Below are positions 1 to 64,000 of a DNA stretch of 64,000 bases, piece by piece (positions within the stretch are counted from its first letter, which is position 1; every line of letters starts with the position of its first letter). This stretch comes from Deltaproteobacteria bacterium (lineage in GTDB: Bacteria > Myxococcota_A > Polyangia > Polyangiales > Ga0077539). The notes beneath the pieces were generated by a model, which saw nothing but the letters and a program-made list of their open reading frames with translations, was not told the DNA's origin and did no database searches. The stretch lies in assembly GCA_030694465.1 (NCBI GenBank), contig JAUXYJ010000006.1, forward strand, positions 1 to 64,000. Direction: 5' to 3'. A program made the position numbers and the translations under genes.

Positions 1-1101
1 GCCGTTGCCCGAGCCATCGACACACAGGGCGCCCGTCTGCCCAGAGCTCCCTCCCCCGCCGCCCCCGCCGCTGCCCGCGGTGCCATCGCGCCCAGGCTCG
101 CCGTTAGCGCCCACATAGTCGCCCTCCATGCTGATCGAGCCCTGCGCAGCGCCCCCGTTGCCCGAGGCTCCGGTGACCCCGTCCGCAGTGGGCGTCTGCC
201 CGGGTTGTCCCGGAGCCGGTGTGCAACCCGAGGTCCCACCGCCCATGCCGCCCGGGCCGCTCAGCCCCGCCGGCGAGCCATCGCTCCCGCGAAACTGCGG
301 ATCCCGCCCGCCGCCGCCGCCCGCGCCGCCGCCCGACGACGTGCACATCGCGTTCATCCCGCCCGCGCCGCCTGCGCCGGGTCGATTTTGGCTGTCATTG
401 GCCCCGTCCCCGCCCGCGCCGCCGTTGGCCCCGTCGCCCCCCGGATTGCCCGCCATCCCATTGGCCCCCGCCGCACCACGGCCCGCCGTAAGCACAGTCC
501 CGTCCAAAATCTCAAGCCCCGGAGCGTCCACCGCCCGCAGCGCAATCGACGCGGTCCCCGGCATGGTTGCGTCCGCCGAGCGCAGCTCAATCCGCGCAAT
601 CCGCGTGGTATTTCGCAAGACTCTCGCGTCCACCGCGATGCGCGCCCCGGTCACAATCACCTGGTTGTCCCCGCGCGCCCAGCTGTTGCGACGGTCATAC
701 CCACCGTAGATCCCCACGCCGCTCTCGAGCACGAGGGTCTCGGTCAACGGATACATCCCGCGCGACACCAAAATCTGTGTCTTGCGCCCGCTCCGCGCAC
801 GCTCAATCGCCGCCGTCAGCGTGCGAACGGGCTGCTCTCGCGTGCCAGTGTTCGCATCGATGCCATCGTCGGCCACAAAGACCGCCTGCGCGAGGTCGCC
901 GTCAATGCCGTCACAGTTGGCGTCGAAGTTCGCCGGGTCTGGCTCATCCGTGGCTCCCATCATGCACATCCCAGGGCCAGTGTCCCGTGGTCGAACATCG
1001 CCCGAGGCGTCTCGCCCCCCAGCGTCAGGCGACTCGCCCACGGCGCAACCCGAAGAGACCGCCGCGACGGTCAACACGCTCAACAACCGGCAAAGCAGCA
1101 T
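1..1101 (-). CDS. Gly-rich lipoprotein with DUF1565-like domain, 3' part outside window
   Basis: The minus strand is open from the ATG at 1101 to the window edge (367 codons, no stop), so the C-terminus is missing. The N-terminus is a short hydrophobic signal ending in a lipobox-like VSSGC (Cys19), which suggests an exported lipoprotein. Residues about 70-135 read like a DUF1565 segment: FVADDGIDANTGTREQP, then RTLTAAIERA, VSRGMY and GIYGGYD, the usual start of a right-handed beta-helix in myxobacterial surface proteins. From about residue 205 the chain becomes very rich in Gly, Ala, Asn and Asp. An in-frame GTG six codons upstream is an alternative start. The plus-strand ORFs over this stretch are Pro/Arg-rich antisense shadows. 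The molecular function is unknown. Confidence 0.8.
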   Translation of the reverse strand, partial: MLLCRLLSVLTVAAVSSGCAVGESPDAGGRDASGDVRPRDTGPGMCMMGATDEPDPANFDANCDGIDGDLAQAVFVADDGIDANTGTREQPVRTLTAAIERARSGRKTQILVSRGMYPLTETLVLESGVGIYGGYDRRNSWARGDNQVIVTGARIAVDARVLRNTTRIARIELRSADATMPGTASIALRAVDAPGLEILDGTVLTAGRGAAGANGMAGNPGGDGANGGAGGDGANDSQNRPGAGGAGGMNAMCTSSGGGAGGGGGRDPQFRGSDGSPAGLSGPGGMGGGTSGCTPAPGQPGQTPTADGVTGASGNGGAAQGSISMEGDYVGANGEPGRDGTAGSGGGGGGGSSGQTGALCVDGSGNG

Positions 1102-1229
1102 ACTTTGCGAGACTATCACACGCAGGGCCCTGGCCAACGACGGGTTGTGTTCTCAGAAATTCCCACCGTACTGAAGCGTCATTGTTGACGAGTTGGGTTT
1201 GAGTTCAATACGGTGCTGTTAGAGTTCTG

Positions 1230-2078
1230 ATGAGTGACCGCGCGTTGATCGATGTGAAGCTCCAGCAATTGCAGGAGATGCTCGCCACGATGGATGAGGG
1301 CTCACTTACGAGCTTTCAAGAGCGACTCGACATGTCGTGGATCTACCATGACTGTGCCCTCGAAGGCGTGGTGCTCACGTACCACGAGCTCAAGAGCGCG
1401 ATTGACCGCGACGTCGTAAGCGATGTCTCGCTCATCCCGACCTACGACGAGATCCGTGCGCACAAAAACGCGCTCGATTGGATCCGCGAGCAGGCCGCAA
1501 AAGGCAAAAAACACCCGATCACGCTTGAGCTCTTGCTCGAGCTTCGTGAGGTGCTTCAGCCTGAGCCCACCGTGGTCAACGCCGTGGCCCTGGTCTCTCC
1601 CATGGACCTGAGTGACGGCGGTCTGCCCCTTGAGACGCCCAAGCCCAAGCCCTTGCCCGTCGAGACCTCGCCGTATCGCAAAGATACCCCCGTCCATCGG
1701 CTGTATTTTCACGATATTCCTGCGGCAGACAAGATCGCGGGCGAGATGATCAAGCTGGCCGAGTGGCTGCAAGAGCCCGAAGCCAAGAAGCTCCCGGCGA
1801 TTCGCCTCGCAGCGCGCCTGCACTTTCGCCTGATGCAAATCTATCCGTTCAGCAAAAACAGCGGAAAACACGCGCGTCTCGCCATGAACATGGTGCTCCT
1901 CCGCGCTGGTTATCCCCCGGCCATCATTCACTCGACCGAGCGCCAGCGGTACTACGAAGCCCTCCGTGGGCCTGTCGCAGCGCTGCAAGGGATCATGCTT
2001 GAGAGCCTCGAGAACTCCATCGAGAGCGCGATCAAGATGTTTACCGAGAGCAAGAGCGGCCGCCGCGCGATGACCTGA
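1230..2078 (+). CDS. Fic-fold protein with degenerate catalytic motif
   Basis: This 282-residue protein has the layout of Fic/DOC proteins, which normally transfer AMP or other phosphate-containing groups onto target hydroxyls. An N-terminal helix carries ALEGVVLT (43-50), the place of the inhibitory S/TxxxE(G/N) motif. The C-terminal core has ARLHFRLMQ followed by IYPFSKNSGKHAR (204-216) and then MNMVLLRAGYPP, as in Fic proteins. The canonical HPFxx(G)NGRxxR is altered: the catalytic His is Tyr205, the acidic residue is Lys209, and GNGR reads NSGK. Pro206, Phe207, Gly212 and Arg216 are kept. AMP-transferase chemistry is therefore unlikely, and a pseudoenzyme or altered chemistry is inferred. 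It stands alone and is convergent with the next gene. Confidence 0.75.
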   Translation: MSDRALIDVKLQQLQEMLATMDEGSLTSFQERLDMSWIYHDCALEGVVLTYHELKSAIDRDVVSDVSLIPTYDEIRAHKNALDWIREQAAKGKKHPITLELLLELREVLQPEPTVVNAVALVSPMDLSDGGLPLETPKPKPLPVETSPYRKDTPVHRLYFHDIPAADKIAGEMIKLAEWLQEPEAKKLPAIRLAARLHFRLMQIYPFSKNSGKHARLAMNMVLLRAGYPPAIIHSTERQRYYEALRGPVAALQGIMLESLENSIESAIKMFTESKSGRRAMT

Positions 2079-2096
2079 GCGGTCCCACCTCAGGTC
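2072..2096. terminator. Hairpin between convergent genes
   Basis: GACCTGAG (2072-2079) and CTCAGGTC (2089-2096) form a perfect 8-bp stem with a 9-nt loop. It sits at the 3' end of the Fic-like gene and before the end of the convergent minus-strand gene, so it could serve both. There is no strong T-run. Confidence 0.45.
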
Positions 2097-2110
2097 GCCT
2101 TTGCGTGAGC

Positions 2111-2683
2111 TCAGCCCAGGGTCTGCAAAGAGCTCCGCGGGACCTCGCGCCCCACCAGCGCATAGTGCTTGCGATCGGCCCGCTCGATAAAGAGCGCCAC
2201 ACGATCCACGCTGCGAAACACGCCGAATTTCGCGAGGCCTTCCCAGCCTCGTACGCCCTCGCCGGCAGCCTCGATGCCCACCTGCCCATGCTCGGCGCGG
2301 CGCAACACGCGCCCCTCATAGGGCACCTCGACCCCCGGAAACCCCATGCTCTCCAGCGCGGCCACCCGGTCAACAATCCACACCCAGCTGTCATCTCGCG
2401 GGATGATCACCCAGCGGTCTTGGCCCTGCTCTGGAGCCAAAAACACACGAAACAACGTCGACCCGTCCCGGCGCAACGAGAGACACCCCGCGAGCCAATA
2501 GGTCTCGCCCAGGTGAGTCACCACGGTCCCAATACGAATCCCATCGCCGCTCTGTGCGGTGAGCGCGAGGGGCTTGGGCGCAGGCGCGGCGTTGTTGGCG
2601 CGCATCCCGCGAATCCAACGCGCGGTCGCAGCAGCAGCAGGCGCCGCGACAAAAACAATCACACCAACGAGCAATGGGTCCAT
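2111..2683 (-). CDS. Hypothetical membrane-anchored protein
   Basis: The 190-residue protein begins with one hydrophobic helix (about residues 4-22, VGVIVFVAAPAAAA) and continues as a soluble beta-rich domain. The region GETYWLAGCLSLRRDG followed by a Trp-containing WVIIPRDD segment is loosely reminiscent of DUF4178-type domains, but the match is not firm. The C-terminal half (YEGRVLRRAEHG, then WEGLAKFGVFRS) was not recognised. It is 76 bp downstream of thiE on the same strand and may be co-transcribed with it. Function is unknown. Confidence 0.65.
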   Translation of the reverse strand: MDPLLVGVIVFVAAPAAAATARWIRGMRANNAAPAPKPLALTAQSGDGIRIGTVVTHLGETYWLAGCLSLRRDGSTLFRVFLAPEQGQDRWVIIPRDDSWVWIVDRVAALESMGFPGVEVPYEGRVLRRAEHGQVGIEAAGEGVRGWEGLAKFGVFRSVDRVALFIERADRKHYALVGREVPRSSLQTLG

Positions 2684-2759
2684 GCGAAAGACAGCCCTCT
2701 CAGCAGCAGACGCTGCCTTCGCGCGCGAGTCTAAACCCCATCCACGACGGGCGCCTTCG

Positions 2760-3431
2760 CTATTCGCGCGGCTCGGCCGTCAACGCCTCGTAGAGCGCGC
2801 GCGCGGCGTGCCCCAGCGCCACCGGGTCGCTCGCGTGTTGTGTGAGCGCATGGATCACGGCGACCGTGCGAATTCCCATAGAAAATAACATCGAGACCCT
2901 CGCGAGCGTGATCCCCCCGATGGCCACAAGGGGGGTCTTGTGAGCTTCGCACAGCGCCACCGCTGCGCAGAGGTCTTGCTGGCTCACCACCGCGTCGGGG
3001 TTGTGCTTGGAGCGCGTCGCAAATACGGGCCCCAGCGCGACGTAGTCTGGCCCCGCAACGAGGCTCTCACGCGCTTGAGCGAGCGTATGGGTCGAGTGGC
3101 CCACCATGCGCCCGCCGCTGACCAGACGGGTCTGCGCGATGGACAGGTCGTCTTGGCCCACGTGCACCGCGCGCACATCCGCCAAGAGGGCGAGGTCGGG
3201 GCGATCGTTGAGCACAAACACGGTCCCCGCACGCTCGCATCGCTCAGAGAGCGCCTCGGCGAGCGCCAAGATTTGTGCACTTGTCGCTGATTTTGCACGC
3301 AATTGCAGCGCAAACAGCGGGACCGTGTCGAGCAGCGTCTGGGCAAACACGAGGGGATCACGCCCCGCGAGCGCGTCCAGGTCCACAATGGGGTAGAGCC
3401 CCGTGCGCTTCGCAAAACTCAAGACACTCAT
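2760..3431 (-). CDS. thiE: Thiamine-phosphate synthase
   Basis: ThiE condenses the pyrimidine pyrophosphate (HMP-PP) with thiazole phosphate to give thiamine phosphate in the cytoplasm. The 223-residue chain from the ATG at 3431 shows the family blocks in order: LYPIVD, LQLRAKS, FVLNDRPDLALLADV, VHVGQDDL, VGHSTHTLAQA, YVALGPVFATRSKHN and VAIGGITL. Length is typical. The frame is open upstream to a GTG at 3593 and would add 54 residues containing CETCASCG. ThiE proteins do not need this, so the internal ATG is preferred, although no strong ribosome binding site supports it. No other thi genes are nearby. Confidence 0.85.
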   Translation of the reverse strand: MSVLSFAKRTGLYPIVDLDALAGRDPLVFAQTLLDTVPLFALQLRAKSATSAQILALAEALSERCERAGTVFVLNDRPDLALLADVRAVHVGQDDLSIAQTRLVSGGRMVGHSTHTLAQARESLVAGPDYVALGPVFATRSKHNPDAVVSQQDLCAAVALCEAHKTPLVAIGGITLARVSMLFSMGIRTVAVIHALTQHASDPVALGHAARALYEALTAEPRE

Positions 3432-3607
3432 GACCGCGCGCTTGTGCCACGCAAGCGCCCTGGCGGTCGAGCCCGTAGCGCTCTGTGCATTGTCGCCCTT
3501 GCTCCCATCGCCGCGCCAGCGATATAGCCCTGCAGGGTCAGTGACCCAGCCGCAAGAAGCACACGTCTCACACCCCAGAAACACACCCCACACGATGACC
3601 CCGCGAA

Positions 3608-5542
3608 GTGCGCGCTAACCCAGAGCAAGACCACGCGTGCAACCGCGCTGTTGTCCGCGTGTCTTGGCTCGCGCTCGCCGTGGCGTGTCTCTGGGCGACC
3701 CTGGCGTTGCTGCGGTATCACACGTTTCACAACGAGACGTTTGATCTGGCTTTTTACGGGCGAATGACCTGGGGGCTCGGCCACGGAGACCCACGGCACC
3801 CGCTCACCGACAGCCACTTTCTTGGGCTGCACGCCTCATGGGTCTTGCTCCCGCTGGGACTGCTGAGCCGCTGGCTCCCGACCATCCCGCTCTTGCTCGT
3901 GGTGCAAGCCGCTGCGCTCGCGGGTGCAGCGATTCCGCTCGCCAACTTCGCCGCACGTCGGGTCAGACACGCGCACGCGGCAGACTTCGCCCTGCTCGCG
4001 TTTGTGTTGTACCCGCCGATTTTTACCGCAGCGACGTACGAATTTCACCCGAGCACGCTCGCGCTGTTTCCGCTGTTTTTGGCGGTAGATCTCCATGACC
4101 GTGGGCGCCATCGCGCGTCTCTGGTTGCCCTCGGCCTCGCGGCCCTGTGTCGCGAAGACGTCGCGCTGGTCGCCGCATGCGCCGCTGGGCTCTTCGCGTG
4201 GCAACGCAGCGCGAGACCACGGCGCGAAGCGGCACTCTTTGCCCTCGCGATGCTCGTGTATTTCTTGGGATATTTCTTGCTGATCGCGCCCAGACTGATC
4301 CCGCAGCGTGGCTCGCTCTCGCTGCACTTTGGCTCAATCGGCTCGACCCCCGGAGGCCTGGTGCGCGCGGTGCTCTTGCACCCGCTGAGCACCCTCGGCG
4401 CGGTGCTCACCCCCGCCAAGTGTCTCTACATCCCGAGGCTGCTGGCGCCCTTGGCGTTTATGTCTCTGTTGTCTCCGCGATGGCTCATCCCCGCGCTGGC
4501 ACCGCTGGCCATTAACCTCTTGTCCGCTTGGCCCACTGCGGTCCAAACGCGCTCGCACTACGCGCTCTTGATCGCGCCCTTTGTGTTGCTCTCAGCCATC
4601 GAGGGCGTCGCGCGGTTGGTCGACGCAGACCACGCCCTGGGTCCCCCCGCGGTGCGGCCCACCGGGCGCCGAATGCTCGCCCTCGCAGCCGCAGTGCTCC
4701 TCGTCGCGCTTGGGATCACGCAACGCCGCGCAGGCGCCACGCCGCTCTCACGCTGGTGGAACACTAGTCACTTTCGTCAGGATTTTCGCAGTCAGAACCT
4801 CGCACGAATCGTCCAACAGGTCCGCCCCGAGGTCATGGTCGTCGCGCCCGACGAGGTCCTCGCGCACCTGAGCGAGCGCAACGATTTTCAGCGCGCTGCA
4901 CAATGGACGCGCCGCGCCGACGACTTGATTTTGTCCGTCGAGCACCGCGCCCGCATCGGTGAATCGCAAGACCTGTGGCGAAGTGACGAAGAGATTGTCC
5001 TTCGCAATGTGCTCACCCGAGCGCGCTATGGGCTCGTCCACGCAGAGTCTACGCACATGCTCTTTCGCTACGGAGTGAGCCCCCGCGCGTACGCCACGGG
5101 GCGCTACATCGCGTTTGAGCCCGAGCCCTGGGCCGAGGCCCGCCACGTGGACATCGACGCATCGCTCGCGGTGGCCTCGTTTAGACTCCAAGCCCAAGAC
5201 AGCACACACACGCGCGTGACGCTCTGGCTCGTGGCGCTGCAACGTTGGCCCACGGACATGGCCCTTGAGCTCGGCTGGGGCCCGATGCACCCTTCGGGCG
5301 ATCGCTTGGATCCCGAGCACATTCACTCGTTTTTGCTCTTTGATGGCCGACTGAGCCCTGTGCACATCCGCGTGCGAGAGGTCAGCCGCACCGAGACCAC
5401 CCTCGCGGTCGCCATCGGGGCGCTCGCGCAGAGCTCGCTCGTGATTGGGACCCGTCGACTCGACGGCTCACGCATGCACCGCGAGTCGCCCCACTGGGTC
5501 CCGCTGCTCGCGAGATCTCCAAGACCTGCGGGGGCACAGTGA
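3608..5542 (+). CDS. DUF2079 family polytopic membrane protein
   Basis: The 644-residue protein has about nine hydrophobic helices in its first 370 residues and a soluble C-terminal domain. Diagnostic DUF2079 features are NETFDLAFYGRMTWGL near the N-terminus, HFLGLHASWVLLPLGLL, a YPPIFTAATYEFHPSTLALF block and CREDVAL. The family resembles GT-C glycosyltransferase-like membrane proteins, but its reaction is not established. The start is a GTG at 3608, 176 bp from the divergent thiE start. Its stop overlaps the GTG start of the following lipoprotein by 4 bp (GTGA), which indicates translational coupling. Confidence 0.85.
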   Translation: MRANPEQDHACNRAVVRVSWLALAVACLWATLALLRYHTFHNETFDLAFYGRMTWGLGHGDPRHPLTDSHFLGLHASWVLLPLGLLSRWLPTIPLLLVVQAAALAGAAIPLANFAARRVRHAHAADFALLAFVLYPPIFTAATYEFHPSTLALFPLFLAVDLHDRGRHRASLVALGLAALCREDVALVAACAAGLFAWQRSARPRREAALFALAMLVYFLGYFLLIAPRLIPQRGSLSLHFGSIGSTPGGLVRAVLLHPLSTLGAVLTPAKCLYIPRLLAPLAFMSLLSPRWLIPALAPLAINLLSAWPTAVQTRSHYALLIAPFVLLSAIEGVARLVDADHALGPPAVRPTGRRMLALAAAVLLVALGITQRRAGATPLSRWWNTSHFRQDFRSQNLARIVQQVRPEVMVVAPDEVLAHLSERNDFQRAAQWTRRADDLILSVEHRARIGESQDLWRSDEEIVLRNVLTRARYGLVHAESTHMLFRYGVSPRAYATGRYIAFEPEPWAEARHVDIDASLAVASFRLQAQDSTHTRVTLWLVALQRWPTDMALELGWGPMHPSGDRLDPEHIHSFLLFDGRLSPVHIRVREVSRTETTLAVAIGALAQSSLVIGTRRLDGSRMHRESPHWVPLLARSPRPAGAQ

Positions 5543-7179
5543 CCCACGTAAATCCGCGAAAACACTGCGATTTCGGCCTATTGTATCTCGGCACACTCTC
5601 GCTGATGGTGGGCTGCAGCACGCAACACACCCAGAGTCAGCTTGGCAACGAGTGGACCCAGGGCGCCACGCAAGACGTCACCCGCGACGTGAGCCTCCCG
5701 AGCGTCCCAGACGCGCAGCCCGCGGACGCAAACCTCGCCGACGCGATCGCGCTGGTGCAGCCACCCGCGCGGCCCACGGGCTCGCTGCGGTTTAGCGTGC
5801 GCGAGACGCTCACCCAGGCCCTCGTCGCGGCCCACGTGGTCGTGCGCGGCGTAGAGGGCACCCTGGACCCAGACCTTGGCCCACGCAATCGCGCAGATGG
5901 AGCCCTGCAAGTGCGCATCGCCCCCACAGGCGAGGGCACGCTCACGTTGCCCGTGGGGGCCTACCGTGTGTCGTTTGATCACGGGCCCGAGTGGTCGATT
6001 TTCTCTGCACGCGTCGCGATCACCGAGGGGACCGCGCAGAGCCTCGACGCCTCGATCGAGCACCTGCTCGCGATGGGCGACTGGACCGCGTGTGACCTTC
6101 ATGTGCACGCCGAGCGATCGTTTGACTCGCGCGTCTCGATCGCAGACCGCGTCGCCTCGCTCACCTCGGTCGGGATCGAGTTTGCGACGCCTACAGAGCA
6201 CAACGTCGTCGGGGACTACCGAACCGGTGTCGAGGCCCTCCCGGCCGCCGCACGGGGCCGCCAGGGGGCTTCTGGGCCCGGTTTGGTGTGGGTCCCCGCC
6301 GTCGAAGTGACCACGGACCGCGCGGAGTACCCGATTGGACACTTCAACGTGTTTCCGTTTCGGCCCACCGCGCGGAGGTCGGATGGAGGCGCGCCGGATC
6401 CCACGCTGAGCGCGACCGAGATCTTTCGGTTGGCGCGGGCCAACACGCGCGACGCGATCATTCAGGTCAACCACCCACGCATGGAGACCAACATCGGGTA
6501 CTTCACGCGCACCGCCCTCGAGCCTCAGCGCAACAGCTCGGAGTCCCCGCGCTACGACCCGGGCTACACCGCGATCGAGGTGTTTAACGGGTATTATCTC
6601 GGCAACCCGCTCGAGGTCGACCGAGTGCTTCACGACTGGCTCGACCTGCTCTCTTCGGGCGCGCGCTATGTCGGCACGGCCAACAGCGACTCGCACTACA
6701 TCGCGTACGAGACCGCGGGATATCCACGCACGTACGTGTACACCCCCCGCGCAGGGGACGCCTCGCCCACAGCGGCGCGTGTACTGAGCGCGCTGCGCAA
6801 CGGGCACGTGTTCGGAACCAGCGGCCCCATGCTGACCCTCGCGATGGGCCGCGCGATGATGGGTGACACCGTACGCTTGCCCCCGAGCGCACAGAGCGCA
6901 CGGGTGAGGGTTCACCTGTGGGCCGCCCCGTGGATCGACGTGGACCTCATTGAGATCTACCGGGATCGCGAGCTCTCGGCGACGATCGCGGTGCCCACGA
7001 CAGAGGCCATCGAGCGCATGGACATCGAAGTGGACATCCCGCTGAGCCAAGCGCGACACAGCGTCGTCGCGGTCGCGCGAGGCGATCGCCCCATGAACGA
7101 GGTCTTACCGAGGCTCCAAGCGCGACCCTTCGCGTTTACCAATCCCCTGTGGATTGAGCGACGAATCGCATCACACTGA
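5539..7179 (+). CDS. CehA/McbA-type PHP-domain metallohydrolase lipoprotein
   Basis: The 546-residue protein starts with a signal peptide ending in the lipobox LMVGC, so it should be anchored in an envelope membrane. After a beta-rich segment (about 70-170, carboxypeptidase-regulatory-like) comes a PHP-type metal site: CDLHVHAERSFDS, then IEFATPTEHN, VPAVEVTT, IIQVNHPRM and GTANSDSHYI. The His and Asp residues of these blocks bind metals in PHP phosphoesterases, and the order matches CehA/McbA metallohydrolases. The substrate is unknown. It is translationally coupled to the DUF2079 gene, so the two probably act together in the envelope. Confidence 0.85.
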   Translation: MTHVNPRKHCDFGLLYLGTLSLMVGCSTQHTQSQLGNEWTQGATQDVTRDVSLPSVPDAQPADANLADAIALVQPPARPTGSLRFSVRETLTQALVAAHVVVRGVEGTLDPDLGPRNRADGALQVRIAPTGEGTLTLPVGAYRVSFDHGPEWSIFSARVAITEGTAQSLDASIEHLLAMGDWTACDLHVHAERSFDSRVSIADRVASLTSVGIEFATPTEHNVVGDYRTGVEALPAAARGRQGASGPGLVWVPAVEVTTDRAEYPIGHFNVFPFRPTARRSDGGAPDPTLSATEIFRLARANTRDAIIQVNHPRMETNIGYFTRTALEPQRNSSESPRYDPGYTAIEVFNGYYLGNPLEVDRVLHDWLDLLSSGARYVGTANSDSHYIAYETAGYPRTYVYTPRAGDASPTAARVLSALRNGHVFGTSGPMLTLAMGRAMMGDTVRLPPSAQSARVRVHLWAAPWIDVDLIEIYRDRELSATIAVPTTEAIERMDIEVDIPLSQARHSVVAVARGDRPMNEVLPRLQARPFAFTNPLWIERRIASH

Positions 7180-7185
7180 TCTCGC

Positions 7186-7200
7186 ACTACGCCGCGTAGT
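7186..7200. terminator. Short hairpin at convergent gene ends
   Basis: ACTACG and CGTAGT form a 6-bp perfect stem with a CCG loop at the junction of the PHP lipoprotein gene and the convergent sigma-factor gene, overlapping the last sigma-factor codons. There is no T-run, so the terminator role is tentative. Confidence 0.3.
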
Positions 7201-7990
7201 CGACCAATGCGCCGCGAAGTTTCTCAAACGCGCGCGCCTCGATTTGTCGCACGCGCTCTTTAGAGATCCCGAGCTTGTGCCCAAGGCTCTCAAGCGTGCA
7301 GCCGTCCTCGGTGAGCATGCGCTGCTCAACGATCCATCGCTCACGATCGTTGAGAAATCCCATGGCTGCGTCAATCCGCTGCTTGGTGTTGCGCTCTTCG
7401 AGGTGTGCGCTCACGAGCTCTTCGGGCGAGGGCCCAGGGTCACGCAGTCGGTCGAGCGCCGGGGATTCGTCGCCCTCGGCAGCGTCCAGCGATTGGTCTC
7501 TTCGCTCGATGAGCGGGAGCAAGCGCATCACGTTTTCGCGGGACATTCCCGAGAGGGCCGCGAGCTTGTCCGGGTCGTTTTCGCGGGTCTTGCGATACGC
7601 ACGCAGCGCGCGTCGCTCGGATTTAGAGCCACCGACGCGCACGACGCGGTAACCACGCACCACGTACTCGCGGATCTCCGCGCGGATCCAGTACACCGCG
7701 TAGGTCACCAAGCGACACGCGCGCTCGGGCTCAAACCGCATGGCGCCCTTGAGCAACCCGATGTTGCCCTGCTGAATGAGATCTTCGAGCGGGATCCCCC
7801 AGCGCCGGTACTCGTTGGCGATGGTGATCACAAACGGGAGGCTCGCCGCGATGAGCTTGTCTCCCGCACGCTGATCCCCGGCCCGCCATCGCAACGCCAG
7901 CTCACGCTCTACCTCGGGCTTGAGCGGAACCACTCCGGACAACGAGGCCCGGTATGCATCCAGTGAGGTCGTCGAATTCCAAACACCCAT
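7187..7990 (-). CDS. rpoH: RpoH-like alternative sigma factor (sigma-32 group)
   Basis: The 267-residue protein has the sigma-70 regions in order. Region 2 is seen as DLIQQGNIGLLKGAMRFEPE followed by TYAVYWIRAEIREYVVRGYR. Region 4 is TLESLGHKLGISKERVRQIE. There is no region 1.1. The segment GGSKSERRALRAYRK occupies the place of the RpoH box, which supports the heat-shock sigma group over the housekeeping sigma. The ATG at 7990 is preceded by GGAGG at good spacing. It directs RNA polymerase to a stress regulon, presumably heat shock. Myxobacteria often carry several RpoH-like sigmas, so the exact regulon is unclear. Confidence 0.8.
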   Translation of the reverse strand: MGVWNSTTSLDAYRASLSGVVPLKPEVERELALRWRAGDQRAGDKLIAASLPFVITIANEYRRWGIPLEDLIQQGNIGLLKGAMRFEPERACRLVTYAVYWIRAEIREYVVRGYRVVRVGGSKSERRALRAYRKTRENDPDKLAALSGMSRENVMRLLPLIERRDQSLDAAEGDESPALDRLRDPGPSPEELVSAHLEERNTKQRIDAAMGFLNDRERWIVEQRMLTEDGCTLESLGHKLGISKERVRQIEARAFEKLRGALVDYAA

Positions 7991-8298
7991 GTGACAGATC
8001 CTCCGCGCCGGGGCGCTCCTTCACGCGACATGCCACGCACAGACACCGCACGAACACCCCGCGAGCGCGCTCACGAATACCTTGCGTTTCGCACGCAAAG
8101 TTCACACTTTTGTCACACCCTGCGCTTGCACATCCGCCAGTGATTTCCGGCAATTGCTTCGGTTGTGCCTGCACAGGCGGCAAGCGTTGCGCACACCCCT
8201 CGTGCACGCGAACACCTTGCACCTCTGCGGGTTCCACCGATGCAATCTCGTGCAGTCCCCTCGTCGCAGCGATGCAAGCTCAACCCCCGAAAGAGGCG
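7991..8298. other. Intergenic region upstream of the sigma gene
   Basis: This 308-bp stretch lies between the start of the rpoH-like gene and the end of the MBL-fold gene, so it should hold the rpoH-like promoter. Apart from the GGAGG ribosome binding site and a small TGCG-TTT-CGCA dyad near 8085-8095, no promoter element, repeat or small gene could be supported. Confidence 0.4.
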
Positions 8299-9141
8299 TC
8301 AGAGCTGCTCGAGATCGATCGAGAGACCTTCGTACGCGGCGACGGAGTCGGCAAACATCGCTTGTGCGCGACGCTCTTTCTCGAGCACGTCGTCGTCGCT
8401 CTGGTTGGGGTCGTGATGAAACAACACGTAGCGTTTGACCTGCGCGAGCGTGGCCAAGCGTGCGCCCTCGGCCATGGTCGAGTGCCCCCAGCCGAGCTTG
8501 GGCATACGGCCACCTTCGCCCGAGTACTCTTCAGGGGTGTACTGCGAGTCGTAGATAAACACGTCGGCGTTCTTGGCGATGGACAAGATGTTGGGGTCTG
8601 GGACGGCGTAGTGTTCGGTGTCGGTCGCGTACACGAGCGAGCGGCCGTTGTACTCAATTCGGTAGGCAAAGACCCCGTTGGGATGGTTGCCGGGGACACC
8701 AAAGATCTTGACTGCGCCGTCGGCCAGCAAGACCTCTTCGCGCTCGTGGAGATCACGAAAGTGCATCTGCGCGGCGAGCTCACCGAGGCGCACCGGAAAG
8801 TTCGGATAGCTCATCTGCCCCGCGAGCGTGTCTTCGAGCGTCGAGGTCACGTTGCGGGCGCCGTAGAGATGAATCGTGTTTCCGCGCACAAACGCAGGGA
8901 CAAAGAACGGAAACCCCTGAATATGGTCCCAGTGCACGTGCGAGAAAAACAGGTGCGCGTTGAGTGGCTGCTCTCGCATGAGCTTCTCACCCAGGCCCCG
9001 CAGCCCCGTCCCACCATCCAAAATGATGAGCTGATCGGCCACTCGGACCTCCACGCAGCTGGTGTTGCCACCAATGCGTGCCGTCCTCGGTCCTGGTGAG
9101 GGGATACTCCCGCGTACGCCCCAGAAAGTGCATCGAAACAT
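8299..9141 (-). CDS. Metallo-beta-lactamase-fold hydrolase (PhnP/RNase Z-like)
   Basis: The 280-residue protein begins with FWGVRGSIPSPGP and GGNTSCVEV, typical of the phosphodiesterase/RNase Z side of the metallo-beta-lactamase superfamily. The metal signature HVHWDH is at about residues 68-73, with further ligands in VPGNHPNG, VYATDTEH and a C-terminal FHHDPNQSD. No signal peptide is visible. The substrate is likely a phosphodiester or cyclic nucleotide by family, but this is inference. It is a single-gene unit. Confidence 0.8.
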   Translation of the reverse strand: MFRCTFWGVRGSIPSPGPRTARIGGNTSCVEVRVADQLIILDGGTGLRGLGEKLMREQPLNAHLFFSHVHWDHIQGFPFFVPAFVRGNTIHLYGARNVTSTLEDTLAGQMSYPNFPVRLGELAAQMHFRDLHEREEVLLADGAVKIFGVPGNHPNGVFAYRIEYNGRSLVYATDTEHYAVPDPNILSIAKNADVFIYDSQYTPEEYSGEGGRMPKLGWGHSTMAEGARLATLAQVKRYVLFHHDPNQSDDDVLEKERRAQAMFADSVAAYEGLSIDLEQL

Positions 9142-9279
9142 CGATTGGCTCTTCAGCTCCAGTGACGCACTCTAAGCAGGCCCTCACGGCCCGGTCAAAC
9201 GCCGTGCAATTCACAGCAGCCTGAGATCCACCGAAGCACTCCCCCTGGTAGATGCTTCAGCGTGCACTCAGGGTGCGAA

Positions 9280-9504
9280 TCAGCCAGCGCTCTTGACGCG
9301 CTTGATGAAGCCCGAGATGGGCTCGTTGATGTACGGCATGGGAAGCTCGTTCTCTGCGATGCCCAAGAGCCGTGAGGCCGTGGTGAGGTAACCGTTGCGG
9401 GTCGCAGTGCGGCGCTCCATGCGGGCGGGTGCCGTGGGGCGAAGGCGGGTGTTGATAAACAACCAGGCGGCGCGCTCGGTGGTCTTGAACTTGGGCTTCT
9501 GCAT
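9280..9504 (-). CDS. Small hypothetical protein
   Basis: This 74-residue ORF begins MQKPKFKTTERAAWLF and is basic, with ordinary amino-acid composition unlike the Arg/Pro-rich shadows around it. No family was recognised. It lies alone between the MBL-fold gene and gyrB on the same strand. The ribosome binding site is weak, so it may be real or a chance ORF. Confidence 0.45.
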   Translation of the reverse strand: MQKPKFKTTERAAWLFINTRLRPTAPARMERRTATRNGYLTTASRLLGIAENELPMPYINEPISGFIKRVKSAG

Positions 9505-9568
9505 CGCTTTATTTGGGCTTTTTGCTAGAGAAAGTGTCGGTCTGCACGCAAACCATCACTGAGTTATG

Positions 9569-9590
9569 ACGTCGGTGAGCGGCGTTTTTT
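9569..9590 (+). terminator. Orphan intrinsic-terminator-like hairpin
   Basis: ACGTCG (9569-9574) and CGGCGT (9580-9585) pair as a 6-bp stem with one G-U around a GTGAG loop, followed by a T-run to 9590. The polarity is plus strand, but no plus-strand gene lies upstream in this stretch. Confidence 0.4.
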
Positions 9591-9687
9591 GCCCCTTGCG
9601 CCTCGTTCTGTCAAGCGTGCGACGCAGCCCAAATGCCACACGGGCGCATTCGTGCCCCCGCAACACGCGCATCGAGCGCAGCGAGCC

Positions 9688-9712
9688 CCCTCGCAGAGTC
9701 CCCACCCGAGGG
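9688..9712 (-). terminator. Possible hairpin 3' of gyrB
   Basis: CCCTCG and CGAGGG form a 6-bp stem with a 13-nt loop just after the gyrB stop codon. It lacks a T-run, so termination activity is uncertain. Confidence 0.25.
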
Positions 9713-9716
9713 CGCG

Positions 9717-12161
<2,445 letters not shown>

Positions 12162-12353
12162 TCACCATCTGCGCTCACAGGCCGCGCACAGGTAGTCACC
12201 AATGCACAGAATATCCTGCAAAATCGCAGGCATTCTCTAGCATATTGCCCCCTCCACTGCAACGCCCATGTGACGTTTCCTGTCGCACAAAACCGCGGGA
12301 ATTCTGCTGTTTTGTCCCCTGATCCGTCACAAAGCGCCCCCCAGCGCTCAGCG

Positions 12354-15257
12354 TCAGCGTCGTGCGCGTCGACGGCTCAGCACGAGCGCCAAGCTGGCCA
12401 GGAGGCCCAGAGGCGCCATCCCTTGGCCCCCGAGAGGGCCCTGCGCTGGCACACGGCAGGCGCACGTCCCGTTGCCCGAGACCCCAGCGCCGCCGTCTGC
12501 TCGGGCGCCGTCTAGTGCGCCGCCATCGCTCTGGGCTGCACCATCACCCGACGTGGCGCCATCGCTCTGGGTGACGTCGTCGACAGACCCCTCCGCGAGG
12601 TCTGCGTCGGGGGTGACCCCCATCGCGTCGCCATTGTCACCATCGAGTTCCATGGCATCCGCTGCGAGCACGTCATCGATCGCGCCATCGATCGCGCCAT
12701 CGACTGCGACATCGACCGAGGGAGTCGACACATCGACCGAAGCATCGGGCGAGACGTTGCTGTCCGGAAGCGAAGCATCGACGCCTGCCTCGACCGCGGC
12801 GTCTGTGCCTGCGTCCATGCCCGTTGAGCCAGCGACCATCACCGTGAACATGCGCGAAGTGCGGCCACCGTCGCCGTCGTCCACGGTCACGGTGAAGGTA
12901 AAGCTCATCCCCGCGCTGCTTGAGGGAGGCGTCCCCGAGAGGACCCCGGTCATCGCGTTGATCGTGAGCCATGCGGGCGCACCAATGAGCGAAAACACCA
13001 GCGGATCGCGGACTACCATCGCGACAGGCGGGTTCGCGGGGTCCGTCGCAGAGACGGTCGCTGTGTAAGCAACCGCGACCATCGCGTTGGGCAGGCTCGC
13101 CGTGGTGATCGTGGGTGCGACGTTGCGAAAGCCCACTTCGCGACGGGATTGCGCAGAGGGCATGCAGAGCGAGCCCACGCCTGGGACTGCTCGAAAGCAG
13201 AGCGCCGAAGCAGAGGGACCATCGCGGTTGACTCCGCTCACGGCGAACATCGCGCCGGAGCCATCGATCGAGACGTCGCAGTCGAGGTTCCACTCGACAG
13301 TGCAGGTGCAAATGCCCGCTGCCACGGTAGCGCTGACCGAGGTCGAGCCACCTTCGTCGACGTTGATTCCACCCGCTACGGAGAGCACCGGGACGGGGCA
13401 TGTGCCGCCGCCCCCCGCGCCGATCACGAGGATGAATCGCTGGGTGTCTGTGCCGCCATCACCGTCGTTCACCGTGACCACGACCGTGAAGGTCCCAGCC
13501 ATGGTGGGCGTGCCTGTGATCGCTCCGGTTGCAGGGTTCAGCATCAGGCCGGGCGGCAGCCCCGTCGCGCTCCACGTGAAGGGATCGCGGATCATGCTCG
13601 CGATGGGTGGATTGGCAGGATCACTGGCGTCCAGCATCGCGGTGTACCCGACCGCGACCACGCCCGCAGGGAGCGCGACCGTTGTGATCGTGGGGGCGAC
13701 GTTGGTGTAATTTACCTCGCGGTTCGCGCTCGCCGAGGCCGTCGTACACATCGAGATCGCCGACGGGATCGCGCGGTAACAGAGCCGTCGTGCCGAGGGC
13801 CCGTCCCGGTCCACGCCGCTCACGTTGAAGGTCAATCCACTTCCGTTCGCCATGCCGTCGCAGTCAAGATCCCACTCGACCGAGCAGCCACAGGTCGTCC
13901 CCGTGAAGCTCGCGGTGACCATGGTGTTTCCGCCCTCGGGTACGCTGACCGAGCCCGCGGTGGTCAATGTGGGCACAGGGCAGGTTCCGCCGGCCATCCC
14001 GCCGATCACAATCGTGAGCATTCGCACGCCCGCGCCGCCGTCACCGTCGACCACAGTGACGGTCACAACGAACGTGCCCATCATGGTCGGTGTTCCTGAG
14101 ATCACACCGGTCGCCGTGTTGATCGTGAGCCCCGGCGGGAGTCCAGCCGCGCTCCAGGTAAACGCGTCGAGAAACCCGCCCGCGGTGGGGGGATTCGCAG
14201 GGTCGGTCGCTTCGACAATGGCCACGTAGCCGCTGCTGACCGTGCCACTGGGGAGCGTTGACGTGGTGATCGTGGGCTCGACGTTGTTGACCCGCACTTG
14301 CACGGCAGAAGACGCAGAGCTTACGCAAGAGCCTCCCGTCGCGACCGAGAGCACACAGAGGCGCTGGGTCGAAGGGCCATCCAGGCCAACACCGCTCAGG
14401 CCAATGGTGCCATCCACCTCGTCGAGGTCTCCATCGCAGTCGCGATCCCAGCCCACACGACAGGTGCATCCCGTCGGGACCACTCCGACGAGGGTCCCCA
14501 TCACGGTGCTCATGCCGCCTTCGGGGACCGAGACCAAGACGCCCACGCCGGCACTCGCCGCAGGGCAGACACCAGGGCCGCCGACCGAGCTCAGCGCGCC
14601 AATGGTCAAGCGGTAGTCTCGTGAGGCGATGCCGCCATCGCCATCGTCTGCGCGCACGGTGACAGAGTAAGTGCCCACCGCGGCCGCGAGCACTGTGCCT
14701 GAGATTTCACCGGTCGCTGCGTTGATCGAGAGGCCCGCGGGGAGGCCTGTTGCGCTCCACGTAAACGGGTCGCGCACCATCGAGGCGAGGGGCGGATTCG
14801 CAGGGTCTTGCGCGTTAAGTCGGACCGAGTAGGCGATCGTCGCGATGCCCACGGGCAGCAGGTTGGTGGTGATCACCGGGGCGACGTTGCTGACGCTGAC
14901 CCCGGTGCGAACGACCGCGCTAAACTGCGAAGCTGCAGCACAAGTAGGGTTAAACGAGCGGACACAGAGCGTGTGCGACGAGGCGCCGTCACGCTCGCGG
15001 GCCATGAACGAGAACGTGTTGCTCCCGATCGTGTCGCCCAGGCTTGGGGTGACACCGTTGCAATCGGTGTCCCACTCAAAGACGGGCCCTCCGCCCATCA
15101 CGGTCGTGGTCACCGCGCCGCCCTCAGCCACCGAGTAGCCCCCTGCGGGGCCCGGAAACACAAACGCCGGGGCCGTGGGTGGACACTGGGCGTGCGCATC
15201 GCGCGTAAAGAACGCAAACACCGTGGCAGTCGCCACCGAAAGAAGTCCTAATTTCAT
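12354..15257 (-). CDS. Ig-like repeat surface protein with MYXO-CTERM tail
   Basis: The start at 15257 (MKLGLLSV) is preceded by AAGGAG seven bases upstream and gives a signal peptide cleaved after DAHA. The 967-residue protein contains four copies of a roughly 190-200-residue unit. Each unit pairs a Cys-containing segment (CTVEWNLDCD-like) with a putative Ig domain (He_PIG) marked by TWSATGLPPGL, a TGxISGTP motif and VTVxDGDGG. An Asp/Ala/Ser-rich stalk follows. The C-terminus is CACR, a short linker, the hydrophobic LGLLASLALVL and RRRARR, the layout of MYXO-CTERM sorting signals. It is inferred to be exported and processed or anchored at the cell surface. Its position between recF and gyrB is unusual. 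Confidence 0.88.
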   Translation of the reverse strand: MKLGLLSVATATVFAFFTRDAHAQCPPTAPAFVFPGPAGGYSVAEGGAVTTTVMGGGPVFEWDTDCNGVTPSLGDTIGSNTFSFMARERDGASSHTLCVRSFNPTCAAASQFSAVVRTGVSVSNVAPVITTNLLPVGIATIAYSVRLNAQDPANPPLASMVRDPFTWSATGLPAGLSINAATGEISGTVLAAAVGTYSVTVRADDGDGGIASRDYRLTIGALSSVGGPGVCPAASAGVGVLVSVPEGGMSTVMGTLVGVVPTGCTCRVGWDRDCDGDLDEVDGTIGLSGVGLDGPSTQRLCVLSVATGGSCVSSASSAVQVRVNNVEPTITTSTLPSGTVSSGYVAIVEATDPANPPTAGGFLDAFTWSAAGLPPGLTINTATGVISGTPTMMGTFVVTVTVVDGDGGAGVRMLTIVIGGMAGGTCPVPTLTTAGSVSVPEGGNTMVTASFTGTTCGCSVEWDLDCDGMANGSGLTFNVSGVDRDGPSARRLCYRAIPSAISMCTTASASANREVNYTNVAPTITTVALPAGVVAVGYTAMLDASDPANPPIASMIRDPFTWSATGLPPGLMLNPATGAITGTPTMAGTFTVVVTVNDGDGGTDTQRFILVIGAGGGGTCPVPVLSVAGGINVDEGGSTSVSATVAAGICTCTVEWNLDCDVSIDGSGAMFAVSGVNRDGPSASALCFRAVPGVGSLCMPSAQSRREVGFRNVAPTITTASLPNAMVAVAYTATVSATDPANPPVAMVVRDPLVFSLIGAPAWLTINAMTGVLSGTPPSSSAGMSFTFTVTVDDGDGGRTSRMFTVMVAGSTGMDAGTDAAVEAGVDASLPDSNVSPDASVDVSTPSVDVAVDGAIDGAIDDVLAADAMELDGDNGDAMGVTPDADLAEGSVDDVTQSDGATSGDGAAQSDGGALDGARADGGAGVSGNGTCACRVPAQGPLGGQGMAPLGLLASLALVLSRRRARR

Positions 15258-15467
15258 CTGTCGTCTCCTTAGGTTCAAGAAAGGGCCCCTGCATGTACTT
15301 CGCCGCACATTCGCGAGGCAAAACCCAGGGGCAAGACCACGCTTCAGACCAACGCAACGCTGCAGAATGCCTCGTTTTTTCCGAGTATGGAAACCACGGA
15401 TTGACAATTTTCTGGCGCGTCTAACCCCGCAAGAAATCCCCGCCTCCGCAACTCTTTGCGTAGGGAC

Positions 15468-16568
15468 TCAGCCCTCGAACGCGGTGGCTTTGACTCCCCC
15501 GGACTCAACCAAGTACTGATGTCCCTCGGGCAATAAGCTCCGCACGGTGGGGTCTGTGGTCGTGACCCAGATTTGCGCGCGAAGTGACGAAATCCGTGCA
15601 AAAAGCCTCTCGGTTCGCTCTCGATCGAGCTCACTCGAGATGTCATCCAAGAGCAGCCAGGGCACGCGCCCCGAGCGCGCCCGCAGGACCTCGAGCTCAG
15701 CCAACCGCAGCGCGAGCGCGAGCGCACGGGTCTGGCCTTGGCTCACGACGTCACGGGCGACACGGCCTCCCCACTTGATGCTCACGTCGTCTGCGTGGGG
15801 GCCGACGGTGGTGGTCATGCGTGCGCGGTCTTGGTCAAAGCATCGCGCGAGCAATTCTCTGTATTCGTCCGCGTCAAACGGCACTTTGGTCTTGTAGGCA
15901 ATGCTCAAATCCGCGGTCGCAAGCGTGATGTCTTGCGCGGCCTCGCGGGCTGCGGGCAACAGCTCGTTGGTGAGGGCGTTGCGGGTGCGCGCGATCGCGC
16001 TCCCAAAGCGAGACAACAGGGGATCGTACGCGGCGATCGCGCGCAGGTCTGGCGAGGCGGATCGCAGCACCGAGTTGCGTGCCTTGAGTGTGCGAACATA
16101 GTTGCGAAGGGCCTCTCCGTAGCCATCGACCACGCGCACCAAAATGCGATCGAGGAGGCGCCGACGGATGTCTGGCGCGCCGCGGATGAGATCGAGATCT
16201 TGCGGGTGAAAAACCACGCAAGACGCAGAGCCATAGTACTGCACCGCGCGCTCTGGGCGCTTGCCATCCATGGTGCACTCTCGTGCGCGGCGGTCGAGTG
16301 ACACCCGAAACTCGTGCTCGCTCTCGCCGCCCTCGACCACCATGCGCGCGCTGGCTTGCGGGACCCCGTGCCCAATGAGCTGAGAGCGCGTAGCGCCACG
16401 AAACGAGCGCAGGGTGGCGACGAAGTCCACGGCCTCAAGAAGCGAGGTTTTTCCCTGGCCGTTTGCGCCGACGAAGAGATTGACGCGCTCATGGGGAGAG
16501 AGAATCACTGTCCCAAGATTGCGAAACCCTTGGACCGCAAAACCCGTCACGCGAAGAATCGAAGTCAC
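15468..16568 (-). CDS. recF: DNA replication and repair protein RecF
   Basis: RecF is an ABC-type ATPase that binds single/double-strand junctions and helps load RecA at stalled forks. The 366-residue protein has Walker A GANGQGKTS (about residues 33-41), the signature SQGQTRALALALRLAELE and Walker B WLLLDDISSELD near the C-terminus, with the usual RecF spacing. It follows dnaN by 63 bp on the same strand, as in many bacterial origin clusters. Confidence 0.95.
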   Translation of the reverse strand: MTSILRVTGFAVQGFRNLGTVILSPHERVNLFVGANGQGKTSLLEAVDFVATLRSFRGATRSQLIGHGVPQASARMVVEGGESEHEFRVSLDRRARECTMDGKRPERAVQYYGSASCVVFHPQDLDLIRGAPDIRRRLLDRILVRVVDGYGEALRNYVRTLKARNSVLRSASPDLRAIAAYDPLLSRFGSAIARTRNALTNELLPAAREAAQDITLATADLSIAYKTKVPFDADEYRELLARCFDQDRARMTTTVGPHADDVSIKWGGRVARDVVSQGQTRALALALRLAELEVLRARSGRVPWLLLDDISSELDRERTERLFARISSLRAQIWVTTTDPTVRSLLPEGHQYLVESGGVKATAFEG

Positions 16569-16631
16569 CAGAGAGAGCTTCTATCGCTGTCGCACAACGC
16601 TGTCCAAGCGCATCCCCACCGAAGGCACCCC

Positions 16632-17756
16632 TCAGATCCGCATGGGCATCACGACGCCGACAAACTCGTCGCTGTCCGGGATACGCAAGACGCCTGGGTC
16701 AAGCTCACCCGAGAGCTCCACGATGACGTCTTCGCACGAGAGGGCAGAGAGCACGTCCATCACGTACTTCGAGTTAAACCCAACCGTGAGATCCGAGCCT
16801 GTGAGCTCAATGGCCATCTCGTCGGTGCCTGCGCCGAGGTCAGGGTTTTCGCTAGAGATAATCAATTTGCTGCGTGAGAACTGCAGCTTCACACCCGACG
16901 ATCGGTCCGACGCGACCACGCTCACTGCGCGCATCGCGCTGAGCATCTCGGCGCGGTTGACTCTCGCCTTGCGCTCGCTCGCCGCGGGGATGACCTGCGC
17001 GTACGGCGGAAACGTCGCGTCGATGAGCTTGACCGCGACGACGGTCTCATCGCGTTTGACAAAGAGATTGCTCCCCGCGCGACCGAGCGAGACCACACCG
17101 AGTCCGTCGGGGCTCTTCTCGGACTTAATCTCATCGAGCAAGCGCTTGATCTCGTTGATGCCCTTTTGCGGGATCAAGATCGAGAGCTTGGCGCCCTGCT
17201 CGGTCATTTGTTTCTCGGCTTTGCTCAGGCGATGACCGTCCGTGGTGACCATGCGCAGGATGTTTGCGTCGGCCTCGAAGAGCGCGCCGGCGAGGTGCGG
17301 CCGGGTGTCATCGGTGCTCATCGAGAAGCTCGTGTAGCCCACAAGCTCAGACAGAGCGTCCGCTGGGATGTCCCTTAGCTCGGTCTGGCCGGGGCTAGGA
17401 AGGGCGGGAAAGTCTTCGCCGGGCATCCCGACCAGATCGTACCTTCGGCGCCCTCCTGAGACCCGTGCGCTGTAGTTGGGCGCGATGGTCACGTGCACTT
17501 CGCCCTCGGGGAGGTTCTTGACCATCTCGTAGAGCGAGCGGGCCGGGAGGGCGACGCTGCCACCCTTGCGGACCTCGGCTGCGGTGTGGCTTGTGATTGA
17601 AATAAGCAGGTCTGTTGCGGCCAAACGCAGCGAGCTCGAGCCCTCGCTGGCGATGAGCATGTTGGTAAGCACAGGCATGGCGCTGCGCTTGTCCGCGACG
17701 GACTGCACGCGACCCAGCGCCTTCATAAACTCACGCTTGCTGACGACGAACTCCAT
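16632..17756 (-). CDS. dnaN: DNA polymerase III beta subunit (sliding clamp)
   Basis: DnaN forms the ring-shaped clamp that tethers DNA polymerase to its template. The 374-residue chain starts MEFVVSKREFMKALGRVQSV, contains KRSAMPVLTNMLI, a central VTTDGHRLSKAEK and VELSGELDPGVLRIP, and ends VGVVMPMRI, all typical of beta clamps. The ATG at 17756 follows AAAGGGAG about nine bases upstream. It is transcribed toward recF, with the probable origin on its upstream side. Confidence 0.96.
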   Translation of the reverse strand: MEFVVSKREFMKALGRVQSVADKRSAMPVLTNMLIASEGSSSLRLAATDLLISITSHTAAEVRKGGSVALPARSLYEMVKNLPEGEVHVTIAPNYSARVSGGRRRYDLVGMPGEDFPALPSPGQTELRDIPADALSELVGYTSFSMSTDDTRPHLAGALFEADANILRMVTTDGHRLSKAEKQMTEQGAKLSILIPQKGINEIKRLLDEIKSEKSPDGLGVVSLGRAGSNLFVKRDETVVAVKLIDATFPPYAQVIPAASERKARVNRAEMLSAMRAVSVVASDRSSGVKLQFSRSKLIISSENPDLGAGTDEMAIELTGSDLTVGFNSKYVMDVLSALSCEDVIVELSGELDPGVLRIPDSDEFVGVVMPMRI

Positions 17757-18197
17757 CTCGGATAACTCCCTTTATGGGGCAAAACGCTTGGTGCACCGGA
17801 GAGATCTCAAGGGGTGCGACGCAAGGTGATGCGAACAGTGACTTGGTGGGTGTGAGCGCTGGCAATGGCTTTGGGCGCTCTGCTTGTCTAACTTGACCGC
17901 TTTGGTAGGGCTCTCTGGCTACACCAGCGCTGAGGCTCTCTCAAACGATCCTGCGCTATCTTCTTATGAAGAGAAGAGATTAATAAAATTAAGGGTAGAG
18001 ATAGTAGGGGCTGTGGAAAGTGGGGATTAGTGGCTTTAGCCTGCAATCTACCAAGTCCGGCGCTGGGGAAGAGCGAGGGACGCCCAGCTGGGGAAAACTC
18101 ACTGACCTGGGGGGGAGGGTGCCAGCGTTCAGGCTCTCCACGGGGCAAAACCAAGGATCTCCACAGGGGTTTTCCACAGAAAAAACAGGGTGTTCTG
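17757..18197. other. oriC: Probable replication origin (oriC) between dnaA and dnaN
   Basis: This 441-bp non-coding stretch lies between the end of dnaA and the start of dnaN. It holds an all-A/T 13-mer at 17980-17992, within a purine/AT-rich segment (about 17961-18004) that is strikingly unlike the GC-rich surroundings and suits a DNA unwinding element. DnaA-box-like 9-mers are TTTTCCACA at 18170-18178, ATCTCCACA at 18157-18165, and TGTGGAAAG at 18012-18020 (CTTTCCACA on the minus strand). Position, AT content and boxes agree with an origin, but box number is modest. Further candidates lie near the dnaA start. Confidence 0.65.
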
Positions 18198-19715
18198 TCA
18201 CCCGCCGAGTTTGGCGAGCACCGCGTCGACTTCGCCTCGGACCGGGTCTCCGGACTCTAAGAGCTTCTTGATTTTGTTCACGGACGAGATGACGGTCGTG
18301 TGGTCTTTTCCGCCGAATTTCGCGCCAATCTGCGGAAAACTCGTGCCCAGCTTCTCGCGACAGACATACATCGCGACCTGTCTTGCGCGGGCAATTTCGG
18401 CGTGCCGCTCTTTGCCACTGAGCTGCGCCAAGGTCACCCGAAAGTACTGCGCAGTGGCCTTCTGGATGTCCTCGACGGTGATCACATGTTGCCTCGACGG
18501 GATCCGCAGAGCGTGTCGCACCATGGCGGCGTCAATCATCGTGCACTTCGCGATGCTCGCCTGGATCGAGAGCTTCATGAGCGCGCCCTCGAGCTCGCGC
18601 ATGTTCGCGGTGACGGTATTCGCGAGCAAAAATGCAGCTTCGTCATCGAGTGCGACGCCCTCGATTGAGGCTTTCTTGCGCAAGATCGCCACGCGGGTCT
18701 CGAGCTCTGGAGGATAGACCTCGGCGACCATCCCGGATGCAAACCGCGAGACCAAGCGGTCGGGCATCCCTTTGAGGTCCTGAGGCATCACGTCGCTGGT
18801 CAAGACAATGGGTTTGTCCCGCTGAATGAGCGCGTTAAACGTGTGAAAGAACTCGTCGAGGGTCTGCTCTTTGCCGGCCAAAAACTGGATGTCATCAATG
18901 AGCAGGGCGTCGCAGTGGTTGCGATAGCGCCCGCGAAAATCATCCATCGTCTTGGTCTGCACCGCGCAGATAAACTCGTTGGTGAAGTGCTCGGCCGAGA
19001 TATAGACCACGTTGCCGCCCGGAAAATGCTCGAGCCACCGGTGGCCGATCGCGTTGGCCAAATGGGTCTTTCCGAGGCCGCTCGGGCCGCACAAAAACAA
19101 CGGGTTAAACCGCCGCCCACCAGGCTCACCCATCGAGTGGGCCGCTGCGTGCGCGAGCTGATTCGAGGGCCCCACGACAAAGGTCCCAAACGAGAAGTTT
19201 GGCCGGAGCCCCGAGCTCACCGCGCCGGTCATCACGGACGAGTCACTTCGGTCTGACTTTTTGCTCTCAAAAGCGCGCGAACGAGACTCGGGCATGCTCG
19301 CGCTTCGCGCTGCAGCGGGCCTAGGCGCCGTGCGGGGCGGTGGCGTCGGTGGCGTGCTTGGACGAGCCGGAGGGACGCTCTCGCGCGCACCCTGCGAGCC
19401 GCTGGGGACCTCGTGTGAGACAGGCACAGCCGTGACCGCGCTCGCGGGGCGCACGGTAAAATGCAGCTCCCACGTGATGCCTGTGCCCGCCGCGAGCTGC
19501 TCTTCGATCGCGCGCGCAAAATTGCGTGCCGCCCAATCTCGGGCAAACTCGTTGGGGGCTTCTAAGAGCAGCACGCTCTTGTGGAGGTCCCCTGAGACAT
19601 CCAAGGGCTGCAGGGGCCGCAAGAAGGTCTCGATGGTGCGAGGGTTGTAGCGGCCTTGGGTGGCAAGAGCCTCAAGAACACTTGTCCACAGGGCGGTGGG
19701 GTCGAGATTGGACAC
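18198..19715 (-). CDS. dnaA: Chromosomal replication initiator protein DnaA
   Basis: DnaA binds DnaA boxes at oriC and melts the origin in its ATP form. The 505-residue protein starts at a GTG (19715). Domain I covers residues 1-90, followed by a Pro/Ser-rich linker (92-170). The AAA+ domain has FSFGTFVVGPSN, Walker A CGPSGLGKTH (209-218), Walker B ALLIDDIQFLAG and PDRLVSRFASGM. The C-terminal DNA-binding domain includes the signature region ending GGKDHTTVISSV. A DnaA-box-like TTGTCCACA overlaps the early coding region at 19682-19690, which may allow autoregulation. Confidence 0.97.
   Translation of the reverse strand: MSNLDPTALWTSVLEALATQGRYNPRTIETFLRPLQPLDVSGDLHKSVLLLEAPNEFARDWAARNFARAIEEQLAAGTGITWELHFTVRPASAVTAVPVSHEVPSGSQGARESVPPARPSTPPTPPPRTAPRPAAARSASMPESRSRAFESKKSDRSDSSVMTGAVSSGLRPNFSFGTFVVGPSNQLAHAAAHSMGEPGGRRFNPLFLCGPSGLGKTHLANAIGHRWLEHFPGGNVVYISAEHFTNEFICAVQTKTMDDFRGRYRNHCDALLIDDIQFLAGKEQTLDEFFHTFNALIQRDKPIVLTSDVMPQDLKGMPDRLVSRFASGMVAEVYPPELETRVAILRKKASIEGVALDDEAAFLLANTVTANMRELEGALMKLSIQASIAKCTMIDAAMVRHALRIPSRQHVITVEDIQKATAQYFRVTLAQLSGKERHAEIARARQVAMYVCREKLGTSFPQIGAKFGGKDHTTVISSVNKIKKLLESGDPVRGEVDAVLAKLGG
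19682..19690 (+). promoter_or_regulatory. DnaA-box-like 9-mer in dnaA start region
   Basis: TTGTCCACA differs from the TTATCCACA consensus at one base and lies within the first codons of dnaA. A role in dnaA autoregulation or origin function is inferred only. Confidence 0.35.
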
Positions 19716-20029
19716 GGAGCAGAGGTCCCTTTCGGCACCAGAGAGACACTGAGTGATTCAGCGATCTCTCTGGTGAAATGCAGCAGACGCTTCATGGCCT
19801 ACACCCTGGCGCGAGAGCGAATTATCGACAGCTTTTCCCCAGGTGATCCCCAAGGTGGCAAACTCTCTTCGTCGGGAAGTGGACGAAACGTTCGTTCGTC
19901 GTTAGTCCGTCAACTCGTGAGTTGGCTCGCGTGCGGACCCCTAAGGGCCCCGTAGGCGACCGCGCAGAGTGGCTCTCTCTGAGCAAATTCGCAGAGAGAA
20001 CGGTTGGTTGAGTTGGTGAGGATTGCGTG
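19716..20029. promoter_or_regulatory. Divergent regulatory region of dnaA and the outer-membrane protein gene
   Basis: This 314-bp stretch must hold the promoters of dnaA (leftward) and the OMP gene (rightward). It contains TTATCGACA at 19822-19830, one mismatch from a consensus DnaA box, followed by TTTTCCCCA at 19833-19841. Two adjacent dyads lie further right: GACGAA/TTCGTC (19882-19900) and CAACTC-GT-GAGTTG (19911-19924). No clear -35/-10 pair was identified. Confidence 0.5.
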
Positions 20030-21121
20030 ATGGTCGAGCTCCAAAGCCCTGGTTGCACAGCTACGCGAGGCAACACGCGTCGCACATCTCTCCATGACAA
20101 AAGTGCAGTAAAATTACTCGCCGTTGTGCTTCCGATCGCCTCGGCAGCGCTCGCTGTTGCGCCCTCGGTGAGCGCTCAGACCGCGCCGCGCACAGGGGGC
20201 TCGGGCTCTCAAGTGCGACCGCTCGACGAAGAGCTCACTACGCCCCGCGCTGCGGCCCTCGGTGGCCGCGCTGAAGCTGGCGGAGCGAGCACGACCGCGC
20301 TCTTTGCCAACCCCGCAGGGGCCGCCTCGATGCGCACCTACCACGTGGACTCGTACGGGCTCTATGACCCGACCACGGGCAGATTTGGCGTGGGTACGGG
20401 CGTGATGGACAGCACGCGCGCGATGGTCTCGGGTGGGCTGGCGTACTCGTTTCACTCGATTAATACCGCAGCGGTGCAGCGGTCGTCGCACGACGTGCGC
20501 TTGGTCGCAGCGCTCAACATGGGGCAAAAAGCTGCCCTCGGAGCGCGTCTTCGGTATCTCAACATTTCGGGGACACCCTTTGCGGCGCAGAGCGCGCCCG
20601 AGAGCCAGGGGCTGCAGAGCAACGCGTGGGGAGGCGTCACGCTGGACCTCGGGCTGCATGTGCATCCCATCCGCGAGTTTGCTTTTTCGATCACGGGGCT
20701 CAACCTCAACAACGTAGACACGGTCGCGGCGCCCATCTCGATGGGTGGCGGCGTGATGGTCTCACCCATCCGTGAGCTCACGTTTGTCGCGGATGTTTTG
20801 ATGGATTTTCGCTCAACTAACGCGATCCGTGGGCGCTACTCGGGCGGCGCAGAGCTCTTTATCGCCAGCCGTTATGCGATCCGCGCGGGCTACCTGTTTG
20901 ACGACACGCGCGGTGGCTCTCAAGCGGTGACCTTTGGCGCGGGCTATTTGGACACCTCGTTTGGCGTCGAGCTGTCACTTCGTCAGGCGATCATCCCGGA
21001 TATGCAGAGCACATTGATGCTGAGCGTACGGTATTTTTACCAAGCTGCTGCGACCCAAGCCGCACAGCAAGCACAGGCCGCGCAGACCGAAAGCTCTGGC
21101 GAGAACACCAGCGCGCGCTAG
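20030..21121 (+). CDS. Outer-membrane beta-barrel protein (PorV/FadL-like)
   Basis: The ATG at 20030 follows GGTGAGG at suitable spacing. A 26-residue leader precedes a signal sequence (KLLAVVLPIASAALAV) with cleavage near SVSA. The mature chain has alternating amphipathic strands rich in Gly, Tyr and Phe, and NPAGAASM near the N-terminus, a motif common in PorV/PorQ- and FadL-like outer-membrane proteins (usually NPAG or NPA). It includes YLNISGTPF and a strand-rich C-terminus with a Gln/Ala-rich tail. Transport function is not established. It is divergent from dnaA. Confidence 0.7.
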   Translation: MVELQSPGCTATRGNTRRTSLHDKSAVKLLAVVLPIASAALAVAPSVSAQTAPRTGGSGSQVRPLDEELTTPRAAALGGRAEAGGASTTALFANPAGAASMRTYHVDSYGLYDPTTGRFGVGTGVMDSTRAMVSGGLAYSFHSINTAAVQRSSHDVRLVAALNMGQKAALGARLRYLNISGTPFAAQSAPESQGLQSNAWGGVTLDLGLHVHPIREFAFSITGLNLNNVDTVAAPISMGGGVMVSPIRELTFVADVLMDFRSTNAIRGRYSGGAELFIASRYAIRAGYLFDDTRGGSQAVTFGAGYLDTSFGVELSLRQAIIPDMQSTLMLSVRYFYQAAATQAAQQAQAAQTESSGENTSAR

Positions 21122-21201
21122 GTGCGCATTGTTTGTGTGCTCAAGAGATCTCGCTGTAGTTCTGGCGAAACCCGTTACACTCCGCGCTGTCTGTCCGCGA
21201 T

Positions 21202-21849
21202 GTGCGCCATGAGTTCGAACGCTTCGAGTTGGAAGAAGCCGCGGTGAGCCAGCTCTCACTCGAAGAAGAAGCAGTGCTCGTTGAGCGCCTCAAGCGCCGT
21301 GACGAGGCTGCGTTTAGCCAGTTCGTGATCGCGCACCAACAGCGGATCTACGCGTTGCTCGGGCGCATGCTCAACAACCGCGAAGAGGCCAAAGACGTCG
21401 CACAGGATGTCTTTCTCACGGTGTTTAAGAACATCGATTCGTTTCGTGGGGACTCGAGGCTCTCAACTTGGCTCTATCGCGTCGCGATTAATCACTGCAA
21501 AAATCGCATCAAGTATCTCGATCGACGCGGCAGCAAGAAACACGATGTGCTCGATGACACGCGCGAGGGCGACGTGTCCGATGGCAGCGTGCTCGGTGGG
21601 CGCATGGAGCGTCCGGATGAGCAAGCGCAGGGCAACGAGCTCGAGGTCGCGGTCCGTCGCGCGCTCGCGTCGCTTGACGAAGACCACCGAGAGCTCATTG
21701 TGCTGCGAGACCTCGAGGGGCTCGCGTACGAAGAGATTGTCACGATCACTGGGCTGCCTGATGGCACAGTGAAGAGTCGATTGCATCGCGCGCGCGCTGC
21801 GCTACGCGAAGCCATTGAGCGAGGCGTAGGATGGAAGATCCAGACGTAA
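21202..21849 (+). CDS. ECF-type RNA polymerase sigma factor
   Basis: The 215-residue protein is a group 4 sigma factor with only regions 2 and 4. Region 2 contains EEAKDVAQDVFLTVFKNI and STWLYRVAINHCKNRI. Region 4 contains RELIVLRDLEGLAYEEI followed by LPDGTVKSRLHRARAALR. A GTG at 21244 is an alternative start and would remove 14 residues. The following gene overlaps it by 19 bp and encodes a single-pass protein with anti-sigma character, so the two form a sigma/anti-sigma pair responding to an envelope or other signal not evident here. Confidence 0.9.
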   Translation: MRHEFERFELEEAAVSQLSLEEEAVLVERLKRRDEAAFSQFVIAHQQRIYALLGRMLNNREEAKDVAQDVFLTVFKNIDSFRGDSRLSTWLYRVAINHCKNRIKYLDRRGSKKHDVLDDTREGDVSDGSVLGGRMERPDEQAQGNELEVAVRRALASLDEDHRELIVLRDLEGLAYEEIVTITGLPDGTVKSRLHRARAALREAIERGVGWKIQT

Positions 21850-22310
21850 CCCTGAGCGACGACGAAGCGCGTGAGCTCTTCAGCGCTTTTCACGAGGGCG
21901 AGCTCTCGTCGGCCGAGGCACGCGCGATGCGTGAAAAGCTCGCGCAAGACAGCGCGCTCTCGGCCGAGTTTGATGCGTTTAAGCGCATGATGGCGGGCCT
22001 GGCGGGCCTGGCGGTGCGCGACAGCGTGGTGCCCGAAGCCGTGGTCCCTGCAGAGACGCCATCCCAGGATTTTCGCGAAGAGATCAATTTGCTCCCAGCG
22101 CTGCAACAGACCCTGCACGAGCGCTCGGGGGGCAAATACTATGCGACCAAGGCCTCGCGTCTTGTGGGTACACGGCCGCTTGAGCTCGTCGCTGCGTTGC
22201 TCTTGGCTGTGTTGCTCGCGGGCTTTTTTGCAGCGCGATACGTCTCTGGCCTGCGTGTTGTAGACCCCCCCAGCGCGCCCATGTCACAGGGCGCCAGCGG
22301 TCAGCGCTAA
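21831..22310 (+). CDS. Probable anti-sigma factor, single-pass membrane protein
   Basis: The 159-residue protein starts inside the sigma-factor gene (19-bp overlap), which implies translational coupling. Its cytoplasmic N-terminus has the helical anti-sigma pattern LFSAFHEGELSSAEA followed by MREKLAQDSALSAEF, but no Cys residues and no zinc-binding HxxxCxxC. One transmembrane helix (about 117-135, LELVAALLLAVLLAGFF) and a short exterior tail follow. The role is to hold the ECF sigma at the membrane until a signal arrives. This is inferred from position and layout. Its stop overlaps the convergent LeuA-like gene by 4 bp. Confidence 0.75.
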   Translation: MEDPDVTLSDDEARELFSAFHEGELSSAEARAMREKLAQDSALSAEFDAFKRMMAGLAGLAVRDSVVPEAVVPAETPSQDFREEINLLPALQQTLHERSGGKYYATKASRLVGTRPLELVAALLLAVLLAGFFAARYVSGLRVVDPPSAPMSQGASGQR

Positions 22311-23548
22311 GCGTGAACGAGCGCGAGCACTTCGTCTTCGCGCAGCACGTGATCACTCCCTTTGGCGCACGCGATGATCTTCTGGACCAGGTCCGTGTTG
22401 GCCTCGATCCCGCGTGAGCGCAGCCAGTAGCTCACGTTGGAGATCCCGGACATGGGGCCGATCTCGATCTCTTGTTTGCGGCCAAACATCCCCGCAGGGA
22501 CGCCCGAGTAGATCCGGTCGGCGAGCCACTGATCGCCCTTGGCTTCTGCTTTGATAATCGCTGCGGCGTGCACGCCCGTGCTGGTGCGAAAGGCGTCTGA
22601 GCCCACGAGCGGATAGTTAATCGGGATCGCAAAATCGGTCGCGCGGGAGATGGTCTGGCAATACTCCAAGAGCTTCGAGAGGTCTTGCTCACCGAGCGAC
22701 CCTGCGAGCTTAAGATTGAGCAACAAGAGCTCCATCGCGGTGTTGCCTACGCGCTCTCCGATGCCGAGCCCCGTGCCGTGCACGCGGTCAGCGCCGTACT
22801 CGACTGCGAAGAGGGCGTTGACCAACCCGAGGCCGCGGTCGTTGTGTCCGTGCCAGTCGAGTTTGACATCATGCACGCCCATGCCCGCGAGCACAGAGCG
22901 TGTAAATTGCAGCAGATTCTTCACGCCATCGGGGGTCGCGTGGCCCACGGTGTCACAGAGACAGAGTCGCTTTGCGCCGTGGTCTACTGCGTTCTTAAAG
23001 AGCGCTGAGAGCACCTCGGGGCGTGAGCGGATGGTGTCTTCGGTGACGTAGCAGACCTCGAGGCCGTTCTTGACGCCTGCGTCGATGGCGCCGGCTGAGC
23101 GCTGCAAGAGCAATTTGAGGTCCCAGTCTTCGGCCAACACGCGGATGGGGGAGCTGCCGATAAACGTGTAGACCTCGATGGGGAGGCCTGCTTTCTGGCT
23201 GATCTCGACCATGGGCAGGATGTCCGCTGGGACCGTGCGACCGGCACATGCGATGCGAAGCGAGAGCTTCTGATCGACGACCTCGCGGCACATGCGGAGG
23301 ACGTCGTCGTAGGCGCGCTTGCTCGACCCGGGGAGACCGATGTCCGCAGCGTGAATTCCCAGGTCGTTCATCAAGTGCAGGATGCGGAGCTTGTCCTCGA
23401 TGGAGGGGTCGCGCACCGAGGGGTTTTGGATCCCGTCGCGGAGTGTCTCGTCAAAGAACTCGACGGTGCCAAAGGGGGCATACCGTCGTTCGACGTTGTT
23501 CCAGTCAAAGATGAGGTCGTCCTGCGAGGGCGTGGGGGTTGTCGCCAT
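22307..23548 (-). CDS. LeuA-like DRE-TIM metallolyase (isopropylmalate/homocitrate synthase family)
   Basis: The 413-residue protein belongs to the HMGL-like, acyl-CoA-condensing DRE-TIM barrel group. The catalytic DETLRDG is at residues 33-39, followed by GLPGSS, a metal-site HGHNDRGLG and GLGIGERVGNTAMELLL. A C-terminal SGISNVSYWL region links it to the accessory part. The usual substrates are acetyl-CoA and a 2-oxoacid, as in leucine or lysine-type pathways. Which one cannot be told. The C-terminal LeuA regulatory domain appears to be absent, so it is shorter than classical LeuA. Start ATG at 23548 is preferred over the upstream in-frame codon. Confidence 0.8.
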   Translation of the reverse strand: MATTPTPSQDDLIFDWNNVERRYAPFGTVEFFDETLRDGIQNPSVRDPSIEDKLRILHLMNDLGIHAADIGLPGSSKRAYDDVLRMCREVVDQKLSLRIACAGRTVPADILPMVEISQKAGLPIEVYTFIGSSPIRVLAEDWDLKLLLQRSAGAIDAGVKNGLEVCYVTEDTIRSRPEVLSALFKNAVDHGAKRLCLCDTVGHATPDGVKNLLQFTRSVLAGMGVHDVKLDWHGHNDRGLGLVNALFAVEYGADRVHGTGLGIGERVGNTAMELLLLNLKLAGSLGEQDLSKLLEYCQTISRATDFAIPINYPLVGSDAFRTSTGVHAAAIIKAEAKGDQWLADRIYSGVPAGMFGRKQEIEIGPMSGISNVSYWLRSRGIEANTDLVQKIIACAKGSDHVLREDEVLALVHA

Positions 23549-23584
23549 GCAGAGAACATAGCGCGCTTCGCAGCCCAACGTGCA

Positions 23585-24283
23585 TCAGTCCCTGCGTGCG
23601 TCGTCGATCGAAGCGTCTCGCCCCATGACGTCACTCGGCGTGTTGGCAAACCGTTGCGTTGGACACATCCCGTTGACCAACGGTGTGAGCCCCGCGTCAG
23701 GGATCCCAGTGCGCGGAATCTCAAGCAAATCACCAGACGAAATCGAATTCGAAACGCACGTTCCCTCATCCCCGCAGGTCTGCCCAAGGCTCTGACACGA
23801 CTCACTCTTGGTGCAAGACATCAAGCGATTGGGGCAGGGGTGCGCCATGGACACGGTTGACTGCAACGCGCACACAGCGGCCAAGCGCAGACGCAACAGA
23901 CGCACTTGTTGCGTGGGCGGCGTCACGCGCACAACACGCTGCAATCGGCCATCAAGACTCGCTGCGACGATGGTGAGCTCACGGCCTTCGCTTGGTGCAA
24001 AAATATTGATCCCGAAGGTCGCCGGGAGACAGACCACCGCGTTGGATGCGGTGCCTGCTCCGCGCATCACGAGGAGCTCACACGTGGAGTCACCACCGCC
24101 GGGCGTACCATCCCAATTGTGCGAACAGTGGACGTTGATCTGCGAGAGACCTTCCATGGGAATATCTGTCGCGAGCTCGACCACCAGGTGCGTGAGCGGG
24201 GACCTGCAGCTCATCGGACCGAGCACTGTAGCGAGGGCCACCGACACGAGCGATCGTCGCGTGCGTTGAGAGAGAGACCACAT
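23585..24283 (-). CDS. Hypothetical lipoprotein
   Basis: From the ATG at 24283 the protein (232 residues) begins MWSLSQRTRRSLVSVALATV, with a hydrophobic segment ending LGPMSC, a weak lipobox. Six or more Cys residues in the C-terminal half (CPNRLMSCTKSESCQSLG, then QTCGDEGTCV) suggest a small disulphide-rich segment like those of other myxobacterial surface lipoproteins. The frame is open upstream to 24325, which would overlap the TPR gene. Function is unknown. It lies in a run with the TPR protein and a Ser/Thr kinase. Confidence 0.7.
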   Translation of the reverse strand: MWSLSQRTRRSLVSVALATVLGPMSCRSPLTHLVVELATDIPMEGLSQINVHCSHNWDGTPGGGDSTCELLVMRGAGTASNAVVCLPATFGINIFAPSEGRELTIVAASLDGRLQRVVRVTPPTQQVRLLRLRLAAVCALQSTVSMAHPCPNRLMSCTKSESCQSLGQTCGDEGTCVSNSISSGDLLEIPRTGIPDAGLTPLVNGMCPTQRFANTPSDVMGRDASIDDARRD

Positions 24284-24306
24284 GGCGCGCGAGGACTCCT
24301 GAGGTT

Positions 24307-25146
24307 TTACTGGGGCGAAATGCACTGCTCAAGGGTCCCGCAGTAGGCCATCTCTTCACCTGACAATTGCCAAATCAAGATGCCCGTCACGACGCCTGCT
24401 GCGACGACACCTGCGATGATTCCGACCACGGCGCCGACAGGCACACCGCCGCCGCGCTCGAGCCGCACGTTGAGCGTGCGAGTCTCGGACGGGGACAAGC
24501 TGATGGTCTGGGCGTTGCGGGTGTGTCCCTGCGCGGTGACCTCGATCACGTGGTTGCCGGGATCCACGGTGAGATCCGTCGTGGACTCGACGGGCTCGTT
24601 GTCCATGGTGATCCGCGCGCCGTCGACCGAGGGGACGATGGTCAAGTGTGCGAGGCGACCACGCATTTCATCAAGGGCACTCGAGACCTGTGCGCGCTCG
24701 GCGGCCGAGGGTTCGCCCTCGCGCACGAAGCGCTCAAGCTCGTCGATCGCGCGGGTGTAGCGACCCAATGCGCGATGCGCGAGACCCAGATTGAACAGCG
24801 TATTGACACGCGGAAACAGCTGGTAGCTCTCTTCGAACGCTTGCGCGGCCTGCGTCCACTGCAGCCCGTTCGCGAGGCGCACGCCATCTTCGAAGCGCAT
24901 GCGTGCGCGGTTGGCGTTGTCACTCGATTGCGCAAGGACTGCGCTTACGCGGCGTGGGCGCGCTGCGCGTTGGGGCGACTGTGTGGTGAGCGCGAAGAGC
25001 CTCTGAGGCCTCGCGTGTTCGCCTAGGGCAAGCGCCGAAGACTGATAGTTCACAGCGAAAAGCGACTCGTTGTGTGTCTGAGCCGCCGCCGTGGACGTAC
25101 CCAGAGAAACTGTCACTGCCATTACAAGAGCGTGTGATCTGCGCAT
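24307..25146 (-). CDS. TPR protein with PEGA-like domain and C-terminal membrane helix
   Basis: The ATG at 25146 starts a signal-like segment (MRRSHALVMAVTVSLG) ending near TAAAQ. Residues about 75-150 form TPR-like helices (MRFEDGVRLANGLQW, FPRVNTLFNLGLAHRALGRY). A PEGA-like beta domain follows (SVDGARITMDNEP, DLTVDPGNHVIEVTAQGH). The end carries one hydrophobic helix (VGAVVGIIAGVVAAGVVTG) and a short Cys-containing tail. This layout is common next to myxobacterial Ser/Thr kinases. Partner unknown. The kinase gene stops 69 bp upstream. Confidence 0.75.
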   Translation of the reverse strand: MRRSHALVMAVTVSLGTSTAAAQTHNESLFAVNYQSSALALGEHARPQRLFALTTQSPQRAARPRRVSAVLAQSSDNANRARMRFEDGVRLANGLQWTQAAQAFEESYQLFPRVNTLFNLGLAHRALGRYTRAIDELERFVREGEPSAAERAQVSSALDEMRGRLAHLTIVPSVDGARITMDNEPVESTTDLTVDPGNHVIEVTAQGHTRNAQTISLSPSETRTLNVRLERGGGVPVGAVVGIIAGVVAAGVVTGILIWQLSGEEMAYCGTLEQCISPQ

Positions 25147-25214
25147 GAAGTGCGAAGGCCTCCGAACGCACAGCCTATCAACTGCGTGTCCGCTTTTAGG
25201 GGAAATCATCGAGA

Positions 25215-26975
25215 CTACCAAGTGCGAAGCTGGTTCAGCCCACCGTTGCCCGTGCCTGCAGGAGGCGTTGGCGCTGTGACCGTTGGGGTGGTTGGCGTCG
25301 CGCGAGGGGGCTCTGGGGTGGTGGAAGGGGTGCGTTCTACCGTGGGCTGTGTCGTCGGCCGCTGGGTCGGCCGGGGTTCTGGCGCTGGCTGTACGGTTGC
25401 GGGATTTGCAGTGGGCAACAGCATGCGATTGCGGGTCTCTTCGAGAGAAATCCCTGTTGGATTGCCCGCGACCTGCGTGTTGCCTCTGCGCTGCGACGTG
25501 GTGCGTGTCGTGCCGCGCGTCGACCCTTGCGATCCCGAAGAGGGCTCAACTCCAGAGAGGGCCTGGACGGTCGCGGGCACAGCCACTGGGGGTTGTGCGG
25601 CAGGGACCGTCGTTGGTGTGGGCGTGGGCTGCGTCGCGGTGTTTTGCGCGGCGAGTGTTGAGCCCGACGTGCCTGAGACCTGAGGTGTGCTAGTCGACGA
25701 GCTACCCGAGCCTCGGCTCACCACGACACCAAGCACACCGAGCGAACAGAGTGCAAAAATGCCTGCTGCGATGCCCAGCGCGAGACCCCGTGAGCTCTTC
25801 TTGGGAGGTGACTGATCGCTCGCAGTCTGCGAGAAAATCCGCGCGTGATCGTCGGGCTGAAGCTGATAATCGACGCTCATCGACGAGGGGCGTGGGTCCA
25901 GAGAGAGCACGCCCGAGTGCTGGCTGCTCCCGTCAAAACTGCCACTCGCGGGCCCCGACTGGGTGCGCTGAAGCTGCAGGTCTTCGCCCGCAAAGAGCCG
26001 GTCCAAATCCGCGCTTCGCTCGGGGAGCATCTGGCGAAAATACGTGGCCAGGGTCTGGTCGTTCGCGCGGTAGCCCTCTTCGCGGTAGACGGCCCACAAG
26101 AAGTCCGCAAACTCAGCGCACGACCCGATCCGATCGTCGCGGTTCTTTGCAAAGACACCGCCCAAAAACGTATCGATGGCCACTGGGACTTCGGGCCGGA
26201 CCGAGCGCACCGAGGGCGTGGGGTCTTCGGTCACCATGCGCAGGATCTCGAGCTCGCTCTCGCTCTTGTACAAGCGTTTGCTGGCGAGACATTCCCACAG
26301 CATGACGCCGAGAGACCACACGTCGCTGCGTCGATCGAGGTTACGAACGCCACGCGCTTGCTCGGGGGACATGTAACCAAACTTGCCCTTGAGCGTGTTG
26401 GTCACGGTCGCTTGTTGGAGTCTTTCGCGGGCTTTTGCCACGCCAAAGTCAATCAGCTTGACCACTCCATCGCGGCTCACGAGCACATTCGAAGGGGTCA
26501 CGTCGCGGTGGACCAAATGGCGAAGCTCGCCACGCTCGTTGCGCAGCTCGTGGGCCGCATGCAGGGCCTCGGCGGTGCGCGCGATCATGTAGATCACCAC
26601 GTCGAGGGGGATGTGTTGTCCGTGCGCGCGTGCGGCCTTGAGGAGCGTCAGGATGGACTCCCCTGCGACAAACTCGAGCGCGATGTAGCGGCCCTCTTTG
26701 TCTGTGCCCCAGTCCAGAATATCCACCACGTTGGGGTGTTGGAGCCCCGCGGTGATAAACGCCTCGTCAAAGAAGCTCGCTGAAAACTGTGGGTTGCGCT
26801 CCAGGTGCGGGTGCATGCGCTTGATCGCGACCAGCTGCCCTGTGTGAGGTCCGCGGATGGTCCGCGCGAGAAACACGCTCCCCATGCCGCCGGCGGCGAG
26901 CTCTTGGATGGTCTGATACTCGCCTTGCGACGGACCGGTTGGAGCAGATGCTTGTGCGATTTCGGCCACCATCAT
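25215..26975 (-). CDS. Hanks-type Ser/Thr protein kinase with C-terminal membrane helix
   Basis: The start at 26975 (ATG ATG, with CGAGGG just upstream) gives 586 residues. The kinase domain spans about 20-285: Gly-rich loop LAAGGMGSVFLA, catalytic Lys in VAIKRM, HRDVTPSN catalytic loop, DFGVAK metal-binding loop and MSPEQARG. A Ser/Gln-rich linker follows, then one hydrophobic helix (about 405-425) and a Thr/Pro-rich extracytoplasmic tail. It should phosphorylate Ser/Thr of unknown targets and may sense an envelope signal. It heads the TPR-lipoprotein run. Confidence 0.9.
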   Translation of the reverse strand: MMVAEIAQASAPTGPSQGEYQTIQELAAGGMGSVFLARTIRGPHTGQLVAIKRMHPHLERNPQFSASFFDEAFITAGLQHPNVVDILDWGTDKEGRYIALEFVAGESILTLLKAARAHGQHIPLDVVIYMIARTAEALHAAHELRNERGELRHLVHRDVTPSNVLVSRDGVVKLIDFGVAKARERLQQATVTNTLKGKFGYMSPEQARGVRNLDRRSDVWSLGVMLWECLASKRLYKSESELEILRMVTEDPTPSVRSVRPEVPVAIDTFLGGVFAKNRDDRIGSCAEFADFLWAVYREEGYRANDQTLATYFRQMLPERSADLDRLFAGEDLQLQRTQSGPASGSFDGSSQHSGVLSLDPRPSSMSVDYQLQPDDHARIFSQTASDQSPPKKSSRGLALGIAAGIFALCSLGVLGVVVSRGSGSSSTSTPQVSGTSGSTLAAQNTATQPTPTPTTVPAAQPPVAVPATVQALSGVEPSSGSQGSTRGTTRTTSQRRGNTQVAGNPTGISLEETRNRMLLPTANPATVQPAPEPRPTQRPTTQPTVERTPSTTPEPPRATPTTPTVTAPTPPAGTGNGGLNQLRTW

Positions 26976-27199
26976 CCCTCGTGCAGGGGTCTGGCAACGA
27001 GCCAAACACAACACTGCAGACCGCTGAGTGTATGAGTCCAAGTGCAAACGAACAAGCAGTCACGTGCGAATTTGGCCTTCGAAGCCACGAATCAGCGCGT
27101 CGGTGTTTGTGATCCGTGAGGGCCGCCAGAGTGCACGGGATCTCTCGGGTCACCAGCGCCACGTTGCGCTGTGCAGAGATCACGAGCGCGAGCGATCTG

Positions 27200-28393
27200 T
27201 CAGTGAATTGCCTCGAGAATCACCGCGATGCCCTGGCCACCACCGATGCACGCCGAGCCCACTCCGTAGCGCGCATTGCGACGACGAAGCTCGTGTACGA
27301 GGTGTGTGGTGATGCGTGCGCCCGACGCGCCCAGTGGGTGACCCAATGCGATCGCGCCGCCGTTGACGTTGGTCTTGGCGCGGTCGAGCCCGAGCTCTTT
27401 TTCGACCGCGAGATACTGCGGTGCGAACGCCTCGTTGACCTCGACGAGGTCCATTTGCTCGAGCGTGAGACCGGCGCGTGAGAGGGCCGCGCGGATCGCG
27501 GGCGCGGGGCCGATGCCCATCAGGTTGGGGTCGACGCCAGCGACGCCCCAGTGGACCAAGCGCGCGAGGGGCTTGAGGTTCTTTCGCTTGGCAAAATCCG
27601 CGGTCGCGAGCACGAGCATCGCGGCGCCATCGCAGATGCCCGAGGCGTTGCCGGCGGTGACAACGCCGTCTTTCTTAAAGACTGGCGCGAGCTTGGCGAG
27701 GGCCTCCATGGTGCTCTGCGGGCGCGGGTGCTCGTCGACTTCGAAGCGCACGGTGCCTTTGCGGCTCTGGATCTCGACTGGGGTGATCTCGGCTTTGAAG
27801 TAGCCCGCTTCGTGTGCCGCGGCCCAACGCGACTGAGACAACAGCGCGTAGCTGTCGCATGCAGCGCGGTCGATCTCGTACTTCACGCTGAGGTTCTCAG
27901 CGGTCATCGCCATGGGCGTGTTGCAGTACGAGTCTGTGAGCGCTTCCCACAGCGAATCTTCGAGCTTGGGTGCGCGGCCGAATGCAAAGCCTTTGCGACC
28001 ACCGCGCAGCACGTGGGGCGCCTGCGACATGTTCTCTGTGCCACCGACGAGCACGCACTCGCCTTCGCCCAACAGCAGCTGCTCTGCGCCGTTGATCACG
28101 GCCTGAAAGCCAGATCCGCACAAGCGACCGACGTTCATCGCGGGGACCTCGATGGGCAGTCCGGACTTCAGCCCGATGTGGCGCGCGTTGTAGATCGCGT
28201 CTGCGCTTGTCTGTTGCACGTTGCCCACGATCACGTGTGCGACGTCTTTCGCAAGGTCTACGCCCGAATCCGCGAGGGCCGCTTTGGCAGCGATCACGCC
28301 GAGATCGTTTGCGCTGAGCGACTCAAGCGCGCCGCTGAGTGTGCCAAAGGCCGTGCGTCGTGCCGCGAGGATTACAATTTCTGGTCGTGCCAT
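27200..28393 (-). CDS. Acetyl-CoA acetyltransferase (thiolase)
   Basis: Thiolases catalyse acetoacetyl-CoA formation or the last step of beta-oxidation. The 397-residue protein has the nucleophile Cys92 in MNVGRLCGSGFQA, His352 in GGAIALGHPLGASG and Cys382 in ACIGGGQG, with the expected length. It lies downstream of a MaoC-type hydratase on the same strand, which fits fatty-acid or polyhydroxyalkanoate metabolism. Biosynthetic versus degradative role cannot be decided here. Confidence 0.93.
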   Translation of the reverse strand: MARPEIVILAARRTAFGTLSGALESLSANDLGVIAAKAALADSGVDLAKDVAHVIVGNVQQTSADAIYNARHIGLKSGLPIEVPAMNVGRLCGSGFQAVINGAEQLLLGEGECVLVGGTENMSQAPHVLRGGRKGFAFGRAPKLEDSLWEALTDSYCNTPMAMTAENLSVKYEIDRAACDSYALLSQSRWAAAHEAGYFKAEITPVEIQSRKGTVRFEVDEHPRPQSTMEALAKLAPVFKKDGVVTAGNASGICDGAAMLVLATADFAKRKNLKPLARLVHWGVAGVDPNLMGIGPAPAIRAALSRAGLTLEQMDLVEVNEAFAPQYLAVEKELGLDRAKTNVNGGAIALGHPLGASGARITTHLVHELRRRNARYGVGSACIGGGQGIAVILEAIH

Positions 28394-28472
28394 GATGGGG
28401 TGTGTCCTTGACTGGTCTAGACAGACGAGTTGAGAAATAGGCTCTACATTTGCTGACGATGTGACTCAGCGA

Positions 28473-29318
28473 TCAGAGCTCAAGCGTGTCGATCGCACAG
28501 TGCGATAGCACGACTTCGTTGCGCTCTTTGACGCTGGTGCGTGCAAAAATCCTGTTGCCTTCGCGCCAGCCCTCGGTGATCAGGGTCTCGCCTGGCCACA
28601 CGGGTTTGCTAAAGCGCCCCTGGATCGCGCGGATGCCATCGCTCTTGCCCCCGAGCGCTTGGCTTACGACTGCGCGAACCATAAACCCGTAGGTCGCGAG
28701 GCCGTGCAAGATCGGGCGGCCTTCAAATCGGCTCACCAGCGGAAACGCTGGGTCTGCGTGCAGCGGATTGAAATCACCCGAGAGCCGATAGAGCAGGGCT
28801 TGCTCGTCGAGGGTGCGCTCTTCGAAGACGAAGTCTGCGTCGCGTGAGGGGGCACCTGGGCGCTCTTCGCTGGGCTTGGTTCCGGTGCTCACGCCGCCGA
28901 TGCCCAAGAAGAGAATGCCCCAGGCGGTCTCGCACACGAGCTCACCAGTAGTTTTGTCAACGGAGCGTGTTTTTACTGTCGTTTGCGTCATGCGCTTGAG
29001 GTCATAGAGCCCCTCGACCACCGCGGTTGTGAGCAGGGTCGCTGCGGGCGCGAAGGGCCGGTGCATGATCACGCGCTGGGTGCCATGGACCACTTGGTCC
29101 ATCGGGCCCTGGATCGCCTCGATGGCCTTCATCACGGGCTCAAAAGCAGGGACCACCGAGAAGGACGGGAGCACGCTGGGCCCTCGGCCTTCGTAGAGAT
29201 AGTCGAGCTCGCTTGTCTTGGCTCCGACGCCAAGCGCGTAGAGCGCGGTGTCTCTCCAGCTGTAGGTAAACTCTGTGGCGGGGCCCTCTCGGCCGACTGC
29301 ATCAAGTGCGAATGTCAT
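28473..29318 (-). CDS. MaoC-family (R)-specific enoyl-CoA hydratase
   Basis: From the ATG at 29318 the protein has 281 residues, the double hot-dog size of peroxisomal type-2 enoyl-CoA hydratases. The C-terminal half carries the hydratase-2 motif YRLSGDFNPLHADP followed by PILHGLATYG, with catalytic Asp and His. The N-terminal half begins TYSWRDTALYALGVG, also typical of the family. It would hydrate trans-2-enoyl-CoA to (R)-3-hydroxyacyl-CoA. The gene is 79 bp upstream of the thiolase and 28 bp after the presenilin-like gene. Confidence 0.87.
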   Translation of the reverse strand: MTFALDAVGREGPATEFTYSWRDTALYALGVGAKTSELDYLYEGRGPSVLPSFSVVPAFEPVMKAIEAIQGPMDQVVHGTQRVIMHRPFAPAATLLTTAVVEGLYDLKRMTQTTVKTRSVDKTTGELVCETAWGILFLGIGGVSTGTKPSEERPGAPSRDADFVFEERTLDEQALLYRLSGDFNPLHADPAFPLVSRFEGRPILHGLATYGFMVRAVVSQALGGKSDGIRAIQGRFSKPVWPGETLITEGWREGNRIFARTSVKERNEVVLSHCAIDTLEL

Positions 29319-29346
29319 GGCAACGACGGGGGTGTTCGCACGCCCT

Positions 29347-30201
29347 CTACCCTGCGTCAACGCCTGTCACGCTGCGCATCGCGACCCGAACGATCGCGGC
29401 CACGAGGGCGAGCCAAGCGACCGTGGTCGCGCGGCGGTCTTCTCGTGCGACGCGTCTCACTTCGGCGTGAAAAATCACTACGAAAAATCCAACGAAGGGC
29501 AGCGCGGGCAGAGGCCTACGCAGGAGCAAAACAGCGGCGCCTGCTGCGATCAATCCGAGCCAGACCGCGAGGCTCATCCGCGCGATGCTCAGGCGATGCT
29601 TGACCGCGGCCGCGAGGTAGAGCCCTGCAAAGATCCCGTCGCCGACGCCAAGCATGGGCTCGATGTGTCTCTGCGCGTCCACCGCGGCGCTCACCGCGAG
29701 GACCCGCAACCACCGTGGGTCTGGCGTCGTCGCGAGGGCGTGCGTGGGGCCCTCTGGCGAGAGCGCGCTCCACAGGTCCACGGCGCTCGAGAGCAACGCG
29801 ACGACCAGCAAATGGCTCGCAGCGGGCACGCGAGATCCCACCGCGACGCCCACCGTCGAACCCAACAATAACACCGCCGCGCTCGAGGCAAACGCAGCCC
29901 ACGGGTCTAAGTTAGGTGATAATACAAATCCCGCAATTGCCAGCAAAATTGCAGCGAGAATACCAATCCCAGTGTGCGCAATCGTCGGGGTCTCTCTGGC
30001 GCGCGAGGCCACCCAAGCGGCTACGCACGTCGCGGTGGCACAGCACCCATAGGCGAGGGCAAGGGATGCGAGCGGGTGTGCTGGCAACCAGACCGCGCAC
30101 GCATAGAGCAGCGCAAGCAGCGCGATGGCGGACGTGGGCGCCAGGGTGCGCAGGAGCTCGCGGACGGGCGCGCTCAAGGGCGCGCGTTGCTCGGTGCGCA
30201 C
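29347..30201 (-). CDS. Presenilin-like GxGD intramembrane aspartyl protease candidate
   Basis: The GTG at 30201 has AAAGG eight bases upstream and gives 284 residues with eight or nine hydrophobic helices. Three blocks match presenilin/SPP signatures in order. The first is AVDLWSALSPEGPTHAL (140-156, Asp142), resembling the presenilin helix-6 pattern YDLVAVLCPKGP. The second is LGVGDGIFAGLYL (184-196, Asp188), the GxGD motif. The third is PLPALPF (230-236), the PAL motif. Asp142 and Asp188 would be the catalytic pair. The Tyr of the usual YD is Val here. The start overlaps the upstream lipoprotein gene by 28 bp, so translation is probably coupled. Substrate unknown. A sequence profile search is needed to exclude chance. 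Confidence 0.78.
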   Translation of the reverse strand: MRTEQRAPLSAPVRELLRTLAPTSAIALLALLYACAVWLPAHPLASLALAYGCCATATCVAAWVASRARETPTIAHTGIGILAAILLAIAGFVLSPNLDPWAAFASSAAVLLLGSTVGVAVGSRVPAASHLLVVALLSSAVDLWSALSPEGPTHALATTPDPRWLRVLAVSAAVDAQRHIEPMLGVGDGIFAGLYLAAAVKHRLSIARMSLAVWLGLIAAGAAVLLLRRPLPALPFVGFFVVIFHAEVRRVAREDRRATTVAWLALVAAIVRVAMRSVTGVDAG

Positions 30202-33137
30202 TCGATGGACCTTTCGCCTCGTGGACCTGTTGGGCGCACGCGCAGCTCTCCGCCGTGTGCCTCGAGATCGAGGGGGCCGAGCCGTGAGATCGTCAGCTGA
30301 TTGCGTGCGTTTCCGAGCAACGAGTGCTCGACCGAGACACGGCGGATGCACCAACTGGCGTGATCAAAGCTGAGCTCAGTGCGCACGCCGTCGTGCCCGG
30401 TGAGCTCGGAGTTAGACGGCCCCACCGAGGCAAAAATTCGCACATTGTGTGCGTCCGCTTGTGTGATCGCGAGTAGAGAATTTGCTGGGATTTCTTCGTG
30501 ATAGTCACTGCAAATTCGCAGCCGTGTGGGGACCGGTGAGAGCGGCCGCGCCGGGGTCTCTGGGCTCTCGATAAAGTGCAGCGTGTGTGGGGGGCGTGCG
30601 GGCAGAATGACTAAGCCCTCGCGGGCTCCTTCGATGGCCAACGCACGCCACTCAAGCTCGCCTTCGGCCCAGACGAAGCTGCGGGTGGACTCGATCCTGC
30701 CGTTGCTGTCTACCCGCACGATCACGTCGGCGCGGCGCTCGCGGATGCTGCGCGGGTCGATGGTGCGCAGGCCTGTTGTGTCGTCGAGCGCGCCCGAGGC
30801 GTAGTGCAAGACGAAGTGCGTGGCGTCCCGGGCGTAGAGCGCGCGCAGAAGAAAGCTGAAGCCATGGCTCTGTGGGCGCGTGAGCCAATCGGTGGATGTC
30901 AGCGCCGTGGGTGGGTGGCTGCGCGTGAGGGCCGCGAGATCACAGCGCTGGGGTGTCATCGCGTTGCGCGTGGCAAAACACCGCTCAATCAGCGCGGTCT
31001 GTCCGCTGACCCAGCGGGCAAACCACTGGGACGAAGACACAGGAGCCTGCACGGACTCAAACGTGGGGAAGGCGCCGGTCGTGCGCGCGCTGAAGGGGCC
31101 CTGTGCGTTGTGACCGCCCCAGCTCCATCCGGTGGGTTGCGTCTGGATCCATCCTCCGGTGCCCATGCGATGGACCGGCGCACCCTGGGCTTGGACCTCG
31201 GTGGCGCCGCAACGATACGACGGAAAGCTCATGCCCGAGGGGCTCGCGCTGGCCGTCACCGCGGCTGCGCTGTGGGGCGTGACGGCCGCCGTGAGGACCC
31301 TCGGAGGGGGCTGACCGATGAGCGATTCGCTGGCCCAGACCATGAGGTTCTCGACGCTGCATGCGTAGGCCGTACAGAACACGCGGGGCGGGGTCTGATG
31401 GGGCAGGGGCGCGACACGGTGTGTGCTGTGCGGTTCGTGTGCAGCCAGACGCACGGGTTGCCAATGGATGCCGCCGTCTTCGGTGATCTGTGTGTGCGTG
31501 GGGTCTGTGCCGACGGCGACTCCGCGGAGGGCGGTCGCCATGGCGAGCTCTCGGGTGTTCGGTGGCAGAGGCCGCACGTTCAGCAGTTCGTGTGCGTTTC
31601 CCAAGACAAGATAGCGCTCTTGCCCACGGCTCCCGAGCGCCCAGAAGGTGCCGTCGGAGGTAAACGCGCCGCGCTCCATCGCGATCGAGGGCCGCAGGAT
31701 GCGAGAGCCCCCCACACGATCGCCAATGCGCTGTACGCGGAGGGGCACCGCGAGGCCTGTGCGCTGCAATCCCTCGCTGCTCTGAAACACAACGTAGGGC
31801 CCATACGCTGCGACAAACGTCGCGCGCCGGTCCACGTCCACGTTGTGCCAAGAGGTCCCGTCAAAGTGGCACCAGCGCGTGCTGTCGGCCGAAGCGCGCC
31901 CGTCGCAGGCCGAAAACTGCCAGATGCCTACGCCGTCATTCGAGGTCGCGAGGCTGCCCCACGCGAGCATCGACGGAGACGTGGGCAGCGCCAACCAGGG
32001 CTCGATGCCGTCGCCCACGTAGAGCGCCGCTTGGTGAGCCATGGTGGCGTCGCGGCAGATGGCCAGCAGACGATCACGTAGCGGCAGATAGCGACAGAGC
32101 AGCCCGGGAGGATCTACCCGCTGGAGGTCTTCGCCCACGCGCGAGATCCCAAGCTGATCTTCGCCATAGTGGTGCCCTCGCATCAGCGCGCCCAGTCGCT
32201 CGTTCGAGGGCCTCGGCGAGAGAGAGACATACACTCGGTCGCCCAACGCGAAGCTGTCGCGCATGAGCATTTTGGCGCGCGGCGCGGGGCCATCGCGCAG
32301 CAGCGCTTGCCTCAATTGCTGCGCGTCTGGGCCTCGATAGTCCCAGCCCGCGGCGATGCCCTCAAACGGCACAGGAGCACCGTGGGCCGTGACTCTCCAC
32401 TGCGAGTCTCGGGTCCGGACGACAAATCCCTCGCCCTCAGGCAGCACCTCAAGCGCGGCTTGCCCGCCGAGTGACATGGGCTCCCAGCCGAGACCACCGT
32501 CACGCGTGCGCAACAATTGCCCTGGTGAGAGCACCGCGAGGCCAAAGCGATCGGTCACAAATCCCGCATCAATAATCAGTCCATTGGCAAAGTTAGCTCG
32601 ACGCAAGCCCTCGCGTGAGCCGATCCACAGGTTGCGTGATTCGTCTCGGACCGTGAGCCTCCCTGTGCTCACGTAGGCGCTCTCTAAGTGCGCCCCGTCG
32701 GTTTGCCCTACGCGCGTCATGGGACCGGTGAAATAGCCGCTGTGATAGAGGGCGCCGTCGCGCGCTGCGAAGAGCCACCCGTCTGTCACACGCGCGCTCC
32801 CGAGCAGCCCTCCGTACGCGATGTCCGAGGCAAACGTGAGGGTCTCTTCACGCATTCGTGCGCGCATTCCGCCGTAGAGCACATAGAGCGTCCCGTCGGC
32901 CTCGATGCCCTCAGCTTGCGAGAGGGGTTCGAGCAATCCATCCGAGCCATAGATCTGCCAGCGGTCCGCGGGTTGTTGGGGCGCAGAGGGAAGAAGAGCA
33001 GAACGCGAATCACGATTTTCTGTGCGAATTTGCTGTGTCAATCGTGATGAGCGCCAAGCGACTCGCGAGCACGACCACAGCGCTGAGCCAGCCAGCACAG
33101 CCGCTGCGAGAGATCGTGAGTGAGTGCAGAGCCACAT
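30174..33137 (-). CDS. Large lipoprotein with Asp-box (BNR/YCF48-like) motifs
   Basis: The 987-residue protein starts MWLCTHSRSLAAAVLAG and has a lipobox-like ALWSC, so it is probably exported and lipid-anchored. It has repeated beta-propeller-like stretches with Asp-box patterns such as LRTRDGGLGWEPM and ITEDGGIHWQPV, found in sialidase/YCF48-type propellers. Enzyme residues of sialidases were not recognised. The 3' end overlaps the presenilin-like gene by 28 bp, and a Ser/Thr kinase lies 54 bp upstream on the same strand. Function unknown. It is a candidate partner of the membrane protease. Confidence 0.75.
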   Translation of the reverse strand: MWLCTHSRSLAAAVLAGSALWSCSRVAWRSSRLTQQIRTENRDSRSALLPSAPQQPADRWQIYGSDGLLEPLSQAEGIEADGTLYVLYGGMRARMREETLTFASDIAYGGLLGSARVTDGWLFAARDGALYHSGYFTGPMTRVGQTDGAHLESAYVSTGRLTVRDESRNLWIGSREGLRRANFANGLIIDAGFVTDRFGLAVLSPGQLLRTRDGGLGWEPMSLGGQAALEVLPEGEGFVVRTRDSQWRVTAHGAPVPFEGIAAGWDYRGPDAQQLRQALLRDGPAPRAKMLMRDSFALGDRVYVSLSPRPSNERLGALMRGHHYGEDQLGISRVGEDLQRVDPPGLLCRYLPLRDRLLAICRDATMAHQAALYVGDGIEPWLALPTSPSMLAWGSLATSNDGVGIWQFSACDGRASADSTRWCHFDGTSWHNVDVDRRATFVAAYGPYVVFQSSEGLQRTGLAVPLRVQRIGDRVGGSRILRPSIAMERGAFTSDGTFWALGSRGQERYLVLGNAHELLNVRPLPPNTRELAMATALRGVAVGTDPTHTQITEDGGIHWQPVRLAAHEPHSTHRVAPLPHQTPPRVFCTAYACSVENLMVWASESLIGQPPPRVLTAAVTPHSAAAVTASASPSGMSFPSYRCGATEVQAQGAPVHRMGTGGWIQTQPTGWSWGGHNAQGPFSARTTGAFPTFESVQAPVSSSQWFARWVSGQTALIERCFATRNAMTPQRCDLAALTRSHPPTALTSTDWLTRPQSHGFSFLLRALYARDATHFVLHYASGALDDTTGLRTIDPRSIRERRADVIVRVDSNGRIESTRSFVWAEGELEWRALAIEGAREGLVILPARPPHTLHFIESPETPARPLSPVPTRLRICSDYHEEIPANSLLAITQADAHNVRIFASVGPSNSELTGHDGVRTELSFDHASWCIRRVSVEHSLLGNARNQLTISRLGPLDLEAHGGELRVRPTGPRGERSIECAPSNARP

Positions 33138-33190
33138 CCCAGAGACACTCTAAACTGCAATGTGCCCAAAGGGCGCGCGGGCGTCGCGAT

Positions 33191-34675
33191 TCAGCGCAAG
33201 ATCGCGAGGACTGACACCGCGAGCGACGAAACAAACAACGCTGTACCGCCCACAAACATCGAGAAGCCAAGCCACGGATTGCGGTCGACAAAGCGGCCTG
33301 CTTCACGGGTCATGCGCTTGGTCATGGTGACAGGGCATTGGACGTGGATTTTGCCAGTCAGAATGTCCTGCAGGTAGTTCACCAGCTCGGTCGCGTTCTG
33401 AAATCGCAGGTTGGGATCACTCTGCAATCCCTTGGCAAACAAGTGCAGATACTCAGCGGGCGGGAGCTGCGCGCCCTGGTACCACCCGTGGGTGGTCACG
33501 GCCGATGCGCCATCAAGAACACCCGCGATCATCGCGGCCACCGTGGTCTTGTCGTACAAATAGTGCCGCAGACTCAAGAGCTCGTGCAGCAAGACCACCG
33601 CGGCGAAGAGGTCGGTGCGCTCGTCGATTTGGTCGTTGAGCCCACGCGCCTGCTCGGGTGCCATGTACGCGGGTGTTCCGATCAGTGCGCCGTGACGCGT
33701 CGTAAACGCGCGGCCCCGGGGGCTCTCGGTGATGTCCTTTTCGTCGGTGTCTCCGCCGCGTTCGCCGGCCTTCTTGGTGGACTTGGCGATGCCCCAGTCC
33801 ATGAGCACCACCTCGCCGTAGCGTCCCACCATCACGTTGGCGGGCTTGATGTCCCGGTGGACAATGCCGTTGGCGTGCGCGTACTGAAGCGCGCGCAAAA
33901 CCCCCATAAACACCTCGACGCGGTACTCGACCGAGTACTTCGCGAGGTACTCTGCGTTGCCCTCGCGGAGCTTGTCGATCACGCCTTCGAGCGTCTCGCC
34001 CTCGAGGTATTTCATCACCAAAAAGAAGCGCCCCGAGCTGTCGAGACCCACATCATGGATGGGCACAATGTTGGGGTGCTCAAGCTGCCCCACGATGTGC
34101 ACTTCGTCGACGAACCGCGCGATGGCCGCGGGGGAGAGTGACTCGGTGTACATGCGCTTGACCGCGACCCTTCGGCCGATGTCTTCGTCGAGCGCGAGGT
34201 CGACTTCGCCCATGCCGCCCACGCCGAGCTGCTTGACCGAGGCGTAGCGCTCTTTGTTGCGAGGGATCAGGCGCAGCCCATGGTCGTCTTCTTCGACCGA
34301 GGGCAAGACCGTGGTGACGCGCCCGCTGAGCGTCTGTGTGGGCGAAGCGGTCGAGAGCTTGCTGGGCTCGGAGTCGGCCGCGAGCGTTGCGTCAAACGGA
34401 CTGTGCCCATGGTTTTCTTCGTTCTCGTTGCGTGTACGCAACACCTCGGGGAGCACGGCGCTCGCGGGCGTCATCGGTGGGCTCACAACGGGGACCACGC
34501 GCGGGGCGCTCACAGGAGAGCTCGAAGGAGCAATCGACGGAGGGGCGTCTTGATCGTAGCCGACGGTCTGTCTCAGCGAGTCGAGGACCTTGGCTGGCTT
34601 TTGAGCCACCGGAGGGGGCGCGTTGTCGTACCCCATCGTCTGCGCGAGGGGATTGATGGGAGGTTTGTTGCTCAT
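33191..34675 (-). CDS. Ser/Thr protein kinase with duplicated N-terminal QTxGYD motif and C-terminal TM helices
   Basis: The ATG at 34675 gives 494 residues. The N-terminal tail has two similar segments, AQTMGYDNAPP (11-21) and RQTVGYDQDAPP (35-46), then a Pro/Ser-rich linker. The kinase domain (about 145-410) has LGVGGMGEVDLA, VAVKRM, HRDIKPAN, MDWGIAK (DFG replaced by DWG, Asp kept) and MAPEQARG. The C-terminus has hydrophobic helices (FSMFVGGTALFVSSLAVSV). It is probably membrane-anchored and active. It leads a minus-strand run that continues into the lipoprotein, the presenilin-like protein, hydratase and thiolase. Confidence 0.9.
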   Translation of the reverse strand: MSNKPPINPLAQTMGYDNAPPPVAQKPAKVLDSLRQTVGYDQDAPPSIAPSSSPVSAPRVVPVVSPPMTPASAVLPEVLRTRNENEENHGHSPFDATLAADSEPSKLSTASPTQTLSGRVTTVLPSVEEDDHGLRLIPRNKERYASVKQLGVGGMGEVDLALDEDIGRRVAVKRMYTESLSPAAIARFVDEVHIVGQLEHPNIVPIHDVGLDSSGRFFLVMKYLEGETLEGVIDKLREGNAEYLAKYSVEYRVEVFMGVLRALQYAHANGIVHRDIKPANVMVGRYGEVVLMDWGIAKSTKKAGERGGDTDEKDITESPRGRAFTTRHGALIGTPAYMAPEQARGLNDQIDERTDLFAAVVLLHELLSLRHYLYDKTTVAAMIAGVLDGASAVTTHGWYQGAQLPPAEYLHLFAKGLQSDPNLRFQNATELVNYLQDILTGKIHVQCPVTMTKRMTREAGRFVDRNPWLGFSMFVGGTALFVSSLAVSVLAILR

Positions 34676-34960
34676 GAGGACGAGGACTCCGGTGATGCGC
34701 GAGCGAAGAAGAGCGACGGATTGCGAACGATAGTGACACACCGCTTGCGTTGGGAGATGTGCTTGCGATTCTTCACAAAGCGAGACCCACACGAGACGCC
34801 ACGGTGCGCAAGGTGGCTAGCGGATCATCCGGCGAGCGCGTTGTGTGCATCGTGAACCGTCATTCACTCTGCAAATATCCCAGCCAAACAGTGACGAACG
34901 ACGGCAGCAATCGGTCTAACTTCGCGTAGTGTCTACCCAGACAGGATCGCCCAACAGCCT

Positions 34961-37900
34961 ATGCTTCGAGCACACTCTCTCTTCGGTTTTGCCCTCGCCT
35001 CTGCGGGTCTCTCGGCCCTTGTATTGGCTCCCTCCACGGCGTGTGCGCAGGGACAGAGCGGTGTCACGCTGGGTGCGAATCTCAGCGTGGGCGCAACGAG
35101 CAGCGCAGTGGCAACGCGCGCGCAGGCCAACGCGTCGCTCGCGGTAAGGGGCCCCACGCGCAGCGAAATCGCCGCGATTTTTGGGCAGGTTCCGCTGCGC
35201 GTGAGCGCCTATGTGGGCGCGGGTTGGACCTCGTCGTGGGAGCGCCCGAGGCTCGATGGCTACGCGGTTGAGCTCGGTGGATCGCTCGGTGCGTGGGCCA
35301 CGCGGTATCTCGCGATCGAGGCCCGCGGGAGTTATCTCGGGCTGCTCCACCGCGTGAGTGACGCGAACCTCGATGGTCGCGCGGACACGGCGGTCCCGAC
35401 GCTCAATGGCCTGCTCGCGATGGGACAACTGCGGCTCAGGTTGCTTGAAGACGAGCTGAAGCTCCGCCGCGCATGGAGCCTCACGGTGGGCGGCGGCGCG
35501 TTTGTTCCGTTGGCCAACACGGACACACGAGGGGTCGCGCCGGTGCTCGAGGCGTCGATCGCGCGGCACGTCGGTGTGCTCGACCAGCATGGCTCTGCGG
35601 CGGATATTTCGGTGGAGCTTCGTGCGCGAACGGGTCTCGGTTCGCTTGCAGATTACCAGAGTATTATCGCGTCGTTGGGTGTCGCATGGGATGGCAACCA
35701 GCCCACTGGGTCAGCGCCAAGCCACAGCGTCGGTTACCGACCGGGGCACACCGCGGGCCTCGAGGCGCTCGTCGGTGGCTTCTTCTCGCCCTTCGCGAGA
35801 CCCATGAGCAGCGCGCTCTTGAACGGCGCAGGGGGCGGCGTGGCGGCGAGCGCGGGGATTGTATTTTCACCTGGATTTGAGCTCATCGCGCGAGGTGGTT
35901 ACCTCGGCCGTGGCCCTGGGCGCACCGGCGATGACTGGCTGCACATGGGCTTCGTTGAGGGCGGGCTGCGTGCACGTTGGTACCTGTTCTTTGCAGAGGG
36001 CGATGGCGGGATCACCGCGCCCTTCGGCACCTATCGAGATCAGGTCCAGACCACCCCGCATGTGAGCGCCGCGTTGGGCCTTCGCGTGCCCTTCAACGCC
36101 CCCAACGAGCCCGGATTTCGCTTTGTGACCGCGGTGCGCGGCCGCGTGGGTCTGAGCCCCGAGCGCACGATGGACGGGCTGTTCTTTACCGCGGGCTTCG
36201 AGTTCGAGGGGGGCGATCATCACGCGGCGTTTCCGCAGCCCGTGCGGCTGTCCGCGCCGAGCGTCAGTGGGTCGCTCGCGGCGCGTCCGTTGTCGCCCTC
36301 TGGGCCTGGCGCGCGTGGAGCAGGGGCGATCACGCTCTTTGAGCCAGCGCGTATTCCGCTAGCGATTTCTCTAGGGATTCAGGGTGGCTACATCGCCCCC
36401 ATGCGCGGGATCCCGTTGCAACGCACGCAGGGTGAGCTCTCGGTGACGGCGAGCTACACGCCCTGGCATTGGCTCGCGCTCGACGCGCGCGCGGCGTACA
36501 TGGGCGCAGCGGGGCGCACCGAAGACCTCGACAGTGACGGAACACAAGACGTCGTTCGCCCAGGATTTGGCGGGGTCTTGCTCTCTCTCGGGCCGCGCTT
36601 TCGCTGGCTCACTGACACGTACAGCCAGCGCACGGGGTGGAGCTTTGCGCTCGCCGGCGGCGTGATGTTGCCCGCGGTGGGGAGTGCCACCGTGCGCGGC
36701 GTGGGCGCGACGGCCGAGGCGGCGATCGCGCGCGAGGTGGCCTTCTCGGTTGGACCACGGAGCGTCTTCGGAGTCGGGCTTGAGCTGCGAGGTCGCACGG
36801 GATTTGGCGCGTGGGGCGACTATCAATCGGTGCTCTTTGGAGCGAAATTATGGTGGGAAGGCGACGTCGCGTTGGGTCGCTCGTCCGCAGAGGCCTCGGT
36901 GCCAGGATGGCGTCCGGGACACACGCTGGCTCTGGATGGCGGCGCGGCGATTTTTCCGCTCGGGACACGTCGCAGCAACGGCGCGAACTATTTTGGCACC
37001 CTCGGTGCGCACGTTGGGCTGCGCGCTGGACTTGTGTTTTCGCCGGGATTTGAGTGGTCCCTGCGGGGCGGTTGGCTCCATCGTCCGGGAGCAGGCACAC
37101 GCGATGACCTCGCCGCGCTCACCCTTGAGACGGGGCCACGCATGCGAATGGGCTGGATTTCGGCTCGCGCAATGGCCGGCTATGCCTCGGTCATCGGCAC
37201 GCACCGAGACGAGGTCGCCAGCGTGTTCTATGCCGGCGGTGGCGTCGAAGGCCGCTTCGCCATCACCGAACACTGGCGGATTTTGCTGGGTCTCGAGGGT
37301 CGCTTCGCCCTCGCCAGTGAGCGCGCGCTTGACCACATCGCGTTTACGCTGGGCTTCGAGTTCGAGGGAGGGCCTCACCGCGCTGTCCCGTTTGCGAGCG
37401 CGCCGAGCACACCTCCGCCGCGCACGCTCCCATCGTTTGAGCGCCCCAACGTCACGCCAAACCAGGCGCCTACGCCCGGAGTCAACGTGGTGACTCAGCG
37501 ACCCGGCGACGTCGCCGGAGGTGCCACGGTAGGTGCCACGGTGGGTGCCTCGGTGGGCGTCATTGCGCCCGTGCGCATCGCGCTCTCTACGGGTATTTTT
37601 GCAGGGCCACGTGGCATTGGGACGCACGACCTCGACGGCATGGGCGGCGCGCATCACCTCACGGTGGGCTGGGTCCCGAGGCGCTGGTTGTCTCTTGAGC
37701 TCAACGGCGGGATTATGGCGAGCGCGGGCCATCGGCAAGACCGCAACGGGGACGGCGTGGTCGAGCTCGCGCGCGATGGGCTGGTGAATTTCACGCTCAC
37801 CGCGGGCCCTAGGTTTCGCGTGCTCGTCGATGATTTTGCGCGCTACGGCTGGAGCTTCGCGCTGGCCGGCGGCGTGATGGGTGGCGCTGCCGGAGTGGGA

Positions 37901-39070
37901 CCCTTGGGGGAGGTCGCGATCGGACGACACCTGGCCGCGATCACGGACTCGCACATGGCGCTCGAGTTTGGCGTCGAAGCGCGGGCACGCTTGGGCTGGA
38001 TTCCGCAGGCGAATACCACGGGATCTCTCGGTGAGTTCGCTCCCTCGATGACCGTCGCGCTCACCGCTGCGTGGGAGGCCAATGTGCACCGCAACAGCGC
38101 GCCCATGCACGACGCGCAGCTCGGTGAGACGCTCTCGCTTGAGTTCACCCCTGGGCTCGCGCTCGGCGGCGCTCTTCGCAACGGTCGCGCCCTGGGCTCG
38201 AGCATCAATCACCTGGCCGCACGCACGGGGCTTGTGTTTTCGCCGGGCTTTGAGTGGAGCGCGCGCGCTGGCTACGCGTTTCGCTCGGGCGAAAAAGACA
38301 CCGCGCAGTTCGAAGCGCTCTTTGCCGAGAGCGGCCCGAGGTTTCGTTGGGGATGGGCCTACGCAGAGCTCGCCGCGGGCTATGCGGGCTCGTTCGGTGC
38401 GTACCGCGACGAGGTCAACGGGTCCGCCATCGCGAGCGCCGCAGCGGGCGTGCGCTTTGGTCTCACCGGTGTGGGTCATCACTTTGGCGGATATGCTGGC
38501 GTGCAAGCGCGTGTTGGGCTGAGCGACGAGCGCGCGTACGACTCGTTGAGCCTGCAATTGGGCTTCGAGTTCGAAGGTGGACGCAGGCAAGCGGCGCCGT
38601 TTCCGCGGTGGTCTCTGCCAGAGTCACCGCGCGCGAATATCCCGACCCAGCGGCACGAGCTCGTGATCCCGAGGATCCCGACGCAGGTGCAAGCCGGCGG
38701 ATCTGTAGGTGTACAAATTCCCACGCAGGTTGAGCTCAACCTGGGCGGCACGGCTTCGCTCTCGGTGTTTGGCACCCAAGCCCAGCGCACGGTGCTTGTC
38801 CCAGGCGCCACGGTCGACAGCGCACCTTTTGGCTCTGGAATTTTGCTCACCGTTGAAGAGCTCAATGGTCTGCTCCCCCAGATGGACCCCTCGGTACGCG
38901 CGCTCCACGTTGAGCTCCGCACGGGCTCGGGAGCCCAAGCCCCCGCGCTCGAATCCGCCCTGCGCGCGGTGCTCAGCGCGCGCTACGGTGCGAGCCTCGT
39001 CGTGACCTCTCGCGTGGCCATCGCGGCGAGCGGCTCGGGGCGCTTTGAGCTGACCCTCTCTGCGCGCTAG
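34961..39070 (+). CDS. Giant protein of three tandem outer-membrane-like repeats
   Basis: The 1369-residue protein starts with a signal peptide (cleavage near STACA, residue 29). Three units of about 390-400 residues follow, each closing with GFEFEGG (FEFEGG starts at residues 413, 799 and 1202). Every unit contains FSPGFE, a GWSFALAGG or similar strand, and a Dx[DN]xDG loop (at 134, 522 and 927). Strand spacing and Gly/Tyr/Arg content suggest beta-barrels. Linkers are Pro/Thr-rich. The last 130 residues (VEELNGLLPQMDPSV) form a separate C-terminal domain. No family was recognised. The divergent neighbour is a Ser/Thr kinase. Confidence 0.75.
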   Translation: MLRAHSLFGFALASAGLSALVLAPSTACAQGQSGVTLGANLSVGATSSAVATRAQANASLAVRGPTRSEIAAIFGQVPLRVSAYVGAGWTSSWERPRLDGYAVELGGSLGAWATRYLAIEARGSYLGLLHRVSDANLDGRADTAVPTLNGLLAMGQLRLRLLEDELKLRRAWSLTVGGGAFVPLANTDTRGVAPVLEASIARHVGVLDQHGSAADISVELRARTGLGSLADYQSIIASLGVAWDGNQPTGSAPSHSVGYRPGHTAGLEALVGGFFSPFARPMSSALLNGAGGGVAASAGIVFSPGFELIARGGYLGRGPGRTGDDWLHMGFVEGGLRARWYLFFAEGDGGITAPFGTYRDQVQTTPHVSAALGLRVPFNAPNEPGFRFVTAVRGRVGLSPERTMDGLFFTAGFEFEGGDHHAAFPQPVRLSAPSVSGSLAARPLSPSGPGARGAGAITLFEPARIPLAISLGIQGGYIAPMRGIPLQRTQGELSVTASYTPWHWLALDARAAYMGAAGRTEDLDSDGTQDVVRPGFGGVLLSLGPRFRWLTDTYSQRTGWSFALAGGVMLPAVGSATVRGVGATAEAAIAREVAFSVGPRSVFGVGLELRGRTGFGAWGDYQSVLFGAKLWWEGDVALGRSSAEASVPGWRPGHTLALDGGAAIFPLGTRRSNGANYFGTLGAHVGLRAGLVFSPGFEWSLRGGWLHRPGAGTRDDLAALTLETGPRMRMGWISARAMAGYASVIGTHRDEVASVFYAGGGVEGRFAITEHWRILLGLEGRFALASERALDHIAFTLGFEFEGGPHRAVPFASAPSTPPPRTLPSFERPNVTPNQAPTPGVNVVTQRPGDVAGGATVGATVGASVGVIAPVRIALSTGIFAGPRGIGTHDLDGMGGAHHLTVGWVPRRWLSLELNGGIMASAGHRQDRNGDGVVELARDGLVNFTLTAGPRFRVLVDDFARYGWSFALAGGVMGGAAGVGPLGEVAIGRHLAAITDSHMALEFGVEARARLGWIPQANTTGSLGEFAPSMTVALTAAWEANVHRNSAPMHDAQLGETLSLEFTPGLALGGALRNGRALGSSINHLAARTGLVFSPGFEWSARAGYAFRSGEKDTAQFEALFAESGPRFRWGWAYAELAAGYAGSFGAYRDEVNGSAIASAAAGVRFGLTGVGHHFGGYAGVQARVGLSDERAYDSLSLQLGFEFEGGRRQAAPFPRWSLPESPRANIPTQRHELVIPRIPTQVQAGGSVGVQIPTQVELNLGGTASLSVFGTQAQRTVLVPGATVDSAPFGSGILLTVEELNGLLPQMDPSVRALHVELRTGSGAQAPALESALRAVLSARYGASLVVTSRVAIAASGSGRFELTLSAR

Positions 39071-39369
39071 CCCACGGGACGTCACAGTGTGCTCGCCTAG
39101 GCGCCGCTGTCGTACAGCTTGCGCGCCCAATTCGCAGGGCTGTCTAAGCCTCTTGGCTGAAATGAGCGCTGTACGCCACGCGGAGGTGGTGCGTATTCTC
39201 GCTGGGCATTGTGTGTCCGAGTCGAGACGCGGCAATGGCGATCTGAGTTGACCTCTGTGTACAAAAGTCTGTGCGCAGAGTGGGTGCGGCGAGACAGAGA
39301 TCAAGTCGCAGCGAATTCGCAAGAGACAGCTCGCTCGGTGAGCTGTGTTCGTCGAGGTAAGAAGTCCCA
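39071..39369. other. Intergenic region before kinase gene
   Basis: In 299 bp between the triple-repeat gene and the next kinase, only a TTGACC at about 39249 and an AGGTAA-like ribosome binding site near 39355 were noted. No -10 partner, hairpin or repeat could be supported. Confidence 0.35.
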
Positions 39370-41082
39370 GTGACGACCGCAAAAACAACGGCTGCCGCAC
39401 CGTCGGCGAAGAAGTCCTCTGATCCCTACCTTGGTCGTGTCGTCGCAGGACGGTATCGGCTTGAGCAGCGCCTCGGTGAAGGCGGCATGGGGGTGGTCTA
39501 CAAAGCACGCCATGTGCTCATCGATCGCACGGTCGCGCTTAAGCTCATTCGCCCTGATTTACGTGGCGAATCGCATTTGCGTGCCTGGATGCTTCGTGAG
39601 GCTCGCGCGGCCAACCGCGTGGACCACGCGCACATTATTGACATCCATGACATCGGCGAGACCGAAGAGGGAGAGCTCTATCTTGTGATGGAGTTTCTCG
39701 TGGGCTCCCCGCTGTCGACGGACATCTCGAAGGGCCCGTTTCCGATCGCGCGCGCGGTGGATATTTTGGAGCAGATGGCCGCCGCCCTGGGTCGCGCACA
39801 CGACCTCGGGGTGGTGCACCGAGATCTCAAGAGCGACAACATTCACCTGACCAATCGCGGGGGTCGCAAGGACTTCGTCAAGATCTTGGACTTTGGTCTC
39901 GCCGCGCTCGCGCGAGATCCCAGGCTCGCCCCGAAGGGCGCAGTGTTTGGCACGCCCGAGTACATGGCGCCCGAGCAAGCCCGCGGCGAAGACGCGATCC
40001 CGCAGAGCGACCTGTACGCGCTCGGGATCTTGTTCTTCGAGATGGTCACTGGGCAGCTGCCGTTTCGCTCGCACGACCGCGACACGTTGCTCGAGATGCA
40101 GCGCACAGGGGCGACGCCTAACCCGCGCACGCTCAGGCCCGACTTGGCCCCTGCGGCCGAGAGCATCATCCTCAAGCTGCTGCAAAAATCCCTAGATAAA
40201 CGCTACAAAGACGCCCACCATCTCTCTGAAGATCTCAAGGCACTTCAGCGCTCGATGCCGTCTTCTCCGTGGGAGGTCTTGCACCTCTCGGACGCGCCCG
40301 CACAGGCCCCTGCGGCGCCCCCTGCGCCAAGCGCTGGCGTCGCAGAGTGGGCGACACGCGCAGCGCATTTCGCGCGCATGGTGGCCCGCGCGTGGCCACA
40401 GGGCGACGTCCCCTCCGAGGTGGCGACCAACCTGGACCTCACGTGGAGTCTCGCCTCGCGCGCGTCGCGATTGGAGGGCGAGGTCTCGTCGCTCTCGCGT
40501 CGGCTTGAGGCGCTCGAAAAGCGTGGTCGTGCGTTGCGTGCTGAGATCGGCCGAAAGGTCGAAGAGCTCGCCCACGAAGAGTCGCGCGTGCTGCGAGACA
40601 CGTCGGCCGAGGCAGAGAAGGTCGCGGACCTTCGTGAGCGCGTATCGACCAATGAGCGCGCGATGCATGCAGCAAAATTGCAGGCAGATTCGCTTGATCG
40701 CGCGGGCGGTTCGGGCGCCACCTTGCGCACTGCGTACGAGCAAATTGGCTCTGCCGTCGCGCGCCTTGAGATTCGCCGCGAGCAGCTCGCCGAGCGCGAG
40801 ACCCGCTCTGCAAAGAAAGAGACCCAGGCGCGGGACCTTCGTCGGCAGATTGAAGAGCTACGTGCGCAGCTCGCGCGCTACGCCGAGGCGCTCGAAGACG
40901 ATTTGGCACAGGGCCGTGAGCGAGTCACCAACAAGACCCGCGAGGGCCTCGCGCTTGAGAAGCAGTTTGGTGACGCGAGCGTTGTGCTTGTGAAGCATCT
41001 GCGCGGCCGGCCTGAGTGCCGTGATCTCTTCGATGAGCTCACGCGCAAGCAGAGCGACGGGATGGGCGAAGACCGGGGCTAG
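39370..41082 (+). CDS. Ser/Thr protein kinase with long C-terminal coiled coil
   Basis: The GTG at 39370 gives 570 residues. The kinase domain spans about 25-295, with LGEGGMGVVYKA, catalytic Lys in VALKLI, HRDLKSDN, DFGLAA and MAPEQARG. A Pro/Ala linker (about 310-330) leads to a heptad-rich region (about 360-540, LEGEVSSLSRRLEALEKRG and similar), a long coiled coil. No transmembrane helix is visible, so it is cytoplasmic. The coiled coil probably mediates dimers or scaffold binding. Confidence 0.9.
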   Translation: MTTAKTTAAAPSAKKSSDPYLGRVVAGRYRLEQRLGEGGMGVVYKARHVLIDRTVALKLIRPDLRGESHLRAWMLREARAANRVDHAHIIDIHDIGETEEGELYLVMEFLVGSPLSTDISKGPFPIARAVDILEQMAAALGRAHDLGVVHRDLKSDNIHLTNRGGRKDFVKILDFGLAALARDPRLAPKGAVFGTPEYMAPEQARGEDAIPQSDLYALGILFFEMVTGQLPFRSHDRDTLLEMQRTGATPNPRTLRPDLAPAAESIILKLLQKSLDKRYKDAHHLSEDLKALQRSMPSSPWEVLHLSDAPAQAPAAPPAPSAGVAEWATRAAHFARMVARAWPQGDVPSEVATNLDLTWSLASRASRLEGEVSSLSRRLEALEKRGRALRAEIGRKVEELAHEESRVLRDTSAEAEKVADLRERVSTNERAMHAAKLQADSLDRAGGSGATLRTAYEQIGSAVARLEIRREQLAERETRSAKKETQARDLRRQIEELRAQLARYAEALEDDLAQGRERVTNKTREGLALEKQFGDASVVLVKHLRGRPECRDLFDELTRKQSDGMGEDRG

Positions 41083-41155
41083 CGCGCTGCGTGAGGTCGT
41101 CGCGCGTGTGCGTGCTCTTTGACGAGCTTTCGCGCCGCGTGATACCGCGGAGAGC

Positions 41156-41863
41156 GTGACTGAACGGCGATTCATTGACGGCAAGGCGGGCAAGGGCAAA
41201 GACAAGCCGAGCACCGAGCGTGTTGTGAGCAAGCGTCGCACGGCGACGGATGACAAGCGCGAGCGGATCTTGCGCGCTGCCGTCAAGGTGTTTGCAAAGA
41301 AGGGCTTCTACGCCTCGCGGGTGAGTGAGATCGCCAAGGCCGCGGGCGTGGCCGATGGCACGATCTATCTCTACTTCGAGAGCAAAGACGACGTGCTCGA
41401 GTCGCTCTTTGAAGAGCGCAGCGAGCGGCTGCTCGAGGTGCTGCGCGGTGAGCTCGCTAAGAACGTAGATCCGCCTGCGAAATTGCAGCGAATGATCGAG
41501 ATTCAGTTAGGGCTCATTGATGGCCACCGAGACCTCGCCGAGGTGATCACAGTGAACCTCCGGCAGAGCACAAGGCTCTTGCGGCAGTACGGCTCCAAGC
41601 GCTTTGTCGAGTACCTTGAGCTCCTCGCGTCGGTGGTGCACGAGGGGCAAGAGACGGGGCACTTTCGGTTGGATGTCTCACCGCGGGTGATGGCGCGCGT
41701 GCTCTTTGGTGCGCTCGATGGCTTGGTGCTCACCTGGGCGCTCGGCGATGGGCGCGTGGGAGGGCTCGAGAAGACCGCGGCGCAGCTGGTGAGCGTGCTG
41801 GTCCGTGGGCTCGAGCGTCGCGCCGAGGACGGTGGGATCGAGCCGGGGATTCAGCGCTCGTAG
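41156..41863 (+). CDS. TetR-family transcriptional regulator (FadR-like)
   Basis: The 235-residue protein has a Lys-rich N-terminus of about 35 residues, then the TetR helix-turn-helix: RILRAAVKVFAKKGF, SEIAKAAGVADGTIYLYF. The C-terminal ligand domain (LLRQYGSKRFVEYL, LFGALDGLVLTWALG) resembles FadR/PsrA-type regulators of fatty-acid metabolism, which respond to acyl-CoA. That ligand is inference. The gene converges with the MBL hydrolase and overlaps it by 13 bp. Confidence 0.85.
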   Translation: MTERRFIDGKAGKGKDKPSTERVVSKRRTATDDKRERILRAAVKVFAKKGFYASRVSEIAKAAGVADGTIYLYFESKDDVLESLFEERSERLLEVLRGELAKNVDPPAKLQRMIEIQLGLIDGHRDLAEVITVNLRQSTRLLRQYGSKRFVEYLELLASVVHEGQETGHFRLDVSPRVMARVLFGALDGLVLTWALGDGRVGGLEKTAAQLVSVLVRGLERRAEDGGIEPGIQRS

Positions 41864-42591
41864 CGCTCGCCTTCGCGTGCGCTCGCGATGTCTCCGGTCT
41901 CGGGGTCATGCCAGTCGGTGTAGTGAATCAGCCGCATGCGTTCGCGCGTGGTGGGGGCCAGCGTGAGCAACGACTCGATGGGCGTATGCACTCCGAGGTT
42001 GGTCTCGTGAAAGAACAAATCGGACTGATTGAGCCAGTCGATCAGGGTGGGATCAAACGCGGTGTCCGCCGAGTAACCGATGGTGGCGTTGTCTGCGCGC
42101 ACACGAAGGGCCGACGTGGGGACGTGGTGAATGGTGTTGCGCCACGAGAGCTCGAAGGGACCGATGCGCGCGGTCTCGCCCTCGAGCGGGTGCAGGTCGG
42201 CGTAGTCCGTGAGTGACAGCTTGCGGATGTGATGGTCGCGGTCCATGAGCTGCTCCATGCCTCCGCGCAGGCGCCCATCCCAGAGGTCATTGAGCACCTC
42301 GGGGATCGCGTAGACCGAGCATTTTCGCTGGGTAACAAAGCGTCGCCAGAAGAGCAATTGCTCAAGCCCGCCGACGTGATCGCCGTGGACGTGGGTGATC
42401 AAGACGCGGTCGATGCTGTCGAGCGAGACCAGCTCGCCACCGCGCGTCCCGAGGTCTTTGAGTGCGCGGGCCAGGGCGGGTGGAGCGTCGATGAGCAGGC
42501 GCTCGCCGTCGCGCTCGAAGAGCAGACATGCGTGGTGATATTGGGCTGTAAACGCGTCGCCGACGCCCACGACTCGTACCGCGAGGGTCAT
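41851..42591 (-). CDS. Metallo-beta-lactamase-fold hydrolase
   Basis: The start at 42591 gives 246 residues and overlaps the ddl stop by 4 bp (ATGA), so the two are translationally coupled. Features are VVGVGDAFTAQYHHAC, the metal motif HVHGDHVGG and NTIHHVPTSA, GYSADTAFDP and a C-terminal HYTDWH. The order matches RNase Z/arylsulfatase-like members. The substrate is not identifiable. The long N-terminal extension in the same frame overlaps ddl and was discarded. Confidence 0.85.
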   Translation of the reverse strand: MTLAVRVVGVGDAFTAQYHHACLLFERDGERLLIDAPPALARALKDLGTRGGELVSLDSIDRVLITHVHGDHVGGLEQLLFWRRFVTQRKCSVYAIPEVLNDLWDGRLRGGMEQLMDRDHHIRKLSLTDYADLHPLEGETARIGPFELSWRNTIHHVPTSALRVRADNATIGYSADTAFDPTLIDWLNQSDLFFHETNLGVHTPIESLLTLAPTTRERMRLIHYTDWHDPETGDIASAREGERYER

Positions 42592-43655
42592 TGGGAGGTC
42601 TCTCGGAGCGCGCGCAACGCGACGCGGCGGGCCTGTGCGAGCGCGACGTGCTCGCGCACAAAGTGCTCGAGGGACATCTTGCATGCGGTCACTTGCTGAG
42701 GAATAAAGCTCGCTTTTGTGAGCCCCGGCAGCGTGTTGGTCTCGAGATAGACCGGGCCCTGCGCGCCCACGATGATGTCGGTGCGTGTGTAGCCCTCGCA
42801 GCCCAGGGTCTTGTGGGCCAAGAGGGCGAGGGCTTCGGCCGCGCGGAGGACCTCGTCGGGTTGCTCGGCGGGGGTGAACTCAAGGGTGCCTTTGCCCAGG
42901 TATTTTCCTTCGAAATCAAAGACACGGCCTGGGTCTAAGCGGACCTCACTTGCGCACAAGACCTGGGTCTCTCCGTTGCGCCTTTGGGTGACACCGACGG
43001 TGAGCTCGGGACCCGAGACAAACGCCTCGACGAGGTAGGCCACCCGGTGCGACGCGACCTCTTCGGCGATCGTGCGTGCGTCTTGCAGGGATCTCGCATG
43101 AAAGAGCCCCACGCTGGACCCATCGGCCACGGGTTTGACCACCGCGCGACCGTGATCCACGACGATCTGCTCGATCGCTGCGCGGATCGCGATGACGTCG
43201 TCTGGCGGCAACGTGCGGCTCGGTGCGACGCGGCCTCCAGCTGCTTCTACCAATGATTTTGCTAGGTTTTTGTCAAACGCGCGCGCGCTCGCCGTGCTGT
43301 CCGAGCCCGTGTACGCGAGGCGGCTGTGCTCGAGCCAGCGCTGGACGGTGCCGTCTTCGCCTTGGCCTCCGTGGAGCGCGAGAAACACAATGGTCTCGGG
43401 ATTTTGCTGCGCGAGCTGCTCGATCGCGCTGCGGATTGGGCCGAGATCTTGGCCTTCGGGCACAAAGTCTTCTTCGAAGGGTCGCGCGTGCTTGAGGAGG
43501 ATTTCGCCAGCGCAGCGCTGGAGGCGGTTGTCCGGTGTCCAAAACAGGCACTGCGCTTCGGGCAATAGCGCTGCGACGTGAGCCGCGGATGCGACAGAAA
43601 CGCGGCGTTCGCCTGAGGTTCCGCCGAAGAGAATCGTGAGCAACGGTGTACGCAT
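42588..43655 (-). CDS. ddl: D-alanine--D-alanine ligase
   Basis: Ddl joins two D-Ala residues for peptidoglycan precursors, using ATP in the cytoplasm. The 355-residue protein from the ATG at 43655 has LFGGTSGERRVSVASA, LALHGGQGEDGTVQ, YTGSDSTAS, the ATP-grasp VVKPVADGSSVG and the C-terminal YLETNTLPGLTKASFIPQQ. These are the canonical Ddl blocks. The first motif reads GERRVS where many enzymes have EHxVS. It is coupled to an MBL hydrolase. Confidence 0.92.
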   Translation of the reverse strand: MRTPLLTILFGGTSGERRVSVASAAHVAALLPEAQCLFWTPDNRLQRCAGEILLKHARPFEEDFVPEGQDLGPIRSAIEQLAQQNPETIVFLALHGGQGEDGTVQRWLEHSRLAYTGSDSTASARAFDKNLAKSLVEAAGGRVAPSRTLPPDDVIAIRAAIEQIVVDHGRAVVKPVADGSSVGLFHARSLQDARTIAEEVASHRVAYLVEAFVSGPELTVGVTQRRNGETQVLCASEVRLDPGRVFDFEGKYLGKGTLEFTPAEQPDEVLRAAEALALLAHKTLGCEGYTRTDIIVGAQGPVYLETNTLPGLTKASFIPQQVTACKMSLEHFVREHVALAQARRVALRALRETSQ

Positions 43656-43749
43656 GAGAGTCTTTCGCCATGCAGTGTAACCGAGTGCGTCCCATACGAT
43701 ACGAGTGTGCGCGCCACGCGTGGTATCTCTGCGGGTTGCGAGGGCGCTT

Positions 43750-44721
43750 ATGACCACGATTGCGCACATATTTGACGGACAACACTACGAGCAGGTCGTC
43801 GACCTCTCGCGGCTTCAAGGCCTCGTATCGAGGCCAGGCGTGCATGTCTGGCTCGACACGGATGAGCGCACCGAGGCGCTCGACAAGATCCTGCGCGAGG
43901 TCTTTCACCTTCACCCCTTGGTGATCGAGGATCTCTACGAAGACAGCGCGACGCCCAAGGTCGAGGACTGGGGCGATTATCTCTACATCGTGATGCACGG
44001 AGTGCGCACTGAGCCCGGAGACCGCGTCGAGGTCTCGCCGCTCGAGTTGGACCTCATACTCGGTATTGACTGGTTATTTACTCACCGAACGTCGCCCATC
44101 GGTTGCATCGAGGCGCTCATCGCCGAGCTCAACCGCAACCCGCGTGCGCTCGCGCGTGGCCCCGCGTTTGTCGCACACGCCCTGCTCGACAAGCTGGCAG
44201 ATCTCTATGTTCCTGTGGTCGAAGCCATCGATGAGACCGTCGATGGGATCGAAAAAGCCGTCATCGACGACCCTCACCCAGAGCTCTTAGAGACCATCCT
44301 TGAGCTCAAGCGCGCAGTGCAATGGCTACGCCGCATGAGCGTCTATCAGCGGGATATTACCCAGCGATTGTCACGCGGCGAGTTCGAGCAGATCCCCGAG
44401 GCCGCGCTGGCTTTCTACCGTGATGTGTACGACCAGTTTGTGCGCGTGACAGACCTCGCCGAGTCCAACCGCGAGATGCTCGGAGTGGTCTTGCAGGTGC
44501 ACTTTACGGTCACTGCCAACCGCACCAACGACGCGATGAAAGCGCTCACGCTGATCTCTGCGATCTTGCTCCCCATGACCTTCGTCGCGGGCATCTATGG
44601 CATGAACTTTAAGCACATGCCCGAGCTCGATTGGCGCTGGGGCTACCCGTCTGCGCTGGGCATCATGTTGCTGATCGCCTTGTCTTTTTACACCTATTTT
44701 AAGCGCAAGAACTGGATCTAG
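43750..44721 (+). CDS. corA: CorA-family magnesium/cobalt transporter
   Basis: From the ATG at 43750 the protein has 323 residues. The cytoplasmic part is acidic and helical. The C-terminus has two transmembrane helices, with the selectivity motif GMN (284-286) in AGIYGMNFKHMPEL after the first helix, and ends in a basic KRKNWI tail. CorA forms pentameric Mg2+ channels in the inner membrane. It is divergent from ddl, with starts 95 bp apart. Confidence 0.93.
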   Translation: MTTIAHIFDGQHYEQVVDLSRLQGLVSRPGVHVWLDTDERTEALDKILREVFHLHPLVIEDLYEDSATPKVEDWGDYLYIVMHGVRTEPGDRVEVSPLELDLILGIDWLFTHRTSPIGCIEALIAELNRNPRALARGPAFVAHALLDKLADLYVPVVEAIDETVDGIEKAVIDDPHPELLETILELKRAVQWLRRMSVYQRDITQRLSRGEFEQIPEAALAFYRDVYDQFVRVTDLAESNREMLGVVLQVHFTVTANRTNDAMKALTLISAILLPMTFVAGIYGMNFKHMPELDWRWGYPSALGIMLLIALSFYTYFKRKNWI

Positions 44722-44737
44722 CCCCGTCGCGCTGCCC

Positions 44738-47320
44738 TCACTGGCACGGACCTGTGCAGCCCTGACACTCACCGCAGCGATAGCACTGCCCCGCTGGACA
44801 ACCGCACGAGCCGTTGGTGCAAATGCGCCCATCCGCTGCGCCGCACGAGGTGCCGTTGGTGACCGGCGTGCCGCCGCCGCAAAAGAGCGTCCCGGCCGTG
44901 CACATCCACGTCGAGCCCGTGTAGCAAGTGCGCGCGCACGCGGTCCCTGGAATGGGACCACACGCTGCGCCGCAGGCTGCTTGGCCGGCAGGGCACACGC
45001 AGCTCGTCCCGTTGCAGATGTAGGTCGCACCACACACGGTGCCGCAGGCGCCGCAGTTACTCGTGGTGTTGAGCATGGCCTCGCACCCGTTGACGGGGCT
45101 CCCGTCACAGTCGCCTAGCCCCGCGTTGCAAGTGAACCCACACGTTCCGGCAGCGCATGTCGGCGAGGCGTTGAAGATGGCAGGGCACGTGAGGCCACAG
45201 CCGTTGCAGTGGCTGGTGTTGGTGTTGGTGTTGACCTCGCATCCGTTGGCCGGGTTGCTGTCGCAGTTTGCGAAGCTCGTGTTGCAACCACCCACCTGGC
45301 ACGTCCCCGCACCACACGTCCCCGTGCCATTCGCGATCGTGCACGTGCTGCCACACGCGCCACAGTTGCTCGTGCTGTTGAGCGGCGCTTCGCATCCGTT
45401 GGCAGGGTTGCTATCGCAGTTTCCCCAGCCAGCTTGACAGCTCGCGAGCGCGCATGTGCCGGCGCTGCACGCCGCGTTGCCGTTGGCATACGAGCATGAG
45501 CGACCGCAGACCCCACAGTTGCTCGTGCTGTTGAGCGCGGTCTCGCATCCGTTGGCCGGGTTGCCGTCACAGTTGCCAAAGCCCGCGTTGCAGCTCGCGA
45601 CTTGGCACGTCCCCGAACCACACGTCCCGGTGCCATTCGCGATCGTGCACGCGCTGCCGCAGGCGCCACAGTTGCTCGTGGTGTTGAGCGCGGTCTCGCA
45701 TCCGTTGGCCGGGTTGCCGTCGCAGTTGCCAAAGCCTGTCTGACAGCTCGCGAGCGCGCATGTGCCTGCGCTACACGCCGCGGTCCCGTTGGCGTACGAG
45801 CACGTGCGACCACACGCGCCACAGTGCGTGATGCTCGTTAGGGTGGTCTCACACCCGTTGGCTGCGTTGCCATCGCAGTTGCCAAAGCCCGCGTTGCACG
45901 AGGAGCCACATGCCCCCATGGCGCAGCTCGCGACCGCGTTGGCCGTTGAGGCACACGCGTTGCCGCAGGCTCCGCAGTGCGCGAGGGTATTTTGTGTGTC
46001 GACGCAGGACATCCCGCAGCGGGTCTGGCCTGCGGTGCATCCCGATGCACAGACGCCACGTGCACCGTCACACACGGGGGTCGCGCCCGAGCACGCAGTC
46101 CCGCACGCGCCGCAATTGCTCGCGGTGTTGAGCGAGGCCTCGCATCCGTTGGCGGGGTTGCCGTCGCAGTCTCCAAAGCCCGCGTTGCATGTGTAACGGC
46201 ATGCGCCAGTACCGCAGGTCACCGCGCTGTTTGCACGCGCTGCGCAGGGCATTCCGCATGCGCCACAGTGGCTCAGGTCGCTCTGTGTATCGACGCACGC
46301 CATGCCACAGCGTGACTGGCCTGTTGCACAGCCCGAGACGCAGCGGTTCGCCATCGCGTCGCACATCGGAGCGGCGCCCGAACACGCTGTCCCACACGCG
46401 CCGCAATTGCTCGCGGTGTTGAGCGAGGCCTCGCATCCGTTGGCTGCGTTGCCATCGCAGTTGCCAAACTCAGGGTTGCACGTGTACGCACATTGGCCTG
46501 ATGGATTGCAGACTTGCGCGCTGTTTGCACGCGGCCCGCAGGTGCCACAGGTGCCACCGCAGCCGTCGTCTCCGCACATACGCCCAGCGCAATTGGGAAC
46601 ACACACAGTGTCCATCGGCACCGATGCCTCTGCATCGGCATCGATGCCGATCGATGCGTCGGGTGCAGAGGCTTCTGTGACGTCCATGGGCTCGACCACG
46701 TCCGGCGAGGGGCCTGTGTCCATGGTGTCCATCGTGTGCGACGCGTCCGAGGCGATCGAGGCGTCGGGGTCAAAGACGGTGGTGGGCGCGTCGGGCATGA
46801 CACACTCGGCGTTGTTGCCGCAGGTGCGGTCTTGCAGCTCGCACAAGCGCGCGAGGGTGCAGTTGGTCTCACCCGGAGGACACCCCGTCGCGGGCTGCCC
46901 ACAGCGAATGGACAAGAACACGCGGGTCTGTGTGGTCTGGTTGGGCGTAAACCGCACGCGGACGGTGCGTGTAAATCGAAGGGGTGTGGTGCTCCCGGCA
47001 GAGGGCGGGATGTCCACGTCGAGCCACACGACCACCGAGCTGTCCCTGGGCGCGTCGGTCTGCGGCAAGACGGTGAAGGACATCGGAAATTCTGTTTGAA
47101 TTCCGTGGGTTGCGATCCCTCGCGAGAACTGCAGTGAGCGCATCGAGGTGGCCCGAAGGTCTGCACCCAGGCGCGCGGTGATCCCGATGGGTCGCGCATG
47201 ATCAAGGTCTGTCTCGACGACAAAGACCACCGCCGTCGCAGGGCGCACGCATTGCGTAAGCGCCAAGCAGACCGTCGCGAGCAACGTGGATCGAGCAACG
47301 TGAGCGTTGAGAAATCTCAT
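44738..47320 (-). CDS. Cys-rich tandem-repeat lipoprotein
   Basis: The ATG at 47320 gives 860 residues. A signal peptide ends in LALTQC, a lipobox-like site. After a beta-rich N-terminal domain and an Asp-rich linker, the chain carries eight copies of a unit containing NCDGNPANGCE or close variants, followed by an NCGACG motif. The period is about 51 residues (roughly 153 bp). Two shorter CGMACVDTQ-type units lie among them. The six or so Cys per unit imply disulphides or metal. Such repeats occur in surface proteins of myxobacteria (compared here to Stig1-like/MopE-like families). Function unknown. Confidence 0.82.
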   Translation of the reverse strand: MRFLNAHVARSTLLATVCLALTQCVRPATAVVFVVETDLDHARPIGITARLGADLRATSMRSLQFSRGIATHGIQTEFPMSFTVLPQTDAPRDSSVVVWLDVDIPPSAGSTTPLRFTRTVRVRFTPNQTTQTRVFLSIRCGQPATGCPPGETNCTLARLCELQDRTCGNNAECVMPDAPTTVFDPDASIASDASHTMDTMDTGPSPDVVEPMDVTEASAPDASIGIDADAEASVPMDTVCVPNCAGRMCGDDGCGGTCGTCGPRANSAQVCNPSGQCAYTCNPEFGNCDGNAANGCEASLNTASNCGACGTACSGAAPMCDAMANRCVSGCATGQSRCGMACVDTQSDLSHCGACGMPCAARANSAVTCGTGACRYTCNAGFGDCDGNPANGCEASLNTASNCGACGTACSGATPVCDGARGVCASGCTAGQTRCGMSCVDTQNTLAHCGACGNACASTANAVASCAMGACGSSCNAGFGNCDGNAANGCETTLTSITHCGACGRTCSYANGTAACSAGTCALASCQTGFGNCDGNPANGCETALNTTSNCGACGSACTIANGTGTCGSGTCQVASCNAGFGNCDGNPANGCETALNSTSNCGVCGRSCSYANGNAACSAGTCALASCQAGWGNCDSNPANGCEAPLNSTSNCGACGSTCTIANGTGTCGAGTCQVGGCNTSFANCDSNPANGCEVNTNTNTSHCNGCGLTCPAIFNASPTCAAGTCGFTCNAGLGDCDGSPVNGCEAMLNTTSNCGACGTVCGATYICNGTSCVCPAGQAACGAACGPIPGTACARTCYTGSTWMCTAGTLFCGGGTPVTNGTSCGAADGRICTNGSCGCPAGQCYRCGECQGCTGPCQ
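45040..46470. repeat. Coding tandem repeats, period about 153 bp
   Basis: The element CATCCGTTGG or a near copy recurs at about 45240, 45393, 45546, 45700 and 45852, with spacing 152-154 bp, and less regularly to about 46435. These encode the repeated NGCE segments of the Cys-rich lipoprotein. Copies at 45360-45800 are nearly identical, which suggests recent duplication or recombination. Confidence 0.8.
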
Positions 47321-47387
47321 GACAGAGAGCCAGTGTACGCCGATTCTTTCGCCTGTGTTTCGCCAGATGGCATAACGCAGAGCACCC

Positions 47388-48278
47388 ATGAGCGACCGAC
47401 GTGTGCGCGAGAAGATCGAAGAAGACCAGGCTCTGGCTTCGCTGCTAGCGCCCAAAACGACCAGCGCCGTCGTGCCCTACCGTGACGCATCCCACGTCGG
47501 ACGGCCCACGACAGCGCACCGAATGGACAGCGCGGAGCAGCGCGGACGTCGGCTGTGGGGCCTCGGGAGCGCTGTGATTTCGCTGGGATCTTTTGCCTCG
47601 ATCCCCTTCGCCTTGACCGAGAGCAACTTCACCGCGGGGATCGCGACGGTGCTCGGGCTTGGCTTCGCCGGGCTGGCCTCGATGGCGTTGCGAGCGTACG
47701 CGCGTGAGCGCGGCGCCGCGGTGGCGACGTTTGACCACGGCCTAGCGCTTCGTGTGGCCGACGAGCGCTTGGACATCGCGTGGGAGTCCATCGCGGTGGT
47801 CAAAGCGGACATGCAGACCGACCGCGCGGGGGTGATCCGTGCAGCGTCGCTCACGAGTCTTGTGCTTGAGGGAGGGCGCGAGGTGCCCATCCCGCGCGCG
47901 CTCGAAGACGCGACGTCGCTCGCGCAGCAGGTGTTTGCGCGCACGCAGACGCACTTGCTCGCGCAGGCGCACGCGGCGCTCGACAGGGGCTCAAGTGTCT
48001 CGTTTGGCTCGATCTTGTGGACCCCCAAGGGGGTGAGCGTGAGCGGCGTCGTGTTGCCCACGCATGCGCGATTGGCCCTGGTTTTTGAGGGACCTTTTGC
48101 GCATTTGGTCGCAGTGGACGAGCCCGCGCATGCGCTCAGCGTGCTCATTGAGACGCTGCACAATCCGCATGTGCTCTTGGCCTTGATCGCCAACCCCTGG
48201 CGACCGAGCGCTGAGCCGTTGCCCGCACCGTCCGCCGGAGAGACCGAAGCGCCAGACGAGCCCGCCCCGAGCGCGTGA
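47388..48278 (+). CDS. Hypothetical protein with two central membrane helices
   Basis: The 296-residue protein has a charged N-terminus, two hydrophobic helices (about 58-105, LGSAVISLGSFASIPF and ATVLGLGFAGLASMAL), and a soluble domain of about 190 residues. That domain (TFDHGLALRVADERL, IAWESIAVVKADM) resembles bacterial PH-like domains near membranes, though this is not firm. The Pro-rich end ADEPAPSA-like tail is low complexity. It converges with the fabH-like gene, with one base between the stops. Confidence 0.65.
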   Translation: MSDRRVREKIEEDQALASLLAPKTTSAVVPYRDASHVGRPTTAHRMDSAEQRGRRLWGLGSAVISLGSFASIPFALTESNFTAGIATVLGLGFAGLASMALRAYARERGAAVATFDHGLALRVADERLDIAWESIAVVKADMQTDRAGVIRAASLTSLVLEGGREVPIPRALEDATSLAQQVFARTQTHLLAQAHAALDRGSSVSFGSILWTPKGVSVSGVVLPTHARLALVFEGPFAHLVAVDEPAHALSVLIETLHNPHVLLALIANPWRPSAEPLPAPSAGETEAPDEPAPSA

Positions 48279-48279
48279 G

Positions 48280-49314
48280 CTACCAGTCGACGAGCGCTGC
48301 GCCCCAGGTAAATCCTGCGCCGAATGCGACCATCGCGACCTTCATTCCGCGCGTGAGGCGGCCCGTGTCAACGGCCTCAGAGAGCAACGTCGGGATGGTC
48401 GCGGCGGTGGTGTTGCCCATCTTGTGGATGTTGTGGATGAGCTTGCTGTCTGGGATGTTGAGCTGCTTGGCGACGTACTGATTGATCCGCATGTTGGCCT
48501 GGTGAAACACAAACAGATCGATCTCTTCGAGCTGCGTGTTCTTCTCCCAACAGGCCTGCATAAGCGCCTGGCACATCCGCTCGATCGCGTTCTTAAAGAC
48601 GGTCTTGCCTTCCATGTGGGGCCAGAGCATCTCGGGGCTGATCCTGGCGTATCCGTCGGTAGACTCCATCTCCATGAAGGGGCGCTTGGCGGTGTTAAAG
48701 ATCTCCATCTTCAGGGCGTCCACGTGGCGTCCATCGGCGCCAAGCCACCAGCCGCGCACACCGCGGTCTTCGTCCGTCGCGCTGACCACCACGGCGCCTG
48801 CAGCGTCACCGAAGAGCGTGGTGACCGTGCGTCCGCGTGTCGTGAAATCTAGCGCCGCCGAGTGAATCTCAGAGCCCACGACGAGCACATGTTTGCATCC
48901 GCCGGTCTGCACCATCGCGGTCGCCGTCGCGAGCCCGTACAAAAATCCCGAGCACTGGTTGCGGATGTCCATCGCGCCCATAAATCTCGGGCTGTCTCCG
49001 TCGCACACGCCCAGCCGCCGCTGAAGCATCACAGCACCACCGGGAAAGTGCATGTCGGGCGACAGCGTCGCAAACAAGATCATGTCGAGATCGCGTGCTT
49101 GGAGCCCCGCGTTTGCGATGGCTTGCTGCGCTGCGGGCACCGCTAACTCGGCAGTGCCGACGCCTACGGGCGCATAGTGACGCTGCTCGATTCCGGTTCG
49201 CTGGACGATCCATTCGTGGGTTGTATCGATGCCGTATTGCTCACGGAGGTCATCGTTAGTCACTACTCGTTCGGGCACGTGCATGCCCGTGCCTGAGATG
49301 TACGCGTTGGGCAT
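48280..49314 (-). CDS. fabH: 3-oxoacyl-ACP synthase III (FabH-like)
   Basis: FabH-type enzymes condense acyl-CoA with malonyl-ACP to start fatty-acid synthesis. The 344-residue protein has the triad Cys121 (RNQCSGFLYGL), His271 (FVFHQANMRIN) and Asn301 (HKMGNTTAATIP), with a start MPNAYISGTGMHVPE and GDAAGAVVV. It is a full-length KAS III. It lies alone, away from the usual fab cluster, so it may serve a secondary acyl pathway. Confidence 0.87.
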   Translation of the reverse strand: MPNAYISGTGMHVPERVVTNDDLREQYGIDTTHEWIVQRTGIEQRHYAPVGVGTAELAVPAAQQAIANAGLQARDLDMILFATLSPDMHFPGGAVMLQRRLGVCDGDSPRFMGAMDIRNQCSGFLYGLATATAMVQTGGCKHVLVVGSEIHSAALDFTTRGRTVTTLFGDAAGAVVVSATDEDRGVRGWWLGADGRHVDALKMEIFNTAKRPFMEMESTDGYARISPEMLWPHMEGKTVFKNAIERMCQALMQACWEKNTQLEEIDLFVFHQANMRINQYVAKQLNIPDSKLIHNIHKMGNTTAATIPTLLSEAVDTGRLTRGMKVAMVAFGAGFTWGAALVDW

Positions 49315-49486
49315 AGGGCGGACTGTTTACCGCAGAGAATCCAGCTTGTCATGACGCCTCGCGGTTGCCGCAGTGCACCGTAAAAATCTCACCTTCACCC
49401 GTGAAGTGCGCTGCGCACCTGCGTTGTGTACGGCTCACGCACAGCGCCGTTTGCGAGAGGGTGTGCTATGAGCCGGACTCTCAGCG

Positions 49487-49807
49487 ATGTCCCGCCCTGT
49501 TGCCCTCAGTGAAGCTCACGTCTTAGAGGCCCTCGCGGCCTTGGATTTATGGGAGCTTGTGCCCGCGCGCCCAGCGATTCGGCGCACGTATGTCTTCGAG
49601 AACTTCATCGAGGCTTTTGGCTTTATGACCCGCGTGGCGATGGTCGCAGAGTCGCTCGACCATCACCCCGAGTGGAGCAACGTGTACAACCGCGTCGAGG
49701 TGGTGTTGACCACGCATGACGCCGGCGGGGTGACCGCGTTGGATCTTACCCTCGCGCGGCGCATGGATGCGTTTGCACAAAACGCATCGCGACGGTCTGA
49801 CGCATGA
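49487..49807 (+). CDS. phhB: Pterin-4a-carbinolamine dehydratase
   Basis: The enzyme dehydrates 4a-hydroxytetrahydropterin to recycle the cofactor of aromatic amino-acid hydroxylases. The 106-residue protein has the characteristic core [15 protein letters not shown] (57-70), with His59, His60 and Pro61, and [13 protein letters not shown]. Length is typical. The stop overlaps the response-regulator start by 4 bp (ATGA). No phenylalanine hydroxylase gene is in this window. Confidence 0.88.
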
Positions 49808-50481
49808 AGACTATTTTGATTATTGAAGACGAGCAGGACATGGTGCTCGGCCTCTCGGACGCGCTTGAGTTCGAGGGCTATCGCGCGGTCGCTGCGAGCA
49901 CGGGCCGCCAGGGCGTCGTGCTCTTCAAAGCCGAAAAACCCGACCTGGTGATCCTCGATTTGATGCTCCCAGACACCAACGGGTACACGGTCTGCGAAGA
50001 GCTTCGGAGGCTCTCGCGTACGGTCCCGGTTTTGATTCTGTCAGCGAGATCCCAGGAGAGCGACAAGATCCGTGGGCTCGACGCCGGTGCCGATGACTTC
50101 GTCGCGAAGCCCTTCGCGCTGGGCGAGCTCATCGCACGCATCCGCGCGATCTTGCGCAGGGCTGACCACGCCCGTGCGACGCCAGACACGGTGCAAATTG
50201 GCGAGAGCCAGGTTCACTTGGCTGGGCATTTGCTGTTGCGCAAGGGCCGTGAGAGCGCGCTGACGTTCTACGAAGTCGAGACGCTAAAGCTCTTGCTTGA
50301 GCGCGCAGGGCAGGTCGTTACGCGTGACGAAATCCTCGACAAAGTGTGGGGCGTGAGCGCCATCAACGCGCGCGCTGTGGACAACCTTGTCGTGAAGCTC
50401 CGTAAGAAAATCGAGGCGACACCCGACGCCCCGCGGCACATTCTCACAGTGCACGGCGTGGGCTACAAGCTGGTCTGTTAG
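49804..50481 (+). CDS. OmpR/PhoB-family response regulator
   Basis: The 225-residue protein has a receiver domain with Asp52 ([10 protein letters not shown]), acidic pocket IEDEQD, Ser80 and Lys102 (VAKPF), followed by a winged-helix DNA-binding domain with [13 protein letters not shown] and [12 protein letters not shown]. It should bind DNA when phosphorylated. No histidine kinase lies nearby, so it is an orphan. It is translationally coupled to phhB, which is an odd pairing. Confidence 0.92.
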
Positions 50482-50485
50482 CGCC

Positions 50486-50926
50486 ATGAGCACGCCCGAG
50501 AGTCCCACACCGACTGACGCTCTGAGCGAAGACACTCAGGGATATTCCAAGCGAAAGTGGGCTCTTTCGGTGGTGCTCTTCACGGTCCTGCTGTGGGTCG
50601 CCGCGTGGTGGCTACAGAACTTTACGCCCAGACAGCCGTGGCTCCGTGAAGTCTTGCGCGCCGAGGCGTTTCATATCCTCGCGCACTTGATCTTGTACGC
50701 GACGCTCTACGGGCTCTTGCGCTTGGCTCTGGGGCCTCGTCGGCACGCGACCGCGATCGCAGTGATCGCGACCTTGAGCATCGCCGGAGTGCAAGAGCTC
50801 GTGCAGTGCGCGACCTATCGACGGATCCCCGGAGCGGGCGAGCTCTTTGATCTCGCGGTGGACACCGTGGCCCTCGGCGTTGCGCACGCGGTCATGCGCT
50901 GGCGAGGGATTATCCCCGCGAAGTAG
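50486..50926 (+). CDS. VanZ-like membrane protein
   Basis: The 146-residue protein has four hydrophobic helices and the VanZ-family ending GELFDLAVDTVALGVAHAV, plus AHLILYATLYGLL in the second helix. The start is four bases after the response-regulator stop, suggesting co-transcription. VanZ-like proteins occur in teicoplanin-resistance and other contexts, but no specific role follows here. It overlaps the convergent hydroxylase by 17 bp. Confidence 0.8.
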   Translation: MSTPESPTPTDALSEDTQGYSKRKWALSVVLFTVLLWVAAWWLQNFTPRQPWLREVLRAEAFHILAHLILYATLYGLLRLALGPRRHATAIAVIATLSIAGVQELVQCATYRRIPGAGELFDLAVDTVALGVAHAVMRWRGIIPAK

Positions 50927-51602
50927 CCGCGCTCTTGATCGGAATGTACGTGCGAAACACGATGTCCCACAGCGGCGAAGAGACCCCGTAACGGCCTGGG
51001 CGCTCATCGTGATGGTGCTGCAGGTGATACATGCGCAGCCACTTGCCGATGCCGCCTTTGGGGCGCGCGTGGTGCGTGTAGTAATGCACCCAATCGTACG
51101 CGACGTAGCCCACGACGGCGCCCGCGAAGGCCGGGGCCCAGTGGTGCGCGCCGAGGGTCAAACGAAAGAGCACACCGAAGATCACCGCCAGCGGAAAGCT
51201 CCCAATCGGGACCATGACCAAGCGCCACGGGTCATCGGGAAAATCGTGATGATACCCGTGCGCGAGGTAGTTCTCGGGGTGCTCTTCGGTCGGCACGAGG
51301 GAGTGAAACAAAAAGCGGTGCAGGGCGTACTCAATCAGCGACCAGATGAGCCAGCCCAGCGCGAAGAGCGCCAAGACGGTAGGCCAACGGTACGCGGTCT
51401 CGGTGAAGCCTCGGTAGAGCCCGTACACGGCGACGGGTCCGAACCACACGCCAGGGGTCACCCAATGTGCACGCGCGAGGTAGTGCTCGAGAAAGTGATT
51501 CTTGAACACAGAGATGGTCTTGGGACGGTCTTTGCGAGGCGTCGCGGGGGTGCGTCCCAGCGCGGCGTCGAGGAGCTCGTCGGTGAACAATTGCTTGAGC
51601 AT
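50910..51602 (-). CDS. Fatty-acid hydroxylase superfamily protein
   Basis: The ATG at 51602 gives 230 residues with four hydrophobic helices and the di-iron His-box set: HRFLFH, HGYHHDFP, HYYTHH and HLQHHHDE. These are the conserved ligands of membrane sterol desaturase/fatty-acid 2-hydroxylases. The EYALHRFLFHSLVP context is closest to fatty-acid 2-hydroxylases, so hydroxylation of a lipid acyl chain is likely but the substrate is inferred. It is divergent from uppP. Confidence 0.87.
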   Translation of the reverse strand: MLKQLFTDELLDAALGRTPATPRKDRPKTISVFKNHFLEHYLARAHWVTPGVWFGPVAVYGLYRGFTETAYRWPTVLALFALGWLIWSLIEYALHRFLFHSLVPTEEHPENYLAHGYHHDFPDDPWRLVMVPIGSFPLAVIFGVLFRLTLGAHHWAPAFAGAVVGYVAYDWVHYYTHHARPKGGIGKWLRMYHLQHHHDERPGRYGVSSPLWDIVFRTYIPIKSAATSRG

Positions 51603-51777
51603 CGCGGTCTCGGTCCTAGCACACACGTGGGAGTCGGTGCGAGGATCGCGCGTCGATTTGCTAGAGAATTTACAGGCAATTTCTGCGCAGCCGCGCACGC
51701 TATGCGAAGCACTCTACGCACCCAGCGCGTGACTCTCGTGCGCACGCGAGCGCTTTGTGGTGTACACACCGTCCGCC

Positions 51778-52581
51778 ATGACGACCGAAGTGAGCTTTGT
51801 GCAAACCGCGATCCTTGGGGTCGTCCAGGGAGTCACCGAGTTTTTGCCGATCTCCAGTGATGGGCATCTCGCGCTGGGCCAGCGCTTGTTGCACACAAGC
51901 GGCGGTCTCGAGATGACCGTGTTGCTGCACGCAGGGACGCTCTTGGCGACCTTCGTGATCTTTCGCAAAGAGGTCGTTGAGCTCTTCAAGGCGCTCGCGC
52001 GGATGGTGCGATCGCCGGGCACGGTGCGCAGTGATGTTCGCGCCATGGAGCTCATCGGGATCTTTGTCGCGAGCGTGCCGACGGCCATCGTGGGCCTCGC
52101 GCTCAAGAAGCACGTCGAGGCCTGGAGCTCTGTCCCGTGGATTGTGGGGGTGTGCTTCTTGGGCACTGGCGCGGCGCTGTTGGCGTCACGGTTTGGCCGC
52201 GAAGAAGCAGACTTTCAGTGGACCCCTACGAAGGCTTTTCTCGTGGGAATCGCCCAGGGTCTTGCCGTGCTTCCGGGGCTCTCTCGCTCGGCGTGTACGC
52301 TCGCGTCCGCGCTGCTCTTGGGGGCGCCGCCGAAAGAGGCGTTTCGCTTCTCGTTTTTGCTCTCGCTGCCCGCGGTGGGCGGTGCGCTCTTGTTAGAGCT
52401 CAAAGACCCTGGCGCGCTCTCGCGTGCCGGCGGGATGCCCGGCGTGTTCGGCGCCGTGGTCGCGTTCTTTGTGGGCCTCGTCGCGTTGCTCGCCCTCCGC
52501 GGCGTGGTCTCTCGCGGAAAACTCTGGGCGTTTGCGCTCTATGTCATCCCGCTCGCGCTGCTCACGCTCACCCTTCGCTGA
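51778..52581 (+). CDS. uppP: Undecaprenyl-diphosphatase
   Basis: UppP (BacA) recycles the undecaprenyl lipid carrier for cell-wall synthesis at the inner membrane. The 267-residue polytopic protein has the catalytic motif QGVTEFLPISSDGHL (17-31) near the start and the second motif LPGLSRSACT in the middle. Most UppP proteins read EFLPISSxGHL here, so the match is strong. The ATG at 51778 was preferred to one seven codons upstream because the family begins there. Confidence 0.93.
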   Translation: MTTEVSFVQTAILGVVQGVTEFLPISSDGHLALGQRLLHTSGGLEMTVLLHAGTLLATFVIFRKEVVELFKALARMVRSPGTVRSDVRAMELIGIFVASVPTAIVGLALKKHVEAWSSVPWIVGVCFLGTGAALLASRFGREEADFQWTPTKAFLVGIAQGLAVLPGLSRSACTLASALLLGAPPKEAFRFSFLLSLPAVGGALLLELKDPGALSRAGGMPGVFGAVVAFFVGLVALLALRGVVSRGKLWAFALYVIPLALLTLTLR

Positions 52582-52596
52582 GTCTCGGTTGACCCA

Positions 52597-53703
52597 ATGA
52601 CCCATTCGACCCACACGTTTGTCGCAGTCCTCGCAGGTGGCTCGGGGACACGATTTTGGCCCGCGTCGCGCAAGCGATGGCCTAAGCAGTTCTTGCCGCT
52701 TGGCGAGGATTCTTCCACGCCGTTGTTAGTCTCGACGCTCGCACGTGTAGCGCCCTTGGCGCCGTCTGAGCGCACGATGGTGCTCACGGGGCGCGTGCTC
52801 GCCGAGGCGACTCGTGCGCTCTTGCAAGAGGGCACCGTGGGACGTGTTCTCGCAGAGCCCATCGCGAAGAACACCGCTCCCGCCGTCGCGTGGGCCTCGC
52901 GTGTTGCGCGTCGGAGCGACCCTGACGCGGTCGTGATCGTGCTGCCCGCAGACGCGTACATCGAGAACGAAGAGGCATTTCGCAGCGCATTGGCGCTCGC
53001 GGTCACCGCCGCAGCGGACGGCGCGATTGTCACCTTGGGGGTTAGACCCACGCGCCCCGAGACCGGCTACGGATACCTTCGTGTGGGCGAGAGCACGTCC
53101 CGAGAGGGTGTCCGTCGCGTCGAGGCGTTTGTCGAGAAGCCTGATCTCGCGCACGCGACCGCGTACGTCCGCGATGGATTCTACCTGTGGAACGCTGGGA
53201 TCTTTGTCTTTCGCGCGTCCGTGATGGACGACGCTGTGCGCGCTCACTTGCCCGCGCTCGCCGAGGGGCTTGACCGCGTGGACGAAGCGGTTGCGCTGCA
53301 CGGACTGAGCGCAGAGGACAGCGCGATCGACAGTCTATTTGCAGGGATTGACGGCGTCTCGATCGACTATGGCGTGATGGAGAAGGTCCCTCACGTCCAT
53401 GTCGTCGCGGTCGATTGCGGCTGGAGCGACGTGGGCAGCTGGCAAGCGAGCTGGGAGCTCGGCACCAAAGACGAGAACGACAATGTCGTGCGCGTGGGCG
53501 AGGGCGCCTCGGTGGTCCTTGAAGACTCTCGCGGCAACGTCGTGAGCGCGGGCGCTGGCAAAGTCGTCGCGCTCATTGGCGTCGAAGATCTCGTCGTGGT
53601 GGACACACCTGACGCGCTCTTGGTCTTGCCGCGTGCGCGTGCGCAAGAGGTCAAGCGCGCCGTCGATGCGCTTGCGGCAAAGCGTCGCACCGATGTTCTG
53701 TAG
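52597..53703 (+). CDS. manC: Mannose-1-phosphate guanylyltransferase
   Basis: The enzyme makes GDP-mannose from mannose-1-phosphate and GTP for polysaccharides. The 368-residue protein has the nucleotidyltransferase signature VLAGGSGTRFWPASRKRWPK (11-30), LPADAYI, FVEKP and FYLWNAGIFVF, and SIDYGVMEK. The C-terminal isomerase domain of bifunctional ManC is absent, so it is monofunctional. It follows uppP by 15 bp on the same strand, so both probably serve envelope synthesis. Confidence 0.9.
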   Translation: MTHSTHTFVAVLAGGSGTRFWPASRKRWPKQFLPLGEDSSTPLLVSTLARVAPLAPSERTMVLTGRVLAEATRALLQEGTVGRVLAEPIAKNTAPAVAWASRVARRSDPDAVVIVLPADAYIENEEAFRSALALAVTAAADGAIVTLGVRPTRPETGYGYLRVGESTSREGVRRVEAFVEKPDLAHATAYVRDGFYLWNAGIFVFRASVMDDAVRAHLPALAEGLDRVDEAVALHGLSAEDSAIDSLFAGIDGVSIDYGVMEKVPHVHVVAVDCGWSDVGSWQASWELGTKDENDNVVRVGEGASVVLEDSRGNVVSAGAGKVVALIGVEDLVVVDTPDALLVLPRARAQEVKRAVDALAAKRRTDVL

Positions 53704-53775
53704 CCTTGTGACTCGGTAAATTTCACGTCAAACAGTTGCCGTGATTGCCACCCGTTGCACTACCATGGGAGGGCA

Positions 53776-54249
53776 GTGACCACCGCGGATCGCATCCAGG
53801 CGCTCGGGAGCATTCATATGTTTTCGGGGCTTACGCCACGCTCCCTTGAGCGCATCGCAGCGCTCGCCGAGGAGCAGACCGCTGCGATCGCGACGGTCTT
53901 GTTTCGTGCAGGGGACCCCGGAGACAAGCTCTATCTCATTTTGGATGGCAAAGTGCGGATCTCGCGCGATGTCCCGGGGCTGGGCGAAGAGGCCCTCGCG
54001 GTGTTGGGCGAGGGTGAATACTTTGGTGAGATGGCCCTTGTCGACGACGCGCCGCGGTCGGCCGACGCGAGGGTGCACGAGCGCTGCAAGCTGCTCGTGA
54101 TTGACAAAGACGAGCTGCAACATCTGCTCTTTTTGCACAAAGAAATCGCTTACGAGATCTTGTGGAACGTCACGCGCACCCTCGCCGCGCGCCTCCGCGA
54201 GACCAACGAGAAGATGACCTTCCTCGCCGCGAGCGGCAAGTTCTCGTGA
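53776..54249 (+). CDS. Cyclic-nucleotide-binding domain protein
   Basis: This small protein (157 residues from the GTG at 53776) is a stand-alone cNMP-binding fold: FSGLTPRSLERIAALAEE, RAGDPGDKLYLILDGKVRI, GEGEYFGEMALVDDAPRSADA. The phosphate-binding cassette GEMALVDDAPRSA is intact, including the Arg. No HTH follows, so it is not a Crp-type regulator. GGGAGGG lies very near the GTG. An ATG at 53818 with GGGAG at good spacing is an alternative start. It may work with the cyclase encoded about 4 kb away. Confidence 0.82.
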   Translation: MTTADRIQALGSIHMFSGLTPRSLERIAALAEEQTAAIATVLFRAGDPGDKLYLILDGKVRISRDVPGLGEEALAVLGEGEYFGEMALVDDAPRSADARVHERCKLLVIDKDELQHLLFLHKEIAYEILWNVTRTLAARLRETNEKMTFLAASGKFS

Positions 54250-54293
54250 GCCACTAACCTCACCCGCTCACAAGCCCCCCGAAGGCTCGTTTG

Positions 54294-56702
54294 CTACTCC
54301 GCAGCGTTGTCGCTGATGACTTGCTCACCGAGCGCCAGGCTGCGCTCAAGCAACACGGCCACGTCGAGCTGCTCGACCTCGCGCCCCGCGCTCTCAAGCT
54401 CGTCGCCGAAGGACTTGATCCCGTCCGAGAGCATGGTCTGGCAGAAGGGGCATCCCGTGGCGACCTTGGTCGCTCCGGTGTCCAAGAGCTGCAACGTACG
54501 ACGACGGTTTACGCGGTCGTTGTTCTGCTCTTCCATCCACATTTGCGCGCCACCCGCGCCGCAGCAGAGGCCCTTCTCGCGGTTGAGCTCAGCCTCGACA
54601 ACGGTCACCCCGGGGATGGCCTGCAAGATCTTGCGTGGGCTGTCATAGACCTCGTTGTAACGGCCGAGATAGCACGAGTCGTGGTAGGCGACCTTGGCGC
54701 GTACTGCGCGCTTTGGCGTGATTTTCTGCTCAGCAAGCAGGCCCAAAATAAAGTCCGTGTGGTGCACGACCTCGTACCGAGCGCCCAGGTCTGGGTACTC
54801 GTTGAGCAGGGTGTTAAAGCAGTGCGGACACGTGGTGACGATCTTCTTGGGCTCGTACTTCTTGAGCGTCGCGACGTTCTCTTCGGCGAGCATCATGTAG
54901 AGAAACTCGTTGCCAGCGCGTCGTGCGGGGTCGCCTGTGCAGGTCTCTTCGTCTCCGAGGATGGCAAAGCGCACCTTGGCGGCCTGCATGATCTTGGCGG
55001 TCGCGCGTGAGATTTTCTTGGCGTTGTCGTCGTAGCTGCCCGCGCAGCCGACCCAGAAGAGCACGTCTGCGTCGGGCATCTCGCGCATCATGGGGATGTC
55101 CAAGCCGTCGGCCCAGGTGCCGCGGTCCATCTTGGTGATGTTCCACGGGTTGCCGTTGGTCTCGAGCGCGCTGAAGGTCTTCTGCAGCTCGTGCGGAAAC
55201 TCGCCCTTCACGAGCACAAGATTGCGACGCATATCCACAATCTTGTCGACATACGTGATGAGCACGGGGCACTGCTCTTCGCACGCGCGGCACGTCGTGC
55301 AACCCCAGAGAATATCCGGGTCAATCACGTTGGGCACCAAGTCCACGTGCTTGATGTCTTTGTGCTTGGGCGCGGCCTTTGCGCCCTCTGCGTCGCCGTC
55401 TGACTCGCCCGCGGTCTTGGGCGGAAACTCAGCGATCCCCGCCCGAGGTCCACCCTCGCGCGCGAGCACTTCTTCTTGGCGGTCATACGCGTGGTTGCGA
55501 AGCTCCAAGAGAAAGTGCTTGGGTGACAACAGCTTGCCCGTGCGGTGCGCGGGGCAGTTGTCCGAGCAGCGCCCGCACTCGGTGCATGTGTAGAAATCCA
55601 GCATGCTCTTCCAGCTCAAGTGCTCGAGCTGCGCGACACCGACCGGCGCGTCCGTGGGGTTGGCGAGCTCGGCCGCAGCGCCGACGATCTCCATGAGCTC
55701 GTCTGTGTTCTTGGCCATCGGGCTCAAGCGTCCAGGGTGCTCCATGCTGCGAAAAAGCACGTTGAACAGCGCGGTGATCACGTGAAAATGCTTGCCGTAG
55801 GGCAGGTAATTCAAGAAGCCCAATACCAGCGCGACGTGTGTCCACCAGCCAAAGGTGCCCACGATGGTGAGCACGCTTTCGCTGGTGATTCCCAGGGCCA
55901 AATACACTTTGGCTACGATAAATCCGAGCGGCGAGGCCTCGTGCATCGCTGCCGTCATCGTGCGCGCGGCCAGGTCGCCCTCAGACGCGGGCATGGCAAG
56001 CGCGGCCTTCGCGATGAGCGCGCCGTCATAGACCAAGTCCATGATCATCATGGTCGCGATGACCGAGAGCACCAGCGTGGCGTGCCATCCGTAGGCCAAG
56101 CGCTTCTGCTTATCGACGATGCGTGCCTTGATAAAGTACGCGACGCCCAGCAAGACTAAGCCGATCACGGCGTCTTTCATCAGGGCGTAGCCGATGCCCA
56201 AGAGCTTCCAGGGCATGGGGCCGTTGGGGTCGAGCACCCAGAGGTTGAAGTGCGGATCGTACGCGCGGCCTACGAGCACGATCGTGCGGAGGAGCAGGAT
56301 CGCGAAGCCCAGAAAGATGCCGTAGTGCGCGATGCCCGCGCCCGCGTACTTGGGCATTTTCATCTGCGAACGCAGGGCCCAAAACAACACGTGACCGCCG
56401 CCGCCTGCGAAGAGCAGGAGCGCAGCGAGGCGCAGAGGCACGGTGGTGGACGCGTCAAAGTCCGTCATCAGCGTGGCGAGGCTGATGAGCAGACCGGCTG
56501 CAGGGAGCGCGACGATTCCGGCCACGATGATGGTGCCGACGAGGTCGGGCGTGCGGCCACCCGGAGGGGCAGCCATACGATCAAAGAGTCGGTCGAAGCG
56601 GCCTTCGGGCGCGCCTGCCAGGAGCAATGTCATCCGCTTTCGAGCAGTGAAAGCAAAGACTCCAAGCATGGCGAGGACCAGCAAAGTCATCGCAATCGGC
56701 AT
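54294..56702 (-). CDS. Membrane-bound Fe-S oxidoreductase (HdrD/GlpC-like with cytochrome-b-like N-terminus)
   Basis: The 802-residue protein has about six membrane helices in residues 1-330 (NarI/HdrE-like), then two 4Fe-4S clusters, CTECGRCSDNCPAHRTGK and CTTCRACEEQCPV, and two CCG domains: VGCAGSYDD with TCTGDPARR and TCPHCFNTL, then SCYLGRYNEVYD with CCGAGGAQMW and GCPFCQTML. This is the layout of ETF-linked heterodisulphide-reductase-like oxidoreductases that pass electrons to quinones. The electron donor is not identifiable here. Confidence 0.88.
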   Translation of the reverse strand: MPIAMTLLVLAMLGVFAFTARKRMTLLLAGAPEGRFDRLFDRMAAPPGGRTPDLVGTIIVAGIVALPAAGLLISLATLMTDFDASTTVPLRLAALLLFAGGGGHVLFWALRSQMKMPKYAGAGIAHYGIFLGFAILLLRTIVLVGRAYDPHFNLWVLDPNGPMPWKLLGIGYALMKDAVIGLVLLGVAYFIKARIVDKQKRLAYGWHATLVLSVIATMMIMDLVYDGALIAKAALAMPASEGDLAARTMTAAMHEASPLGFIVAKVYLALGITSESVLTIVGTFGWWTHVALVLGFLNYLPYGKHFHVITALFNVLFRSMEHPGRLSPMAKNTDELMEIVGAAAELANPTDAPVGVAQLEHLSWKSMLDFYTCTECGRCSDNCPAHRTGKLLSPKHFLLELRNHAYDRQEEVLAREGGPRAGIAEFPPKTAGESDGDAEGAKAAPKHKDIKHVDLVPNVIDPDILWGCTTCRACEEQCPVLITYVDKIVDMRRNLVLVKGEFPHELQKTFSALETNGNPWNITKMDRGTWADGLDIPMMREMPDADVLFWVGCAGSYDDNAKKISRATAKIMQAAKVRFAILGDEETCTGDPARRAGNEFLYMMLAEENVATLKKYEPKKIVTTCPHCFNTLLNEYPDLGARYEVVHHTDFILGLLAEQKITPKRAVRAKVAYHDSCYLGRYNEVYDSPRKILQAIPGVTVVEAELNREKGLCCGAGGAQMWMEEQNNDRVNRRRTLQLLDTGATKVATGCPFCQTMLSDGIKSFGDELESAGREVEQLDVAVLLERSLALGEQVISDNAAE

Positions 56703-56901
56703 GAGAAAAAACCTCGTTCAGTGAGAAAGAAAACGTGAGACTTCGCAGGTCTATAGAGGGCAATGATGCGCTCCGTCAATCATGGCAGAGTGTGCCTAAG
56801 TGCTTCGATCCCTGCGGTAGAATGACCTTGTATGAACGCTTTAAGCTCATGATGAAGCGTCGTCGTCCTGACTCCGCCCCTTTGCAACCCAGGGAGTGTC
56901 C

Positions 56902-57468
56902 ATGCCTGACTTCGATCGCCGCCGACCTATCGACGAGACCATTTGGGGAATCGACGGGGTTTTTGACAGAGAAACCTGCGAGAGTTTCATCACGCGCTTT
57001 GAGTCCCAAGGCTTTGAGCGCGCGCCGATCACCACCGCGTCGGGGCCCGTGATGAACGACCGTGTCCGCAACAATGAGCGGCTGATGTTTGACGATCCAG
57101 CGATGGCGCAATCGCTCTTTGAGCGCGTAAAAAGTGCGCTCCCCGAGCACATCGATGCTTGGAAGGTCTGTGGTCTGAATGAGCGCTTTCGCGTGTATCG
57201 CTACGATGTAGGGCAGCGATTTAGGCCGCACTTTGATGGCTGTTTTATGCGCGAATACGACCGCGAAGAGAGCGCCCTCACGCTGATGGTCTATCTTAAC
57301 GACGGCTTCGAGGGCGGTGAAACAGCGTTCTTGGACTACGGGGTTGTGGTCAAGCCCAAGCAGGGCAACGTCCTCGTGTTTTTTCACCCGATCCTTCACG
57401 AGGGGCGCTCGGTGTTGTCCGGGCGAAAGTACGTCTTGCGCACGGACGTGATGTACCGACGCGAGTAA
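56902..57468 (+). CDS. 2OG-Fe(II) oxygenase, prolyl-4-hydroxylase-like
   Basis: The ATG at 56902 follows AGGGAG at five bases. The 188-residue protein has the P4H core: YDVGQRFRPHFDG (His110, Asp112), YLNDGFEGGETAF, HEGRSVLSGRKYVLRTDVMY (His166 and Lys176). The HxD...H triad binds iron and the Lys binds 2-oxoglutarate. It is a complete catalytic domain without extra regions. The substrate is unknown: proline in a protein by family, or another small target. Confidence 0.9.
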   Translation: MPDFDRRRPIDETIWGIDGVFDRETCESFITRFESQGFERAPITTASGPVMNDRVRNNERLMFDDPAMAQSLFERVKSALPEHIDAWKVCGLNERFRVYRYDVGQRFRPHFDGCFMREYDREESALTLMVYLNDGFEGGETAFLDYGVVVKPKQGNVLVFFHPILHEGRSVLSGRKYVLRTDVMYRRE

Positions 57469-57515
57469 TTCGCGAGTGAAATTGCACAAAACAATGGCAC
57501 CCTCGCGCACGACGT

Positions 57516-58043
57516 ATGAGCGAAGGAATCCATCTCGAGTCCCTGCCCAGAGGCACCTGGCTCGCGCCGAGCGCGCGCATCGCGAGGCTGACGCAAGCCA
57601 TCCCGCAGATTGAAGCGGTGCTCGCGGGCGAGACCGACACGGTCTTGATTCAGGCCACGCTGGCGTGCCTGCTGTGGGACACGATGGTCTGGTGCAATTG
57701 GGTGGGATTTTACAGACGAGTGAGCGACACGATGCTCAGCGTAGGGCCCTACCAGGGCGGCATGGGGTGTCTTCACATCGCGCTCGACCGTGGCGTGTGT
57801 GGGGCGGCGGCGCGCACGGGGCAGACGCAGCGAGTCCCCGACGTGCATGCCTTCGCGGGGCACATCGCCTGCGATGACAAGACGCAGAGCGAGCTGGTCG
57901 TGCCTGTGGTCTACCAAGGTCATGTGCGCGCGGTGTTGGACCTCGACAGCCCGCACCGAGACGCGTTTAGCGAAGACGAAGCGAAGCTGATCGAGGAGCT
58001 AGTGGCGAGGATTTTTTCAGATCAAACAACGCTGCAATGGTAG
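57516..58043 (+). CDS. msrC: Free-methionine-(R)-sulfoxide reductase (fRMsr)
   Basis: The 175-residue GAF-domain enzyme reduces free Met-R-sulfoxide. The three active-site cysteines are Cys85, Cys95 and Cys119, in CLHIALDRGVCGAAAR and VPDVHAFAGHIACDD, which match the spacing in the enzyme family. NWVGFYRR and VVPVVYQGHVRAVLDLDSP are also typical. It sits near a P4H-like oxygenase on the same strand. The start ATG is at 57516. Confidence 0.92.
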   Translation: MSEGIHLESLPRGTWLAPSARIARLTQAIPQIEAVLAGETDTVLIQATLACLLWDTMVWCNWVGFYRRVSDTMLSVGPYQGGMGCLHIALDRGVCGAAARTGQTQRVPDVHAFAGHIACDDKTQSELVVPVVYQGHVRAVLDLDSPHRDAFSEDEAKLIEELVARIFSDQTTLQW

Positions 58044-58079
58044 CGCGCGATCTTGCTACACTCGCGTGAGAACACAGCG

Positions 58080-59102
58080 ATGGCAGCGGACCTCGACACC
58101 CTCACTATGACCGAGCTCGTGCAGCTGCAGGCGCGCGTGAGCGAGACGTTGCGTCGACGATTTGAGCGACCACGAGCGCTGGTGTTTACCGACGTAGTCG
58201 CTTCGACGGCGTACTTTGCGCGATACGGCGACATCGCCGGGCGGTCGCTGCAGCAGCTTCACTTTGATTGGCTCGACCGTGTGTTAGTCGCCGGCGGTGG
58301 GCGCGTGGTGGACACGTCGGGAGACGGCGCTTTTACTGTGTTTTCAGAGGCAGAACGTGCAGTCGAGTGTGTCGCACAGTTGTTAGAATCGCTCGCCACG
58401 GTCAACGCTGCGCGCGCCAGTGAGCACCAGCTTGTCTTGCGCGTTGGGATCCATTACGGGTCTGTTCTGACGGACGGAGTGCAGGTCACAGGCGACTCGG
58501 TAAACATCGCCGCGCGGGTGGCGGGCGCGAGCGCCGCGGGTGAAGTGCGGTTGTCCCGTGCGGCGTATCTTGAGCTCAGCGGGCGCTGGCGAATGCGCTG
58601 TCGTTCAGTGGGAGAGTGCGAGCTCAAGGGCGTCGCGCAGCCGCTGGAGCTTCTGCAGCTTGTGTGGCGAGACGCGGTGACGTTTCCGACGCGGATGGTG
58701 GTGGTCGAGACGCAAGAGACGCATGTGCTGCCGACGCAAGACACGGTGACGTTGGGCCGGCTCAAAGAGCTGGATGGCCGCGCGGCCAATGACATTGTCC
58801 TCTGGCATCCCGACCCGCAGGCCTCGATGCGGATCTCGCGGTGGCATTTTGAGCTGCGTCGCTCGCCCTCTGCGATGCACCTGCGTGCGGTGTCCGATCA
58901 GCTCACCGAGGTGGACGAGGTGCCAGTCCCGAGGGGCACCGAGGTGGTGGTTCGTGTGGGTTCTGTCGTACGAATTGCACGCGTTTTGACCGTGACGCTC
59001 GAGGCAGATCTGCAGACCGAGCCCGGTGACGTCGACCCGTTGGCCGCCGGAACGCTGGGATTTGCAGGCGATCGCAAGAGCTCGGGCGAAGTGCCACCCT
59101 GA
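58080..59102 (+). CDS. Class III nucleotide cyclase fused to FHA-like domain
   Basis: The ATG at 58080 (with GTGAGA upstream) gives 340 residues. The cyclase domain (about 33-210) has metal-binding Asp38 (LVFTDVVAST) and Asp82 (VVDTSGDGAFTVF), GIHYGSVLTDGVQV and GDSVNIAARV. The second half (about 220-300) looks like an FHA phosphopeptide-binding domain: VTLGRLKELDG, NDIVLWHPDPQ and RISRWHFELR. Substrate specificity (ATP or GTP) is not decided. The FHA domain could link it to the Ser/Thr kinases in this region. Confidence 0.85.
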   Translation: MAADLDTLTMTELVQLQARVSETLRRRFERPRALVFTDVVASTAYFARYGDIAGRSLQQLHFDWLDRVLVAGGGRVVDTSGDGAFTVFSEAERAVECVAQLLESLATVNAARASEHQLVLRVGIHYGSVLTDGVQVTGDSVNIAARVAGASAAGEVRLSRAAYLELSGRWRMRCRSVGECELKGVAQPLELLQLVWRDAVTFPTRMVVVETQETHVLPTQDTVTLGRLKELDGRAANDIVLWHPDPQASMRISRWHFELRRSPSAMHLRAVSDQLTEVDEVPVPRGTEVVVRVGSVVRIARVLTVTLEADLQTEPGDVDPLAAGTLGFAGDRKSSGEVPP

Positions 59103-59221
59103 CTACGCGCCCTGCGTCGCGTGGTTGTCAGGAAAAATTGGTATTTCGTGCAACCACACACTTCGCCTGCTGAGTTACCGTGCCGCGCTTTCTCGGTGCC
59201 CGCGCTGTCGTGTTCGATAGC

Positions 59222-59276
59222 GTGACAGCTCTTAAACCACGCGATGCTATTTCGCGCTGGATGGAGGTGCTGTCAC
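59222..59276. promoter_or_regulatory. 8-bp inverted repeat upstream of methyltransferase
   Basis: GTGACAGC (59222-59229) and GCTGTCAC (59269-59276) are perfect inverted copies with 39 bases between them, in the 288-bp intergenic stretch 59103-59390. A looped operator or divergent half-sites are possible. No other element is evident in the stretch. Confidence 0.3.
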
Positions 59277-59390
59277 AGCGAGGCGATGGCGCGCGAGGCT
59301 CTTGAATGATCGCTTCAGGCACAGGCTCTCCTGTGCTCTATCTCACCCATTTCGACCCCATCCCCAACGAGCTCCACTGCTTAGGAGCGA

Positions 59391-60464
59391 GTGTGCAGCG
59401 ATGCGCACTTTTACGTACGAATCGAGACATTTGTGGACGTTTTGACAGCCCTCAGCAACAAGAATGACTACTCGCGCAATCAACTCCAGATGATCGTTGG
59501 AGCGTGGGTTCTTAGCGGTCTCGCTGAGAAAAAGAGCAAGATCTCGCTCAGTGACGGGGATGTATCCGAAGACGACTACGACAAGAAGTCGCTCTACGCG
59601 TTGCTCTATGCCCTCTATCGCTCAATGGGCGAAGTGCGCGATGAGCACGGCGAGCGCTACGAGTTTACCTTCAACACGTGGGGCTATGCGTGGCCAGAGG
59701 CGTGGGGCCCCGCGCCCACGACCTCGCGTGATCCACAGCGCTACGGCCGCAACGCTTACACGGGCCTCTATCACTTCGACGCAGTGAAGAAGTACGTCGC
59801 AGACCGTGACGGCAAAGTGCACATCGTCGAGATGGGCTGCGGCACCGGCGCAGGCGCGCATCAGGTCTGTGCCAACGTGCTCAAGCAGTGCACCTACGAA
59901 GCGGTGGACATGCAGCGCGCGGCGATCGCGACGTGCAATCGCAAGTTCGTCCCGACGCTCAATGGTCGCTTGAAGGCCACGTGCTCGGACGCGACGCAGC
60001 TCGCGCGCCCCGGCGGCAGCGCGGACTTTGTCGCGGTCAACGAGACGCACGTGACTGAGATCACCGGGGTCGTGACCGAAGAAGACGAGCGCTTCTTCAA
60101 GAAGGCCCACCAGATGCTCAAGGTCAACGGGCACATCGTGTGGGGCAACGCGATCCCCGATCCCACCTGGAAAGCTTGCTACGCGTACCTCGAGAGCATT
60201 GGCTTTGCAGTGCGCGAAGAGTGCGACGTGACCGAAGAAGCCGTGCGCGCACGCGACGAAGACAAGCGCCGCATCGACGTGTACGTCGACCAGTGCATGG
60301 AGGCTTTTCCGGCCTTCAGGATCCCCGTTCTCGGTGCACGCAAGCGCGCCGAAGCCGAGGTCGCCCTCAAGAACTTCGCACGCAATCCCAACACGCGATT
60401 GTACCAAAACATGGTCGATGGGACCGACACGTACAAAGTCGTGCTGCTCGAGAAGACTCGCTGA
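59391..60464 (+). CDS. Class I SAM-dependent methyltransferase
   Basis: The GTG at 59391 gives 357 residues. The Rossmann methyltransferase core has motif I VHIVEMGCGTGAG (143-155), an acidic motif II YEAVDMQRAA, and FVAVNETHV at motif IV. An N-terminal helical part (about 1-110) precedes it and a C-terminal YKVVLLEKTR strand closes the fold. The substrate is unknown. It is followed by an SDR gene after 72 bp and may form a small-molecule modification pair with it. Confidence 0.8.
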   Translation: MCSDAHFYVRIETFVDVLTALSNKNDYSRNQLQMIVGAWVLSGLAEKKSKISLSDGDVSEDDYDKKSLYALLYALYRSMGEVRDEHGERYEFTFNTWGYAWPEAWGPAPTTSRDPQRYGRNAYTGLYHFDAVKKYVADRDGKVHIVEMGCGTGAGAHQVCANVLKQCTYEAVDMQRAAIATCNRKFVPTLNGRLKATCSDATQLARPGGSADFVAVNETHVTEITGVVTEEDERFFKKAHQMLKVNGHIVWGNAIPDPTWKACYAYLESIGFAVREECDVTEEAVRARDEDKRRIDVYVDQCMEAFPAFRIPVLGARKRAEAEVALKNFARNPNTRLYQNMVDGTDTYKVVLLEKTR

Positions 60465-60536
60465 GCCAACACTTCTTCACGGTGAGTGAGCGTTGTCTCC
60501 GAGCGCTTTGCTGATACACCGTGACGCTCAAACACC

Positions 60537-61391
60537 ATGAGCGAAGCAAAAAGCAAAGACCTCGAAGGCAAAGTGATGATCGTGACCGGTGCCAACACCG
60601 GGATCGGTCGTGTGACCGCATGGGAGCTGGCCCAGCGCGGCGCCAAGGTCTATCTCGCGTCGCGTTCGCTGGACAAAACGCAGCCCGTTGTAGACAACAT
60701 CCGAGCCCATGGAGGCGCCGCTGAGTTCTTGCAGATCGACCTCGGCGAGCTCGCCAGTGTGCGTCGCGCGGCCGAGAGCTTTCTCGCGACCGGTGACCGG
60801 CTCGATGTGTTGGTGAACAACGCGGGGCTCGCGGGCCTGCGTGGGACCACCAAAGACGGCTTTGAAATCACGTTTGGGACCAATCACTTGGGGCCCTTCT
60901 TGTTTACGACGATGCTCTTGCCGCGGCTGCGTGAGGCGGGGGCCGCGCGGATCGTCAACGTAGCGAGCGTCGCGCACTACAAAGCCGAGGGGCTAGACCT
61001 CGACAACGTGCGACAGAGCACTCGGACGACCACGGGTCTTCCTGAGTATCAGCACAGCAAATTGTGCAACGTGCTCTTCACCAAGCAGCTCGCGGCGGGC
61101 GAGGCGGGCGAGGGTGTGCATAGCTATTCGTTGCACCCTGGAGTGATCGCGTCGGACGTGTGGCGCAATGTTCCGTGGCCGATTCGGCCCTTGATGACCC
61201 TGTTTATGAAGAGCAACGAGGACGGCGCGCGGACCTCGCTGCACTGCGCAACATCGGCCGAGGTCGCCTCGCATGACGGCCGCTATTACAACGACGACAC
61301 ACGCGAGAAGAAGCCCTCGAAGTACGCCGAGGACCCTGCCCTGGCCAAGCTCTTGTGGGAGCGAAGCCTCGCGTGGACCAAGGCTGTGTGA
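60537..61391 (+). CDS. Short-chain dehydrogenase/reductase
   Basis: The 284-residue protein has the Rossmann cofactor motif TGANTGIG (17-24), NNAG (94-97), Ser144 and catalytic YxxxK as YQHSK (Tyr171, Lys175). The overall layout (RSLDKTQPV, GTNHLGPFLFT, LHPGVI) is close to retinol-dehydrogenase-like SDRs that act on lipid alcohols or carbonyls. Asp or Arg choices for NADP versus NAD cannot be settled by eye. It follows a methyltransferase on the same strand. Confidence 0.87.
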   Translation: MSEAKSKDLEGKVMIVTGANTGIGRVTAWELAQRGAKVYLASRSLDKTQPVVDNIRAHGGAAEFLQIDLGELASVRRAAESFLATGDRLDVLVNNAGLAGLRGTTKDGFEITFGTNHLGPFLFTTMLLPRLREAGAARIVNVASVAHYKAEGLDLDNVRQSTRTTTGLPEYQHSKLCNVLFTKQLAAGEAGEGVHSYSLHPGVIASDVWRNVPWPIRPLMTLFMKSNEDGARTSLHCATSAEVASHDGRYYNDDTREKKPSKYAEDPALAKLLWERSLAWTKAV

Positions 61392-61463
61392 GCCGTCACA
61401 GACCCGCGTTGAGCGTGCGCGATAGATAATTCGCTGAGCTCGCCGGTCACAAAATGGGGTCTC

Positions 61464-62060
61464 ATGGGCACCTTAGGGGGTGTCACGCGCATGGGAGCCC
61501 AAATGTTAGCCACCAGAACACCGGACGCGATCGCGTCGGATCCAATCGCCACACTGATCACAGCCGGTGATTATCGCGCAGCGCTCACACAGTGTGTGCG
61601 CGTGCATGGCCCCGCGTTGGGGAGGCTGTGTATGGCCTTTCTGGGGGTGCAGTCCGAGGCCGAAGAGGCAGCGCAAGAGGCGCTGATGGCGGCCCTGGAT
61701 GCCATGCCGAGCTACCGCAGAGAGGGCAGCGTGCGCGCGTGGCTCTTTGCGATCGCCCGGCGAATTTGCGGCAGAAAACTCGAGACCCGAGTGCGACGTG
61801 AGCAGCGCCTGCGCTTGGTTCAGCTCGACGAGTCCGCAGAGGGCGCAGACACGTTGTTGGTGGCACGCGAGCGCGCGACGCGAGTACGGCTCGCGCTCGA
61901 TCAGCTCAAGCCGACAGAGCGTGAAGCGTTGGTGCTGCGCTACGAGTCCGAGCTCTCGTTTGCAGAGGTCGCGCACTCGTGTGGCATCGACGAAGCGGCC
62001 GCGCGCAAGCGCGTGTCACGGGGCCTTGAGCGGCTACGGCGCGCGCTGGGTGACGAGTAA
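61464..62060 (+). CDS. ECF-type sigma factor
   Basis: The 198-residue protein has ECF regions 2 and 4: EEAAQEALMAALDAMPSY and RAWLFAIARRI for region 2, LKPTEREALVLRYESEL and IDEAAARKRVSRGLERLR for region 4. Several in-frame starts exist near the N-terminus (ATGs at 61464, 61494 and 61503). Which one is used is unclear. It is 40 bp upstream of a zinc-finger membrane protein that is probably its anti-sigma factor. Confidence 0.85.
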   Translation: MGTLGGVTRMGAQMLATRTPDAIASDPIATLITAGDYRAALTQCVRVHGPALGRLCMAFLGVQSEAEEAAQEALMAALDAMPSYRREGSVRAWLFAIARRICGRKLETRVRREQRLRLVQLDESAEGADTLLVARERATRVRLALDQLKPTEREALVLRYESELSFAEVAHSCGIDEAAARKRVSRGLERLRRALGDE

Positions 62061-62100
62061 TGGTGTGGTTTTTTGCAGCTCAGAAGAGTGAGGCGTTGTC

Positions 62101-64000
62101 ATGACTGATACCCCCGAGTGCCTCGCGTTGCGCGAGGATTTAGCAGCGTTGATCGAAGACACACTGAGCGATGCCCAGCGTGATCACGTGGTGCAGTGCG
62201 ACGCGTGCCGAGACCTTCGGCACGAGCTGCGCAAGGACGTCAACGCGGTCAATCAGGCGGGCGGAGACTATCGTCACCCCGATGATTTTGAGGCGAAGGT
62301 GCTGCGCGCGGCCGAGGGCAAATTGTTTGTTCTTGAGAGCGCTATGCCTGCACCGAGCAAACCGAGCGAAGAGGATCCATCAGCGAAATCGCAGAATAAA
62401 TCTTCGGCGCTCGCGTTCGCAAAGACCGAAGAGCAGCCAGTCACGGCGCCCTCTGCAGGGCGCTTGAGTGACAAGCGCGAGGGGCCTACGAGCGACGCCG
62501 TGGACAGCAACGTGCGCTCGATGGAGTCGGCGATCGCGCGCAAGGGTGGCGGCAAAAATGTCGGGCCGTTGATGGCCTTGGTGGGCATCGCGGCGGCGGC
62601 GGCGATGATCCCACTGGCGGTGCGCGCGGTGCGCAGCCGTGGGACAGAAGCCACTGGTGAGCAAGCGCAAGAGCAGGCCGGCAAGCGTGGCTGGAGCGGG
62701 CAGATCGCGATGGTCTCGCGCGCGGCGGCGGACAGCACGGGCGGGCTCGAGGTGCGGGCTCCTGGGCAGGCGAACTTTGTCGTGCTCGCGCAAGGCGGGA
62801 CGGTCGCTGCGGGCTCTGAGCTGCGCACCGATGACCGTACGCGGGCACGGATTGACCTAGCCGATGGCACGCGCTTGGTGCTCGATCGAGGCACTGGGCT
62901 GCGGTTGGATGGCGCCCACGCGCGCACCGCGGCGCTCTTGCGCGGCGCGATGATGGCGGATGTGTCTCACTTGGCCACGGCGCCGTCGGCCAAGCTCACG
63001 CTGCCGACGGGGGTGGTCACGGTGCTCGGGACGCGCTTGTTGCTCACGGCGAGCGAGGACCGCGGGACCGTGCTTGTCACGCGCGGGACTGTGCGTGTCG
63101 AAGGCCAAGCGGGTGCGCCCGTCGAGGTCAAGACCGGGATGGAGAGTGTGTTCGGGCGCGCGAGCGCTCCGCAGGTCGCCACCGCGGTCAACCTCGCGTC
63201 GCGTGTGTCGTGGAGCGAGCGCGGCGAGAGCACCGAGGCCCCCGAGCAAGACAGCGCGGTGACGGGTCTGGGAGAGCTCCGCGCGCGGCGTCCGGGGCAG
63301 TCGCAAGAGCAAGACCACGCGGTGTCGCTCGTGGCGCATCGGGTGAAGGTCCGCATCGTGGGAAACCTCGCGCGCACTGAAATCGAAGAGGTATTTCGCA
63401 ACGATACGGGCAACGAGCTCGAGGGGATCTACCGGTTTCCGCTGCCGCCTGAGGCGCAAATCGAGCGGCTCGCGCTCGATGTCAACGGCGAGATGGAGCA
63501 GGGCGCGTTTGTCGATCGACAGCGCGCGGCGGCCATCTGGCGCGGGGTGATCCGCAACGCCGTGCGACCGATGCAGCAACGCGTCGAGAGCGAAGACCTC
63601 GTGTGGGTGCCTGGCCCGTGGCGCGATCCGGCGTTGCTCGAGTGGCAGCGCGGAGGGCGCTTTGAGCTGCGGATTTTTCCGATCCCCGCGCGGGGCAACC
63701 GCCGCGTTTCGATTGCGTATACACAGACCATCGCGCCCGGTGCCGGTGGGCTGCGGCGCTATGTGTACCCGCTCGCGCACGACGCCAACGGGAGCACACG
63801 TGTTGAGCAGTTTGACGTCGATGTGCAAGTGCAAGGGCACGACAGCGCAGCGGGCGTACGTCCTCGTGGCTATGCGCTCTCACCCGATAGCACCGGTGCC
63901 AATACACCAGAGCGCGCGCGCTTGACCTTCTCGCAGGGCGCGTTTGTCCCGGCGGGTGATTTGGTGATCGAGTATGCGCTGCCCAACCGCGACGCGGTCG
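62101..64000 (+). CDS. Zinc-finger anti-sigma/FecR/VIT fusion protein, 3' part outside window
   Basis: The frame is open from the ATG at 62101 to the window edge, 633 complete codons. The N-terminus has an anti-sigma zinc motif with Cys7 and HVVQCDAC (His29, Cys33, Cys36). A Ser/Lys/Glu-rich linker leads to one membrane helix (155-176). Next is a FecR-like beta domain (about 215-350: RIDLADGTRLVL, LLRGAMMADVSH, LPTGVVTVLGTR). From about 400 a VIT-type domain begins (VRIVGNLARTEIEEVF, YRFPLPPEAQIERL, RQRAAAIW), as in inter-alpha-trypsin/vault proteins. It is predicted to hold the upstream ECF sigma and sense an exterior signal. This function is inferred. Confidence 0.82.
   Translation, partial: MTDTPECLALREDLAALIEDTLSDAQRDHVVQCDACRDLRHELRKDVNAVNQAGGDYRHPDDFEAKVLRAAEGKLFVLESAMPAPSKPSEEDPSAKSQNKSSALAFAKTEEQPVTAPSAGRLSDKREGPTSDAVDSNVRSMESAIARKGGGKNVGPLMALVGIAAAAAMIPLAVRAVRSRGTEATGEQAQEQAGKRGWSGQIAMVSRAAADSTGGLEVRAPGQANFVVLAQGGTVAAGSELRTDDRTRARIDLADGTRLVLDRGTGLRLDGAHARTAALLRGAMMADVSHLATAPSAKLTLPTGVVTVLGTRLLLTASEDRGTVLVTRGTVRVEGQAGAPVEVKTGMESVFGRASAPQVATAVNLASRVSWSERGESTEAPEQDSAVTGLGELRARRPGQSQEQDHAVSLVAHRVKVRIVGNLARTEIEEVFRNDTGNELEGIYRFPLPPEAQIERLALDVNGEMEQGAFVDRQRAAAIWRGVIRNAVRPMQQRVESEDLVWVPGPWRDPALLEWQRGGRFELRIFPIPARGNRRVSIAYTQTIAPGAGGLRRYVYPLAHDANGSTRVEQFDVDVQVQGHDSAAGVRPRGYALSPDSTGANTPERARLTFSQGAFVPAGDLVIEYALPNRDAV

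Follow-up and report, generated by a model that had tools for sequence, protein, structure and literature searches.

The window, meaning the whole 64,000-nucleotide stretch of DNA analysed here, carries at 29347-30201 of its minus strand the open reading frame of a 284-aa polytopic protein. The frame ends in a stop codon at 29347-29349 and has its proposed start at a GTG (30199-30201), with a likely ribosome-binding site, AAAGG, at 30210-30214 on the same strand, 8 bases 5' of the GTG. The plus-strand frame at 29347-30201 is interrupted by stops. Codon use scores 0.169 for the 284-aa frame, at most 0.131 for the antisense frames, and 0.22-0.35 for six neighbouring genes. By itself codon use discriminates weakly, and the case for a real gene therefore rests on conservation among homologues. 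On that ground, the frame is a real gene and a member of a real protein family. A sequence-only reading of the region had described a multi-helix protein of 284 residues with three blocks in order and had given no strand; the open frame is confirmed and lies on the minus strand. The host genome is a 7.2 Mb draft of 105 contigs, in which the gene is single-copy, no second copy being found at E<=10.

Upstream, on the same strand, is a gene for a 987-aa lipoprotein-like protein (30174-33137), called a lipoprotein by eye from its N-terminus and without a Pfam match at E<=0.01. As had been noted earlier for a large lipoprotein gene, it overlaps the start of the 284-aa frame, by 28 bases (30174-30201). 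Downstream, also on the minus strand, are a gene for a MaoC-like hydratase (28473-29360), where the MaoC domain was tested, and one that is presumably thiolase-like (27200-28393), going by its sequence type. Two serine/threonine-kinase-like genes, named by eye, lie near the locus on the minus strand (25215-27047 and 33191-34792). A 1369-aa frame on the plus strand (34961-39070) holds, by eye, about three outer-membrane-protein-like repeats and contains FEFEGG three times.

The 284-aa protein contains three blocks in order: AVDLWSALSPEGP, with D142; LGVGDGIF, with G185-x-G187-D188; and PLPALPF, with P232-A-L-P. D142 (codon 29776-29778, minus strand) is the proposed first catalytic Asp, at the position of PS1 D257 and SPP D219. 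D188 belongs to the GVGD block (residues 185-188; 29638-29649, minus strand) and is the proposed second catalytic Asp, at the position of PS1 D385 and SPP D265. The PAL block (residues 232-234; 29500-29508, minus strand) aligns with the PALP of presenilins.

Conservation is measured in an alignment of 34 homologues (A5), whose identity to the 284-aa protein goes down to 21%. Three partial sequences (L010, L024, L042), two near-copies (L006, L059), loci repeating a genome already included, and a fragment (L105) are outside the alignment; both Asp and PAL are present by eye in the partial sequences and near-copies. Residues invariant in all 34 rows are G118, D142, S145, G185, D188, P232, and L234. 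At position 187, 29 rows have G, four have A, and one has T; at position 233, Ala occupies 32 rows and Val the other 2; and the residue just before PAL (231) varies among L, V, I, and M. The distance from D188 to P232 is a constant 44 (34/34). The three blocks are more than a chance occurrence because D142, G185, D188, P232, and L234 are unchanged in the 34 homologues, and, as judged from the sequences, the conservation of both Asp together with PAL points to a catalytic pair and not to a chance motif. The sequence-only reading had called the 46-residue stretch between the two Asp short, but the distance is 44-49 across the 34 rows, and the catalytic D219 and D265 of human SPP are likewise 46 apart (PMC13252537). 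Natural GxAD in place of GxGD occurs in three genomes of one genus (L002-L004) and at L044.

The Tyr of the YD motif is missing from the whole alignment. Residue 141 is A in 16 rows, V in 15, F in 2, and S in 1, so that the loss of the Tyr, noted earlier as a VD in the 284-aa protein, extends to all 34 homologues. If the enzyme is active, V or A must serve at this position. The point bears on a different explanation, that of a binding or scaffold protein that keeps the fold and the residues without proteolysis. Such a protein might lack the Tyr in 34 of 34 sequences and have GxAD or GxTD in 5 of 34, and the Y218A change is described as causing a strong loss of activity in human SPP (PMC13252537). 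Against this, both Asp and the P and L of PAL are constant at identities down to 21%, and replacing the Gly that precedes the second Asp by Ala slows cleavage in PS1 (G384A), SPPL2b, and MCMJR1 (G219A), in the last without abolishing it (PMC2947513), and SPP G264A has a mild effect (PMC13252537). A scaffold is consequently held improbable. By analogy with these mutants, the enzyme of a lineage that keeps GxAD may be slow or tuned in another way.

Profile searches against all PDB sequences (177,635) relate the family to presenilin and SPP. With a profile of 22 sequences, nine of the nine distinct matches at E<=10 are presenilin-1, presenilin-2, and SPPL2A, the best at E 1.3e-4. With 34 sequences, all nine matches at E<=10 are again presenilins or SPPL2A, and the best values improve to E 9.4e-6 (PS1) and 1.1e-5 (SPPL2A). 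The profile appears specific, in that no other protein among the 177,635 sequences is listed at E<=10. The similarity to GxGD families that the sequence-only reading had proposed to seek by profile is thus significant.

The significant part of the match spans GxGD to PALP. The block of the first Asp forms a separate, weaker stretch aligned to the TM6 Asp of PS1 and PS2, with 8.0 bits and an i-Evalue of 17 in PS1, which is not significant alone. It aligns with DLVAVLCPKGP of PS1, where D142 falls on the TM6 Asp and P.GP is in register. In a PDB chain where this Asp reads Ala, the stretch drops from 8.0 to 2.3 bits.

Matches to curated families are weaker. At E<=1, single members match Pfam Presenilin in 8 of 22 cases (best E 0.0017), Peptidase_A22B in 4 (best E 0.063), and EccD in 1, and a divergent group has a Presenilin match in one of its eight members only. 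The 284-aa protein itself scores 13.5 bits (E 0.03) against Presenilin (PF01080), below the cut-off of 34.3, and neither PF04258 nor PF06550 is among the matches listed for it. The archaeal family PF06550 is also absent from the families matched by the 22 members (E<=1) and was found in none of 57 genomes from the phylum, only three of which (G000, G037, G066) are known to hold the presenilin-like family. No presenilin-type model is among the 10 NCBIfam families matched by the 22 members (E<=1). On sequence grounds, the protein represents a new bacterial family within the superfamily and does not belong to PF01080, PF04258, or PF06550, because the YD Tyr is missing in 34 of 34 homologues and the score stays below the Pfam cut-off.

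EccD deserves separate mention. Its Pfam model matches residues 24-155 of the 284-aa protein below the cut-off at E 0.0023, better than the 0.03 of Presenilin, and in VIA superpositions ESX rows reach Z 9.1 over the N-terminal helices. These values could indicate a membrane protein for transport or secretion that resembles EccD and carries the motifs by chance. The match is not general in the family, however, where Presenilin is found eight times as often, and no EccD chain is among the PDB matches of the family profile at E<=10, so that EccD does not rank above presenilin there. The best ESX row has an rmsd of 7.7 A, and this identity is very improbable.

The type 4 prepilin peptidases (A24) are a known bacterial group of GxGD aspartyl proteases and have the GxGD word in common with the protein. 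Their two Asp are described as lying in soluble regions, several helices apart (PMC2947513). Here, the Asp pair is on neighbouring helices and is followed by PAL, and the listed matches of the 284-aa protein (E<=10) and of the 22 members (E<=1) include no A24 family. A prepilin peptidase identity is not supported, and its likelihood is close to nil.

An AlphaFold2 model of the 284-aa protein, made with 11 sequences, has a pLDDT of 78.6 and a pTM of 0.75; the other four models have mean pLDDT values of 57.9-72.4. In Foldseek, its 13 best rows all belong to presenilin or SPPL2a, with probabilities of 0.97-1.00 and E-values from 5.7e-3 to 0.12; there is no match at E<=0.001, and the TM of the best is about 0.4. 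VIA places PS1 at Z 12.8 (176 residues at 3.6 A), SPPL2a at 11.4, and PSH at 11.3. Unrelated helical rows reach 9.6, and for helical models a Z below about 13 may reflect no more than a widespread arrangement. The residues superposed on PS1 are 16-19% identical.

A second AlphaFold2 model was made for the L061 fragment, which is without its first residues (pLDDT 67.1, pTM 0.68; first 50 residues mostly below 50). Its first 22 rows are all presenilin, SPPL2a, or PSH at Z 7.8-12.3 (PS1 12.3, PSH 11.5), and the next row is at 4.5. A clear gap to unrelated rows is seen for this model only, and it is given more weight because such rows reach Z 7-9.6 for the 284-aa model. A superposition on an archaeal presenilin homologue had been suggested as a structural check; PS1, SPPL2a, and PSH are the best matches of both predicted models.

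The model of the 284-aa protein puts D142 and D188 on neighbouring helices, with the PAL block after them. The loop between the catalytic helices (residues 148-185; 29647-29760, minus strand) has predicted strands at 169-171 and 183-185 that are comparable to beta1 and beta2 of PS1. This strand pair is present in both models (135-137 and 148-150 in L061), and its second strand reaches into GxGD. In PS1, the strands are given as 288-290 and 377-381, and L432 before PAL is reported to bind substrate (PMC10290658). About 11 residues separate the two strands in the 284-aa model, and 86 do so in PS1.

Four helices precede the D142 helix in the model and by hydropathy, and one follows the PAL helix in the model; confidence at the N-terminus is 60-79. 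Members of the curated families are expected to have nine helices and to carry the first Asp in helix 6. Lys and Arg are more numerous on the side of the N-terminus, predicted to be cytoplasmic, in 34 of 34 sequences (mean 9.7 versus 3.7), and net charge is greater on that side in 31 of 34. Given this bias, the positive-inside rule, and four helices before D142, the active-site loop is predicted to face the periplasm. The orientation depends on counting helices in a model whose N-terminus is weakly predicted, and helices can be undercounted, as happened with archaeal MCMJR1, whose crystal structure is said to have nine. Topology programs gave MCMJR1 eight, with the Asp in helices 5 and 6 (PMC2947513). 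The mouth of the active site probably opens to the periplasm, in the manner of SPP and opposite to presenilin. SPP is described as inverted relative to presenilin and as cutting type II segments (PMC7366577).

Taken together, these features identify the 284-aa protein as a probable di-aspartyl intramembrane protease of the presenilin/SPP superfamily, at a probability of roughly 0.84. Its assignment follows from two Asp on neighbouring helices with GxGD (exact in 29/34) and PAL (exact in 32/34), from the profile similarity (E 9.4e-6), and from a presenilin fold, the last in predicted models only (PS1 Z 12.8 and 12.3). The candidate first put forward by the sequence-only reading is supported by conservation, profile similarity, and predicted fold. 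In the proposed mechanism, D142 and D188 would keep the catalytic water in place within the membrane. There, a transmembrane segment of the substrate would unwind and add a strand to the sheet of 169-171 and 183-185, with the PAL loop alongside. The protein probably acts as a single chain, like SPP, which is described as needing no partner proteins (PMC2947513). A periplasmic mouth would make N-in substrates likely, and these may be signal-peptide remnants, including those of lipoproteins, and signal anchors. Clearance of such peptides and anchors as the main job is put at slightly under even odds.

Homologues are present in 24 of 37 related genomes. These comprise 13 of 13 in the host's taxonomic family, and the remaining 11 are spread over five other families of the order. 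Among these 37, genomes with the gene measure 4.1-11.1 Mb, most of them over 6, and those without it are mostly smaller (3.1-7.1 Mb). Across the phylum Myxococcota, at least 27 of 377 genomes have a homologue, a lower bound since six candidates per genome were scored and a later search added one more (G285). Among relatives of G134, a genome outside the host's order, 11 of 115 carry the gene, one being G001 of the host's taxonomic family. A pattern search of genome contigs with six sequences found 35 stretches that led to 10 loci, using one narrow pattern. The source records of these loci read Polyangia, Sandaracinaceae (3), Myxococcales (2), Myxococcota, Deltaproteobacteria, Proteobacteria, and 'bacterium'. 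A single-sequence scan of genome contigs gave 111 pattern stretches and no relative, and a plasmid search with one divergent family member as query gave no match. Apart from the plasmid search and the scans of genome contigs, all searches were confined to the phylum, and the range given here is the one within it.

The neighbours of the gene differ between lineages, and no universal partner gene was found; the neighbour clusters are built by single linkage and may lump paralogues. At the 13 loci of the host's taxonomic family, one lipoprotein cluster is upstream in 4, and MaoC and thiolase genes are downstream in 6. In three relatives (L062-L064), large lipoprotein-like genes are tandemly doubled before the presenilin-like gene. 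In f29, another family of the phylum (L087-L094), the gene is directly before smc at seven of eight loci and before ftsY at one, on the same strand. The domains of these neighbours were tested on L091, and the SRP54-type gene is taken to be ftsY from its arrangement. The FtsY and lipoprotein neighbours fit, weakly, a protein that takes part in secretion or in the quality control of membranes.

The families f3, f5, and f9 differ in that seven of their eight loci have a divergent sigma-54 activator nearby and six have a gene of the SspB type (ClpXP adaptor). The SspB-like gene is at L074, L075, L077, L081, L083, and L084, and the activator is missing only at L076, a 4.4 kb contig. Domains of the cluster were tested on L074, whose SspB match is 26.2 bits, just below the cut-off; SspB is near the gene in G014, G020, G027, G034, and G035, with two of the five below the cut-off. 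This arrangement, with the patchy presence of the gene and its bias to large genomes, would suit an active protease for regulated signalling, releasing membrane-tethered regulators and not clearing signal peptides. Sigma-54 activators are numerous in such bacteria, however, and the clusters may join paralogues. Neither the activator nor the SspB cluster is at the 13 loci of the host's taxonomic family, some of them on short contigs, and the SspB gene of the host genome is on another contig. A signalling protease is therefore rather unlikely, and clearance of signal peptides and anchors is kept as the first choice.

SppA-type S49 peptidases are present in 37 of 37 related genomes. The presenilin-like protein is for this reason an addition to SppA, and the idea of an SppA replacement is rejected. 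Why bacteria that already have SppA keep a presenilin-like protein is a question raised by the family.

Presenilin is a membrane-cutting enzyme linked to Alzheimer's disease. Enzymes of the presenilin/SPP type have been described in eukaryotes and, at the biochemical level, in archaea, and have so far been studied mainly there. No report of a bacterial presenilin/SPP protease was found among the matches listed in the open-access literature, as seen from titles and the starts of abstracts. A short-loop bacterial family with no known partners would be a simple model for helix unwinding and cutting by these enzymes. Its natural GxAD homologues would supply variants at a clinically known position, and the family as a whole would be new material on the origin of presenilin.

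The presenilins PS1 and PS2 (PF01080), the catalytic subunits of gamma-secretase, have in common with the 284-aa protein a first Asp followed by P.GP, an LG.GD that heads the next helix, and L-PALP, as well as a predicted strand before GxGD and the predicted fold. They differ from it in having a Tyr before the first Asp and a long inter-strand loop, and in gamma-secretase their partners are nicastrin, APH-1, and PEN-2. In the bacterial protein, with its low identity to PS1, the model places four helices before the first catalytic helix, and the predicted orientation is inverted.

SPP and SPPL proteins (PF04258) have in common with it the Asp-Asp distance of human SPP and the predicted orientation, and SPPL2A is second in the profile search. 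The bacterial protein differs in the missing YD Tyr and in the P.GP after the first Asp, which is presenilin-like. The archaeal MCMJR1/PSH proteins (PF06550) are likewise prokaryotic and compact, with GxGD and PAL, and their fold agrees with both predicted models (Z 11.3 and 11.5). Unlike PS1, PS2, and SPPL2A, PSH is outside the PDB matches of the profile at E<=10.

A further, tentative reading, held at somewhat less than even odds, places the family as a separate and ancient bacterial branch of the superfamily in Myxococcota. Its catalytic blocks would be nearer to eukaryotic presenilin than to the archaeal proteins, its orientation inverted by one fewer N-terminal helix, the long self-cut loop absent, and GxAD fixed in one genus. 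Nature would then have provided a minimal presenilin of one chain, with a possible coupling to secretion (smc-ftsY operon). As read from its sequence and models, the 284-aa protein appears to combine presenilin-like blocks with SPP-like spacing and predicted orientation.

Follow-up and report, generated by a model that had tools for sequence, protein, structure and literature searches.

The locus at 34961–39070 (plus strand) of the window, a 64,000-nt stretch of DNA from a myxobacterium recorded as a deltaproteobacterium, raises the question of how a single polypeptide is assembled from repeated outer-membrane-like segments, how many membrane domains it holds and what such a chain might do. 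An earlier note had described the product as three tandem barrel-like units in one chain, each with an EF-hand-like loop, followed by a distinct C-terminal domain. Here we examine its repeats, predicted fold, relatives and genomic neighbours.

A probably secreted chain of repeated units

The open reading frame begins with ATG and encodes 1369 amino acids. Reading of the sequence suggests a signal peptide (residues 1–29; 34961–35047), with a basic start, a hydrophobic core and an AxA-type end, and predicted cleavage at about A29/Q30; the signal peptides of the orthologues end SFA/QS and TMA/QS. Scans of the protein against Pfam and NCBIfam returned no family match, a Pfam scan of one unit and five relatives likewise gave none, and a sequence search of solved structures found no match. 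The family is thus one without a Pfam or NCBIfam model, and it lacks a name. Most likely, the protein is a secreted chain with a predicted location in the outer membrane. Its composition is 0.2% lysine, 0.1% cysteine and 7.9% arginine.

Blastp comparison of the pieces aligned the three units over their full length (roughly 341 residues each) at 33–37% identity (E 1e-27 to 1e-51), and three motifs recur at matching places 386–405 residues apart: Dx[DN]xDG (beginning at residues 134, 522 and 927), FSPGFE (302, 693 and 1093) and GFEFEGG (412, 798 and 1201). The repeats described in the earlier note are therefore borne out by self-alignment. Inside every unit, we also find two homologous halves, a feature absent from that note, which we denote A and B. 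A profile alignment built from the 12 units of four orthologues pairs the halves over 135 collinear columns (P 1.7e-5), with a modest probability of 78% that we count against the six-barrel reading given below, and, by eye, the halves also match in their GPRfRw, ExRxRxG and closing aromatic-EG stretches. Because the profile alignment and these stretches pair the halves, the repeat pattern is, by alignment, A–B three times over.

In unit 1, repeat alignment places half A1 at 35186–35740, its barrel being assigned by homology to unit 2, and repeat and half alignment places B1, which runs from FSPGFE to GFEFEGG, at 35741–36214. A Pro/Ser/Gly-rich linker whose length varies among orthologues (36215–36349) leads to unit 2, consisting of A2 (36350–36913) and B2 (36914–37372), both delimited by AlphaFold2 and structure match. 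A second variable linker, rich in Pro, Thr, Val and Gly (37373–37564), connects to unit 3, in which repeat and half alignment delimits A3 (37565–38119) and B3 (38120–38581). All these features lie on the plus strand.

Predicted fold and number of barrels

AlphaFold2 was run on unit 2 with nine alignment rows drawn from the window and two orthologues, yielding a model with a pLDDT of 81 and a pTM of 0.59. The model contains 16 strands split 8 + 8 between residues 4–171 and 190–340, joined by a low-confidence linker (about 172–189; pLDDT below 50 at 178–186), and turns of two to four residues alternate with longer loops of 7–17 residues, as in outer-membrane barrels. With VIA-align, barrel A2 (model residues 6–169) superposed on PagL with a Z score of 16.2 and an rmsd of 2.2, and barrel B2 (model residues 186–341) on NspA (Z 17.8, rmsd 2.7), OprF (Z 16.5, rmsd 1.9) and OmpA (Z 16–17). 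The simplest reading of this model is that unit 2 forms two closed 8-stranded barrels, the mutual placement of which is uncertain because the pTM is 0.59.

A count of 16 strands per unit would also suit a single larger barrel of the porin kind in each, giving three 16-stranded barrels in all, as the count of three in the earlier note implies, and OmpG and porins do head the Foldseek list for the unit 2 model. However, the alignments to these larger barrels reach a TM score of only about 0.2 at an rmsd of 17–24, which argues against a single larger barrel per unit, whereas the two halves separately fit 8-stranded barrels at Z 16–18, are homologous to each other and are divided by the low-confidence linker. 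We therefore regard the 16-stranded arrangement as improbable.

For the other units, a model of residues 258–1369, for which the alignment had three rows only, reached a pLDDT of 25, so that no one model shows the six barrels together, and four of the six proposed barrels are accordingly assigned by homology and strand periodicity. Across the 12 unit sequences, 14 of the 16 strands are free of gaps, and the in–out alternation of hydrophobicity along the mapped strands is pronounced in every unit (z 5.0–6.3, from 5.0 for the whole of unit 1 to 6.3 for the whole of unit 3; matched by 0 of 2000 shuffles). From the homology, the gap-free strands and this alternation, we infer that units 1 and 3 share the fold of unit 2. 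The protein as a whole would then comprise six 8-stranded barrels, arranged as three A–B pairs, and a C-terminal domain, an architecture that we consider probable. The idea of tandem outer-membrane barrel units in one chain is thereby upheld, but the evidence favours a count of six, two in each unit, over three.

An acidic loop conserved in the predicted A barrels

The three Dx[DN]xDG motifs occupy the same alignment columns, one in each A half: DANLDGRAD in A1 (35360–35386), DLDSDGTQD between strands 3 and 4 of A2 (36524–36550) and DRNGDGVVE in A3 (37739–37765), all on the plus strand. Such motifs are expected 0.0098 times in a protein of this composition, and 0 of 5000 composition shuffles reached three. 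All three loops fit the extended form Dx[DN]xDG-xx-[DE]. In the unit 2 model, the loop sits in a β-hairpin, with strands on both sides. Outer-membrane barrels usually have both ends in the periplasm, and because this topology turns the strand 3–4 loop outwards, it is predicted to be extracellular loop 2, as are its counterparts in A1 and A3.

The term 'EF-hand-like', applied to these loops in the earlier note, suits the loop itself and not the fold around it, since strands take the place of the EF-hand helices in the unit 2 model, and position 12, which is acidic in the 12-residue loop of an EF-hand, is acidic in none of the three loops in the window. The Dx[DN]xDG motif is indifferent to the structure that flanks it, and in strand-flanked sites of propellers an additional ligand lies two residues further on (PMC3123361). 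These 'calcium blades' resemble the loops described here in combining Dx[DN]xDG, a further acidic side chain two residues later and a position between strands, but they sit in propellers (PMC3123361), whereas our motif, known from sequence and model, lies in a predicted barrel loop. Most units of the orthologues keep the extended motif, with one position changed to N or T in some, and it is degenerate in some orthologues. Both two-unit proteins carry it in their first unit, and three single-unit relatives, which belong to other taxonomic families, have it too; in the remaining relatives it is missing or altered. Calcium binding, as previously suggested, is plausible given this conservation and the match to the strand-flanked calcium form, and the acidic loops of the A barrels probably constitute Ca2+ sites.

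The C-terminal domain and the relatives of the family

The proposal of a distinct C-terminal domain is confirmed: a domain at 38792–39067 (plus strand) is common to one- and two-unit relatives, and its profile matches here at 3.5e-22, the window sequence itself being one of the profile's seven rows. Pfam returned no match to this domain, and a Pfam search up to E 1 found no OmpA_C domain in the barrel protein or in five relatives. In single-unit relatives, the small C-terminal domain often ends FTIWPPG[AT]R.

One neighbouring genus in the same taxonomic family has full-length three-unit orthologues, 55–60% identical, in three genomes; two of the records are LNEO01000296.1 and JAEUKI010000075.1, from Deltaproteobacteria/Myxococcales metagenome-assembled genomes. 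Further relatives, in other taxonomic families, came from profile searches with the unit (184 genomes from the order and 318 from the class) and with the C-terminal domain (across the class); the C-terminal profile matched 22 genomes and the barrel profile 13. Among these relatives, L035 and L038 have two units, L034, at the end of a contig, has at least two, and fifteen loci carry a single unit. The C-terminal domain, whose profile finds relatives across the class, is present in all the relative frames except L035, L038 and L031. Single-unit homologues, sought as suggested in the earlier note, do exist, most of them with the shared C-terminal domain. The family has so far been found only within this class. 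Two long frames were rejected as larger multi-barrel proteins, those of 2257 codons (L082, genome G080) and 1447 codons (L083, genome G249), each of which holds one recognizable unit; their upstream parts look like unused GC-rich frame.

A tree built from 21 units unites all twelve that belong to three-unit proteins (100/100); inside this clade the units sort by position, with a group for each of positions 1, 2 and 3 (100/100), and position 2 is sister to position 3 (96/93). Because the units group by position within one three-unit group, the triplication would predate the divergence of the two genera and be distinct from the two-unit proteins found in other taxonomic families, barring an earlier homogenization of the units. 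As most relatives elsewhere in the class carry a single unit, and others two, the three-unit form is, on this comparison, a lineage-specific amplification. The resulting natural series runs from one barrel pair through two to three, most members sharing the C-terminal domain, and would allow direct tests of how barrel number matters, how the BAM machinery assembles such proteins and how multi-barrel chains fold.

Comparison with known barrel proteins and a proposed role

Each half of unit 2 resembles the 8-stranded barrels of OmpA, OprF, NspA and PagL in fold, but those proteins are single barrels, with about 7–15% identity to the unit halves, and OmpA and OprF carry the peptidoglycan-binding OmpA_C domain that Pfam does not find in our protein. 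Multi-barrel outer-membrane proteins were set up as a class by Solan et al. (PNAS 118:e2104059118, 2021), as cited in two later accounts (PMC11494523, PMC9603273). As characterized there, members of the class resemble the present protein, as predicted, in being single secreted chains with several barrel domains connected via the periplasm, which tempers the description of the fusion as uncommon in the earlier note: that was fair, but such chains had already been described as a class in 2021. The studied example GfcD has two barrels, of 12 and 13 strands (PMC11494523), in contrast to the six predicted 8-stranded barrels in three repeated pairs. More than one closed barrel per chain, the hallmark of the class, is found here by prediction for unit 2 and by repeat homology for the rest. 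We judge the protein to be a large new member of the class, unusual but not unprecedented. In the 2021 survey, combinations that include 8-stranded barrels reportedly predominate, as do amplifications confined to particular lineages.

In the mechanism that we propose, the protein would cross the inner membrane by secretion and pass to the BAM machinery, to be inserted in the outer membrane, as we infer, as six consecutive OmpA-type barrels in three A–B pairs. Because the strand count is even in all the barrels, the linkers and the C-terminal domain would stay periplasmic and the long loops would point outwards; outer loop 2 of each A barrel, with its Dx[DN]xDG-xx-[DE] motif, probably binds Ca2+. 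This architecture may have originated when a one-unit ancestor with two barrels was amplified in tandem within a single branch of the taxonomic family. The product would be a raft whose small barrels are connected on the periplasmic side and present calcium-stabilized loops, which might serve in adhesion, recognition or envelope stiffening; as 8-stranded barrels have no wide pore, a structural or interactive role would be preferred over that of a porin. A scaffold or interaction role at the surface or in the envelope is our leading guess, held tentatively.

A more specific possibility, which we hold to be rather unlikely, is an adhesin-like surface protein, whose calcium-stabilized loops bind other cells, prey or polysaccharide. 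A predatory or social lifestyle is common in the phylum, and the predicted outward loops carry a conserved acidic site, but Pfam and NCBIfam scans found no adhesion domain and the modelled loops are short (7–17 residues). Doubtful to a similar degree is the bolder view that the proteins form an undescribed family of asymmetric barrel pairs, six barrels in one branch, in which the calcium loops and the periplasmic C-terminal domain would make a single-chain, calcium-regulated raft.

Neighbouring genes

The barrel gene lies between two genes for Ser/Thr protein kinases: a divergent one with a C-terminal hydrophobic segment (33191–34792, minus strand; Pfam Pkinase, 4.1e-37, and synteny) and one downstream (39370–41082, plus strand; Pfam Pkinase, 2.2e-46). 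Further downstream is a TetR-like regulator, named from sequence reading only (41156–41863, plus strand). This order, kinase (minus), barrel gene (plus), kinase (plus) and TetR (plus), is kept in all four genomes with a three-unit protein, and the closest relatives of the upstream kinase (57–61%) adjoin a barrel gene only, an association that is suggestive in these few genomes. Both observations would fit a calcium-responsive signalling surface protein working with the neighbouring kinases. The downstream kinase, however, is also encoded in the seven other genomes of the taxonomic family examined, where its neighbourhood lacks the barrel gene, so that this kinase was rejected as a dedicated partner. 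Moreover, no recognizable copies of the neighbours lie near one two-unit relative and two of the three single-unit relatives examined, the third having only a distant kinase match nearby (31–34%), and a sample of four genomes from two genera is too small in organisms whose genomes abound in kinases. A signalling role is therefore considerably less probable, in our estimate, than the scaffold or interaction role preferred above.

Two other genes of the window encode long proteins on the minus strand. That at 30174–33137 specifies 987 residues with a weak BNR/YCF48-like match (E 0.016) and no clear family, and that at 44738–47455 specifies a secreted-looking protein of 905 residues with many tandem Cys-rich repeats of the type GNCDGNPANGCE...NCGACG.
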